Shown here one piece after another: positions 1 through 64,000 of a stretch of 64,000 nucleotides of DNA. Origin of the DNA: Antedon bifida (Eukaryota; Echinodermata; Crinoidea; Comatulida; Antedonidae); contig OY727096.1 of NCBI GenBank assembly GCA_963402885.1, positions 992,001 through 1,056,000 on the forward strand, read 5' to 3'. The position numbers were made by a program, and so were the translations under genes. The notes beneath the pieces are model-generated. The model saw only the letters and a program-made list of their open reading frames with translations. It was not told the DNA's origin and ran no database searches. How positions within the stretch are numbered: position 1 is the stretch's first letter; the number at the start of each line of letters is the position of its first letter.

Positions 1-2460
1 CTGTCGTTGGTGAGTTTCAATACAATAGCCTTGATTGTTTTCATTAATGAAGTGATTTCTTGAGTTCTTTTGAATTACATTTTCAGTGACTGGTGGGGGA
101 GGGGGGAGTTTTGGGAAAGTGGGTGTACATTATTAAAGATAAATTAATAGAATAAAGGTGGTGTGTCTAGGGACGAAGAAAATGAACGAAATAAACGGTC
201 AGGTTTTTTTTAGAAACTTGGTGGGTTAACGCAACTATGTATGATTTTTTTTCAGATTAAAAACTTAATTAAAATCTTAGGCCTATACTCTAAGTGTATT
301 ATAGGTAGTCTAAAGAAAAGCCTATCCCGATGAAAGACTTTATGTATCCAATAGATTAGTTAGGGATCTTGTAATGTTTACATTTCTGATTCGTTTATCC
401 GTTTATTTTGTTTTGTTAATCGAGGCTAGTTCAAAGAATATTACAGTTATTTAGATTCTAAACCCGGACAGATTTAAGGTTAATCTGTTGGGCCTAAATG
501 TGGATAATGGTATAACCAAAACTCGGTTAAAACTTCCGATGCTTGCTAATACGTAGAAATAAGCTTAGACCAGGAGAGCTGTAGTACAGGTTTTCGTTAA
601 ACTGTTGATAACAATTTGCATTTCTCATTTGTATAAAACAATTGAGTCTCAATTTCCAAATCCATCATTCTTATTTAATATTGTTAGACGCTACCACCCC
701 CTCCCCACCACACCCTCGCTTTTTAGACACGCCCTGACTCGGGTAGGTTTAATTGAAATCGATAAATTAAAAATATTGCCGTGACGATGGGTCAGACTCG
801 CTTCCCTAATAATCTTGGTTCCCACCAGGACACACCTCAATGTGGTAAGCGCGTTGACCACCAATGACAAGCGAATAATTCATCCATCGCTTATGATTGG
901 TCAAATAACTTGCGCTGCAAGGTAGGGGAACAGCTTTATAGGATGCGACATAAAATAGTACGCGCAACGCGAGTATTGACCAATCGGAAGATCCGTTTGA
1001 CTGATTAATAACGAATTATATTTAAACATGCTTGTGGTCTGTAAAATATAATGGCCAGCGTCAAAATTTTCCTTTTCTTAAAAAATGATATTCTTTGAAA
1101 TACAAAAACCACAACTTAATAAAATTCCGCATTACCTCGACCGAATGTCATTTCAGACCACCAATATAATATTGTTAAAATTTTTTCACAGTATTAGTAT
1201 GTATAAATATCTTGAGGATTTATTTCGTAACTTTCTTATATGTTATTAATGATGTTGAAACGAATAAGGGATATAACATTTCAGTATTGCAAAATAATAC
1301 ATTTAAGGGGGCGCCCTACGGATTATTAACGTGGAGTTCGTTGTTCGTTTAACAAAGATTGCCCTCTTCGTCGTCGCTTGACCTGAACTCAACCTCGCTT
1401 CATAAACAAACTCAAACAATCGTCTTTTACATTACTTTAATTGCAAGACGTTGATTTCCAAGAATACGTTACGTTTTCTGTTACAACAAAACGCCATGAT
1501 TCCTGAGCGACGAACTGTGATGTATTGTCTTTTGAGAGACGCACTAATAGTCACGTGCTACCGACCGACTTTGTGGGTTAAAATGTCTTATTTGTGTTTC
1601 CTTTGAAAACTAATAAACAATATATTATATGACTATATTTGCCTGTAGCAATTCGATATGAACAATATAGATGATACGCGTCAATGTACAGGTAAAAAAA
1701 ATCTTACGGAACGTTCAGTAGATTTAATTATTATAGTGATTGCAATTGATAATCTAATAATACACGTACGTACGTACATAAAATATTGTTTATTTTGAAT
1801 ATTTTGAATCAACAATTTTTCATTGTAATCATGTTTATGTGAATCAAATTCTATTTAAATACAAATTTATTTCTTAGTGTGTAAAGAGATGTAAGTTATG
1901 TAATACTGATGGAATTATTCATGGCATGACTTTTGTGTACGCGCGCGCTGTAGGCCTATCTCTCTCTTCGTACGCGTGTCTGCAGTATTAAAAAATGATG
2001 AGAACATTTGTGAACTTTGAAACTTTCTAGTTTTAAAGTTTGAATGAGTATAATTCAATTACTTGGAGGTAGGTAGTACCAGGTTCAATTTTTGATCTAA
2101 TCACACAGAGACCTGAGACCACCAAGTAAAGTACAACTAAGTATATGCTTTCTTTCTTCTCCATGCTTGGAGCTAGCTAGAGACATGGCGTGATGTGAGA
2201 CCTGTGCTTGACTAATCTAAACAACCAACAAGAGTCGTACGTCCCTGAAGGGAAAGAGCTGTAGGGCGCGGTGAGAAACAACGGTGATCCAATTACTAAT
2301 AACATAACTTATCATAACATGTTCCTCTTCTCCCCTTGGACTATATCACGTGATGTTACTACGTAAGACAAACATTACATACGACATGGAAACACATGAA
2401 TGCCATGAGTATTATCAGGGAAGAGTGTTCAGTTATGTTTACAGCAATATAACATAATAA
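1..2460. other. Non-coding stretch with no supported gene
   Basis: No open frame with recognisable protein similarity and no convincing splice-linked exons were seen. Around 815-950 there is a copy of a dispersed element that begins CTTGGTTCCCACYAGGA, found again near 21.72, 26.11 and 28.69 kb. Around 1300-1450 the sequence is somewhat richer in G+C and could be a promoter or untranslated exon of an upstream gene, but nothing in it proves that. Confidence 0.5.
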
Positions 2461-2464
2461 TAAT

Positions 2465-2830
2465 AATAACTGGTACTTGATATAGCGCATTATGCTGAAA
2501 GCCTCAAAGCCTCAATTACAAAGACAGAACATTTTGAAAAATTACAAATTAAAAAGGTGGGTTTTGAGGAGAGATTTGAAGACACTGGTGGAAGTAGCCT
2601 GACTGATTTCAATAAGCAACGCATTCCATAGAGAAACGGATGCCGAAGAAAATGAACGATTTCCATAAAACTTAGTGGAGGGATGAAATATATGGGCAAG
2701 AAGAGACTCAGATCTAGATCTCAGAGACCGCTTAGGAACATAAGGTTGAATAAGTTCAGAAATGAACTTAGATGAAGAATTATGAAGAGCTTTGAAAACA
2801 AAGAGCAGGATCTTGAATGTAATTCTTTGT
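2465..2830. repeat. Interspersed repeat, SINE/LINE-tail-like
   Basis: A block beginning with an AATAATAATAATAACTGG microsatellite, followed by sequence of the kind seen in old, widely dispersed invertebrate short interspersed repeats (motifs such as GGTGGGTTTTGAGGAGAG and GCATTCCATAGAGAA). There is no coding potential beyond chance short frames. The family assignment is from general resemblance only. Confidence 0.35.
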
Positions 2831-3000
2831 GTTACCGGAAGCCATAATCATAATTATGAAATATGTTATATTGCTGTAAACCTAGCAATCCTTCTTAGTA
2901 TTGCGAATAATATGTTATATGCATTTAAAATACTATTTTTGGTTTTGGTTTTGTTTTTGTTATTATTACTATTATTATTATTGATTATTAGATATTATTA

Positions 3001-3375
3001 CGTGACGTCACAACGGTATATGGCGCTGCGTGGTTGCTAGAGTGCAACCAAAAATGCGTTCAACGCTATATGTTGATAAACACTATAGACTTGTGTTTCT
3101 ATCAAATTATGTATCTTAGCTTGATTTTTTTAAACTTAAACTGTAGTTGAAGAATAAATAGATTATTAAAAACAAATATTTAGTGATCTTTTGAAATTTT
3201 AGTTTGTTTTTATTGAAAATTATTAAGTTTTAAAATGACTACTTCAATAAGCCTATTCCAAACCATTGGTGAACTAGGAATCACTCAGGCAGGTTAAACG
3301 CATTTTTTGGTTGGCTAGCAACCATGCAGCGCCACCTACCGTCCACGCAGCGCCACCAACCGTAGTGACGTCATC
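3001..3375. mobile_element. MITE with long terminal inverted repeats carrying CRE-type ends
   Basis: The left end (3001-3062) and right end (about 3297-3375) are imperfect inverted copies. Both contain the palindrome TGACGTCA, an AACGGT/ACCGT block, GGCGCTGCGTGGTTGCTAG or its complement, and AACGCATTTTTGG or its complement. The right arm has an extra internal duplication of the GCAGCGCCACC motif. There is no coding capacity, so this is a non-autonomous DNA element. The TGACGTCA palindromes match the CREB/ATF consensus, which may be incidental. Confidence 0.7.
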
Positions 3376-3608
3376 ACCGCAGAACTCTATTGTTGTTGTC
3401 GTCGTCGTCGTCGCCGTCGCCGCCGAGATTCATTCGGTCAATTTCTGGATCAGTGATTAGAAAAATGGGTTTCCGTACACTTTTGGCAAAAGTGGGGTTA
3501 GGAATAGAAATATGGGTTTTCTGAGTAGTTTGTCACAAAAAACATTCAAATACACCGAGTTACCAAGTTACGTAGAGTCGTAACTGTGACGCCGCCGCCG
3601 CCGTCGTC

Positions 3609-4715
3609 GTCTTGTAATTTGGTACTAACAGCTGCCTCTGTCGATTTCGTAGCAGCATTACCACTCAGAAAACGCAGATGATTAAAGAAGATTAAACGAG
3701 ATGAAATGCATTTATCGGAAATGATCATCAGCCGAGAGATACTTCGTGAATGAAAATACTGAATAGTGAGGGCGTATCAATTTGATCTCTGGTGCGCGTG
3801 CGTACAATTGAGGACTAGCGCTGTTCCGCCGTACACCATGTCGAGAATGTTAAAGAGTCGCTATCCAATCGAGTTTGAACAATACCATGAAAGCCTCAGT
3901 GGTCTAATGGTTAGGACAATTGCATATCAAGCAGACGGTCCGAGTTTGGGTCTCGGTTGGGGCGACTTTTTCTCATTCTCACAGATTTCCTCATCTTTAT
4001 CGTTTCAAATTAATTAATTAAATTTCAGTATATCACCGGGCGGTTTAGAATCAATGTTCTTTGCCTGATGTGTTTATATATATATATATATTTTAAATGG
4101 ACAACAAAACAATTCAGCCACACTTGAAGAACATATGCTTTTCATCTTCTGGTATTTCACATAATTCACTCTTTTTTGTATCTAATTTTCCATTTATATA
4201 ATTGTATTTTTGTTGGTATAATTCTAAGCAGTAATTTGTAATTAAGTTGAACATATTTTTTGTTTTTCTCATTTTTTACTTTTCTTGACCAAATGTCAAA
4301 CCAATTAACATTTTCAATATCAATTTCATGTTCCCATTTGTGAAAGGTAATGGGGGTAAAACAGCAACAAATATGCCATCAATTAGACTTGAATATATTT
4401 GTTCTTTTTAATTTTAAAAATCCTGCTTAGGTCTTGATATTCACCTGGATTTAATTTTTTTTTATCAAATCCAGCCAACATTTAGGAATAGATTGTAGTG
4501 TAGCATATTCACTAAGCCAGTTTCTTTTGACTTCTAACTGTAAACAGAAGTGTGGTTAAAATTTGTTTGGCTCCCCAACTGATGATCATTTCCGATAAAT
4601 CTTTTGCGTTTTGTATTTCCTTAAAGGGAGTGGTAATTAATGCTTCTACGAAATCGACAGAGGTTGGTTGTATCCAGAGACATAGGCAGCTGGACCAAAT
4701 TACAAGATAATAATG
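3609..4715. repeat. About 100-bp inverted repeat pair spanning 1.1 kb
   Basis: 3609-3735 and 4575-4715 are imperfect inverted copies: CTTGTAATTTGGT against ACCAAATTACAAG, CTCTGTCGATTTCGTAG against its complement, and TTTATCGGAAATGATCATC against its complement. The block between them may be a decayed transposon with long inverted ends. A stretch near 4020-4070 (TATATCACCGGGCGG) recurs at 17090-17140 beside a duplicated exon. Confidence 0.5.
3890..3966 (+). repeat. tRNA-derived SINE head (tRNA-Glu-like)
   Basis: The sequence from GCCTCAGTGGTCTAATGGTT contains an A box (TGGTCTAATGGTTAGG) and a B-box-like GAGTTTGGGTCTCG at tRNA spacing, with a general likeness to tRNA-Glu. The acceptor stem does not pair properly and the B box is off consensus, so it is a SINE head or tRNA relic and not a working tRNA gene. 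Confidence 0.5.
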
Positions 4716-5103
4716 TAAGTTTGAAATGTAGATTTTATTTAAGTTCGGAATACCAGTACTTTCCCAAAACAATATCATTTGATAGGTGTATGAGTAATTA
4801 GTAATCTTCTACACATGTCGTTAAATTATTTTCTTTGCGTTGAGATATCTGACATCTGACTCCGTCTTTTGCTAATTTGCATTCTTGTTTTTATTATAAA
4901 AAGTTCATAAAATGATTCAAAATAATATTAGCTGTGTAAATGTAAAAAAAGTGAAAATAATCTTTGATAATAATCCAATACTTAAAAATATCCGTTTGGC
5001 TATACTTTAATTTATTCATTTCCACTTACTTTTATTTATACAAAACACGTTTTTTTTTTCAAATCAAATCTGAAGTTAAAGAATACTGAAACGACGCGAC
5101 TTA

Positions 5104-5110
5104 TGACTCA
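5104..5110. promoter_or_regulatory. AP-1 consensus near the fusion gene start
   Basis: TGACTCA, a perfect AP-1/TRE heptamer, lies about 50 bases upstream of the proposed start codon. A possible 3' splice site (TATTTTTCAG) ends at 5132, so the site could be in a promoter or in a 5' intron. A 7-mer can occur by chance. Confidence 0.2.
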
Positions 5111-5156
5111 AATTATATTTTATATTTTTCAGAAATGAAGATAGAAAATTGAAAAC

Positions 5157-8100
5157 ATGACAGGTAATGGAAAATAAACATTTTTTTTTGTTTTTTTGAG
5201 TAAGTTAATAAAAGACGTTTCTATTATTTTTGGTTCCTCTATTTTGTAGATTTTAATCTGGATTTAGTGAATATTTCAACGTGGTATGATGATCACAATC
5301 TCTTCACAGAGCTAAAAGTGCTATACAGAGATTTAATTCCAGTTTCAACCATAGACAAAGCCAAAACAACGATAGACTTATTTCAAGAATTGATTAAAGC
5401 AGGACACTTAAGTCCTGAACAGATTTCGTTGCTTCACGAAACGGTAAAAGTAACACAGCAGATTGGTGCCTTCAAGGTTTTCCAACAATCTGATATCGAA
5501 GTTCAAACAATCAAAGTTATAACATTAACCCCATATCGACGCTCGATTGTTTATTTTGGAAATGGCATTACAAAGGCTGATGTTGACAAAATTGACGCAC
5601 TGTATAACGTTAACGCGTTAAAGAAATATAAAGACGCCTGGAGTATGATTTTGGATTTGGAACACAGACGAGTCATTTGTGAAGACAAACTTGACGAATT
5701 TATTGAAAGTTTAAGAAAGATTGGACTAACAGTGAAATCTGGGAATAAAGGTATGTTCATGGAACTATAATATAGTTATTTATAGTTCCATGGTATGTTT
5801 AATCAAAAGCGCGTAATCAAAAATCTTGGATTCGCACGTCTGCTAGAGATAAATTGTTCTAAACCTTGTTTATTTAGGTATAGTGGTGTCCACAACACCA
5901 TGTTTGAATTTCAACATCGTTCATTTGTTTGTTTGCTTGTTCGTTCGTTCATACATTCATTCATTTATCTATTTATAGTAAATCCATCCAAATATTTATT
6001 TGTTTATTTGTTCGTTCATGCATTCATTCATTTATCTATTTATAGTAAATCCATCCAAATATTTATTTGTTTATTTGTTCGTTCATGCATTCATTCATTT
6101 ATCTATTTATTAAAGCAAAGGAAATGCCGACCGGTAGTAATGAACAACAAGGAATCAAAAGAGGGGTTAAACCAGAAAGCGGTTAGTCATTACAGTTAAT
6201 CTGTATTACAAAATTTGAGATCCCCCGAAAGAATATTTTTGGAGTGAAAACATATTCTTGAGTAAATAGTCAAAGCCTACTATATCTTGGTCAATAAAGT
6301 AATTTCTGGTCACAATTGTACAAAATGTTACACTTAATATAGAGACATATATGCATTAAACAAGACAAGACCAAATACTGTACATGTCTCTAAGAATAGT
6401 AGTTCTGGTTCATTGGACAACAGTGAAACCTCAGAATAAAGATTTAAGCATGTTTATTCACGTGTCATCCAAAATCTTGGATCTGCAACTCTGCCAGACA
6501 TTGTACAAACTTATAAGATTGTCTGTATCTATGGTTTTTACAACAGAAACAATGGATGCTAGATACAAAGTTGTGACTTCTCAGATATTTACCGATATTG
6601 AAATACCAGTACTGAAGGAAACTGAAAACAAAGAAACCAGAAAACCAACACAATTTAAAGACGTAGTAGATGTAATCAGTTCCACACCACAAGAATCTAA
6701 TGCTCTTACAGGTGATATTATAGGTAAAGCTACTATATTAAAGGCATTTATTATATACCTGGGCTGATAAATCAGTTAATGTATTGGAGGTAAAATTGTA
6801 TTTCCTTTAAATGTAAGAGATTTAGAAAAGGTTGGTATCTTAGATCTGATTGTAAAGCAAGGTGTGCAAAAAACTTTCACGAAGTGTTGTGTAGGTTAGG
6901 GATTTTTTATTTAAGTTACCCGCGCACGCGCATTTAAATTAAAGGCATGTACATTTATTTTTTAATCGATTTTCTACATGATTCATGACATTTTGTGGTC
7001 TATAAATGCAAACTAAAATTTGATCTAATTCGTTCAATCTTCCAAGGACTCAATATCGTCATATAACCTTACTATGTGTAGACTATGTTTTAACCATAGT
7101 GTGCTGATTCAGTCCTGTAGCGATTGTTAAGGTTAAGGTTCAGATAAATATATAATATATATATTTTTCAGTAAAGAAGCTTTACTGTTTTAGGTGGAAT
7201 AAATGTTTTATTTTAGGATTAGGCCTACAATCTATTATTTTAAATTTGAATGTACTGAATTGTAGGCTCTGATAAAGAAAATTGTAAAATATTTCTTAGA
7301 TTGCTTAGGCTACATTGATTTAATAAACTTATCATTACTTTTTTTACATTTCAGATCCTTCACCTCCTACGAAACCAGTGAGTTCTTTATTTATATTTAA
7401 GAATATAATCCCACTTTGAAATGTGACTTGATAGGCAGCCATAAATTAACTTGTACAGTTCATGATGCAAGTGATAAAATAGTGCAAGCCTGATGTTACG
7501 AATAACGTTCTCTGATATGAATATTTTGGATGAACTCCATTCATAGTTTTAAAAACAGAATTAGTGATATTTGGAACTGGTTTATTAAAACAATCTAATA
7601 GTATGTACTTTACAAAATCCAATATGGAACGCCGTATCATCGAAATGTTGCGTAACGGCGTTCCATAATCCAACCTGCATCATCAGTGTTGAGGCAATCG
7701 TCCTCCAATTGTATGGAATATGGAACGCCTCCTCTGCCTTCAGTTCACATTTATCATGCAGTTACACACCAATGGTCATGCAGTACACACCAATCGTCAT
7801 GCAGTACACACCAAACATCATGCAGTACACACCAAACATCATGCAGTACACACCAATCGTCATGCAGTACACACCAATCGTCATGCAGTACACACCAATC
7901 GTCATGCAGTACACACCAATCGTCATGCAGTAAACACCAATCGTCATGCAGTACACACCAATCGTCATGCAGTACACACCAATCGTCATGCAGTACACAC
8001 CAATCGTCATGCAGTACACACCAATCGTCATGCAGTACACACCAATGGTCATGTAGTACACACCAATCGTCATGCAGTACACACCAATCGTCATGCAGTA

Positions 8101-11100
8101 CACACCAAACATCATGCAGTACACACCAATCGTCATGCAGTACACACCAATCGTCATGCAGTACCCCAATCGTCATGCAGTACACACCAATCGTCATGCA
8201 GTCAAATATTGCGCAGAGCCATATATAGAGAGAGTTACGTCATTGCGTTCACGGATTTTAGAAAGTCACGTGGTGTGCACGCCGGCCATGTTCGCAGTAA
8301 CTAATTTTTTTATTATTTTAACAAAAACCTTTAAACAAATTGATTGTTTTGATATTAAATTCGATAATTAAAGCCTTTTGAACGTTATACATTTTCAAAA
8401 TAAAAGACTCAACTCCATACGCTACATAGGAATAGTTGGACACAAACACGGCTTCTAATCCATTCAATGTCGAAACTCTCTCTATATATCAAAGATACTA
8501 TAGCGCCACGAAGTGGCGCCACGTAGTGGCGCTATACGATCTTTGCTATATATGGCTCTGATATTGCGTAATTTATACCGCCACCTATCGACAAAATCGA
8601 ATATCACGTGACGTTTATTAGACCGCTGTAAAACTATTTAAACTTCTTTTATGGAATTCAATAATTGCAATGGTCTCCTAGCCGCGCCTGTGTCTCGCAT
8701 AATAAATGATTGTATATATAAAAAACATTCACAGAGATTTGTAGCGGTTAAAATAAGTACAGTATGTCAAGCCTAAAAGAAATATTAGAGTCGATGGCAC
8801 TTAATGCGCGGCTAGGAGGCCATCCATTGCAATTATTGAATTCCATAAAAGAAGTTTAAATAGTCTTAGTTTTACAGCCGTCTAATAAACGTTACGTGAT
8901 ATTCGATTTTGTCGATAGGTGGCGGTATAAATTACGCAATATTAATTTTGACTGCATGACGATTGGTGTGTACTGCATGACGATTGGTGTATACTATGGA
9001 ACGCCTCCTCTGCCTTCAGTTCACAATGGTCATGCAGTACACACCAATCGTCATGCAGTACACACCAATCGTCATGCAGTACACACCAATGGTCATGCAG
9101 TACACACCAATCGTCGTTCACATTTATCATGCAGTACACACCAATCGTCATGCAGTACACACCAATCGTCATGCAGTACACACCAATCGTCATGCAGTAT
9201 ACACCAATCGTCATGCAGTACACACCAAACATCATGCAGTACACACCAATCGTCATGCAGTACACACCAAACATCATGCAGTACACACCAATGGTCATGC
9301 AGTACACACCAATTGTCATGCAGTACACACCAATCGTCATGCAGTACACACCAATCGTCATGCAGTGAAATATTGCGTAATTTATACCGCCACCTATCGA
9401 CAAAATCGAATATCACGTGACGTTTATTAGACGGCTGTAAAACTAGGCCATCGACTCTAAGATTTCTTTTATGTTTGACATACTGTACTTATTTTAACCA
9501 CTACACATCTCTGTGAATGCTCTGTTTTTTATATATACTATACTAATAAACCTCACGTGATATTCGATTTTGTCGATAGGTGGCGGTATAAATTACGCAA
9601 TATTTGACTGCATGGCGATTGGTGTGTACTGCATGACAATTGGTGTGTACTGCATGATGTTTGGTGTGTACTGCATGACGATTGGTGTGTACTGCATGAC
9701 GATTGGTGTGTACTGCATGATAAATGTGAACGACGATTGGTGTGTACTGCATGACAATTGGTGTGTACTGCATGACCATTGGTGTGTACTGCATGACGAT
9801 TGGTGTGTACTGCATGACGATTGGTGTGTACTGCATGATGTTTGGTGTGTACTGCATACGATTGGTGTGTATTGCATGATGTTTGATGTGTACTGCATGA
9901 CGATTGGTGTGTACTGCATGACGATTGGTGTGTACTGCATGACGATTGGTGTGTACTGCATGACGATTGGTGTGTACTGCATGATGTTTGATGTGTACTG
10001 CATGACGATTGGTGTGTACTGCATGACCATTGGTGTGTACTGCATGACGATTGGTGTGTACTGCATGACCATTGGTGTGTACTGCATGATAAATGTGAAC
10101 TGAAGGCAGAGGAGGCGTTCCATACTATAATGTAACGAAGTTGTACCTAATACAGTGATTTAAATACTGTTATTTTTTTTTATAGAATTCTCTTACCAGA
10201 GTAATGCAATCTACCCCGAACCAGGCCTACCAACCATCACTAGGTTATCAAGCAGGACAAGTAAGCTACTTAAATACATTTTGAGAAAAATAATATGTTG
10301 GCATTTAATATTATATTTCATATTATATTTCATATTTCAAATATCAAATAATTCAACATATAGTTTCTATCAATTGTAAAACAATTAAAATAAAGAAAGT
10401 GGTGATATATCACAGTAAGCCTCCAACTCAACTTATGGATAAGCAAGCCTGCGAGCTACAGCGATTTGAATTGCTTTTGCTTATCCTTGCCTCCTTAGAT
10501 TTCCGCCTGTCTTGTTTTTGTTACTTATGTTTAAATGTATTTAGATTTTGAAGGCTAAATAAAGAATGAATGAATGAATGATGAAAAAAACTCCGTCACT
10601 TAAAAAAAGTGCGGAAGGATTGTTTTTTTTTCGCTGGTTGACACTGCTTTGTACAGTGTTATGTCATTTTGAAATGATTTAAATAGAATACATTTTTCCT
10701 AATAAGTTTGTTTTTAACCTATAACTGCCTACTCTTGTAGACCTATATATGCATTTATCAACAAACCAATGATTAATATAATAAAAAGTAAATATAGATA
10801 CATGTACAGCTAGATGGTGTCCTTTTCAGTCTAGGCCTAAATCACGTAGAAGTCGTATATGTGTTAACTTAAACTTAAGTACCGTAAAACAACCCGATCA
10901 TTGCTGTATCTCCACATATTATCTATTTCCGAAGTATCATAGGAATATTTGGTAATACAGCATCTCATTTATATCACATGTGGTGCCTGTATCATGTAAA
11001 GTTAGGTTATATAGGTTACTACTAGATACATGTGAAACACATGTGATTATGGTGGTATTACCAAATATTCCTATGGTACTTATAGATAAAGTACTGAGAA

Positions 11101-12783
11101 TCGGCTGAAGCATTTTAATGTGCTATTATTTTTTTAGTATCCACTTCCTGCCTACCAACCATCACTAGGTTATCCAGCAGCACAAGTAAGTTACTTAAAT
11201 ACATTTTAAGAAAAACTCCGCAACATTATTTCATACGCATCTCCAATAGCGAGTAGTTCGCCAATAATTCAGGATGGATACATAAGCCAAATACAGAATA
11301 TAAAAAAATAAGTTTAACATAATCGTGGCGCTCAGCTGTGGAATAACCGAAACAATAATCTGAAAAATTCAAATACCCTTAAAATCTTTCAAGACATTGT
11401 GTTGTTGTTTGTCTAATTTACTAATTTTAACATTTTGATTTTTTTGTTGTTAACCTTGATTTTAATTTTAATGTGCTGTTATTTTTTAGTGTCCACTTCC
11501 TGCCTACCAACCATCACTAGGTTATCCAGCAGCACAAGTAAGTTACTTAAATACATTTTAAGAAAAACTCCGCAACATTATTTCATACGCATCTCCAATA
11601 GCGAGTAGTTCGCCAATAATTCAGGATGGATACATAAGCCAAATACAGAATATAAAAAAATAAGTTTAACATAATCGTGGCGCTCAGCTGTGGAATAACC
11701 GAAACAATAATCTGAAAAATTCAAATACCCTTAAAATCTTTCAAGACATTGTGTTGTTGTGTCTAATTTACTAATTTTAACATTTTGATTTTTTTGTTGT
11801 TAACCTTGATTTTAATTTTAATGTGCTGTTATTTTTTAGTGTCCACTTCCTGCCTACCAACCATCACTAGGTTATCCAGCAGCACAAGTAAGTTACTTAA
11901 ATACTTTTGGGAAAAATAATATTTTGACATTTAATATTATATTTCATATTTCTCACATTCTGTCATATTTTGTTTGTTTTAAAAATATATTGAGTTAATT
12001 TTGGTGTTAATGTTTTGTTCTAGGAACTAGCAATAAAAACATTACAAATAAACAGTGAGCAATCACAGGATGGATAAACTATTTAATAATTGATCGTACT
12101 TTTAAACTTAGTGAGTGGAGATGAAAGAGTCGTGAGTTACAACTCAGCGCTAGGTCAGGATTGAACCCTGGATCTTGAGATTGTAAGGCAAGCACGTTAT
12201 CCACCAAGCTACAGCTCCACTTTCATCAACAGAAAAATCACCTATATGTTACTTTTATGTTTTCAGCCCGCCTACCCACCACAACCACAACCACAACCTG
12301 CAGGTCACACCGCCTCAAATACCCAGTCCGTTCCACTGACCACAATAACGACCGCCAGGATCAAGCCTATAAATTACCTTTTTTGTGCTATACTTGTGAC
12401 TTTATTCTGCTGTCCAGCTGGAATTATCGGAATGATCTACAGTGTAGAAGTAAGTTTATAATTCTCTTCTGCTAAGTCCCTCCCTACCAGGGATCAGAGT
12501 AATCTCACTCTTTCCTGGTATATTAAATACGAAATACAGTATAATGCCGACAACAGTGGATTTCATTTATTTTCTTTATTTAACATGTTTTTAGTTATGT
12601 TTCAATCAATCTCAATCTTATTTTGTTTTTCAGAGTCAGATTATGTTTCGCCGTGGTGAATATGCAACCGCCGCAAGCTCGGCTAAACGAGCCAGATGCT
12701 GGACGATTTGTGCGGTGGTGACTGGTATTACAGTTATCACTGTCTTTTTCACATTTAAATTAGTACTAGCAGGCCTATCTTAA
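5157..12783 (+). CDS. Death-effector-like / CD225 (dispanin, IFITM-type) fusion protein, ten coding exons
   Basis: Exons joined by GT/AG signals and codon phase: 5157-5163, 5250-5750, 6547-6711, 7355-7377, 10186-10260, 11138-11185, 11490-11537, 11840-11887, 12267-12449, 12634-12783. The total is 1248 nt, or 415 residues. Residues 4-80 resemble a death-effector domain (LKVLYRDLIP, IDLFQELIKAGHLS, a final six-helix pattern). Residues 100-161 look like a second, more divergent death fold. Residues 170-257 are a low-similarity linker, 258-305 are three near-identical 16-residue units, and 306-330 are Pro/Gln-rich. Residues 340-412 match CD225: a first hydrophobic segment with adjacent cysteines (FCCPAG), a YSVE loop, an AxxxAKRARCW loop and a second hydrophobic segment. 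The family name and fold are known. Coupling of death-fold signalling to an endosomal or plasma-membrane anchor is inference. The start was chosen because ATGACAG at 5157 splices in phase into the first death fold. Confidence 0.8.
5250..5750 (+). CDS. Exon 2 of the fusion gene: both death folds
   Basis: A single 501-bp exon, preceded by TTTTGTAG and followed by GTATGT, holds both predicted death folds. The first has the death-effector hallmarks: a charged helix ending RDLIP, a helix with DLFQELI, the GHLS turn and a leucine-rich fifth helix. The usual RxDLL hydrophobic-charge motif is not obvious, so it is divergent. The second fold (from YFGNGITKADVDKIDALY onward) shows the same helix rhythm, with WSMILDLEHRRVI in the helix 3-4 position. 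The tandem order recalls caspase-8 and FLIP, but no caspase domain follows. Confidence 0.75.
5930..6115. repeat. Tandem repeat, about 66-bp unit, roughly 2.5 copies
   Basis: Units start at TCCATCCAAATATTTATTTG and continue through GTTCGTTCATGCATTCATTC and TTATCTATTTATAG. A partial unit recurs at 16695-16760 beside the duplicated exons, so the repeat was part of the duplicated segment. It is intronic in the fusion gene. Confidence 0.7.
6116..6186 (+). other. Candidate alternative terminal exon of the fusion gene
   Basis: After a weak 3' splice signal (TTTATTAAAG) a phase-1 frame stays open through MPTGSNEQQGIKRGVKPESG and then stops at TAG. The paralogous stretch at 16766-16872 has a better splice signal (AAAACAG) and keeps the same frame with conservative changes before TGA. 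Splicing exon 2 to this exon would give a short protein with only the death folds and no membrane domain. The support is preserved frame in two copies; no transcript data exist. Confidence 0.35.
7763..8202 (+). repeat. 21-bp tandem array A
   Basis: About 22 copies of ACACACCAATCGTCATGCAGT, written here as CACCAATCGTCATGCAG plus the ACA/T join. Variants replace CCAATCGTC with CCAAACATC or CCAATGGTC. Each unit carries a CCAAT pentamer. Confidence 0.9.
8214..8560. mobile_element. hAT-like MITE with 8-bp target duplication
   Basis: 347 bp with perfect 15-bp inverted ends CAGAGCCATATATAG / CTATATATGGCTCTG, flanked on both sides by the direct repeat ATATTGCG (8206-8213 and 8561-8568). An 8-bp duplication is typical of hAT-superfamily insertion. 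The insertion interrupts the older element whose ends read AAATATTGCGTAATTT. An internal palindrome at 8491-8535 (TATAGCGCCAC and its complement) also sits here. Confidence 0.85.
8569..8945. mobile_element. Inverted-repeat element, about 130-bp arms
   Basis: 8569-8700 and 8808-8945 are near-perfect inverted copies around a loop of about 105 bp. The arms contain TATACCGCCACCTATCGAC, ATCACGTGACG, and TTGCAATTATTGAATTCC or their complements. With the piece left of the hAT insertion (8204-8213) it forms one older MITE. A shorter relative is at 9368-9603. Confidence 0.8.
9018..9366 (+). repeat. 21-bp tandem array B
   Basis: About 17 units of the same 21-bp repeat as array A. The array is broken once near 9113-9130 by a copy of the element's subterminal GTTCACATTTATCATGCAG. 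Two reversed units lie just to its left at 8954-8990. Confidence 0.9.
9368..9603. mobile_element. 236-bp MITE between the forward and reverse satellite arrays
   Basis: Inverted arms of about 60 bp begin AAATATTGCGTAATTTATAC and close with the complement. They contain GGTGGCGGTA and ATCACGTGA. The element sits exactly where the satellite changes orientation. Confidence 0.8.
9607..10080 (-). repeat. 21-bp tandem array C (reverse orientation)
   Basis: About 22 reverse-oriented units (GTACTGCATGACGATTGGTGT and variants), ending at the right terminal repeat. Together with arrays A and B it could form a very large cruciform or hairpin transcript. Confidence 0.9.
11138..11887 (+). repeat. Tandem duplication of a 48-bp exon with its intron
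   Basis: Three exons (11138-11185, 11490-11537, 11840-11887) encode the same 16-residue unit (Y/C-PLPAYQPSLGYPAAQ). The last two belong to an almost identical 350-352 bp tandem duplication (11186-11537 and 11538-11887). All are phase 0 at both ends, so any number can be included without breaking the frame. Exon 5 at 10186-10260 ends in a related unit, the likely ancestor. Confidence 0.9.
12105..12225 (-). repeat. tRNA-derived SINE fragment
   Basis: On the minus strand an A box (TAGCTTGGTGGATAACG) and a B box (GGGTTCAATCC) occur at tRNA-like spacing. No proper acceptor stem or CCA context is present. A related fragment lies on the minus strand near 59370-59450. Confidence 0.65.
12267..12783 (+). 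CDS. Exons 9-10 of the fusion gene: CD225/dispanin domain
   Basis: Exon 9 (12267-12449) encodes a Pro/Gln linker and the first hydrophobic segment with INYLFCAIL, the double cysteine of LFCCPAG and GMIYSVE. Exon 10 (12634-12783) encodes the conserved loop with AKRARCW and the second segment, ending LAGLS-stop. In vertebrate IFITMs the equivalent cysteines are palmitoylated and the second segment spans the membrane. The splice point between the segments falls at about the same place as in IFITM genes. The C-terminal tail beyond the last segment is only a few residues. Confidence 0.85.
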
Positions 12784-12792
12784 TAGTTACAT

Positions 12793-12828
12793 CCTGCTTG
12801 TTCACGGAATTTTGTGAGAACAAGCAGG
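12793..12828 (+). other. Perfect hairpin just after the stop codon
   Basis: CCTGCTTGTTC and GAACAAGCAGG form an 11-bp perfect stem with a 14-base loop, starting ten bases after the fusion gene's stop. It would lie in the 3' untranslated region. It could be a structural mRNA element or a tiny inverted repeat of transposon origin. Confidence 0.6.
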
Positions 12829-12829
12829 G

Positions 12830-14400
12830 TGCAACGATTTTATCTCTTCACAACTACGCATGCGCTCAACGATAAAAATACAATATTATACAGATATTGA
12901 CTGCTTAGTGGCGCTTCGGGAAATATATATTCCCTCGAACATAATATCATTCCCTCGGGGATGTCAAATCTTATATTTAACCGATATAAAAGGCGATATC
13001 TGTTATATTATATAGCCAAGAACAAGTCTGCTGGGTTGGGTGAAGCTAGGCTAGGCCTCCTATAGTATTTGTATTGTATGTAAACAAGCCTGCCTAGACA
13101 CCTTACCTTGCGAAGAATAATATACAGATAATTACTAATTAATGATTCCTTGGCAATAAAATATTCACTTAGGCCTGGGTCGTTTAAATTAATAGAAGAA
13201 TTTCCATCAATAAGCCTATTAATAATAATATTATAATCAGGTAGGCCGAATAAACAATTCGTCTTCTTCTCTTCGAGGAGCCGAATCACCGGATGTTCAG
13301 CGCGTACTAGTTACTAAGTTACTACCGTGAGTATTGACCAATCACAAACGGTGTTTCATTACATTTAAGGAGGACTAATAACAAATCAGGGCGCTATGTA
13401 TGCATAGTTTAAATAGTTTAGATGATTAATTTCTTCAAGCAAGCTCCGTGGCGCAGCGGTTGAAGCGTTGTCCTTGCGATGGAGTGAGAATTCCACATGA
13501 GTTCAAGATCCAGTAGATGACTTTTGTTTATTTATCGGCAAACGCGAGTGTTGCCACACGAAAATTACACAGTCAATATCATCGAACTCGAGCATTTATA
13601 TGTTTAATTTTTTAATGACAGGGGACACGATAATTACGCGAAAATTAATCGGTCAATATCATCGTTCTCGAGGATATATACGATTTACGATCCTCGCAGC
13701 GGTAGTCATGTGATGCAGTTTCAACCAATCACGTTCACGTATTTACATAGGCTATGTAATATAATACATAAACAACGCGCGCGTAGAAACATCAAACAGG
13801 TAATACGGGATATATTACCCTTCTGATCCGCTTGACTGAGTAAATGGGCGTAATACGAAATTATATCTCATACATATTGACCAATCGGATTACAGAATTC
13901 ACGTACATAAGAGATAAAACCGTACTTGAACGATTACGGGTACTGACGTACCTACAAGTCCCATTGTATCATCGTATTCGGGATTGTCAACGTTGGCCCA
14001 CCTGAGTCTGCTAATTTCCAGTATATTCATCATTATAGTAACGTAATTGTTATAAAACGTTACACGCCTTAAAATGTTTGTGCCCATATAGCTTATGTTG
14101 AATTTTGTCTATCCAATCCAAGTAAACTTTTGTAATGAAAGTCCTACAGTTAAATAAGTGTTATGTATATAAGCCCATAAGCTAAATTCAGTAAAGATAA
14201 AAGCGCCAAATGTTATATCTTTATTTGTTTTGTGTATTTGCATTGTATTTTAGTAATAAACAGCTAACATTTTTTGTACTGTATGGTAATCATTAATTTA
14301 AATAATAATATTTAATTACTAGTAGTATTTGCGTATCACGTATCACCATTTTCAACATTCTTGTCAATGTTCTAGCAATACTTTGAATTCGTAAATAATA
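12830..14400. other. No gene seen; relics only
   Basis: No supported exon. At about 13447-13515 there is a degraded tRNA-like head (A box TGGCGCAGCGGTTGAAGCG, B-box-like GAGTTCAAGATCC). Imperfect duplicated phrases (AATTACRCRGTCAATATCATCG) occur at 13563-13590 and 13630-13665, suggesting another decayed repeat. Confidence 0.45.
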
Positions 14401-15026
14401 CCCCTTTTACACCGCCGAGCTTATAACAAACCCGGGTCGTGTCCGGATAAATTTCCCTTTCACACCGGATTCATTAACCCGGGAAGAATGACACGGGTTG
14501 CATGCATTTACACTGCAAAATACCAACCCGTGTAAATGTTCTAGATCATTCGAAATATCGCCCTCTCACGCACGAAGAGAGACCCTAGTAACGGTCTGCT
14601 CATTATACCTCCTACAATTTTGTTTTATGGCAATACACACAAAAATTGATCAGTCTACTCGTGAAGAATAATATCTTGAAATAAAAATGAATAATAAATA
14701 ACCATAAGTTTTACTTAATAAATGAGCGAATAAACAAAATCAATCTTATCTTAATTCTATGTAAATTAAATACTATAGTGAGCGAGGATAGTAAACAAAC
14801 GGGTAAAGATACTTTTACACCGCAAACACGGGTTCATCCCGGATGCGTCCCGGGTTGACTTGACGCTGAATACATTCCGCATCACTTACCCGGGTGATTG
14901 AGCGACCCGGGTAACTTTTTACGTCGTTTACACCGGCCTACATTTCCGCATTTTTGCGTCCCGGGTACGACTCGGGTTATACAATTCCGGATCAACTCCG
15001 CATTTTTACTGGCGGTGTAAAAGGGG
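14401..15026 (+). mobile_element. 626-bp TA-flanked MITE, copy 1
   Basis: It begins CCCCTTTTACACCGCC and ends with the exact complement, flanked by TA on each side (14399-14400 and 15027-15028). The interior is rich in CCCGGGT and ACCCGGG motifs in both orientations. A reversed copy of nearly the same length lies at 19714-20335. TA duplication fits a Tc1/mariner or related transposase. Confidence 0.85.
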
Positions 15027-15039
15027 TATAACAGTGGAC

Positions 15040-15460
15040 TTGCTTTTTGATTACGGGCTTTTAATGTGAAGTGCTTTACGGTTATTACTATGACGTAATT
15101 TATTTTTACGGGCGTGTATGACGTGTTAATAGATGCAAAGGTGGTTTCGCATGCCATAGACTTCCGTGAAAATATATAATATGCATGTGCAAGTGGCGCC
15201 CAGTACACACGGAGAGCAGTCCGTGTGAACATATTCAAATTATATACGTACCTCATTAATATTCATTATGCCGAACAGGTTCGTATATAGTGGTTACACA
15301 CACAGTACATACACAGAAACATAAGGTGATGTACGTCGTTAAGCACTATGGTGAAACAGATTACATTTTATGACATACGACGACTGATAGGATTTAACAA
15401 AGGTTTGGTCTAGTATTATATATTTTTTTGGCGAATTTAGCCTAGTTATTTACTACTACC
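15040..15460. repeat. Segment duplicated at 18770-19095
   Basis: Shared phrases include GGAGAGCAGT, TACATTTTATGACATACGA, GGTTTGGTCTAGTATTATAT and GGCGAATTTAGC. Both copies lie in the same orientation and are outside recognised coding sequence. The rest of the interval to 16190 has no supported gene. A possible small untranslated exon (15781-15818) sits between TTTTCTCCAG and GTAAGC and contains ATGACGGGA, comparable to exon 1 of the fusion gene, but it does not join in frame to the exons seen downstream. Confidence 0.6.
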
Positions 15461-16193
15461 GATGCATTTATTTGGTCTTTATCTTTTAATGTTTTCCAGT
15501 TAGTTGCTAATTTTAATATATTGTTAATGCTCTCGCCAGAAATTGTCTTCCAATCAAACGGCAACCACGTGTTTGGTTACGGGGCAAAATAGCGTATTTT
15601 AAGAAAATCAGGATTTTCTTTAATGATTCTTTTGTTAGTAACATCGACATTCTTTGGAAGTCATGTTCGTCTTTGCATTTAATTAAATCTTGTTTTGCAA
15701 AAATAGCCTTTATTAATTGTGTGCCTCATTTTCTTTTGTATTTTTGTACACATTATTTGAATATGTCTACATTTTCTCCAGATGGCGTGAACAGAGAATT
15801 TGAGATGATGACGGGAATGTAAGCTGAAAAAACTTGACTAAAAATCACAATTAACACAATCATTTTTATTCATTTTGTTATTGCATGTTATGATGTAATA
15901 ATTATATTATTGCCGATTGCTTGCTATATAAAATACATGGTAATATCAAGTTAAAACTTATGTTTTTATTTTCTCTTGCCACATCCCTATTCTATAATGA
16001 TTCTACTCTTTTTTAAACATACGGAAACCTAACGAATTTTAAATGATAATCGACTTTCGGAAGAATAATTACATGAAAATCGAAAATGATAACATTTGGA
16101 TTGTCACTGAATAAATACTTAAAAAAATAAATAAATACTAAATACAATTTTAGATGATCAAAAAGACACGCATTATATAAACAGAATACAATC

Positions 16194-16445
16194 ATTGACA
16201 GAAGGGCGTGTCGGATTATGACCGTAATAACAAATCTATGGTTTCATTCACGCCCTTCATTGACAGAAGGGCGTGTCGGATTATGACCGTAATAACAAAT
16301 CTATGGTATCATTCACGCCCTTCATTGACAGAAGGGCGTGTCGGATTATGACCGTAATAACAAATCTATGGTTTCATTCACGCCCTTCATTGACAGAAGG
16401 GCGTGTCGGATTATGACCGTAATAACAAATCTATGGTTTCATTAA
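16194..16445. repeat. 65-bp tandem repeat with internal hairpin, about 3.9 copies
   Basis: Units start at 16194, 16259, 16324 and 16389. Each carries GAAGGGCGTG near one end and CACGCCCTTC near the other, so each unit can fold back on itself. The units are almost identical, which indicates recent amplification. The last unit is cut short. Confidence 0.9.
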
Positions 16446-16689
16446 AAAAAAGACAAATTGTGTGAACATAGTTAGTAGTATAGTTTTATTTATTATTAAA
16501 TGTTATAGTGTACAGAAAAGTATTTCTGATTTTATTTGACCAAATAAATACTGTGAGATCAGTTGACTGAGTAACAAATAAGTTAATTATTTTTAAATGT
16601 TATAGTGCACAGAAAAGAATTTATTTGACCAAATAAATGCATCGCGTTCGTTTCGTTACTATTATGATGATCAAACGCATTCGATTCTG

Positions 16690-18300
16690 GAATCCATCCA
16701 ATTATTTATTTGTTTGTTTGTTTGTTTATGCATTCATTCATTCATTTATCTATTTATTAAAACAGGGGAAATGCCGACCGGTAGTAATGAAGAACAAGTA
16801 ATCAAAAAAGGGGTTAAACCAGAAAGCGGTTTAGTTATTTGTATTGTATCGTGTATTATACTATATTACTGAATAAACATACTTCAACCAAGCGAGTGGA
16901 GTCAAAACCTCACACATCATATCACAGTATAGTCCATATAAGTCGAAGGGGCCGAAAATGGCACCTGATCCCATCCGAGTTTCAAAACAAACTCGGGATT
17001 ATCGCCAATGATTTCCGTAAGCAATCAAAGGAGACATCACAAACTTGGTCTACCTGCAGACGTTTCAAATTACTATTAATTAAATTTCAGTATATCACCG
17101 GGCGGTTTAGAAATAATGTTCTATGCCTAATGTGTTAGGATTTAATCAAACAATATTTAAATAACATAAAATATATAATATTATTAGAATAGATTCTGAC
17201 AATTTAATTTTATTTTGTTTACAATTTAAAAAATAGATGAATATTTGCTTCAAAAACAAAAGAACTTGTGCAGACAGGACAGTCAATTTACAACAGAAAC
17301 AATGGATGCTAGATACAAAGTTGTGACTTCTCAGATATTTACCGATATTGAAATACCAGTACTGAAGGAAACTGAAAACAAAGAAACCAGAAAACCAACA
17401 CAATTTAAAGACGTAGTAGATGTAATCAGTTCCACACCACAAGAATCTAATGCTCTTACAGGTGGGGATTTTTTATCGAAGTTACCCGCGCACGCGCATT
17501 TAAATTAAAGGCGTGTACATTTATTTTTTAATCGATTTTCTACATGACATTTTGTGTTCTATAAATGCAAACTAAAATTTGATCTAATTCGTTCAATCTA
17601 TGTGAGTCATATGGCCGAGCGGTTAAGGCAGGGGCGCCGTTTACCGTACCTAAAGAGCCAACAACAACATCGGCAAGGGTTCGAGGCCGACTCGCTCCTA
17701 GTTCTGGTGGTGGAACAAGTCTTCTCGGATAAGGACTATAAACCGTAGGTCCAGTGTACACAGTTATAACCTGTGTGTACTTTAAAGAACCCAGTTCATT
17801 ATTCGAAAAAGAGTAGGGGGTTACCCCGGTGAACTGGTTCACACAATAGCCCCTGTATCAGGGGGATTACCACCTATCTGATAGGACAGTGATTAATTCA
17901 CTATTGGTAATCCTTGGCCACATTGCCTAAAGACATAAAATAAAATAAATAAAATCTTCCAAGGACTCAATATCGTCATATTATAACCATAATATGCGTA
18001 GACTATGTTTTATCCATATTGTTCTATGATTCAGTCCTGTAGCGATTGTTAAGGTTTAGGTAAATATATAATTATATATATTTTTCAGTAAAGAAGCTTT
18101 ACTATTTTAGGTGGAATAAATGTTTTATTTTAGGATTAGGCCTACAATCTATTATTTTAAATTTGAAACATGTACTGAAGTTTAGTGTCTGATAAAGAAA
18201 AGTGTAAAGCAGTTCTTAGATTGCTTAGGCTACATTGATTTAATAGTTTATCATTTTACATTTCAGATGCTTTACCTACGAATCAAGTGAGTTCTTTATT
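16690..18300 (+). pseudogene. Partial duplication of the death-fold/CD225 gene
   Basis: Contains an exon at 17297-17461 that is identical over 165 bp to exon 3 of the fusion gene (6547-6711), a 20-bp equivalent of exon 4 at 18267-18286 with good splice sites, and the candidate terminal exon at 16766-16872. The surrounding introns are recognisably similar to 5990-7385 but carry insertions and deletions. No death-fold exon and no CD225 exons are present here. It is either a decaying fragment or spare exons of the upstream gene. The perfect exon identity points to recent duplication or conversion. Confidence 0.7.
17600..17957 (+). mobile_element. tRNA-derived SINE with empty-site proof
   Basis: The head has an A box (TGGCCGAGCGGTTAAGGC) and a B box (GGTTCGAGGCC). 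The tail ends in AAATAAAATAAAT-type repeats. The duplicated segment at 7021-7050 reads straight through the insertion point (GTTCAATCTTCCAAGGACTC), so it is the empty site. This fixes the element's limits and shows that it inserted after the duplication. A short AATCT direct repeat flanks it. Confidence 0.8.
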
Positions 18301-19713
18301 TATATATACCAATGTTGAGCTTAAACTACAAAAAAAGTTAAATAAAGTTTAAAATGAATTAATAAATTGTGTTTGTGTTCTTGGTTGCTTTACCATTATA
18401 ATACCATGTTAGATTTAATTCAAAATAATTGATTTTGTTTATACGTGTTGTTAAACTACACACTGGTTGCTTACAATCTCTAAACTAATAACCAAAGATG
18501 ACGATTCAAATATTGAATTTTTAATGATAATTAATATACAAAAAAACAAAATGTCAATGAAACTAAACTGAAATAATAAATGTTAAGAGGATATATTCAT
18601 GATTTTAGATTGCTGGTTCTTAACCGAGTCGATTTTAATAGAACATTAAATCATTCTTATAGACCTATAAAAGCTATTGAAAAACTGTGGTAATAAACAA
18701 TAATAATAATATATTTAAATGGCTCTGGTAATAAGCGTTGGGTAGCGCCCTCTATAGTTTGGACCCAAGACCTCCGTGACTTTCTACGACGTGATGATAG
18801 ACGCGAGAAGTATGGACAGCAACATCATGTCATTGAATTCCGTAAAAAACATAAATGTCTAAATGGCGCCCCGTACACAATCGGAGAGCAGTTCCATTCC
18901 AGATTTCCGTGTGGAGACGAGACGTACAACACACCGCCCTGCCCTGTGTTTTCTGTGTATTTAGTGGTGGGCTTTATGGCCTAATGTTTTACTTGATTAC
19001 ATTTTATGACATACGAAGACTGTGATAGGATCTAACAAAGGTTTGGTCTAGTATTATATATTTTGTTGGCGAATTTAGCTTAGTTATTTACTAGTCTAGC
19101 TTGTGTAAAGTTAAGCCAGGCCAGTCCGCGTTTTGTTGTGATTAGCCTAGCCTAGCTAGGCCTGGTAGTAGGCTTCTCTCTGTTCGGATCGTCCGTAGGC
19201 TTGGCTCTATTGAACGGAGAGGGAGGGGCTCAATTGAAAATTTTTCAGTGTAGACCGGCATAGGCCTAGCTAGCTACAGTAGTAGTAGTAGTGGATACCA
19301 ACTGCAATATATAATTTAAAGTAAAATAAATAAGTTACAATATTAAATAAATTTATTTTATTGGAAATAATACTATTTAATGATAAGATCCCTAAAAATA
19401 TGTGAATGTAGGCCTTTATTTATAGTTTAGGCCTAAGCTTCGAAGTAGGCTACTCACTGTAGGCCTTAGCTTAGAAGTTGGAGGCCTAGCTAAAGCTAGG
19501 CCTAGGTTAGGTAGGCCCGGCCTACAGAAATATTTTAAATAAATAGATTAAGATGACATAATTAATAATTAACATTTATCATCTGGATTGCAGCACATTG
19601 TGTTAACACAAAGTTGTTTCATTACGGTACACATTAACTTTTTATACATTTATAGTTATACCAGCATTTTTATAATCATATTTATTTTACATTTTGGGGT
19701 CATGCATCTATTA
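18300..19713. other. No gene seen; duplicated block and AGGCCTA-rich patch
   Basis: 18770-19095 is the second copy of the block at 15040-15460. From 19110 to 19530 there are many overlapping TAGGCCTAGC-type palindromic words. This could be the promoter or first untranslated exon region of the Ral gene, whose coding start is at 24135, but no splice donor can be tied to it. Confidence 0.4.
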
Positions 19714-20335
19714 CCCCTTTTACACCGCCAGTAAAAATGCGGAGTTGATCCGGAATTGTATAACCCGAGTCGTACCCGGGACGCGGAAATGTAGGCCGGT
19801 GTAAACGACGTAAAAAGTTACCCGGGTCGCTGAACCACCCGGGTAAGTGATGCGGAATGTATTCAGCGTCAAGTCAACCCGGGACGCACCCGGGATGAAC
19901 CCGTGTTTGCGGTGTAAAACGCTCAGCGTATCTTTACCCGTTTGTTTACTATCCTCGCTCACTATAGTATTTAATTTACATAGAATTAAGATAAGATTGA
20001 TTTTGTTTATTCGCTTATTTATTAAATAAAACTCAATGGTTATTTATTATTCATTTTTATTTCAAGATATTATTCTTCACGAGTAGACTCCATTTTTGTG
20101 TGTATTTGCCATAAAACAAAATTGTAGGAGGTATAATGAGCAGACCGTTACTAGGGTCTCTCTTCGTGCGTGAGAGGGCGATATTTCGAATGATCTAGAA
20201 CATTTACACGGGTTGGTATTTTGCAGTGTAAATACACGAAACCTGTGTAATTCCCGGGTTAATGAATCGGGTGTGAAATGGAAATTTATCCGGACACGAC
20301 CCGGGTTTGTTATAAGCTCGGCGGTGTAAAAGGGG
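19714..20335 (-). mobile_element. 622-bp TA-flanked MITE, copy 2 (reversed)
   Basis: Inverted relative to 14401-15026, with the same CCCCTTTTACACCGCC ends and TA flanks (19712-19713 and 20336-20337). The interior is very similar, so the two copies are close in age. Confidence 0.85.
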
Positions 20336-20339
20336 TATA

Positions 20340-23300
20340 TTTTAATGTATTATTATAGGCTAAACTAGGTAGTATAAGAAAAAATGTTGAGCACTCAGAA
20401 ATAGTAGAAACTATTGACTGTCTGTTGGGGGATACAGGTGTCATCCTTAGGTTATTGTTTACTACATACACCATTAAATCCTTTTTATACTGGACCGAAA
20501 TTTAATCTTACACTTACAGGCAATCAATAGACAATAGTTTTGTTACAAATATTGTTTGAAAGATTGTTGTACTGTGAAAACGCCCTATTACCGAGATATT
20601 TTACAGATTCCTTCAAAGGTATTACTGGTCAAAACGCCCAGTTACTGAGGGGATTTACAGGTCCCTCAAGGGTTTCACTAGTCTATGATTTACTGGCCAA
20701 AGTACAGTAAGTTACTGGATTTACTGGCCCCTCAAAGATGTATTAGTCCATGTTCTAGGATTTACCAGTAAACCTGTACTAAATAGATTGCTGCACTTTA
20801 CTCACACAGCACTGGTATTTTTACCATATAATAGAAATACAGCAAATAGTCAAGTGCTTTCCTATTAGATTATTTCCTTTTTGTAGTATTGACTCACTTC
20901 CTTCCCTACAGTACTTGCTTGTTGTAACAATAGGCAGTTGTTGCCAAGACAATACTCGACGCATTATGTCTTATTTATTTTGATTTATTCATCAAATGTC
21001 AAAATATTTTTCTTTTTTAATCACTTAAGTTTGTTAACACCTATACTTGGACTACAGTACTTTACACTTTTTGATAACACACAGAATCTGAAATGAGTCG
21101 GTGTGAATGGTTCTTAATTTTAAAAAAATCTTGAAAAGAAGAGTACTAAACAAAAAAAAAAAGAAGCCCTTTTTGAGGCTTTACGGTGCTTTGGTTATTT
21201 TAATGCCTTCCACCTTCAGTTACTAAATGGTCTACTGTACCACCACCTTCATTCTTCAGTATTTGCTCTGATATTACAGTTACTATCTGTCATTGGTTAC
21301 ACTATCCTCATCAGTTAATCGCTTTAAAATTCTTGGCGATGATTTTAAAGCAAATTAACTGTAAATTGACATTCACTTCACGCTCTGCACTTGGCCTGTC
21401 AGCTGTTTGTACTTCAGATGTCAAATGCTGAATTTTAACATGTTTAATAATGTGAAGTAGTATTCATTACATTTCAATGTTGGCAGACACTGTAAAACCT
21501 GAAGAAGAAACTAAGTTATGTATTACAGTAATGTCTTCCAGTTCCACATTTATTATTTTTTAAATTACCGTTAATGCAGATATTTCTTGTGTCATATTAA
21601 TTGATTGGATACAATAGTATTGCTTGTAATTATTTTAAAGTATTATTACTGTTAGTTTAGTCAGTAGCGTATAATTTTAATCAAAATACTGTAAAGCGCG
21701 CAGTGAGCTTTTAAAGCTATAGCTTGGTTCCCACTAGGACGCAATGCAAGGACATAACGCAAAGTGAATGATGGATTATTCAAACGTGTGATTGGTCAAC
21801 TCACTTGCGTTGCGCTTGCGTACAAGTGTAACCAAGCTTAACGTGAACCACTGAGATAGTCTAGTTCATACCGTGGTTCAGTCACTGGAACACCCTTGAA
21901 TTGAATTGAATTGAAATATATATTTATACTGGGTAACCTCTTCAGTCAAAGACTGGTCTCCCAGAGGGCCCAGTTGGTGGGCTTTATATTTATTATACTG
22001 CAGATGCAACAATGGTGTACAGTCAACAAATTCTCTGCATTAAAACAAAGTCTTATATCGTATTGTATCAATACAATATGATGATAAAACTTTACTGTCC
22101 CAACGGCATAAGTACAGCTACAGTATGAGAGAGTTAGTTTTTGGAGACAGTGGAGGCTATAATTATTTTGTCAATTGGATTGATATAAAGTACAATTGAC
22201 ATTTGTATTTTAGATTTAGATAAGATTTTGTTATTTAATTGATTTCTATTAATTATTATTTTTATTATTACTATTATTGGAAGAAAAGCAAAGAAATTAA
22301 AGGCGAGGTTTTAAGTGTAGAATAAAACTGTAAATTTTAAGTGATCTTGTCAAATGTCAGGTCTGCCAAGTTTATATATTTTACCAATGAGTCACATCTT
22401 CAATTGTTTATTGTGTAAATTGTGTAATTCTGTAAATATTTACATCATGATATGATGTTTACGTGAGATATAGCTCAGATAAATGACTTGATTATGCAAA
22501 AACAGAAACAAACTAACTCTAAAGTAAAAGACATTTATTTTTGTTTTATTGAATGTATTTATTTATTTCCTTATTACTGTAGGTAAAGTTGATCTGTGAG
22601 GATCCTATTTCAATTTTGATCAGTAGGAAGATACTATATTACTCTAAGCTACTGTATGTCTACACTATCAAACTAGTTTGACAAAAAAAATGTGATGTAC
22701 CCAAATATGGTATTGATATTCCCAAATATGGTAGTGATATTCCCAAATATGGTAGTGATATTCCCAAATATGGTAGTGATATGAAATCATCATGTCCATA
22801 TATAATAATTCAATAATTTCAGTTTTCCACCTAAAATTTGCCATTATTAAGCCCTGTCAACCCCCTCTCCAATTGCAAAATCTGCCACTGAGTCGTCTGA
22901 CGAAATTGTGTTGATTCTAGATGTCCAGGTACTGTAATCACCTTGGATTTTATCATCATAGAGACGTGCATTAGAACATTCTATTGGTGGTTTACAGTCA
23001 TTGCGGATCATCAATTTTCCTAGGTCCTATGTATGTCATCACAAATCAAAAGCGTAGCTCTGTCTTGATGACATCAAGCATGAATAATGAACTCCATTCA
23101 ACAATCATGTTTGGTTGAAGATACACAATAACTTCTAAATATGAACAATTTAAGATACAATAGCAGTGAATTAAGATAATATTTTTGTAATTTTACTAAC
23201 ACAACAATATAAACACCATTTTACTCTAACTAACCAAAAAGTAAATGGGTTGCAGCATATTGAATTTAATAATAATGAAGATCCAGGTTTTTAACTGTGC

Positions 23301-24050
23301 CGTATGAATGACCCAGTGAGGAATGAAATTTGGGGAACAGATTGCATTATGCACTTGTCAATTGTTGACCCACTATACGACCTCCGGGAGGGGTGCGTCA
23401 TGGATGCGTCATTTACAAATAATTACTGACGCAGGGGTGCGTCAAAAAACCTTGATGGTACGTCACATCAATGAACAATGGTGTATCAATGTCTGTCACT
23501 TTACCACCCAAAATATCATAAACGGCATGGTCATAGTGCATCAAAATAGGTGCATCATGGTCATCTAAAGGTAAGTCACATTTTTTACGCACACACATGG
23601 GATAAATGACGCACCTCTCCCGGGGGTCGTATAGTGGGTCATACAATTGACAAGTCCATTACTTAATATCAATCAGTGAAATTTGGCTTGCATTAGGGAG
23701 GGCTGATTATACTTGAGCATTGGATTATACTTGTTCACACAGTAATAATATTAGAAATGGTTTTTTTTTGGCCTAAACAACTGTTACGCAATTTGAGTTC
23801 TTTTGTTCTTCTATATTTCTGATTTTGTTGGGTCATTTAATTTATAATTATTCTTAATAATTTCCTATGGAAACAGTCTATTTCCTCCTGTTGTTGATTA
23901 ATGTTCATATTTGTAATCTACTTAACTGGCAAACAAACATGGATAGAGGAATTAATTAATTCATCTATTGTGGTCTAAAATAGTACTTTGCTTACTAGGA
24001 AAACAACTGGTATTTATAGACTTGTTAATTGTGTTTGTGTTATCTATTGC
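20340..24050. other. No coding sequence seen; probable 5' intron or upstream region of Ral
   Basis: Holds several small elements: 21722-21841 with ends AGCTTGGTTCCCACT and AACCAAGCTTA, 22655-22800 (partial AGCTCTGTCTACACTAT-family element with four about 22-bp ATATGGTAGTGATATTCCCA units), and 23353-23655. No protein-coding signal was recognised. Confidence 0.5.
23353..23655. mobile_element. About 303-bp MITE
   Basis: Inverted ends ACTTGTCAATTG...GACCCACTATACGACC at the left and the complement at the right, imperfect only by small gaps. The interior contains several GGTGCGTCA words in both directions. The open frames it contains are products of the symmetry, not genes. Confidence 0.75.
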
Positions 24051-24134
24051 AGGTTTGAATTACCAAAGTTAGAGATAAAAGAAGCGTTTTATACTAATCA
24101 TCTGTACTGTTGGTGATACTGGTAATTGAGCATC

Positions 24135-25889
<1,755 letters not shown>

Positions 25890-27392
25890 ATAAATGAACA
25901 TTGTACAAATATAGTTAAAATATCCAGCACCATTATAAAAGGTTAAAGTTCAAGTAAGATCCTCAGAAATAACAGGAAGTAGAAGAAGAGCATGGAGGGT
26001 AATTTATGCCTGTGCACTTGTAATAATGTAATATTTGAAAGAATTTTAAAATCAAATTTGATTATTTCAAAAGGTTCTAAATCCCAATTCTCTAGATTTA
26101 AGCTACAAGCTTGGTTTCCACTACCGCCTACGCAACATAAGTAAATGCCCTTCCAATAATTGTGTTTGCCCCCCTCCGCGTGAAATCAAACCTGCGATGT
26201 TTGCAGCACTTGCGCCGTCGGTTTCCACTTGTGATTACGCAATACAGATACGTCACTGCGTTTCGTCGCTAGTGGGAACTACACTTTAGCGTAACAGCCA
26301 AATAAAAGTTTTCTCCGATTCGAGGTCAGTGTGAACATACTGTAGGTTTAGATTTTTTTGTGAATTTTGTTCATAAAATGATTGATCATTCCTTTGCGAG
26401 TTTGAAGGAAAATTTGTAGTTAATTCACATTATTTATTCAAAAGTCACGAGGGAATAAAGATAATGTGATTGATTACGTACATGATTGATAACTTGTGTG
26501 AAAGGAATTAGTTTACCTAATAAGGACATCTGTCTTATATTTTGAATGTTTAACTTTTTTTATCCACATTTATATCCATAGAAAAACATTAATAATTTGT
26601 CAATATGAAGCTAATGTAAGCATGGTGCAAGGTATACCTCTCAGAATCATTTAATTTTATACTGTGATACCAGTTTGACCAAAATTATTTATAAATATAT
26701 TTTTTAACGTTTTATTTATTTAGGCCAAATTGGACTTGATCACTGCTACTAACCCCATAATTGTACATTACAATTATTATCATATTTGTATCTATATAAA
26801 CGAAAAGTTTCTATGTAAATTCTATTAAAATTGAAAAATAATTAGATGGTTTTTACAAAACTGATAACCAGACACCTAAAACTAGTCTCTCATAATCAGA
26901 CACACAAAAAACTAGTCTCTCATAACCAGACACACAGAAAACTAGTCTCTCATAACCAGGAAACATAGTTAATTTAATCTGAACTTTTTGCCCATTTAAG
27001 TTTACAAATCACAGGCCATCGATGTCTTCTTTTGAATTGTTGTATTATCAAATCTTCTATACGTCTTAGCACAGATTTCCACCCACCGCTGCCTCCAGTT
27101 AATTTATGTAACAAACCTGTGTTGTAAGTTGTTTACATTACAATTAATGAAGATGGATTATAGGTATCCAATATGTTGATGTGTTGCAAATTAACATATT
27201 CTAGATGTATTATCTCCTGTAAGATATTAACATATTTGGGATCATGTCCAAATTATTCTACTGCAGTTACTGCAGTAACTACATGTTGTTTATAACCGGT
27301 TTGTGCACTTATTTAGCAAGATTGTTTTGGGTAAACATACACATTGTTTATTTCAATGGCTGCCATCATAAACCTACATTTCAACAGAGTAT

Positions 27393-27568
27393 AGCTCTGT
27401 CTACACTATTAGTATCAAACTTTATGTGACAAAAAAATGTGATGCGCCCATATATGGACATGTCGATGTCATATCACTACCATATTTGTGCATAATACTA
27501 CCATATTTAAGCATATCACTACCATATTTGGCAAATCGTAAGTAAGTAATGATAGTGTAGACAGAGCT
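27393..27568. mobile_element. AGCTCTGTCTACACTAT-family MITE, full copy
   Basis: 176 bp with perfect 17-bp inverted ends AGCTCTGTCTACACTAT / ATAGTGTAGACAGAGCT. Other copies or halves lie at 22655-22800, 31371-31683 (with an insertion) and 61727-61815. Several carry runs of CCAAATATGGTAGTGATAT. Confidence 0.8.
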
Positions 27569-27937
27569 TTACATTATATATATGTTATTACCGTGAAAAA
27601 ATGCAGTAACTACATAGAATAATTTAAAAAACGAAATAAACTTAGAATTTGATTTATATCTTAGGAGGCTGTGCTCCCACTGTAAAGGCCTTCTTTATTT
27701 CGCTTTTAAAATAGTATTTAACCAATTGAATTTAATAACTTTTCTATTACTTTTATATAAAGAACATGCATTTTTTAAAATGTTGTGGTTATTAATGTTA
27801 CACAAGCTACTGTTTATGAGAAAATTGTTTTCAATTGAAAATCATATTTCATGTTATAAGTAATTTTGTAATTTTAATCAATGAAGAACTTTTTAAAATA
27901 TTAATTTAGGATTAGAAAGTTGTGAATAACCTAGTCT

Positions 27938-28455
27938 GTTAATAACTGATAACTGGTGAATAAACAACTCTGTTATTAATGAGTTATCTGATGAAACTTG
28001 TGAAACCTAGTCTGTTAACAATACTTTACTGATAACTGGTGAATAACCTAGTCTGTTAACAATACTTTACTGATAACTGGTGAATAACTTAGTCTGTTAT
28101 CAATACTTTACTGATAACTGGTGAATAACTTAGTCTGTTAACAATACTTTACTGATAACTGGTGAATAACCTAGTCTGTTAACAATACTTTACTGATAAC
28201 TGGTGAATAACTTAGTCTGTTATCAATACTTTACTGATAACTGGTGAATAACTTAGTCTGTTAACAATACTTTACTGATAACTGGTGAATAACTTAGTCT
28301 GTTAACAATACTTTACTGATAACTGGTGAATAACCTAGTCTGTTAACAATAATTTACTGATAACTGGTGAATAACTTAGTCTGTTATCAATACTTTACTG
28401 ATAACTGGTGAATAACCTAGTCTGTTAACAATAGTTTACTTGTAACTGAACTAGT
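27938..28455. repeat. 41-bp tandem repeat, about 12 copies
   Basis: The unit includes AACTGGTGAATAACYTAGTC, then TGTTAACAATACTTTACTGAT. Some copies have TGTTATCAAT instead of TGTTAACAAT, and the variants alternate, suggesting higher-order two- to three-unit amplification. Confidence 0.9.
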
Positions 28456-29539
28456 CAGTTATCTTAACCTGTGAATAATCTAGTCTCCTATAAAGTCTGC
28501 TACCTAGTATCATGGGTTATAAGATAGTTTGTTGTGTTAACAACTGGATTAAGTAGGATTGTGCTGATGGCTTAAGGATTGGATCTTTAATTGATTTTGA
28601 AGAGATACGGATAATTGGAGGCACAGCTAATGAAGCACTTACTGCTTACTAAGACATATGACTCATCACTTAATTCCTTTATTTAATTTTAGAGCTTGGT
28701 TTCCACTAGGATGCAATGCAAGGACGCAAGCCAGTTGACCGATGACAAGGTGACAGTTTGAATAATTGTGGTCAAATTACTTGCATTGTGCTTTACCTCC
28801 TTGCATTGCAATGACATAAAGATGTACTGTATGGTACAGTACTGTAATTGTCCCCAAGAGCATGAAAAATAAAGAATAAATTAAATCAAACCTCTATTTA
28901 AGTTACTTCCACAGAAATAAAAACCCAACAAAATAATGATTTCACTTATAAAAACACAAAATTAAACCAAACACCTCCGGTTGACTTTTCATGTTGCTTA
29001 ATTTTTTTTTTGTCAAGACAGAACATTTTGTCAAGTATATTCAACAACAAATTGTTTAAAAACTATTTTTTCAGGGGGATGATAATACTGTATATCTTAA
29101 GTATAAAACCCATCTATAATTTTCACATTTGTTTCTTTTTTTTAGTGATAAATTGCATAATATCATAAAAAAAATAGCTTCTGCCAAAATGTACAATGCA
29201 AACAATATCAGATTTGAGTTTCACAATTTTTAGTTTTTTATTTTCAGGAAAAACGGTGCGCCGCGGTGGTTAACAGTCTTTACACTTGCTTTAGCATGAA
29301 CTTATATCATGCATCATTGATATACTGTATTAAAATAAATATTAAAAACATGAATCATGGAGAATGCATGAGTCATAAATTCTGGAAAGTTACACGCCCC
29401 CTCTGTTGTTGGTATGTACGTACGTTGATGCGTCGGTGTCAAAGGTTATAATCTATAAACAGGAAGACATCGCATGTGTGTGTAATATTCTGCGACTAAC
29501 TTTGTCACTTTATTCGTCCTAAAACACAAGTAAAACACG

Positions 29540-32500
29540 ATGCAGGTAACTATAAAATGTCCTATATTCATTGCTATGATCCATTTGAGGTAGCATTTTC
29601 AGTGATTTTAGTCTGAGAAAGTTAGAACTGTTTATATATTGGGTAGGCCAGCCGGATAGAGAAGGCGAGTAAGTATCCTGGCCCACCTAGAGTTCGAGGT
29701 TTGTGTATTGTTATGGATGCCCTAATATGGTCATCTCTCTGGTAAGCAGGCCTAGCAGCAGCAGTAGCTAACAGATTTTGTTGTAGGGCTAGGGCCAGGC
29801 CACTAATATTGGGAATTCCCTGTTTTTGGTATTGTGATTGAATTTTGTAGATCTGTATTTACTATTAGTATTAATAATTAAAATTTTTCCCATGGGCCGT
29901 ACCATAATTTTTTTTAAATAATTTATTAGATTAAATTAAAGCCATCTGATTTTTTTAAAAAATTAAATATTTAGGCATAGATAGGCCTATTAAATGACTG
30001 GAGCAACTGTCTGTGTGACACTCATGGCATAAAGTCATTGAAGTAAACTTGAGAACTCTGCTAATAAATGGCTAAACAATATCTGAATTATAATTTCATA
30101 AATAAATTTTAAAAAGTACAGGAATTATTTACAGTATTCTAATTTCTAAAATGTAATACTTTCCTTAATAAAGGATCCCAATGAAGACACCGAGTGGAAT
30201 GACATTCTTCGGCAGAAGGGAATTCTTCCCCCAAAAGAGGAGGAAGTTACAGAGGATCAAATTATAGAAATGATGGAAGATAAGATACAGAATTCAAATG
30301 CAAGTAGGTGTCCTCATCAACAGTTAACAAAAAAAATGGATAGGTGTACCCTATCAATATTTATGACAGTTGTAATATTCATTTATTCATTCACTCATTC
30401 AGTTGTAATATTCATTTATTCATTCACTCATTCAGTTGTAATATTCTGATTAAAACCATAGTTAATGTACTTCCTACTACCTACATCAGTGTTGGTGCAA
30501 ATTAGTATTTTAGAATATTGTAGGTGTGTGGAAGTTGCTTTTGTTAATTTCCTGGTGAAATTGTTTCTCTTTTTGTATGATTTGTATATGGATGTACTAC
30601 CCGAAATAAAGAAAGTGAATGAATGAATGAAAACTTTGGAACCAGCCCTGCGAAATATATGTTAAATGAAATTACGTATTTTGATTGGTCCTCAAAATGT
30701 GTTTTTGAAGCATAAACACCTCTTATGTATCATACATGTTTAGTATTTGTTTTAATCTACTGTATGAATGTTTCTAATTTTGTTTTCTATTGTGCTGTAG
30801 GTAAACCATATGAAGACATGACAATAGATGAATTGGATGAGTTAGAAGATGATGAAGATGAAAGAGTTTTATTACAGTATAGGTCAGTTTGAAATGATTC
30901 CTTTTTTGTGTTTTCTAAACTTTAAGATTGCACAATTACCAATTGTGTAGAATCATGCTTTAGTTTCATTTCGATGTGAAGCTCTTTGTCATAAAGTTAA
31001 AAGCACAATATAAATAAAAATATCAAGGGGCCTTTAATTATAGCCCCCCCCTATATAAAACTACCAAGGTTAAAGTGGTCTTATAGCCCCCTCTATAAAA
31101 CTACAAGGTTACATTGTTTTTTAAAATATGTGGTTGGTTTTTGTTTCCTTCTTGCAGATCACTTTGATTACTTTTTTTATTTTTTAATTAGGCAACAAAG
31201 ATTAGCAGAAATGAAACGATTACAACAAAAGGAAATCTATGGAAGTGTGAAGGAAATATCTGGAATAGATTATGTCAAAGAAGTAAATGAAGCAGGGGAT
31301 GGTGTCTGGGTTGTTTTACATCTATACAAACAAGGGTATGGTAACCAACAGGAGCATCGACTATCTCTTACGCTCTGTCTACACTATCAAACTAGTTTAG
31401 AAAAAAACGTGTGATGTACCCAAATATTTATATATTCAAATTTATTTCCTATCTTTTTTTGCTTATAAAATAAAATGATAATAATAATACAGTATTTGCA
31501 TTAACATAGAAAAGAAGGAGCTAGAAAAAGTAATTTACTTATCGAGTCCAGCCCCTATATAACAATAACATAATAACAATAGTTACAATATTGTAATAAT
31601 AATAGGGCAATATAATTATGTCCATATATGGGTACATCACATTTTTTTTGTCACATAAATTTTGATACTGTAGACAGAGCTTTAAGCCTGTTTTCCACTA
31701 TTTATTTGCATGAATCCAAAGTGTTGCCTAATGCACATGCGAATTAATAGTTTCTACTGCTTGTGAGGTTGAGAAAATGCGTAACCAATCAGAACTCAGG
31801 AATGTTTGCTTGGCCCAAATATATTGCAATTGGACAACAGGCAAATAACTGAACAAAATAACTATTCTGTTGATAACAATGACTGAAATTTGAATTGAGA
31901 GATTAGAAGAAAGTTGGATCAAAATAGCCAGAAAAATGCAAACATTTTGGAAAAACACTCAATATTTAGAGCTAATGAGAGTACTAATTTTATAAATAAA
32001 TTTATTTTATGATAGATCTGCTAGTTTATTAATACAGTAATACTAAATATGTTTTTAATGTAATTATTTTGTTTCTTTACAAAGCATACCGCTGTGTACC
32101 CTCATCAACCAATACCTCGGTCAGCTATCAGCAAAGTTTCCAGCAACTAAGTTTCTGAAGTCCATTTCTACAACTTGTATTCCAAACTTCCCAGATAAAA
32201 ATCTACCAACTATATTTGTTTATTATGAAAATGATATGAAGGCACAGTTAATAGGACCTCAAATGTTTGGCGGAATGAACCTGACAGTTGAAGGTATGTT
32301 AATGTTTTGATTGGTTAGATTTAATCTGTGGTCATGTCAGTTAAATTATCAGTTAAACTGATGTATTGTCCCCTTAAACCAAAATTTTTTTAAAATTTTT
32401 TGTTGCATATACCATTTTAATGTCACGTAATAGTTCACTTTGATCAAAAACTGGATAGGGAAAAAAAATTATTTACCTGAAGAAAATGTAATTTAAAGCC

Positions 32501-32948
32501 AAAAAATGCTTAAATTGTCTGTCAGACAATGGTTTTTAGTAAAAAGTAACCATTTCTTTTGTCTTTTTATAAGTGAAATATTTATTTATTTTTTTTTCAG
32601 AAGTGAATAACTTTATTAAGACTGCAAAATGGCCTATTTAAAGTCTGATTTTATTGATCTTCATTTTTCATGTTTTTAGGGGACAATACATCTTTAATGA
32701 ATTCTTTAATCAAATCTCAATAATTAGAACCTTGTTTGTTTATGTTGTTGTAACACACACAAGCACAATTTGTGATTCTACTATTCTATAAATGTTTTTA
32801 CATTTTAGATCTTGAGTGGAATTTGTCACAAATAGGTGCAATGAAAACAGACATGGAAGAAAAGCCAAAACCAAAACAAAGAAGTACTTTAACAATATCA
32901 TCAGGCAAAGGAAACAATGAGGACAGCTCTGATGATGATGACTATTAA
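29540..32948 (+). CDS. PDCL3: Phosducin-like protein 3 (PDCL3)
   Basis: Six coding exons: 29540-29545, 30174-30303, 30801-30882, 31192-31335, 32085-32293, 32809-32948. They total 711 nt, or 236 residues (human 239). The first exon encodes only Met-Gln before a splice. The protein opens [20 protein letters not shown], has an acidic helical region, then the thioredoxin-like fold with [33 protein letters not shown] and FGGMNL, and ends in a Ser/Asp-rich acidic tail. PDCL3 is a cytosolic co-chaperone of the CCT chaperonin and of VEGFR2 stability in vertebrates (family knowledge). All junctions keep phase. The intron after exon 4 contains a MITE carrying its own insertion. Confidence 0.97.
31371..31683. 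mobile_element. AGCTCTGTC-family MITE with internal insertion
   Basis: Left end GCTCTGTCTACACTATCAAA at 31371, right end GTAGACAGAGCTTTA near 31683. The middle (about 31440-31600) is an unrelated AT-rich insertion, making this copy longer than the one at 27393. Confidence 0.65.
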
Positions 32949-34330
32949 TATTGGTCTACCTAGACTAGATTTTGTGACAACTTGAAGCAGATATGTCACC
33001 TGCAGTTGCAAGTAGCTGCGTCACCTACATATGTCACCTACAACTTGAAGCAGATGTCACTTGCAGTTGCAAGTAGCTGTAGCTGTGTCACCTACAACTT
33101 CAAGCAGCTGTGTCACCTACAACTTTTTAGTAGGTCTGCAACTCAAAATTAGATGTCACTTACAACTTCAAGCAGGTCTGTCTCGTTGCAACTCCAAGTA
33201 CGTCTGTCTTTAACATCAAGTGAAGTTTTTACTCAAGTAAAGGTCCCGCTACTCAACAACTTTGATGTTAGCTGGAAAGTTCTATTCCAATAACTTTGAT
33301 TTGTCAATAGATTGTTAAAATGGACATTTTAAAATACTCTTTTGTTTTTTAAAATTTTGATTATTATATATTTTTTATTATGAATGTAGGCTTATTTGAA
33401 ACATTTAGTACAAAAAGGGCTGCACCAGCATTATATGAGCCCCCTTAAAGTACAACCCAGTGTTCTGTTTTTAAATAAACGTTGTTTGAGATATATCGTC
33501 AGCGACACCACGACGAGACACTAACCGCGTAGTCATTTGACATAACCATGCGTTTTGTGAAAATGTGGTTTAGCTTCACACTGCCACAAACACATAATTT
33601 TAGCTTAAAGAAATTTTCATTTATATGTTTTATTTACACGCCTATAAAGCTAGACAATTCAACTATTAAAAGGTGTAATTTGATTGTAATCTTGTTAATG
33701 AACAAGTATGTATTAAGGCTCCACATTAGCGTGACTTCGTGGTTTTGCCGACGATATTTAGTGCTCCTGTAATATCCATGTATATCCAAAATAGTAGCGA
33801 GCATTCATCGGAATACTCAATTCCCAGTGGCGTAACGCAGGAGGAAAAGGCATCCATCGATTTACCTAATAATACTGTAATTCAATAAACTAAAATTTGA
33901 AACAATGATGTTATTGAACTAAAACTTTATTCAATTTTATACTAATTATACAATGAAAATAATTTTCAAAATAGTCACAAATGTCGTCATCATGAATGCG
34001 ACATAGCGCACTTAACAAGACTTCTCCAATCAGAGTGATTATTTGCCAAAGTGTGCATAAACTAGTTTCTTTTTCTATAATTTTTTGGGTTGTCCACTTT
34101 GTCAATTAAGGAAATTATAGTAGAATTAATCTTGTTCAAGAATAATCAAACTAATTCGTTTTACATTAAAACAGAACCTGTTTTCAAATAAAGTTATTAT
34201 AGTACATTTTATCGACAAATATTGATATATTGAGCTATCTATTTTAATTAATAATTACACTACTGTGCTATACAGTACAACCTCTACATATCTTAAAAAT
34301 TAATTATTAATGATATTTGATAAGATAAGA
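32949..34330. other. PDCL3 3' region and intergenic
   Basis: 32990-33220 is a degenerate repeat of phrases such as CAACTTGAAGCAG, TGTCACCTACAA and GCAAGTAGCTG, probably in the PDCL3 3' UTR. An AATAAA lies near 33473. A block around 33410-33800 (GCACCAGCATTATATGAGCC...) is similar to 36105-36250, so these blocks flank the first FAN1-like copy. No other gene was seen. Confidence 0.5.
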
Positions 34331-34354
34331 ATATTAATATTGTATTGTAAACAA

Positions 34355-35377
34355 TCAAAAGTGGCCTTTTGATTGACCAGCAGCCACAATTTCATTTGGC
34401 ACTTTTCGTTCACTGGCAGCCTTTTGATTGGTCAGCTCATCTTTCTTCATTATCATAGAGATATTTATTTTTGTCGAACACTCTGGACAAAACAAGCGTT
34501 GGATAGAGGTTGTAATCGGGGTATCTTTGGTTCGATTCTCAGGCTTGAAATATGCAAACAACATTTTTACAGGACAGGAATAACTTGTTTTGGAAATTCC
34601 TTTTCTGCACAACTTCTTTCGACCATATTTATCCAGTAATTTACGAAACACTTCTCTTTGTTTTGAGTCAAGTTGAATGCAGCTACCAATTCCTTCCTTT
34701 ACTGCATTGACAATTTCTGTTATGAAACTCTGATTTTTCAAGATCATCTGTATCTTTTCTTCCTTTTTACCTTTCAGCACCATCTTAAACGTCTTTGCAA
34801 GCTTGGTTAATTCATCTACGCTTAGTAGTTTCAGGGTCTGTTCAGGGTCTTGCAGGTCAGCATCAATTTCCATGAATCCAGCTGCAGCTAGCTTCTGAAT
34901 AGCATCTTCCAAGTCAATAATTTCGTTGTATTTTACCTTATCAACTCTAATCCATCCCTACTTCCTCATGTAGAGACTTGCAAATAATTTCTTGGCATCT
35001 GGGGGTAACTTCTTAAAGTCTTCAACAACTTTCTTCTCGTCTGCAGACACCCCCTTTTTGTCCAAAATGTCTGGATCTTGCAGTACATTACCCAGCAGGT
35101 CCTGGATGTAGCCAAGAGCATGTGCCTTCCATCCATTAACAACTAATTTGTTCTGCTCCTCACCATCGCCATCCTTGGGACAAATTTCTAATGTAGTGAC
35201 ACAACTTTGTCTGGGGCATTCCAATTTTCCACTCGGCTTCTGGTGCGTTATCACTAAATGAACATCTGCCCGATGTTTATCGTCAAAGTCGTCATTACGT
35301 TTAAGTTTTTTGTTACTTCCTGGATGTGTTCCTGAATGTTCTCTCTTGTTCTCGGCCATTTTCAAGACTTGTATCAT
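34355..35377 (-). pseudogene. FAN1 SAP-region-only protein, copy 1, interrupted by one stop codon
   Basis: On the minus strand the frame starts at 35377 and is open except for one TAG at 34958-34960. It then continues in the same frame to TGA at 34355. At the TAG the intact paralogue has CAG (Gln) in an otherwise matching context (MRK-x-GWI), so this is a single C-to-T nonsense change. Recognised FAN1-like features are AHALGYIQDLLGNVL, LPPDAKKLFASLYMRK, GWIRVDKVKYNEI, DAIQKLAAAGF and the SAP-like LLSVDELTKLAKTFK. The tail has two CxxC-type cysteines (SCPVK, FCPECS) and one DELTNQKAASERK unit. There are no TPR or VRR-nuclease parts and no introns. It could be a recent pseudogene, a polymorphic null or a read-through gene. 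Confidence 0.7.
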
Positions 35378-35769
35378 TCAGTTCAGAGATCAGAATGAAA
35401 AAATAATGACAGACACCAAAATAATGGAGAAATTATACCTTCTGTATGATAAATATGATATCTACAAGGAGACGCTCATATCAAACTGTGATAGTATGCT
35501 TAAAAAAGTCCTGGGAATTTACCATGTCAATTATCAGCATTATTCTATCGTTTACATTTGTCCCATGTAAGTGGAATCTATAATTTATCAACATACTTAA
35601 GATGATAATTTTATGATAAACATTTTTAAAAAAAGCTTTTCATAATCGTACTGGTAAATTCTTAGCAATTATTGATTGATTTTGGTACTCTATTTCAGTG
35701 TACACTGCTGACATGAGTGATATGGTCTCCGCGGAAGTTTAAATTATCCGCCACGTCAAAAAACGTGAA

Positions 35770-35905
35770 CACGTGATCGTATTTCACCAATCATCATGCT
35801 CTGGTAAGAAATTGGGGAATCCCCAGTGCGATAACCGTGAGATAACACAGCCGAAAGATGAGGGCGGACTTGTAAATTGAATTTTACAGAAAAGATCAAC
35901 TGTTG
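35770..35905 (-). promoter_or_regulatory. Conserved upstream block of FAN1-like copy 1 with kappaB palindrome
   Basis: Shared with 39119-39235 upstream of copy 2. It contains CACGTGATCG (E-box core), TTCACCAATCATCAT (CCAAT box) and, at 35814-35824, GGGGAATCCCC, which reads on the other strand as GGGGATTCCCC, a classic NF-kappaB site. A GAGGGCGGACT word follows in both copies. Retention in two copies while the intervening DNA has diverged suggests function. Confidence 0.5.
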
Positions 35906-36337
35906 TACAAACATTGTATTTATTTGGAACATTTAACTTCAACATTGATTGAATTCTGATTGGTCTTATAAAAATAAAATAATAATGTATTAAAAATTTC
36001 ACTCTTATTTTAATTATCATTAAATTTGTTATTATAAATGTAGAATTATTACATTGGAAACTGGTTTCAATAAATAGACGGTCTGAATGTTCAGTACATG
36101 AACATTAAAAGGGCGCCGCCAGCATTACTGTATGAGCCCCCTTACATCCCAAATTTATATCATATCGAATCATTGCTCTGTTTATAAATAAAGTTTGTTT
36201 GATGTATTTACTAGTGTTCCTGTAATATCAATGTACATAGTGGAAGTCAAAATGGTCGAAAAACTCCTAAAAGGGCCCTCCAACGCTAGATAGTTGCATA
36301 AAGCCTGTGTTCCTGTCGACGTTATTCGACGCTATCG

Positions 36338-37048
36338 TTAACTATTGTTTAACAGTTTCCCCTTTTTAGCATCACCAGTTTTTTTTATTGGGCAGCAGTT
36401 GCCCTTTTCAGCATCACCAGTCTTTTGATTGGTCAGCAGTTGCCCCTTTTCAGCATCACCAGTTGTTTGATTGGTTAGCAGTTTCCCCTTTTCAGCATCA
36501 CCAGTTGTTTGATTGGTTAGCAGTTGCCCCTTTTCAGCATCACCAGTCTTTTGATTGGTTAGCAGTTGCCTTTTTTCAGCATCACCAGTCTTTTGATTGG
36601 TCAGCAGTTGCCTCTTTTCAGCATTACCAGTCTTTTGATTGGTCAGCAGTTGCCCTTTTTCAGCATCACCAGTTGTTTGATTAGTCAGCAGTTGCCCCTT
36701 TTCAGCATCACCAGTTGTTTGATTGGTTAGCAGTTGCCCCTTTTCAGCATCATCAGTCTTTTGATTGGTTAGCAGTTGCCTTTTTTCAGCATCACCAGTC
36801 TTTTGGTTGGTTAGCAGTTGCCTCTTTTTAGCATCACCAGTCTTTTGATTGGTCAGCAGTTGCCCTTTTTCAGCATCACCAGTCGTTTGATTAGTCAGCA
36901 GTTGCCCCTTTTCAGCATCACCAGTTGTTTGATTGGTTAGCAGTTGCCTGTTTTTAGCATCACCAGTCTTTTGATTGGTCAGCAGTTGCCTTTTTTCAAC
37001 ACTACAACCAGCCTGTTGATTGGTCAGCTCATTCTCATTTCCCAGTAT
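36338..37048 (-). pseudogene. Displaced C-terminal exon: 14-residue repeat tail of FAN1-like copy 2
   Basis: Sixteen 42-bp units (36368-37000) translate on the minus strand as a 14-residue repeat close to TGDAEKGQLLTNQK. The frame is open from 37048 to TAA at 36338-36340. It has no ATG of its own. It begins ILGNENELTNQQAG, which aligns with the ISMIMKKDELTNQKAA of copy 1. The unit nearest the stop carries two compensating small indels. The piece reads in exactly the frame of the upstream ORF if the insertion 37049-37949 is skipped (codon ATAC|TG shared through the target duplication). It is therefore the stranded tail of the gene at 37945-38913. Confidence 0.75.
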
Positions 37049-37949
37049 TGCAACCTGTGATCGTAATTAGTGGTAGTATAACAGTAGTCAATAAACAATC
37101 TCAACATCCAGCTCTTTAAATGTACTCCTTTATTGGGTTACTACACAATGTGAATTAGGAGATATCAAATACTAACACTAAATATTTAACTTTTACTTTC
37201 CTTTTTTTTAAAACATAATTGAAAAGCAATGAACTTTAAACAATAACCTTTATCTTAAAATCTGTGTACAACCAACTTCTGTGCATATCTAATAAAAATG
37301 CAGTGACTTTTCATGCTTATGTTATAACAGCAATTATATAGCATTTATCAGTTCTTTAATAATAAACAGTTCATTCTTGTAAACATCTGGAAGGTCGATT
37401 CACACTTCTGCGAGATCTCGTAGACTTTACTGGGATGTTATTGTTGTTGGTTTTATCAGGCAGTTTATCTAATGTCGTTTCAGCTTTCTCCGATGGTTGA
37501 ATATATGGTTTCAAACGGTTGTAGTGGACTACTGTCCTGCAATTTGTACACTAGACCATCATTTTTCACCTCTACAACTGTGTATGGTCCTTTCCATCTC
37601 GGGCTTAATTTATTTCTAATGTTCACAGGATCATCAAGCCAAACTTTTTCTCCAACTTTGTGAGGTTGAAACTTCTGTTTTCGATCATAATATGACTTCT
37701 GCTTATTCTTTTGAATGGCTACTTTTTCAGTCACAAAATCGGAAGCTCTATGGATGCGATTAAGTAAATCCGCAACATACTCTTGAGTAGTTTGGTTAGG
37801 TGTCGTTGCTTGCCAATCTTGGTTCTCTTCCATGGACTAAATAAAACGGACTATAGCCTGTAGTTTCGTGCACTATCGCATTGTACTGTAATTCGATCTG
37901 GATGAGTAAATTGTCCCTCTATAGCGTGACCTTAAATTCTGGGGTTACA
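37049..37949 (-). mobile_element. Ty3/gypsy-type retroelement fragment inserted in FAN1-like copy 2
   Basis: 901 bp beginning TG and ending CA, flanked by the direct repeat GTAT (37045-37048 and 37950-37953). On the minus strand 37833-37480 is open and resembles the C-terminal end of a gypsy-class integrase (YYDRKQKF, VGEKVWL, LSPRWKGPYTVV), with a frameshifted upstream piece (GYSPFYLVHGREPR) at about 37900-37830. The rest, about 37480-37049, is probably LTR-like. Most of the element is missing, so it is an internally deleted or non-autonomous copy. The short target duplication and TG/CA ends fit integrase-mediated insertion. Confidence 0.75.
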
Positions 37950-38913
37950 GTATCACAGAAACCATTATTTTTGTACCACACACTGGAGATGGACAAGACA
38001 AGCTGTGGGCAGCTGCGCTGGTAGTAGTGGTTATTTCTTTGGTGGTGGTTTGATAGAAATTCTCATGAAGATTAGGCTTATAAAATGCAAACATCTTTTT
38101 CACCGGACATGAATCTTCTTTGTGTTTGTAAATTCCTCGACAGTTCAATTTTTTCCAGCCGTATCTATCCAGTAATTCACGAAACACTTCTCTTTGATTC
38201 GATCCAAGTTGAATGCACCTACCAATATTTTCCTTCGCTTTGTTGAATATTTCTGTTTGGAATCTGTTTACCAGCATTTGCTGTATTAGTTCCTCCTTCT
38301 TTGTACCTTTCAGCTTTATCTTCTTCTCATTTGCAAATGCTTTCAGTTCTTTTAGGGTTAATAGTTTCAAAATCTGTTCAGGGTTTTGCAGGTCATCATC
38401 AATGAATCCAGCTGCAGCTAGCTTCTGGATAGCATCAGCCAGGTCAATAATTTCGTTGTAATGTAGTTCATCAACCTTAATCCATCCCTGCTTCCTCATG
38501 TAAAGTCTCGCAAATAATTTCTTGCCATCTGGGGGTAACCTTTTAAAGTCTTCAACAACTTTCTTCTTGTCTGCTGACAGTGACACTCCCTTTTTGTCTA
38601 ACAAGATGTCTGGATCTTCTCGCAGTACATCATCCAACAGCTCTAGGATATAACCAAGAGCGTGTGCCTTGCGTTTCGTAATCGTAATATTTAATATCTT
38701 TGTATTATTCTCATTCACCTCATACTTGATTTCCAAGGTAGTAGCACTACACTCCCCGCATTCTAATTTATCACTCGGCTTCTGAGGCGTCAGCTCTACA
38801 ACATCTGACCGTTGACCTAGGCCTAGTCCAAGGCCTAGGATATCGTCGTCATTGCTTTTTAGCTTTTTGTATAACTTATCACCTGAATGTGCTTCATATT
38901 CTCTCTTGGCCAT
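37945..38913 (-). CDS. FAN1 SAP-region-only protein, copy 2
   Basis: A single-exon frame of 322 codons. Residues 1-60 are a charged N-terminal region with a KKLK stretch. Residues 83-155 match the FAN1 segment leading into its SAP domain (AHALGYILELLDDVL, LPPDGKKLFARLYMRKQGWI). Residues 160-215 include the SAP helix-turn-helix (LLTLKELKAFANEKKIKLKG). Residues 225-262 match the following FAN1 helices (GSNQREVFRELLDRYG). The end has paired cysteines (SCPVK, SCPSPVCG). The stop arises only from the retroelement; without it the frame runs on for a 556-residue protein ending in 14-residue repeats. In FAN1 this region binds DNA beside a VRR nuclease that is absent here. Role unknown; a DNA-binding function is inference. 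Absence of introns suggests retroposition followed by tandem duplication. Confidence 0.75.
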   Translation of the reverse strand: MAKREYEAHSGDKLYKKLKSNDDDILGLGLGLGQRSDVVELTPQKPSDKLECGECSATTLEIKYEVNENNTKILNITITKRKAHALGYILELLDDVLREDPDILLDKKGVSLSADKKKVVEDFKRLPPDGKKLFARLYMRKQGWIKVDELHYNEIIDLADAIQKLAAAGFIDDDLQNPEQILKLLTLKELKAFANEKKIKLKGTKKEELIQQMLVNRFQTEIFNKAKENIGRCIQLGSNQREVFRELLDRYGWKKLNCRGIYKHKEDSCPVKKMFAFYKPNLHENFYQTTTKEITTTTSAAAHSLSCPSPVCGTKIMVSVIL

Positions 38914-39118
38914 CTTCAGAATTATTACACACTATAACTATAACAATATAATAAATTAACAACAGACAATATATTTTATAACAGTATTTATGCAGTTGTT
39001 GTTGTCTATAACACGCGATCCTCTTCTTCTCTTCTCTTGACACTTGACAGATACTAATAATAATACAGTAGAAAGTTCGCGAACGATTCATTTTCCCGCC
39101 TTGTTAGAAAAACTTGAC

Positions 39119-39235
39119 CACGTGATCGTATTTCACCAATCATCATCAACCTGGTAAGAGATGGGGAATCCCATTTCGATCTCTGGTAGCCGAATGAGGG
39201 CGGACTCTCGAAGTGAATTGTATTGTATGTTTTTG
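39119..39235 (-). promoter_or_regulatory. Conserved upstream block of FAN1-like copy 2
   Basis: The same motifs as the block at 35770 in the same order: CACGTGATCG, TTCACCAATCATCAT, GGGGAATCCC (39163-39172, one base short of the full palindrome) and GAGGGCGGACT. It lies about 205 bases upstream of the ATG; the copy 1 block lies about 390 bases upstream. Confidence 0.5.
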
Positions 39236-39479
39236 CTTCATTTACATGATGTATTAAATACATTTGAAAGCCTAAGTTTAATGTATTATTTGATGTCGAT
39301 TGAAATTGTGGTATTGAAATAGGCTGATCTAAAATTGGTTTGTTTTCAAATCATTTCGAATCATCACCCAACAGTAGGCCTAATAAAATAATTATATTTT
39401 CATTCAATTCAACAAGGTTGGTTGTAGTGGTATATAAGTACGTAGTAAACCTTATTTTTTACGAATAGATTGATTTCAA

Positions 39480-40145
39480 GATGACTTTTAAAGATTTTCA
39501 TATTTTTGTCAATTGCATTCTTATAATACTAGGTCTTCGACTTCAAAAAATATCATTTTATGAAAGGTTTTCTATTTTATTACGTAGGACATCTTATGGA
39601 CCATATTTATGGAATACTATGCCTTTTAGTCTTAAATTGTCAAATACTTTAGCTTCTTTTAAAAAAATATAAACAATTATTAAAGATGTTCAATTCAATA
39701 AGGTTAATATGGAGGAGCATTTATTTGTAAGTATAGGCCTAATTATTTTTAATGTTAATTTTGGTGTTCACTCTTTTGTATGATTTGGATTTTACAAATT
39801 TAAAAACTATTTTACTGTAATTTAATATTAATTTAGATGTGTAAATTAAGATTTTCAGTTTTTAGTTAATTATTAATAATTTATTTAATATCTTTAGTAT
39901 TAAGTTTAATTATTTAAGTAAAAATAGACTTATGCTTTGTTAATTTTGATGTTTATTCTTTTGTAAATTTGGCTTCAATCTATTGTAAAATTCTAATTTA
40001 AGTGTAAATTAAGATAAACTCTTGTTGTTAATTGTTTAATTGTTAAATTTGATTTGTGTATAATGTCTTAATACGGCCTTGTCGAAAAACACCATTGAGG
40101 TGAACAAGTGTTACCGTGATTAAATAAAGTTTTTATTATTATCAT
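39480..40145 (+). mobile_element. Non-LTR retrotransposon 3' relic
   Basis: A short open frame ends in RRTSYGPYLWNTMPFSL...LASFKK, the pattern typical of the extreme C terminus of LINE reverse transcriptases. It is followed by about 470 bp of non-coding sequence and a 3' end of GTTACCGTGATTAAATAAAG plus TTATTATTAT. The element is strongly 5'-truncated, as is usual for LINE copies. Confidence 0.6.
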
Positions 40146-41690
40146 AGTTATGCACTTTAGTTTTTTTCCCTCTTCTTTTTGCACTAAGAACTTTTTATAA
40201 GTGCACATACATTGTATCTACTATTTTTACATGTATATATTTGTTTCATTTGGAGGTTCAGACCTAAAGCCAAATTGGCTTAATGCAATCTCCACACACA
40301 TTTTTTTTATCATTTATATTAAAAAAAATATGTATGTATTGTATATAATTTTGTGTGAAATAAAATCTGAAACTAAACTCAACAAAACTAAAGATAATGG
40401 TCCAGTGGTGTATTCACATACGTGTGCTAAGTCTGTTTTCCCCGCTATCACATTTACGACTGTGAACTCTTGTATGGTGGTTGGCGCTAAAATTGTGAGA
40501 ACTCGCACCGTATTTATTCGAATAAACGCCCCGCTTTAAATAAAAGGCCCCTCAAATAAACACCCCATCCCATAGAACATCATTTGGACTAACCCCCACG
40601 TCAACCCTTACCCTCTCGAATAAAACCTTTCCAACTTCTTAACAGCAATAATAGGCCTATCATCCATTTGTAACTTTCCAAGTATCTTTTTTTTTTTAGT
40701 TTCTATAATGTTTTTAGTCGCGTGGACGCGACTCAATAGTTCACTATGTCGGTCGGTCGGTCTGTCGGTTTGTCTGTCGGTCCGGTATCACTATGCGTTT
40801 TATCGCTTTTCTGTACTTTTTGAACTGTTTTGATGTACAGAAAAGTTTTAAAGTACATTACTTTTTGAAAGTTCATTTTTTTCTGAGAGCACGTGACTTA
40901 TGGCTGTTGTATATTTTAGATGTATTATACATGAAATTTTATGTCCATATAGATTTTATATTTGTGTATACTTGTAATTGCATGGGTAATTAGTATGGTA
41001 CTGTAATTGTAAATTTAGCCATTGGCTGGTTACAAATGACCTGGTGATCGAAGTAGTTTTCAATCATAAAGCGATGGATTATTCGAAGAAGTGTCGCTTG
41101 TAACCCGTCCTTGACCAGTTTTAAAATGTTGATTGATTGTTGTTACAGATAATTTTTACAGTCGATATGCTTCCTATAATAATATATAACGCCGAAAAAT
41201 ATATATTTTTTAAATATTAAGCCTACTGTAATAACTGTGTAATTTATATAATTTGTTATATGATTGTATAAATAATTAATGCACTCTTTGTCCATATTTA
41301 AGTCTAAAGTTCTTAATTAAATCGATTTAAGTTTGCCATTTTGTTTGTTTCATGTTTTGTATTTTAATGTGCTTTTAATTCTATAATTATATCTAAAGAG
41401 TTTTAAGGCATTCTGTAATTGGCGATTTTTCGCTGTTGGATGTGGTTGAAATAAAATAAAATAAAATACTGTACCACCATATCTTTCTAATATTCAAAGA
41501 ACATTTAGGAGGGTTTGGTCGTAACGATTTTCTTTAAAACTTGGTTAGCCTACTAATTTAACTGGAATGTGTATGAAGAGTTGAGAATGGAGAAAATATT
41601 TCATGATTTTAAATGTTTGAGTGTTAAATTTAACGCGGTAGACCATTTGTAGAAATAGAAATCCCGATAAAAAGAGTAAAGTATACACTA
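40146..41690. other. Intergenic, repeats only
   Basis: Contains the palindrome GTCGCGTGGACGCGAC near 40717-40733, a GTCGGTCGGTCGGTCTGTCGG microsatellite just after it, and a LINE/SINE-like tail at about 41400-41465 (CTGTTGGATGTGGTTGAAATAAAATAAAAT). No coding sequence was recognised. Confidence 0.45.
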
Positions 41691-42524
41691 CATCAAGCAA
41701 GCTAGGTGTAGATCCAAATTTGCACAAATGGCGTTCCATACTTACTTTGAGAGCATGCAGCAAGAAAAAATGGACGACAAAGAACGAAACAAGAACTGAA
41801 ACTGTACATGTAAGTTTAAATCACTTATAATATATCTTTGATAACCGTGATGTACTATCAAAACTAATTATATGATTATCATAAGGTTTCTAAACAAGTC
41901 ACATCCGTAAAAATCTGTATTTATGATGTAAATTTCCAGTCTGTGCACCACACATTTTTATTTGTCGTAAGGGTAGGACTAGGTAGCGGCTTAGCCTATC
42001 TTTCTTACCGCTATTCCAGACTGTTATGAGTGGCTGACAGCCTGATGATAAGGTAAGCAACCTAGGTAGGCCTAGGCCTAACTTTTATCGTACATCACAT
42101 GTGGTTATCTTTAGTGTTTAAAAGTGGTGTAACTGTAATAGTGGGTCTAATATTGATTGTATATTCATCAATAATCATCACATAAAATAAGAGACAATTT
42201 TGGAAAAAGTTCAATTTCTTGACTTTTTAAATAATAATCATTATTAATATAGGCATACTGTAGGCTTACACTATTCTATGACTACATACAGTAAATGATA
42301 TGATTCACTGTTTTTTGATATATTTTTAGAAAACCATTGTTTATTGTTCCAGCTCTTCTGTGTATAAATATTTTAAAAAAGAACTTATAATATTAATACA
42401 CACATCTGCTGGCCAGTAGCTTTGTTAAACAAATCAGTAAATTGTAATTTGAGGCAAAATTTGTTGTAATATTTATCTTTTTCAAAGGAAACCCATTTGC
42501 AAGTAGCACTCAATAAACTCAATA

Positions 42525-45500
42525 ATGGAGGAGACAAAAGAGACAAAAGAAGAAGTCACAGCATCGGTTCCACCTCCAACTGAGGCAGAGGTTGTACAGA
42601 TCCAGTTGTCTGGCGAGATCAACCAGCAACCAGAAGTTGAAAACATTGAAAAAAAACCTGTTTCTATTAGTGCCTCAGAGCCATCCTCTGTGGACCCTTC
42701 TCCTATTCTACCATCCTCTTCCTTTAAAGGGCTCCAGTCTGTGGGTCCCAAGATATTGAATCCATCGTCTACAATGACTGGTAGAGGTGAGGTATTAAGT
42801 CGTATTCCTTTAAGATTGTCTGGCAGCGAAATTTCCAGACAAATTGCTTTGAGAGAAGATGTTGATACTGTGACAATCAAAGAGGAAGATGCGACAATTG
42901 CAGTAACTTCAAAAGAGACTGCAGCCATGGACATTGAGGCTACTCAAAAGAAACCTCAAGAACAACTTCAAGAGCAACCTCAAGTACAACCTCAAGAGAA
43001 ACCTCAAGAACAACCCCAAGGAAAAGACTCCTCTGATAATAGCATTGTTGCTGTCAATACTGTGACTGAATCTAACAAGAATAAAGAGGAAATCAGCGTA
43101 GAAACAAATAAAGATGATGAAAAACAAGAGAGTGCTGCTCCAAGTGAATGCTCTGAAACAAGTAGTGAACAATTAGGGAGGTCAAAGGTTAAAGATCCAA
43201 GCAAGATGCTTGAACAAGGAGACGCTGCTGGCCATATTGGTACTAAGCCAAAGACTCGAAATGTCAGAATAGGATTTTCTTTTGAACCAGGTTTTAAGGT
43301 TGAAGCCATGGATTACCTAAACAATTGGTAAGACATTTCTTATATTTGCTGCTGTGTAACAAACTTAGTTAGCATCCTTTAAACTGACGGGTAGTTTGTT
43401 TTTTGGTCGGCCATTCTGGGAAAATAGTAAATGCTCTACCCATGTACAGTAGTATGTGTAAAGTGTAATAATAATTGTAATAATAAATGCATTGTACAGT
43501 CAGGAAAAAATTGCAGAGAATAAGGCTTCCTACGTTCTAGGAGTTTTATGTGGTTAAGTTATCTGATAGTCTACAGTATATTGTTTTGACGACCACAGCC
43601 AGTAATAAATTTGTTTAAAACTTTAATTTTCATCACCTATTGCTGGATTGGTTGTAAAAACAATGGGAACAAAATTGTTTCACCTTTCATGCCTTGTTTA
43701 CAGTCGAATACAACCTTGCATGCTGATATTAACAAAACCCCAGCAAATCATGTGCATTTATATATTTGTGACCTGACCTTTGACATTATTGCTCTATAGG
43801 TATCCTGCTAAGATCGTACGAGTTGACTGGGATGCAGAAGAAGTGCAGATACACTTTGAAGGGTGGAATGCACGTTATGATGAATGGGTTGATTTCCAAA
43901 GTGAGCGCCTACGCCCTGCCCCAAGACACTCCAATCGCAGAGACAGTTGCAGTGATGGCTCGTTACGGGTAAGATAACATATCATATCAAATATTAGGCA
44001 TGACTTTATTTCCTAAGTGAGCGCCTACGCCCGGGCCCACGTCACTCCAATTGCAGAGACAGTTCCAGTGATGGCTCATATCAGATATTAGGCATGACTT
44101 TGTTTACTGTTTGCTTTCAAATTTTTGAATTACATATTTATAAAACCTAAATTTAAATAATGTATTTAAAAAGAAATAAAAGGAGAAGTAAGGTAATAAA
44201 TACTATTATTAATTGTTTTACCTCTTACATTTTATATTTTGGTCTTTATTAAATTTTCGCCAGTGTAAGTGGGAACTTCCTGTTTTTGTGCAAATTAAAA
44301 AATAATACTTCCCCTTAAATTTTTATGTGTACAGTTAGTTACATTTTTTTTATTCAGAGGTTTTTACTACACAACACTTTATTGTGAATATTCAGTTCAT
44401 TTCATTTTACAAAATTTACATTTAAACATGATTTTAGAAATTACAGTTACTAAAATAATGTTTATTTATTTTAATATATTGTAGAGATCCGGTGAGCATG
44501 TGCTAGCACGATGGACCGACTGTCGTTTTTATCCGGCAGAAATCATTTCAGCAAATAGTAGCGGTTCTTATCAAGTTCTTTTCTATGACGGCATAAAGAA
44601 AACTGTGCAAGCTATTAACATTCGTGATTTACCTCCGTCCCTTCAACAGGATAAGGTAAGAAACTAACTGTCACAGGCTATGAGTTTGGGAAAGGGAAAT
44701 TATTTTCTAGGGAAGATACTGTATAAAAAAAACCCCAAAAAATAATTATTTCGCTTAAATTTTAACATTTTTTTCAGGTAAAGAATTTTTTTTTCGATCC
44801 ACTGTTTGGTCAAAGTCAATATTAACTATTATGTGACATTAAAATGGCATATTCAACAACAAATTTGAAAGACAATTATTTTATATATATCTTTAATTAA
44901 ATCATGTAAATCAAGAATCTTTTTTCTATTTTTTTTCAGTCCAAAAAGACAAGTGAAGGCTTGTATGATAAAGACTGGTCTAAGGGTCATGGCCGCCGAA
45001 AAGTGGAACGAAGTCAATCGCTTGAAGGTAACTATCATTTTCATTGTGTCATTTTCCACACTGACAGTAAAATGACAATGTATTACTGGTATCATTTTTG
45101 GAAATTGTACACAGATTATAAACTTTAGCAACATAGACAAAAGTTTCTGAAACTACATATCACAAGAACCCTAATAGTCTAGTTCACCAGAGGTTTACCA
45201 TCAACACATGTTTCTACTTCATTATGGGAAATTTCTATTTATAATATTTCACCAAAAAATTGATTAAAAACTTTGATGCTCTCCAATGCCTAGATTGAAC
45301 CCGAAGTATTGTAGGGTACTTTGCTCTCATACAACAAAAAGATACAATTTAAGTTCACAATCTAGTTTACAAGTTTATCAATTTACAAAATACCTCTTGG
45401 TTTCTTGGGTATGTTTAAACGTTTTATTGTATTAATATTATTGGAAAGTTTTTATTCTTTGAGTATTTTACTACTCTGTCTTTTTATAGGCGATAGCCCA

Positions 45501-48500
45501 TCAGCACCAAAAAGACGTTTATCTGGAAACAGTTCAACGCCTGTCCAATCAAAGCGCATCCGACATGAAAGTATGTCACCAAGGTTAAAGGTCAGTTGCA
45601 TGAGTTTAACAATTAAAACAATTAAATTATTTACATTAGTTGCTTTATTTTTTCTTTAGATTTACATATAATAGTGCATAGATTACAATTCTTTATTGAC
45701 TCTCACCGTAAGTTACAGTATTGTCAAGTAACACATAGAAAACAAATAAAACACAGAACAAAAACAAAATATAAATATTTACACAAACAAATATTTATAT
45801 ATAAAAAAAAATTGATATGAATAGCCTAAATAACCAAAATTATAGTCCTAACACTATTCATAGAATAAACGCGTCATGTATGAATAGAATAGAATACATG
45901 GAATCAAATCAAATTGTATAGAAAAATATATATATATAAATCCAAAGGCAAAATTACTGAACAAATGACAATGCTGTGGGTATCAGTGGCTGGATCTCAA
46001 AGGAGATACAAAAAAAAACAAGTGAAAAGCTAAATCAAATTGATAAAGTAAAACAGCCAGAAAAGTTAGCAGAGCTTTCGGGCAACACTAGCCCTTCATC
46101 ATTGCAAGTATATATATATATATAGGTAAAATTGTACAAAACCGGAATTAAATAGTACAGTACAGCAGCAAGCACACATTTCTTTGCACATGCAACTCGC
46201 AGGGGGTACACATAGATATCAAGTTTTATTTACAGAATCTTGTTTAACAATTCTGGATGCTGCTCGGAATGCTTTTTGTTTTTATTGCGTCTCTTTTACT
46301 TTTACACCATGGATTAAAATCATTTGTACATATACCATTGATTATCAGCAATTTTGAAAATTGCGTGTCACAAAGTTTGACAGAGCTTAAAGTATAACAT
46401 CACATTTTAGAAATTAAAAAAAAAGTATAGAAATGAACAAAACAAATAGACCAAGCATCTACCCTGTAGTCCATCTGATTAGCACATAGGTTAGTAAAGT
46501 CCAACTAGTTTGGCCTTCTGGGTAATATTCTGAGAGTGGAAGTTGCCTCAGTGGTGATCCCTTGTTTTGATGTCCATACAGTACTATTCATAATATCGCC
46601 ATCCATGTGCGACTATACTCAATTGAAGTTCTGCACAGTATGGGAAGATGATGATCTCAATTATACTCTCATGTTTTTTAATAATTCCATTGGGATTTTT
46701 TTTAAGTCAAGAATCATACATTAAAATTAGATTTCTTTCTTTTATGCAGCTTGTATTTTTTTTAGTTTAGCAAAATTTTTTTTGCAGATGATTTTCTTTT
46801 GCAGACATTATATACAGCCTATAGAAATTCATGCTTATTGCTTAAAAAAAAAATCTCAAGCCTGCACTCTCACTCTCCGAATTTCTTCAACTTGTAGGAG
46901 AGAGCGGACGTGCAGGCATATTGGGATGGTTGCTCGTCAAACAGTGATGACCACAACAGAGGATTGTATTCGGATATCACTGACCAAGATAGTGAACTAG
47001 ATGACGATTTTATGATGCCTATAAATTTAGATTTGGAAGACTCTGACGATGATTCGAGCAACAGTCAAAAACCTCAAACTTCTTGTAGAACTTCTGACAA
47101 TGACTCTGACAAAGCTTCTCAATCAAATTCATTACCCAGTCATGCAACATCTTTTCAAAGTGATATTCAGTTGATGTCGTTTAATACTTCTCAAATTCGC
47201 TGTGGTCATAATCTTAGATGGCATCATTATAATGAAGAAGATTTAATGTATTACATTTCACGAAAACCAAGTTACAGATTAATGCATAAGAATTCAACTG
47301 ATGAAAACAAAAAGCATTTTGACAGAACTCTTAACTCTGGAACAAAATCTATTGACTCGGCAACAGATCTAATGTTGAGGATTCCAGGTCAAATTCCAAG
47401 AATGAGGTCATGTTACAATCATAAGTCAATTTCAGATTTGGATAAAAACCATGGTAATGTTGTGAAAAATAGTTACCCTGTTCCTATTTCTACAAGAAAC
47501 GGCCAAAACAGTGACAAGAACACAGCAGTATTTTCAAATTCAAAATTGAGAGAGGATCTGCACCAAACTAAGAGAAATACTTTTCCAAAAACTTCTAAAG
47601 ATATTTCTGATACACAGACAAATTCTCCAGATCATCGAATTTTATACCCTTCCAGTTTGGGAGGTCCACCAATCAGACGACCCATTCCATCTCATCGACA
47701 CACTACCTGTTGCAAGTGCCTTCATCAATATGTCGACACCAAGTTCCGCTCGATTGAAACCCAGTTAAGGAAACTTCGGCATGAGATTCTGTTAGATATC
47801 AAAAGTGACATACAATCTATTTGTGATGATGTACTGGAAAAAACACAAAAGCAATTGGAACAATTTGATAGTAATGCAGTTGTTGTTGACAAAGTTACAT
47901 CGATGGTGGATGAGGTTAAGGAAGTGATTAAAAAAGAAAGCAGAAATGTCATTGCCGCTGTTTTAAGACCTCCTTCAAGCTGGCAATCTGAAGCAAGAAA
48001 ATCTGATGTGTCATTGGTCAACTCTGTTGCTTCACAAAATTCCATAAGACAAGGTCAGGTCATGTCAGGTCATCCTTCTAAAGTTACTTCCAAACTGGTA
48101 CAACTAAGGCGTTCTTCATCTTTTAATAAAAGCAATTGTGTTTCTACTGGTAATTTAATCGTCACTGGTAAAAAACAATCCAAGAGACCATCTTACAAAC
48201 TTGGCCCATACCAGAAAAATTCACAAGCTAGAGAAAATGTAAGCTTCATTAAATCAAGAATTAAAATTCCCTCAGGGTCTTCTAAACTGCCTGAACGCCA
48301 ACCAGATGTGCTTCTCTTACCCAGGCTTTCAAAAGTGCCCATAGTGTCTCTGAATAAACTTCCAATCATTACTGATAAAAGATTGAGTGAGTCGCAAACT
48401 GTTGCGTCGTCGGTGTCAAAAAAGAAAACCTCATGTGATCATGTCATGTCTTCAAAAATGAAAGACACTGAAATGGACATTCAGCTTGAAATGTCTGATG

Positions 48501-51500
48501 ATGAAGAGGACCCAAAGAAGAATCGTTCAAATGCTTCTACCGAGCAAAGAAATAATGAATCTCAATCAAGGAGCCATCTTAGTAAGAAGGATGGAAAGAA
48601 AGAATTTGCCATTCCATCTTCAAAAAATTGCGACAACTTCAATCGAACCAATTCCAACAGGATAGGAATTAATGTTCTTCCAACGGAGGCAACATGGAGG
48701 AAGAGGATTAGCTCTTTGAAAGAACAAAGTCAAAATGAATCGAACTCCAAACAAAAAAAGCCAACAGAAACCAGATGCACAGTCACACCACGTGTGTCCA
48801 ACAAACATCAGATGCGAGGTGCTTACAAAAAAGAAAAAATCTCTTCATTAGATCAGGAAGCGTATAATTTAGGAACAACTTCTAAAGAATCATCAGAACA
48901 AAGAAAAGGTCATACAGTTGTCATTGGCAGTCATCCGTACAAAATGGAGATTCCAAAGAACATTTATCAAGACATACAGAGTAAAAGCAAGTCTGTAACC
49001 TTCTTTATCAAAAGACTTCTATCAATATTATTCACAAACAATGAGTTATCAGGAAGTGGAGACGATTTGTGGAAGTCTCAAAGGCAGACCGTTAAAAATG
49101 CTTTAGATCCGTTCCGCTTAAAAGTCATCATGTTGCAAGCACAGAAGGAGTTTCCTAGTTTTGATGGCGATCTACTTACTGATGATATTCTACAAGAGAT
49201 TATCAGTGGCAAACAGAGAGTTTAATTTAACATTTGCTAATGGTAAAATGTTATAATATCTGGCTCCTTTGTTTGGTCACCTAGGTAGCAGTCCGGGACT
49301 GTGACAGAATGGTGACCATTGCATATTATTAAGCCAGATATTGTATATTGAATTTTAACATAAACATAAACATAAAATATGTACAGTATAATTATTTTTA
49401 CATTGGAATTGGAATTTTTTTACATTGGAATAAATTTATAGAAATTAATATTGAATAAAACTGGATCCACCCCAGATTTTAATAATTCTTGTGTAAAAAT
49501 AATAACTTTCCAGAAAGTGAACATTATTCTACTATGTAGTGGTAGTCAAGTACAGTAATAAAACCATACTCAATGTTCATAGAAAAATATAATAAATGTA
49601 TAGTGTATAGTTATAAATTCAATGTTTAGCATTTCTTATATTTTATTAATTTTAAGCCCTCCCCTTTGCCAATTCCTGGATCCACTGTAATATAATACTA
49701 GACCTAGCCAGAATGAGGTGCTCACCTCGTCTGCAATTTTCAATTTTCACCACCCAACCAAAGTACATCTATCATGCGATGTCTAGTAAAACCCATTATG
49801 GACTCTTATCCCCAGTGGTAGATTTAGGAGTTTGAAATAGTGAGGGCCTAAAAAAATGTAAAATGAAGTTCTGAACTGAACCTACAGTAATGCCCTATGT
49901 TTTGAAATTTGAATCAGCCCATGATTTTATCCAACATTTTTTTACCTACAGCTCTAGTCTTTGTAAAAACTATTGATATTACAAGGCCTGTTAAAGCTTT
50001 TTTGACTTTGAACAATTATTTCTGCTTTCACTTTAGAACACGTAATTACTTTGTATAAAATATTAATATTTATCGATGTGTCGAAGCAAACAATTGAAAC
50101 CTGTTATTTCACTTTCTCAGACAATTAGAGATCGAAACTTGTAGTTGCTTTTTGTTTATAAAGCTGAATTGTTAGTCTCATAATGCTTGAATGCAGTTTC
50201 TGTTTCACATGTTTTTTATAAAGATAATGCTTTGTTAGTCCGCTTCTTTGTTTCATTTCAAAAGCAGAAGTGTCATACATGTAATTAATTTAAACTGTAT
50301 AAATGTTCTATTGAAAGCTTATCTTTTGTTTAATTGGTAATTTACAAAACATGTCTTTCATTAGGAAGAATTGTGTATGTTATAAATAGAGCATTTTTTT
50401 GCATGAAAATTATATTTTTTTGGAAAACTATATATTTTTACAAATCTTTGAATTTGCTTTAATAAATAAAGTTGATGCTATAAACATAGTGTATGTATTT
50501 TATTGTCACTTTTATTAAATTAAATTACTATAACAAATTCATGACAGCAGAAAGTAGAAAACAATGATAGAGAGCTTTCAATTTGGGACGACCGACGACC
50601 AACCTAGGTCAACCTAGGTCAGGTCAATCAATGTTTTGTCGGTTGCGGCCTGTACCTAGAAATCATCAAAACTTTGTTGAGGTGGGAAGCGAAGACACAT
50701 GTCCCAATATCTCTGCGTGTGCACAATGTATTAACAATGACATAGTTTAGTCGGCAAAGCTAAAGCTCACTATTATTATTAAAGGAATTTATTGACATTA
50801 ATTGTTATGTGATAAATTGGTTTAATTCAAAATTAAACAAGCCTTACACCTGTAAGGTGAAGTTTGATTAAAATACTACTATATCAGCAGTGAATGCCCT
50901 CCCTATGTACCCTCCCTGCGTCAGAGCGTGCACACAATGTTTTTTTAATCTTACACTGAGGCGTGGGGGTGTAATCACTTGCCTAACACACTCTTAAAAT
51001 GACACAAACAGCACACCTGAATGTGTTGAGTGTGCAATTTGTAGCACACCTACATTTTTCAAAAGACGAGGCCTGCTGCATCATAGAATGATTCTCATAT
51101 CTTGCAACTTATACCCTTTTCACTTTTTTCTTTTACACAAAATGTAACAACTTGTAACAAAATTGTAACCAGGTTTGCATAGTGTGAAGACAATTTTGAG
51201 GAAAATCAACAACACATCAACAAGAGGCCTGTATATTTGTTCTGAGATGTTCCAAGTTCTTACTGTGCACGTGTATTGCCCTGGTATTAACTGACCAATC
51301 ATAGTAATCAAATAGCACGCAACTATTCTTTCCTCCCACGATTTCTAATGATTCGCGTATGCGTGTGTGAAAACATGTAGTAAGTCTGGAAACCTGAAGT
51401 TAATATATGAAGATGTGAAAAGGGTATTACAAATTGCACATCACAATGAGGCTATCAAAAGAATAGTTAAAAGATGACCTTTCAACTTATTCTTTGATTT

Positions 51501-52425
51501 ATATTTTATATTGATACTTTTTGTCAAAACAAATATCGTGGTACAGAGACAGAAAGTAAAAGACAGAATTAAGTACCAAAAGTAAAAAAGCTGACCACAC
51601 ATGCAGAGAGAAGCAAACGTTTATTTAATAAAAAAAACTTTTTAGATTATTAAAATTTAACTATCGTTGTTTTTGCGAATAAACTAGGATTATATCATTT
51701 TGAAGATACTACTGTATTTTCACATACAGCTTTGTTCTAGGTCATCGCAAATTGAAAGCTTCAAATAAATAATCCATTGATTATCCATTATTATATAACA
51801 CCTAAATAAATTCCTGTCATTTGATTGGACGATTGTGGGTCACATGGCGTGCAATAGTACGTACAAATAATGGATTTGATTATCCATTCCATGAAATGAA
51901 ACAACTATGAGTGTATTGTTAAAAAATGTTTTTTTTTTCTTTTTTTTTTAGGGTCAATCAATCTCTCCTAGGTCACATACTTCAAGCCCAGGTATGCATT
52001 TTAGTTTATTGTTTATAGATAAAACAGTTTTAACCACACTATGGTGATCAGGGAAGAGTGAGACAGCGATTTTCCTAAATACTTATTATTTTGTCTATCT
52101 TTTTATTCTTTTTTAATGCGTTTCGTTATTCCTTATTTCATTATTAGTTTACTAAATATTTTATTTTAATTGTTTTCTTGAAAAGATGGTTTCTCCAATA
52201 TTCTGAGAAATGTGGAAAATTTGTTTAATGAACTTTGGATAAACAACAAAAACATTTTAACTGATGTTATACACTGCTACAGTAGTATACTAGACCTAGT
52301 ATGCAGAATTAGTAAAACAATCTGTATGTTTGTTGTCATCATTGATACTAAATAAAAGTTAATTGGGTCTGATGAAGAAAATGTAGATTTTTTGTGAATA
52401 ATTCCCCCCCAAAAAAAATAATTTA

Positions 52426-52462
<37 letters not shown>

Positions 52463-55400
52463 ATCATCATATTGTGTTTAGATTTTTTACTGAATAACTT
52501 AAAATACATTACTATGTAATTCCATCCATTCATTTTTTACAAAATTGACAGACTTTAGAGACAGTGTATCGTTAATAAATACTGTATCATACATTGTCCA
52601 TCCATAGATGTTTTCTAAATATAGTGTTAATCACTAGTATTGAATTTGTTCCTTTTTGTTATAAAATGTATGTTAAAACATGTAGAACTTAATACCTAAA
52701 ATAGAAATTGAAAACATTTATTATTTATTTAATAATTCATCGCTGCAAACAGATACTGATTTTTTTTAAAGCACAAATTAAAGCACACAGCAGCGAAAAG
52801 AAATGGATGAACAGGTGGCAAGCACCTCTATCTATATCCCCCCTTGAACAGATAACAAAAGCATAAAAGCACAAACATTGACAATTTAGAAATAGCTGAA
52901 ATACAATAGTACTTTTCTAGAAAATTAAATTGTTTTAAACCGTGGATGGCATTGAGATGGAGATGATGTTGAAATGGAAATTTAAAATGGAATAAACATG
53001 GCTAAAGGAGAATCATCCATGGCATTTTGAAGACTGAATTTGAGATGGATTCTTCAACGTTCTGCATGACGATAACCAGACTAATACGAAAACTCAACAA
53101 TAAACTGCTCTTTAACATTTGATATTCGCTCTCTTTCTGCACAGACATAAATCCTGTGATTGATGTTGATGACGACTGCAGAAAGAGGACGAAGAAGAAG
53201 GATACACGATTCAAGAAAACTTCTTCCGCCTTTGATGGAGAACCTTCTTCCAACATTTTTGGAAACTCTGAAGACAATAATTATAAATGCTCTCTTGAGG
53301 ATCAAAATAAATCATTTGCAAATTTATTGGCCACTTCTTGTAAAAGCAATGATAAAGTAGACAAAAGATCAAATCGTTGCAGGACACAAAATGATGGCAG
53401 TGAACAAGACACTGGTACCAGTGATGAAGATTCCAGATTGCGTTCCTCTCCTCTCGCTGATTTTGAAAATGATTTTGAAACAACAGTTGAAAGAACGCTG
53501 TCATCTGTTCATATGCTAGGTACAAGTGTGGCTAACATTGAACGAAGACAACACCTTATTCAACGTCAACTTCTAAAATTAGACACTGTTAATAGAAGAC
53601 TTGGCAGGATCGAACTGAACCAGCAAAAGATGTTTTCTAACTTTCAGAAGATGTTAAAAACTATGACTGCTTTAGTATCAAAGTATAATCCTTCAAACAC
53701 ATCGATTAAAAACAATGAAATGATCCCCCAACAGCACACCAATCAAGAAATTGAAGAAATTGCAATCTGGAATCGACCATCTCAGCAATCTCAATTACCT
53801 AATCTGCCAGTAAACTCCATATTAGACCATGCACAAATTGATATAACTCAAGATTTTGACCCAACCGAAGGAAGCACAGATACCTGGAATCAGTTACATC
53901 AAAACAACTCTAATTTCAACAGTATTCAAGGTGACATGTCAGGTCAGCAGGAAGTAAATTGGAACAATACTAAACAATCTGTTCACATATCTTGCAGCAG
54001 GTCAACAGGTTCCCCAGCCAATGAACATCCAGGTTCTTCAAATGCTTATATTTTAATTCCCGAAGAAACGCCACTAAAACCAGATCCAGGAGTACATGAG
54101 AATGATGTCTGTCTGGATAAAGATGATAGTAGTATACAGTGTCTAAATCCATCTGGAAATGATTCAGTTCTGGAGGATGATGTTGAACTTCAACCTGTAC
54201 CCATGTTTATTTCAAAATTATCAGATAGTAGAAGGAATGAAGTTTTGCCAAACGACGGAACAAATGAACGCAAGAACAATTTTAAAGCTAAATATGTTAG
54301 CGGACCTTTTTTATACTCTTCAACAGAATCAAGAATGGATGAAAACGATCTTTCACATTCATCTTCGGGAAGAAATCAAATTGAAAATGACATTTCTACT
54401 ATAACAGAACATATTAGTGGTCGTGGTCAGATAGCAGGAACCTCTTCTCATCTGACAATTCCACAACTTCAGGAACAATTGAAACAGTTGAAAGAGACAA
54501 AATTGAAACAAGCTGAGCAACGTGTGAAAGAAAAGATGTCTTCACCAGGAGAGTTTATTGTGATTGGTAGTGAGAATGTGGAGTGTATTGAAGTAGCAAA
54601 ATCCAAGTATTTAGCTTGTTATTCATCAAGCAAGCCTCGACCAAAACCAGGACAAACTTTCATTTTGAAGATGATGGGGTATCTTTTTACGAAGCAAGAG
54701 TTAAGAAATTCTAGCTTTGTGGGAGGTCCACGGCGTAGTAGCAATGGAGTTATCAAGATTAAGAAGACTCTTGATCCAGTTAGACTGAAACCAATTTTAG
54801 CAGAAGCTGAGGCTTTGTTTGGAGATGTTTATAGAGATATGTCGTACATTAGGGAAAGTATAAATGGAAAGTGTCGACATACATATAAAGACTAATTTTT
54901 TAATAACTGTAATGGACAATGTCAAAATTATTCTACATTAACTACATTTTGCAATTATTTAGCAAGCTTTTTAATAGTAATAATTAAACACTGTTGTAGT
55001 TACTGCCTCATAAACTTCTACATTTAAAACTAAAATAATTTGTTATTGCAGTAAAAAATATAGTTACTGCAGAACTGCAGTAAGTAAGATAATTTTGACA
55101 TGAAAATAAGAATAGGCCATTTCGCAGTTTTTATTTTATTTATTTTATTTAGCTTTTTTTATTTAGCTTTTTCAATCGCAACCAACAGCGATAATTACCG
55201 CCACTAACAGGTTTGATACAAACAAAGCCAGGACTGTTTAAAGCACCTTTATTGGTCCTAACATTGATCAAGGGCTTCTCTCGTCCAGTTCCCACCTTGA
55301 CCAGAGGAAAGGCATAAACCAATACGTCTGAGGCAGATACTAGATGCAGGGGCTGCCATAAGAGTCAGCAGTGCTGATTTCAAATGCCTAACGGGACCAG

Positions 55401-58400
55401 TTTTAATCAAGTTAATCACTTTCGTAGAAAAAAACATAAAGTACATAATATTATTTTAGCATCCAACCTTCTGTAGCAAACAAACAAATATATTGCTATA
55501 ATACAATACAATAATTGATTCTACAAAACGTTTGAATTTTACAGAGATAAAGATTAAAAAGATTTTGTTGTTTTGAATTGCAAAGCAAATGTTAGCTAGT
55601 TTCGAAATGTTCGACTAATATGTTAAATCTATTTATAGCAGTTCACTAATACAAATTTGGAGCCAGGCCAATCGTAAGTCAGATTTTGTATGAATGAACT
55701 TACAATAAATAAACTTTAAAACAAACTCCAAAAAATGTGATGCAGGCCTCAATATTTCAAACTTTATTTTTATTCCTAAAGTTGAAGACCACAAAGGCCC
55801 GCCTTTGGAGTTTGTTTTATATTATCATATTTAAAACTTATTAGTGGACCCTGATATACAAACCAGTGTCTGTAATTCTTTATAGTTTCCATAACTTCTG
55901 TAAATATATATGCAATTGAAAGATTTGAATAAAGAGTTTTTAAAATCATTGTTTTGTCTTTGTAGTAAAGTTGTCACATTCATTTAAAACCTGAAACTTT
56001 TCAATTAAAGTATTAAACGTCAATTACTAACAAAATGTGTTAAAGAACTTTGAATAGGCTATTTTGTAATTTTAATAAATTAATCACTTTTGCTAAAAAG
56101 AAAAAAAAAATAATAATGATTTTGCTTATACAAAAGACAAAATATACAGTTAAAATTAACTAAAAACCCATTAAATTCTAGTCTATAATTTATGCTTCTA
56201 TTTTTTTCTTCTTTTAATTATGGTTTTATCAGAAAAACATTTTTCAATATGTTCTTTTTTTTTCAATTTTATTGATCAATTTACATTGGTGTTGTTTTGT
56301 TTTCATCTGTTTTATTTACACTGTTACACCATGCCAGTCCATATTTCACTTCCATTTCATTTGTTTGGATTATTTTATTATGATTTTCTTTTTATTTGTT
56401 TAAATCCAATATTATTTATCCAATCTATCCAATCCTTTTCCATGCAGCAAGTTCGAACACCTCCATTTCCAGCAGCCTAGGGAGCCCTATAACACCAGTA
56501 CTGTCTCAACTTGCCAAGAAAAGTAGGGAGCCACGTAAGTTTAACATATCAACATCATGTAGAGCTGACTACCATTTTGCAACAATATAATTTATAGAAA
56601 TGCACAAATGGTAAAAGTACAAGGTTTGAAGTTTATTGTCATCTGGGGACTATGTTTAACATTTTTTTTAGTTTTGTTTTTTTTAATTGAATGAATAAAG
56701 ATACATTGAATTGAATAAAGGATATATGTTTAATAATATATTAAAATATAAAATTATTATTTTTAGTAATAACGGACAAAGAAGTTGGTCTTCTCAGAGA
56801 TCCTAACAGAAGTAAGTATTGTAGCAGTACCAGTAGATGGTTGGTTCATTGCTATGCTTCTGTGAATTTTATTTATTTTATTACTCGTAAACAGTAAATG
56901 AGTTGTAGATGTAACTGTATTTATTTGAAGATAATATGTACATTTAAAATCTCAGTTTGAACAACTTTTGAACAAATCTAGAGACATCGCTGCTGGCTAA
57001 TGCCTTCCTAATGTTAATCAAAACAAAAAAGGGAAGGGATTAACTTTATTTAAACTACAAAATAATAATTAATCTTCATTTTCATGTTTTTGGGAGACAA
57101 TAAATCTTTAAATTGATCAAATTAAAAATAAGTGGAGTTTATTTATAATTTATTTTATTTTTTAACAGAGCTTGCTCCGAAGGAGATGGTCATAGATTTA
57201 GATCATAACAAATACAAGTGTGATATTCCTGGATGCGATAAAGCATACCGAAAGGGTTCTCTTCTGGATTATCATAAAAAATATTACCACATTGGAGCAA
57301 AGCCCTCGTCTTATGCTTCAGCAGCGAGTAAAGCATTAAATCGCAGTAGAAAGAGATTGTCTACACGTAAGTATTGAATTGTTATCACTTAAACACTGGT
57401 CTGGAAAATCTTTAAGACGCTCTACATTAATTTGAAGAAGTCCACAACTGGTGTGTTGATGAAACATCGCTTAAGGTATTTCAATTTTGTTTTGGTCTGG
57501 AATCAGATGAATTTCTTCAATAGCATCATCATCTTTATTTTTATCTTACAGCTGGAGTTGTAACAAGTACAAAAAAATCAAATCCAACTCAACCAGCCAA
57601 GGTACAGAAGTTAAGATCATCTGCTCCAGCGGCAATAACATCAAAATCTGCTAAAAATGCTCAAACCAATAAATCCGATCTATTTGGAAAGGCAGCTGTT
57701 TCATCATCACGTCGGCTATCATCATCATCTTCACCCTCACCGGCCAAAGTATCTGAAAGGTTAAAAGCCCAGGGTGTAAAGAATCAAATTGAGAAGTCCT
57801 CTGAGATTGGAAAGACCAGGGTTCACGAAAAAACAATCGAAAAAAGCAAATCAGTGGATGGTTCTAAAGGAAAAGCAGTCGATGTTTCAAAAGGAAAATC
57901 AATCGATAGTTCAAAAGGAAAAACGATCGATGGTTTAAAAGGAAAAACGATCGATAGTTCAAAAGGAAAAACAGTTGATAGTTCAAAAGGAAAAACAGTT
58001 GATAGTTCAAAAGGAAAAACAATTGATAACTCAAAAGGAAAAACAGTTGATAACTTAAAAGGAAAGACAATCAATTTTACAAAAAAAACCATTGACGGTT
58101 CGAAAGACATATCTGACTTCGGGAAAGCACTGACTGGAGAAATCACAAAAAGTTTAGATATATTGAAAACCAGACGTACCAGTGGTAAGGAAGAGAACTT
58201 GAAACTTCCAGATAAAAAAAGTTCTGACAAAATTGAGGATCGGAAGAAGTCAACAGAAAAACATGAAAAAGATAGATCAAAAGAGTATGAAAGGATTAAA
58301 GGAGAGAAGAGTAAAAGCAACGATAAATATCGGTCTTCATCATCATCTGATAGAGGGCGCTCAACAGATCGTTCTGAGCATAGGTCATCTAGGCACCATC

Positions 58401-59065
58401 ATGAAAAACATAAGAAAAGTCACAAATCACATAGACATCGAGATAGAGACAGTGATGGTTCCTACAAACATAGTAAGAAAGGTTGGTATATTCCATCTCT
58501 TGTGTATACCTTACTGATATGCATTTGTGTTCATATTGGAAACTGTTTTGAAAACAAAAGCTGTGTAGCTCTCTGTTCTCTTGGCACATAAGACTGAACA
58601 AGAATAATGATTTTGAAAAAAACGCCATTCCTTTAAAAAAAGAATAAGCTCAACATTTCAGTTTTGTACAATGACTTTTCTAAAGAAAAACTGTGATATC
58701 AAATTATTCTCAACCTTACCTATATCTTTGCATGTTAAAAATGAATATTATTTTGGGAGTTTTTTGAGTTGAAATGAACTCATACCCAAATCTTCTTTAT
58801 GCTGCACAATTTAGATTTTTCCAAAACATTTTAAAAGGGGTTAAATTCTTAGTCATTTTTTTTGTCAATAGAAGAGAGGCATCACAGAAAGGAATCTAGT
58901 AGTTACATCTCACAAACTGAGGAAATTTATGTTCGTGAGTTGACTCGTGAACAGAGGCTGGAAATGGAAACGTGTGAAGAAGGTATGCAGACTGAAGAAC
59001 CGTATGGAGATGAAGTTGTTCACTGTGTCTGTAAGATGAATGAGGAAGATGGTTTTATGATACAG
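42525..59065 (+). CDS. PHF20: PHF20/PHF20L1-type chromatin reader, 3' end beyond window
   Basis: In-phase exons: 42525-43327, 43800-43968, 44485-44655, 44940-45027, 45490-45590, 51952-51991, 56448-56534, 56767-56811, 57169-57366, 57552-58481, 58872-59065 (942 codons so far). Residues 1-245 are an acidic, Gln/Pro-rich, unusually long N-terminal extension. Residues 248-310 form the first Tudor/MBT-like domain (LNNWYPAKI, HFEGWNARYDEW). Residues 328-378 form the second Tudor (VLARWTDCRFYPAEI, YDGIKKTVQ). Then come basic/Ser-rich linkers, a C2H2 finger (CX4CX12HX4H), a Lys/Ser-rich region, and the start of a PHD finger (VVHCVCKMNEEDGFMIQ). The expected continuation with the remaining zinc ligands is not in the window. 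PHF20 is a methyl-lysine reader of the NSL/MOF acetyltransferase complex (family knowledge). The donor at 58482 (GTTGGT) is weak. Confidence 0.9.
44005..44090 (+). repeat. Decayed partial copy of the first Tudor exon
   Basis: In the intron just after the exon ending at 43968, the phrases GTGAGCGCCTACGCCC, CACTCCAAT, GCAGAGACAGTT and CAGTGATGGCTC repeat the exon's last 80 bases with changes. The intron phrase ATATTAGGCATGACTTT is duplicated on both sides. This is a tandem duplication of exon end plus intron start; the extra copy has lost its donor. Confidence 0.8.
46055..46112 (-). ncRNA. Degenerate hammerhead-ribozyme-like motif (Penelope/retrozyme relic)
   Basis: On the minus strand the order is ATGATGA, a GGGC/GCCC stem with a seven-base loop, GAAA, then a possible 2-bp stem GC/GC followed by TA. 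This follows the minimal hammerhead layout known in Penelope-like elements. The catalytic core should read CTGATGA; here the first base is A, so it is probably inactive. It is a short relic with no reverse transcriptase nearby. Confidence 0.35.
46898..49225 (+). CDS. Large terminal exon A with BEN domain (alternative end of PHF20-type gene)
   Basis: Follows CTTCAACTTGTAG and opens in phase 0, exactly the phase left by the exon ending at 45590. Joined, the product would be 1219 residues with two Tudor domains. The exon encodes a Ser-rich acidic start, a CCKCLHQ cysteine cluster, a predicted coiled coil (about 47720-47960: LRKLRHEILLDIKSDIQ, LEKTQKQLEQF), long basic Ser-rich linkers, and a C-terminal BEN domain from about 48910 (FFIKRLLSILFTNNELSG, ALDPFRLKVI). 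It ends in its own TAA, with AATAAA at 49454 and near 50461. BEN domains bind DNA and occur in insulator and repressor proteins. It could instead be a separate gene, but no good start codon or promoter is evident. Confidence 0.75.
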   Translation, partial: ERADVQAYWDGCSSNSDDHNRGLYSDITDQDSELDDDFMMPINLDLEDSDDDSSNSQKPQTSCRTSDNDSDKASQSNSLPSHATSFQSDIQLMSFNTSQIRCGHNLRWHHYNEEDLMYYISRKPSYRLMHKNSTDENKKHFDRTLNSGTKSIDSATDLMLRIPGQIPRMRSCYNHKSISDLDKNHGNVVKNSYPVPISTRNGQNSDKNTAVFSNSKLREDLHQTKRNTFPKTSKDISDTQTNSPDHRILYPSSLGGPPIRRPIPSHRHTTCCKCLHQYVDTKFRSIETQLRKLRHEILLDIKSDIQSICDDVLEKTQKQLEQFDSNAVVVDKVTSMVDEVKEVIKKESRNVIAAVLRPPSSWQSEARKSDVSLVNSVASQNSIRQGQVMSGHPSKVTSKLVQLRRSSSFNKSNCVSTGNLIVTGKKQSKRPSYKLGPYQKNSQARENVSFIKSRIKIPSGSSKLPERQPDVLLLPRLSKVPIVSLNKLPIITDKRLSESQTVASSVSKKKTSCDHVMSSKMKDTEMDIQLEMSDDEEDPKKNRSNASTEQRNNESQSRSHLSKKDGKKEFAIPSSKNCDNFNRTNSNRIGINVLPTEATWRKRISSLKEQSQNESNSKQKKPTETRCTVTPRVSNKHQMRGAYKKEKISSLDQEAYNLGTTSKESSEQRKGHTVVIGSHPYKMEIPKNIYQDIQSKSKSVTFFIKRLLSILFTNNELSGSGDDLWKSQRQTVKNALDPFRLKVIMLQAQKEFPSFDGDLLTDDILQEIISGKQRV
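49226..51950. other. 3' UTR of terminal exon A and intron
   Basis: Poly(A) signals are at 49454 and about 50461-50468. A short palindromic patch (AACCTAGGTCAACCTAGGTC) is near 50600. The TA-flanked MITE at 51114-51424 is annotated separately. No other coding sequence. Confidence 0.5.
51114..51424. mobile_element. 311-bp TA-flanked MITE
   Basis: Inverted ends CCCTTTTCAC / GTGAAAAGGG with TA on both sides (51112-51113, 51425-51426). The ends resemble those of the 14401 and 19714 elements (CCCCTTTTACACC), so one transposase family may have moved both. Confidence 0.75.
52425..52460. repeat. Long poly(A) tract
   Basis: An uninterrupted run of about 35 A, preceded by shorter A runs. It may mark a retroposed 3' end or an assembly weak point. 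Confidence 0.6.
53145..54895 (+). CDS. Large terminal exon B with BEN domain (second alternative end of PHF20-type gene)
   Basis: Follows TTTCTGCACAG and opens in phase 1, the phase left by the 40-bp exon 51952-51991. The joined product would be 1040 residues. It encodes an acidic basic-patched start (DVDDDCRKRTKKK), a coiled coil (about 53460-53690: IERRQHLIQRQLLKLDTVNR), a long Ser/Asn/Gln-rich stretch, a second short coiled coil (LQEQLKQLKETKLKQ), and a C-terminal BEN domain from about 54550 (FILKMMGYLFTKQELRNS, KTLDPVRLKPI). TAA at 54893; AATAAA at 55928. It shares layout with exon A (coiled coil then BEN) but little sequence, so if they are duplicates they are old. A separate nested gene is the alternative reading. 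Confidence 0.75.
54896..56447. other. 3' UTR of terminal exon B and intron
   Basis: Contains a small element around 54957-55095 with TTACTGCAGTAACTGCAG-type ends (also seen at 27255-27290 and 60944-61046) and a 106-bp inverted-repeat element at 55717-55822 (AAACAAACTCCAAA / TTTGGAGTTTGTTT). No additional exon was recognised. Confidence 0.5.
57850..58090 (+). repeat. In-frame 24-bp repeat, eight-residue unit
   Basis: Within the Lys/Ser-rich exon of the PHF20-type gene, about nine to ten copies of a unit near SSKGKTID occur in a row. The DNA is also repetitive (TTCAAAAGGAAAAAC), so the repeat expanded by slippage and probably varies between individuals. It is a disordered, strongly basic segment. 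Confidence 0.85.
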
Positions 59066-59940
59066 GTTTGTATTTCCCCTTTTCTCTATTCTCTAAATTT
59101 TAGACAAATTGCCAAGGATAACCATAGGCGAATTAATTCACTATTATTCACAGTACAACATATACACAAGATGATCTATATAAACAAAGTCTTTATTTGT
59201 TTTTTTTTTCTCTTTTAGTAGTGTAAACTATGAAAAAACTTATTATTCATTCGTCATATATCACAAATACATATTATAGATGTTCGTTATTATTTCTCTT
59301 TCTATATTACCGTTTTTCCCCCATTATTTAAGTCTATAAGTCTTTGTGGAATTTGTCAAGAGAAAGTACTATGACAGAACTCGAACCCAGGACCCTTGGA
59401 TTGGAAGCCGCGAATCATAACCACCAAGCCACAGCTTTTTTGGGCGTTGCACACCAAGGATAACCCACTAAGTCCACAGACTTGTTTCAGGTGGGGTCCT
59501 TCTGGTGAATTGGGCGGTACACCGTGAGAAGATCCCCTACTCTATCTACGATCAGTAGTCAAATGTTCAACACACTGTCCCACACACTGTCCCACACACC
59601 CTTACAAGTTTCAACTGTTAATAGGTTATGAAATTGATATCATTTATTTATAATAATGAAATTGAAGGTCTAGTGTTTCCTAATGTTGTTCTCAATTTCA
59701 ATGGTGAAAGCAATTAAGTAATTTTCTTTAATTTACTTATTATGCCAATTGTAGAAATATATGATAGAAACAGCTTTTATAAAACTACTTTAAATACAGC
59801 ACAACTAATTAAACTACAGCACTACTAATTAAATTCCAGTGTATTTTTAGCACCACTTGTATTCATATAGCAGATCTCTACTGCAATTTCTACCAGTCTT
59901 AGAAATCTACAGCAACAATCGGTTATCCAAACTTAAGAAA
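59066..59940. other. Intron (PHF20-type gene) and upstream region of GPCR 1
   Basis: A minus-strand tRNA-derived SINE head lies at about 59370-59450 (B box GGGTTCGAG, A box TGGCTTGGTGGTTATG). The region 59640-59940 is duplicated at about 62010-62297 with the second GPCR, so the duplicated unit included upstream sequence. Confidence 0.55.
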
Positions 59941-59946
59941 CTAAAA

Positions 59947-60807
59947 ATGGGTTTAAATATTACTGAAGAAACATGGATTTTGTACAAAATTGGATGTGGT
60001 GTTGCTACAATTGGCCTGATTGCTAATGTTGTTGATCTTTGCGTAATTCTTAAATTGTCGTCTCTTCGCAAGAGCACACGATTACTCATATTCAACCAAT
60101 CAGTGGCTGACTCTCTTGGATGTTTAACTTTTTTGATCCAATGTTTACTCTTTGATATCAATTTAGATTTGTTCTGTGTTATGTTTAGCGTGTTGTTAAT
60201 GTTTGCTGAAATTTCTTCATTTAACTTAGCAGTCATATCGATAGAACGTTACTTAGCGATATTTAAACCTCACTGGTTTAAGAATAGATATAAAGAGAAA
60301 CATGCATACATTGTAATATTTTGCATGTGGCCTGTCGGAATTTTTGTTCATCCAGATAAGCTATTTTTGCAGGAAGGAAATCAATTTGCTTTTTACTGTG
60401 GAACACAAGAAGGTTATGAAATCTTTCCATACATTAACGTACTGCTTTCATTCGTGATATTTTCATTTACCATTTGCACCATAATTGTTGTATATTCAAG
60501 TATCTTCTACAAACTCTGTAAACAGCGACGATTAGTTTCAACTCAACCGGCATCATCTACCACACCATCTCTTCATCTTAAAACTCTCAAAGTATTTTTT
60601 GCTATAAGTTCTGCTTACATCATCAATTGGATTCCTTTTTTTGTCATTTTTCCGATATATCATTTCACAAGCAATGATTTTGGTTTTCAAGTTGTTGTTT
60701 TCAGTTTGATCTTTCTCATTTCCAATTTCATTGTTAATCCTTTTCTTTATACGATATTTATGCCACAGTTCCTTCTCCACTTGCGTAAACTTTTTTGTGC
60801 AAATTAA
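59947..60807 (+). CDS. Rhodopsin-class orphan GPCR, copy 1
   Basis: A single-exon frame of 286 residues from ATG at 59947. It has seven hydrophobic segments: TM1 with the conserved ANVV, TM2 with NQSVADSLG (Asp2.50), TM3 ending IERYLAIF (ERY in place of DRY), TM6 with INWIPFF, TM7 with NPFLY. A cysteine before TM3 (DLFCVMF) and one in the second extracellular loop (FYCGTQEG) can form the usual disulfide. The N terminus is only about 12 residues and has one N-glycosylation site (NIT). Ligand unknown. Upstream in-frame residues lack a good start, and the conserved paralogue begins at this ATG. Confidence 0.9.
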   Translation: MGLNITEETWILYKIGCGVATIGLIANVVDLCVILKLSSLRKSTRLLIFNQSVADSLGCLTFLIQCLLFDINLDLFCVMFSVLLMFAEISSFNLAVISIERYLAIFKPHWFKNRYKEKHAYIVIFCMWPVGIFVHPDKLFLQEGNQFAFYCGTQEGYEIFPYINVLLSFVIFSFTICTIIVVYSSIFYKLCKQRRLVSTQPASSTTPSLHLKTLKVFFAISSAYIINWIPFFVIFPIYHFTSNDFGFQVVVFSLIFLISNFIVNPFLYTIFMPQFLLHLRKLFCAN

Positions 60808-62290
60808 TTTGAAATGTAGAATTTTATATATAACTACTAAATACGTATTCACTGAATTTTTGTGTAAATTAATGCATTCCCAGCATGCATTAATCACATA
60901 CCTATATATCTATGATATACTAAAGTGGTCACGTCTATTAATAATCCTACTGCAGTTGATGCAGTATTCTATGCTTGCTAAATAATTGTATAATAGGTTA
61001 AGTAAAAGCAGCATGGTAGTTACTGCAGTAAACTGCAGTAGAATAATGTTGTCATGGTCCTTATTAGTGATCCTCTTTTCTCCATGGCCAATGAAAGGGA
61101 CTTGTTGACTTTCTTTTGAATCGGTTGAGAATAAATATAATTCAAGATTTCTTTTGTATTCTAAAATGTAGATTTCCAAGATGGAGGTAATTAGATTTTA
61201 ACAGCTTAAAATCAACAAATCAATTTAAGTCATTATGCATTTATCTAAATTGAAAAGCAATTTGTTGTGCTAATAAGTTCCACATTAAGTCATCATTTCT
61301 AAGTTCTCATTTCTAATATATTTTTATATGGTATAGTTTATTCCATTCTGTAAGGGACGAGTTTCCCGCTGTTGAATGAGTTTGAATAAAATAAAAATAA
61401 ATAAAAATAAAATAAATAAAATAATACAAGTGTGTTTCTGTAAAACAGGTTAGAAGACACACTGGTATATGCAAAGTTGATGTCACCTACTGTAGCCTAG
61501 CTTCTAGACGGATTTGGCTTAAAATATTATAAAGGAAAACATCTTGGCACGTACAAATGCCATGTCATAACTATACTTCAGCTGGAACTAGTTTTTGAGA
61601 AAAAATATAAATAGCTGTTGGTGGTACTGGTCCCTCTCTATGGTGGAACTCTTTTTAAATTGTGATTGTGTTGTGTGACAGTCTAGTTCTGATAAGTCGT
61701 CTTTTAATTGGTATTTTAGTGAAGTAAAGCTCTGTCTACACTATCAAACTATTTTGAGAAAAAAAGTGTGATGTGCCCAAATATGGTAGTGATATGACAT
61801 CATCATGTCCATATAGTTAAGACCAGTTAAAAAGTTAATGCCCTTACTGCAGGTCATCAATATCTAAAGTACTAACCTCAGATACATTATATACCCTTTA
61901 TCAAGAAATGTATCTTTTTTCGAAGTTAGATTTAAATACTACTTCTGCCAACTTTATTTCAACAACACAATTTAAAAATATTTGCTTGCGAAAAGACTTT
62001 AACTTTGTTAACTCAATAATAATGAAATTGAAAAAGACAAGGTCTAGTGTTTCCTAATGTTGTTTTTAAAATGTGAATGGTGAAAGCAATTGAGTAATTT
62101 TCTTAATTTACTTGGCAATGGCAATGCTTAAATTAAATAACTACTTTAAATACAAAAATTGTCTAATTGAATTCCACTAAGTGTGTTTTTAGCGCCACTA
62201 TATCCCAGCTTCAGTATCTACCAGTCTTAGAAATCTAAGTCTACTGTAACAATCGGTTATCCAAACTTAAGAAACGGAAACATTTAGCAA
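60808..62290. other. Spacer between GPCR copies
   Basis: Holds a small TACTGCAGT-ended element (60944-61046), a LINE/SINE-like tail (61355-61430: GAGTTTCCCGCTGTTGAATG, then AAATAAAATAAATA), and a partial AGCTCTGTCTACACTAT element at 61727-61815. No coding sequence besides the upstream duplicate region of copy 2. Confidence 0.5.
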
Positions 62291-62297
62291 ACTAAAA

Positions 62298-63158
62298 ATG
62301 GGTTTAAATATTACTGAAGAAACGTGGATTTTGTACAAAATTGGATGTGGTGTTGCTACAATTGGCCTGATCGCTAATGTTGTAGTTCTTTGCGTAATTC
62401 TTAAATTGTCATCTGTTCGCAAGAGCACACGTTTACTCATATTCAACCAATCGATGGCTGACTCACTTGGATGTTTAAGTTTTTTTATTATATTTTTACT
62501 ATTTGATATCAATTTAGATTTGTTCTGCGTTATGTTAAGCGTGTTACTGATAATATCTGAAATTTCTTCATTTAACTTAGCAGTCATATCGATAGAACGT
62601 TACTTAGCGATATTTAAACCTCACTGGTTTAAGAATAAATATAAACAGAAACATGCATACATTGTAATATTTTGCATGTGGCCTGTTGGAATATTTGTTC
62701 ATCCACAAATGATATTTTTGAAAGAAGGAGATCTATTTGCTTTTTACTGTGGAACACAAGAAGGTTATGAAGTGTTATCTTACATAAGCCTACCGCTTTC
62801 TTTCGTGGTATTTTTATTTACTACATGTACCATAACATTTGTATATTTGAGTATTTTGTACAAACTCCGTAAACAGCAAAGATTAGTTTCAACTCAACCG
62901 GCATCTTCTAAAACACCATCTCTTCATCTTAAAACTCTCAAAGTATTTTTTGCTATAAGTTCTGCTTACATTATCAATTGGTTTCCTTTTTTTGTCCTTT
63001 TTCTGATATATCGTCTCACGAGCAATGATTTTGGTTTTCAAGTTGTTGTTTTCTGTTTGATCTTTTTCCTTACCAGTTTCACCGTTAATCCTTTTCTTTA
63101 TACGATATTTATGCCACAGTTCCTTCTCCACTTGCGTAAACTGTTCAGAATTATTTGA
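62298..63158 (+). CDS. Rhodopsin-class orphan GPCR, copy 2
   Basis: 286 residues, the same length as copy 1 and alignable without gaps. The conserved elements are kept: ANVV, NQSMADSLG, IERYLAIF, INWFPFF, NPFLY, and both disulfide cysteines. Differences concentrate in TM2/TM3 and in the second extracellular loop to TM5 (for example LQEGNQF to LKEGDLF), the parts that usually shape ligand binding. The pair therefore looks like a recent tandem duplication with functional divergence. Confidence 0.9.
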   Translation: MGLNITEETWILYKIGCGVATIGLIANVVVLCVILKLSSVRKSTRLLIFNQSMADSLGCLSFFIIFLLFDINLDLFCVMLSVLLIISEISSFNLAVISIERYLAIFKPHWFKNKYKQKHAYIVIFCMWPVGIFVHPQMIFLKEGDLFAFYCGTQEGYEVLSYISLPLSFVVFLFTTCTITFVYLSILYKLRKQQRLVSTQPASSKTPSLHLKTLKVFFAISSAYIINWFPFFVLFLIYRLTSNDFGFQVVVFCLIFFLTSFTVNPFLYTIFMPQFLLHLRKLFRII

Positions 63159-63316
63159 AATGTAGAATTTAATATTTTCCTAAGTATGTATTCACTGAAT
63201 TTTGTGTAAATTAATGCATTCCCAGCATGCATTACTCACATCTACATACTTATACATCCACGGTATACTTGATAACTAAAGTGATGTCAACATTGCACTA
63301 ACTATTATGTTTTACT

Positions 63317-63640
63317 ATGGGTTATAATATTTCAGAGCAGACTTGGATTGTGATGGAGATGTTGTATTTCTTCTGTTGGCCTAGTTGTTAATGTTGTAGT
63401 TCTTTGCATAATTCTTAAATTGTCGTCTTTTCGCAAGAGCACACGATTACTCATATTCGACCAATCGGTGGCTGATTCACTTGGATGTTTAACTTTTTTG
63501 ATCCAATTTTTAGTACTTGATAATTTAGATGTCTTCTGCGTTATGCTAAGTGTGATAATGATGATAGCTGAAATTTCTTAATTTAACTTGGCTTTTATAT
63601 CAATAGAGCGTTACTTAGCGATATTTAAACCTCATGTTAC
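63317..63640 (+). pseudogene. Third GPCR copy, broken and truncated
   Basis: Starts with ATGGGTTATAATATTTCAG, similar to the other two. A deletion of about nine bases with a frame change occurs in TM1, and a TAA appears in the TM3 region (GAAATTTCTTAATTTAAC where the others read GAAATTTCTTCATTTAAC). Similarity stops after ATATTTAAACCTCA, and tandem repeats follow. It lacks TM4-TM7. Confidence 0.85.
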
Positions 63641-64000
63641 ATTAAGACTGTACACTTACTGTGTTGCTTAGTTCCTAAATTGCTTAGGTCAGTATACAAT
63701 ATGTTAAGACTGTACACTTACTATGTTGCTTAGTTCCTAAATTGCTTAGGTCAGCATATAGCATATCACCCTTGTGATCCTTGCTTTTGACATCTATAGC
63801 GTGTTACTTTACTTGGCGCTTAAGCGGTGGACTTGTGAACATGTACTTGTGAACATGTACTTTTTACATCTATAGCGTTTTTCTTTACTTGCCGCTTAAG
63901 CAGTGGACTTGTGAACATGTACTTGTGAACATGTACTTTTTACATCTATAGCGTTTTTCTTTACTTGCCGCTTAAGCAGTGGACTTGTGAACATGTACTT
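63640..64000. repeat. Two tandem repeat families at the window end
   Basis: A roughly 73-bp unit (TTAAGACTGTACACTTACT... TTGCTTAGGTCAG) occurs twice at 63640-63775. A roughly 76-bp unit (ACTTGTGAACATGTACTT... TCTATAGCGTTTTTCTTTAC) occurs about 2.6 times from 63790 and runs off the end. It contains a short internal repeat of ACTTGTGAACATGT. Confidence 0.85.

Follow-up and report, generated by a model that had tools for sequence, protein, structure and literature searches.

A candidate chimeric gene in the crinoid Antedon bifida that joins the tandem death-effector head of an NLR gene to a dispanin

Gene structure and predicted product

The window analysed here is a stretch of 64,000 nt on contig 9 of the Antedon bifida genome, which comprises 315.6 Mb in 27 contigs. 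COX1 lies on contig 27 (15,844 bp), and part of it makes sense when AAA is translated as Asn and ATA as Ile, the assignments of the echinoderm code. Eleven exons, spanning positions 5157 to 12783, make up a single frame of 1326 nt including the stop, which encodes 441 amino acids with zero internal stops; every splice junction of this fusion model is GT-AG, and all features of the locus described below are on the plus strand. A sequence-only reading had reported ten exons in a single frame; the frame holds, and the count becomes 11 with a tiny exon 1 (5157-5163), which supplies the start codon (ATG ACA G) in only 7 coding bases. Exon 2 (5250-5750) encodes a predicted tandem death-effector domain (DED) and is followed by a small exon 3 (6116-6181), exon 4 (6547-6723), and exon 5 (7355-7377; DPSPPTKP). 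Exon 6 (10186-10260) is proline/tyrosine-rich and contains an alternative in-frame Met at residue 265. Exons 7, 8, and 9 (11138-11185, 11490-11537, and 11840-11887) are tandem 48-nt copies (PLPAYQPSLGYPAAQ), exon 10 (12267-12449) encodes a proline-rich stretch and then the first hydrophobic segment with a CC pair, and exon 11 (12634-12783) encodes the CD225 loop, the second hydrophobic segment, and the stop. Exons 2 to 4 are all symmetric (phase 1-1). The fusion frame tolerates skipping of exon 3, of exon 4, or of the two together, and is broken by skipping of exon 5. The predicted product lacking exons 3 and 4 is a tandem DED-CD225 protein of 360 aa.

Positions 11112-11916 hold a pair of tandem repeat units, each about 352 bp long and 98% identical to the other, and a third, shorter copy (94%); each of the three contains one 48-nt linker exon, a recent in-frame exon multiplication. 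Intron 5 is 2.8 kb long and rich in minisatellite repeats; by eye, a fold-back stretch at 7690-10125 consists of oppositely oriented copies of a 21-bp minisatellite (CACCAATCGTCATGCAGTACA).

The sequence-only reading had assigned a death-effector region and a CD225/dispanin domain to a single frame and had proposed an HMM search of the protein against both Pfam models. This search places both above cut-off, and they are the only Pfam domains above cut-off in the 441-aa chain. DED (PF01335) scores 40.8 bits in the full-length gene model and 45.2 in the exon alone (cut-off 35.9; E = 2.6e-10), with its best stretch at residues 17-70, and CD225 (PF04505) scores 65.1 bits at residues 365-430 (cut-off 27.1; E = 6e-18). 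The Pfam search of the chain gives no Peptidase_C14 match, and the C-terminal LRR or other sensor part of an NLR is absent from it, the chain ending in CD225; NCBIfam gives zero matches for the predicted fusion protein.

Our DED alignment comprises the window exon together with 12 relatives, and Pfam DED matches all 13 sequences at E values up to 0.01. The solved structures closest to the DED exon are the tandem DEDs of c-FLIP and caspase-8; searched with a 13-sequence profile, the c-FLIP tandem DEDs rank first at a whole-sequence E of 2e-4, a match in which no single stretch passes alone. Taken by itself, Pfam assigns no DED to the second half of the exon, and the same is true of three close relatives. 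A profile of 11 second halves (the window, the three close relatives, and seven hand-picked from other DED loci) ranks caspase-8 prodomains first among solved structures at a whole-sequence E of 4e-4, again with no single stretch passing. Of the two death folds that had been read from the sequence, the first is thus confirmed by Pfam, and a second DED-like half after it is weakly indicated by this profile. AlphaFold2 run on the DED exon alone as a single sequence gives an uninformative pLDDT of 41.6. The RxDL charge-triad motif lies in DED helix 6 and is not universal; by eye, it is seen in neither half of the window exon and is seen in several single-DED frames of the same genome. c-FLIP carries its tandem DED with no active protease, and the window protein would likewise lack an active enzyme beside its tandem DED. 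The window protein differs from c-FLIP and caspase-8 in having no caspase-like domain, in that RxDL is not seen by eye, and in the added membrane anchor.

At the other end of the chain, the C-terminal dispanin domain with a double cysteine that had been read from the sequence is borne out: two hydropathy peaks fall within about residues 366-391 and 414-438, and the paired cysteine is Cys 379-380. CD225 proteins reside in cell membranes with the N-terminus cytosolic, as in IFITM3. The window protein shares with CD225 proteins the Pfam domain, the two hydrophobic segments, the paired cysteine, and a proline-rich N-terminal side; unlike them, it has an N-terminal tandem DED. It also differs at a GxxxG motif, which is broken in the window (GEYAT, the second Gly replaced by Thr) and reads GDDAG or GDVEG in four paralogues; we take this position to be that of the IFITM3 GxxxG. 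GxxxG is the oligomerisation motif of IFITM3 (PMC7665892), and IFITM3 binds SNAREs (PMC11730294). The CD225/dispanin family includes IFITM3 and PRRT2. The dispanin paper PMC3282796 gave no passage on echinoderms, domain architecture, other domains, or introns.

Origins of the two halves

We searched the genome with the DED exon and compared the best 150 of 618 candidates, the window included, whose identity runs from 62% downwards; three of these 150 contain an inner stop. Among the best 50 tandem-DED exons (window included), 40 have a same-strand NACHT match within 10 kb downstream, as scored against 103 of 229 NACHT candidates. The two nearest relatives among the matches listed are 62% identical to the window exon and lie 2.5 and 2.8 kb upstream of a NACHT. 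By our own reading, two of the nearest, L066 and L067, have a 5'UTR with a start exon, a DED exon, one or more small exons, and a NACHT exon, and the window aligns to them from the 5'UTR into NACHT. Positions 5119-5757, which span the 5'UTR, the start exon, the intron, and the DED exon, are 74% identical to L066 857-1514, with exon 1 and its 5'UTR matching NLR exon 1 (ATGGCTTCAG in L066), and positions 6105-6187, which contain exon 3, are 80% identical to L066 1735-1817. Exon 4 has 40 matches in the genome, two of which are the window's own copies, and 33 of the 40 end no more than 60 bp upstream of a NACHT match; it represents the inner part of the first stretch of the NLR NACHT exon and ends within the Walker A codons. 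The alignment into NACHT, the exon 4 matches that abut NACHT, and the position of the DED exons upstream of NACHT together identify exons 1-4, by homology, as the 5' head of a tandem-DED-NACHT (NLR) gene from a large family. The single-exon tandem-DED units form a very large family genome-wide, for example on contig 7 at 32-36 Mb and on contig 8 at 19.7-20.0 Mb. DED-NACHT pairings are described for sea urchin, amphioxus, and Nematostella (PMC2575513). The order there, an N-terminal DED followed by NACHT, is the source layout of exons 1-4; in contrast, the NACHT of the window is destroyed and CD225 stands in its place.

About 137 bp of NACHT remain after exon 4 (6724-6860) and, aligned with L066 and L067, contain a 1-nt insertion, a stop, and later a 1-nt deletion. 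Walker A, which reads GEGGIGKST or GEGGIGKTT in the two NLRs, is shortened to GDIIGKAT, followed by the frameshift and the stop. A 28-nt deletion has removed part of the NACHT-exon start, and an intact NACHT NTPase with Walker A is absent from the window. The acceptor and the donor of exon 4 are both new. The donor (ATAG/GTAAAG) sits in the Walker A codons, and the stretch ATAGGTAAA, also found in both NLRs, appears to have been co-opted as this splice donor. At exon 3, the ancestral CAG acceptor is lost and an AAG 6 nt upstream preserves the frame, although this acceptor (ATTAAAG) looks weak. The frame-breaking lesions are confined to NLR parts that are dispensable for the fusion: three are found within roughly 200 nt of the NACHT exon, not counting exon 4, and the 501-nt DED exon has none. 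With random placement over these 200 + 501 nt, the DED exon would escape all three lesions with a probability of (200/701) cubed, or about 0.02.

There are 24 CD225 exon matches in the genome, 11 of them at 4.92-4.96 Mb on contig 12. For two of the genes there, in loci L027 and L028, our gene models begin with a start exon ATGTCA[T/A]CAGAAAAATATCAAG and continue with a DPSAQTNPGYPAVT exon, which is homologous to window exon 5 and shares its phase-1 acceptor, and then with homologues of exons 6, 10, and 11. Exons 5, 6, 10, and 11 thus have dispanin homologues, exon 5 being dispanin exon 2, and by this homology we identify exons 5-11 as a relocated dispanin. Upstream of exon 5, positions 7005-7040 are 94% identical to the stretch that precedes the start codon in L027 and L028 and are presumed to be a remnant of the dispanin 5'UTR. 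The ATG exon itself is not recognisable in 6851-10200, where the best match has 8 mismatches in 22 (mean of shuffled sequences, 7.97). Compared with the paralogues, exon 5 retains its acceptor, donor, and phase, and it is joined via a phase-1 donor in the dispanin and the fusion alike, so NLR exons can replace the lost start. A deletion between a TATA box and the 5'UTR of the dispanin remnant, noticed by eye, was dropped after the alignment placed the gap differently. Three points had escaped the sequence-only reading: the DED half is a truncated NLR head, NACHT remains lie between the halves, and the CD225 half is missing the start exon that its paralogues possess.

Duplication, frame survival, and selection

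A partial copy of the locus lies 10 kb downstream (16691-18305). It contains exon 3, exon 4, the dispanin 5' remnant, and exon 5, without the DED and without CD225, and its exon 3 retains the CAG acceptor. The noncoding sequences of the two copies differ at 36 of 537 sites. Exon 4 is 100% identical between them over 178 bp, with three alignable flanks that differ by 3-10%, and this combination suggests gene conversion at exon 4. Because the downstream copy shares the NLR-dispanin junction and has diverged at 36/537 noncoding sites, the fusion is older than the duplication. If the contig 12 gene in L027 is the nearest relative, the fusion would also be younger than the split from that gene (intron K, 0.17-0.18; dS, 0.20). 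These values would bracket the age of the fusion at a neutral divergence of about 0.07 to 0.2.

We simulated neutral decay over the time since the duplication at the rate observed between the copies (36 substitutions plus 9 indels over 537 aligned noncoding sites); the result hinges on the indel rate, for which AT-rich noncoding DNA supplied those nine events. The open frame survives in 2.7% of simulations for the DED exon, 0.4% for exons 1-5, and 0.01% for all exons; at half the rate, survival is 16% for the DED exon and 6% for exons 1-5. With substitutions alone, these values rise to 44% (DED exon), 32% (exons 1-5), and 14% (all exons).

For the DED exon, omega on the window branch, which mostly predates the fusion, is 0.43 (8 of the 13 sequences, 153 codons); it does not differ from the background (0.37; LRT 0.2), and the LRT against 1 is 7.4. 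The CD225 half gives a window-branch omega of 2.8 against 0.33 elsewhere, with an LRT of 5.6 against 1 and of 22.2 against the background (95 codons from five genes on a fixed tree, with the C10 gene, which has no first exon, left out and two others trimmed). In 200 bootstraps at omega 1, five were as extreme with omega above 1, and nine were as extreme in either direction. Sixteen of the 49 sites that are invariant in four paralogues are changed in the window, the second Gly of GxxxG among them. Length changes in the CD225 exons are of whole codons, while five of the seven indels in intron 9 are not. The amino acids of the CD225 half have thus been replaced at about the neutral rate or faster, with the frame kept. 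Relative to the nearest paralogue, dN is 0.31, dS 0.20, and K 0.17 in intron 9 and 0.18 in introns 4-5. Relaxed constraint may lie behind part of the modest excess, since dN to the second paralogue (0.32) is close to K in intron 9 (0.27) and, among the pairwise omega values against four paralogues (1.52, 1.39, 0.68, and 0.38), the last two are below 1.

A young chimera and its alternatives

Taking these results together, we consider the locus to be probably a young functional chimera that presents a tandem DED on a membrane anchor. The open 441-aa frame, the homology of both halves, the loss of NACHT, and the lack of a recognisable dispanin start exon support this reading. The 5' part of a tandem-DED-NACHT gene, cut shortly past Walker A, would have landed directly upstream of a relocated dispanin without its own start exon. 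Transcription would start at the NLR start, and with joining exons that are all phase 1, one mRNA would encode a tandem DED, a proline/tyrosine-rich linker, and a CD225 membrane domain. We are highly confident of the genomic history, the joining of an NLR head to a relocated dispanin. That a fused functional protein is made has a probability of roughly 0.5 in our estimate: the lost exon 3 acceptor, the new exon 4 sites, and the long, repeat-rich intron 5 argue against the chimera, as does Met 265 in exon 6 as a separate start for the CD225 part, and a DED-only protein would account for the survival of the DED exon as well.

The serious alternative, which we consider quite possible but less likely than the chimera, is that a decayed NLR relic merely neighbours a dispanin in separate use. 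Here the dispanin would be transcribed on its own from Met 265, which is in frame, or from another start, and the NLR fragment would be decaying or would perhaps encode a short tandem-DED protein ending in intron 2 (...SGNKGMFMEL), where read-through ends after six codons. The decay of NACHT, of the exon 3 acceptor, and of the NACHT-exon start, and the dispanin 5' remnants that persist between the halves, all suit such neighbours. They sit less well with the unrecognisable dispanin ATG exon and with the preserved acceptor, donor, and phase of exon 5, which coding from an exon 6 start would not need; the intact DED exon, against a simulated survival of 2.7%, also speaks for the chimera over a bare relic, though a DED-only protein would explain it too.

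It is improbable that the entire locus is dead and its frame open by chance. The lesions midway through the NLR part, the loss of purifying constraint in the CD225 half relative to its paralogues (the LRT of 22.2), and a substitutions-only survival of 14% to 44% would be expected of a pseudogene, but once indels are included, simulated survival drops to 0.4% (exons 1-5) and 0.01% (all exons), the CD225 exons change length by whole codons in contrast to intron 9, and the CD225 branch omega is estimated above 1. An assembly artefact that joins two unrelated loci is very improbable: nothing specific favours it, and the diverged copy 10 kb downstream has the same junction of exon 4, dispanin remnant, and exon 5.

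If the chimera is functional, CD225 would anchor the tandem DED to a membrane, on its cytosolic side, and the protein, lacking the NACHT switch, could act as a fixed platform or a decoy in assemblies with tandem DEDs from the sister NLRs or with the partners of those NLRs. A membrane-anchored scaffold is a reasonable inference from this architecture. With GxxxG broken, membrane tethering is our safer guess than an IFITM-type block of fusion. The fullest version, an expressed and membrane-tethered tandem DED that is fixed in the species, has a positively selected CD225 half, and serves as a constant endosomal or plasma-membrane platform or decoy for the tandem-DED signalling of the very large NLR family, is possible but doubtful. 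MAVS has an N-terminal death fold, a proline-rich middle, and a C-terminal membrane anchor, and the window protein has the same order, with no homology claimed: MAVS combines a CARD with a single TM, and the window protein a DED with CD225. Caspase matches are found beside paired single-DED matches on contig 1 at 8.32 and 8.50 Mb and are possible partners.

The DED-CD225 pairing is found once in the genome among the best 50 of 618 DED candidates: of the other 49 tandem-DED exons, none is followed by a CD225 match on its own strand within 50 kb (50 of the 150 listed DED matches against all 24 CD225 matches). A death-effector/CD225 fusion was not found in the open-access literature, represented mostly by titles and the starts of abstracts, which agrees with the earlier statement that no described protein is known to combine the two. 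One Hydra paper mentions both CD225 and a death effector domain, but lists them in separate genes. If the fused protein is made, the locus would record a recently dated transfer of an immune-sensor head onto the body of a membrane restriction factor, with both donor families persisting in the same genome and the enabling exon phases still visible. Large NLR repertoires could then be a source of signalling heads for other immune proteins, and the gene would offer a testable natural experiment in tandem-DED signalling from a membrane without a NACHT switch.

The window contains further candidate genes. A Ras-family GTPase is encoded by exons at 24687-25646 (plus strand), the first identified by Pfam and the second, like the resemblance to Ral, by eye. 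An open frame at 37948-38931 (minus strand) matches Pfam FAN1_HTH above cut-off (3.3e-11); open-frame stretches similar to it by eye lie at 34358-35377 (minus strand), where FAN1_HTH is weak and below cut-off over 34358-34957. A frame at 37483-37836 (minus strand) resembles, by eye, the end of a retrotransposon integrase. At 59851-60804 and 62271-63155 (plus strand) lie tandem GPCR genes of the rhodopsin family (Pfam 7tm_1), and a third GPCR-like frame is seen by eye at 63354-63578.
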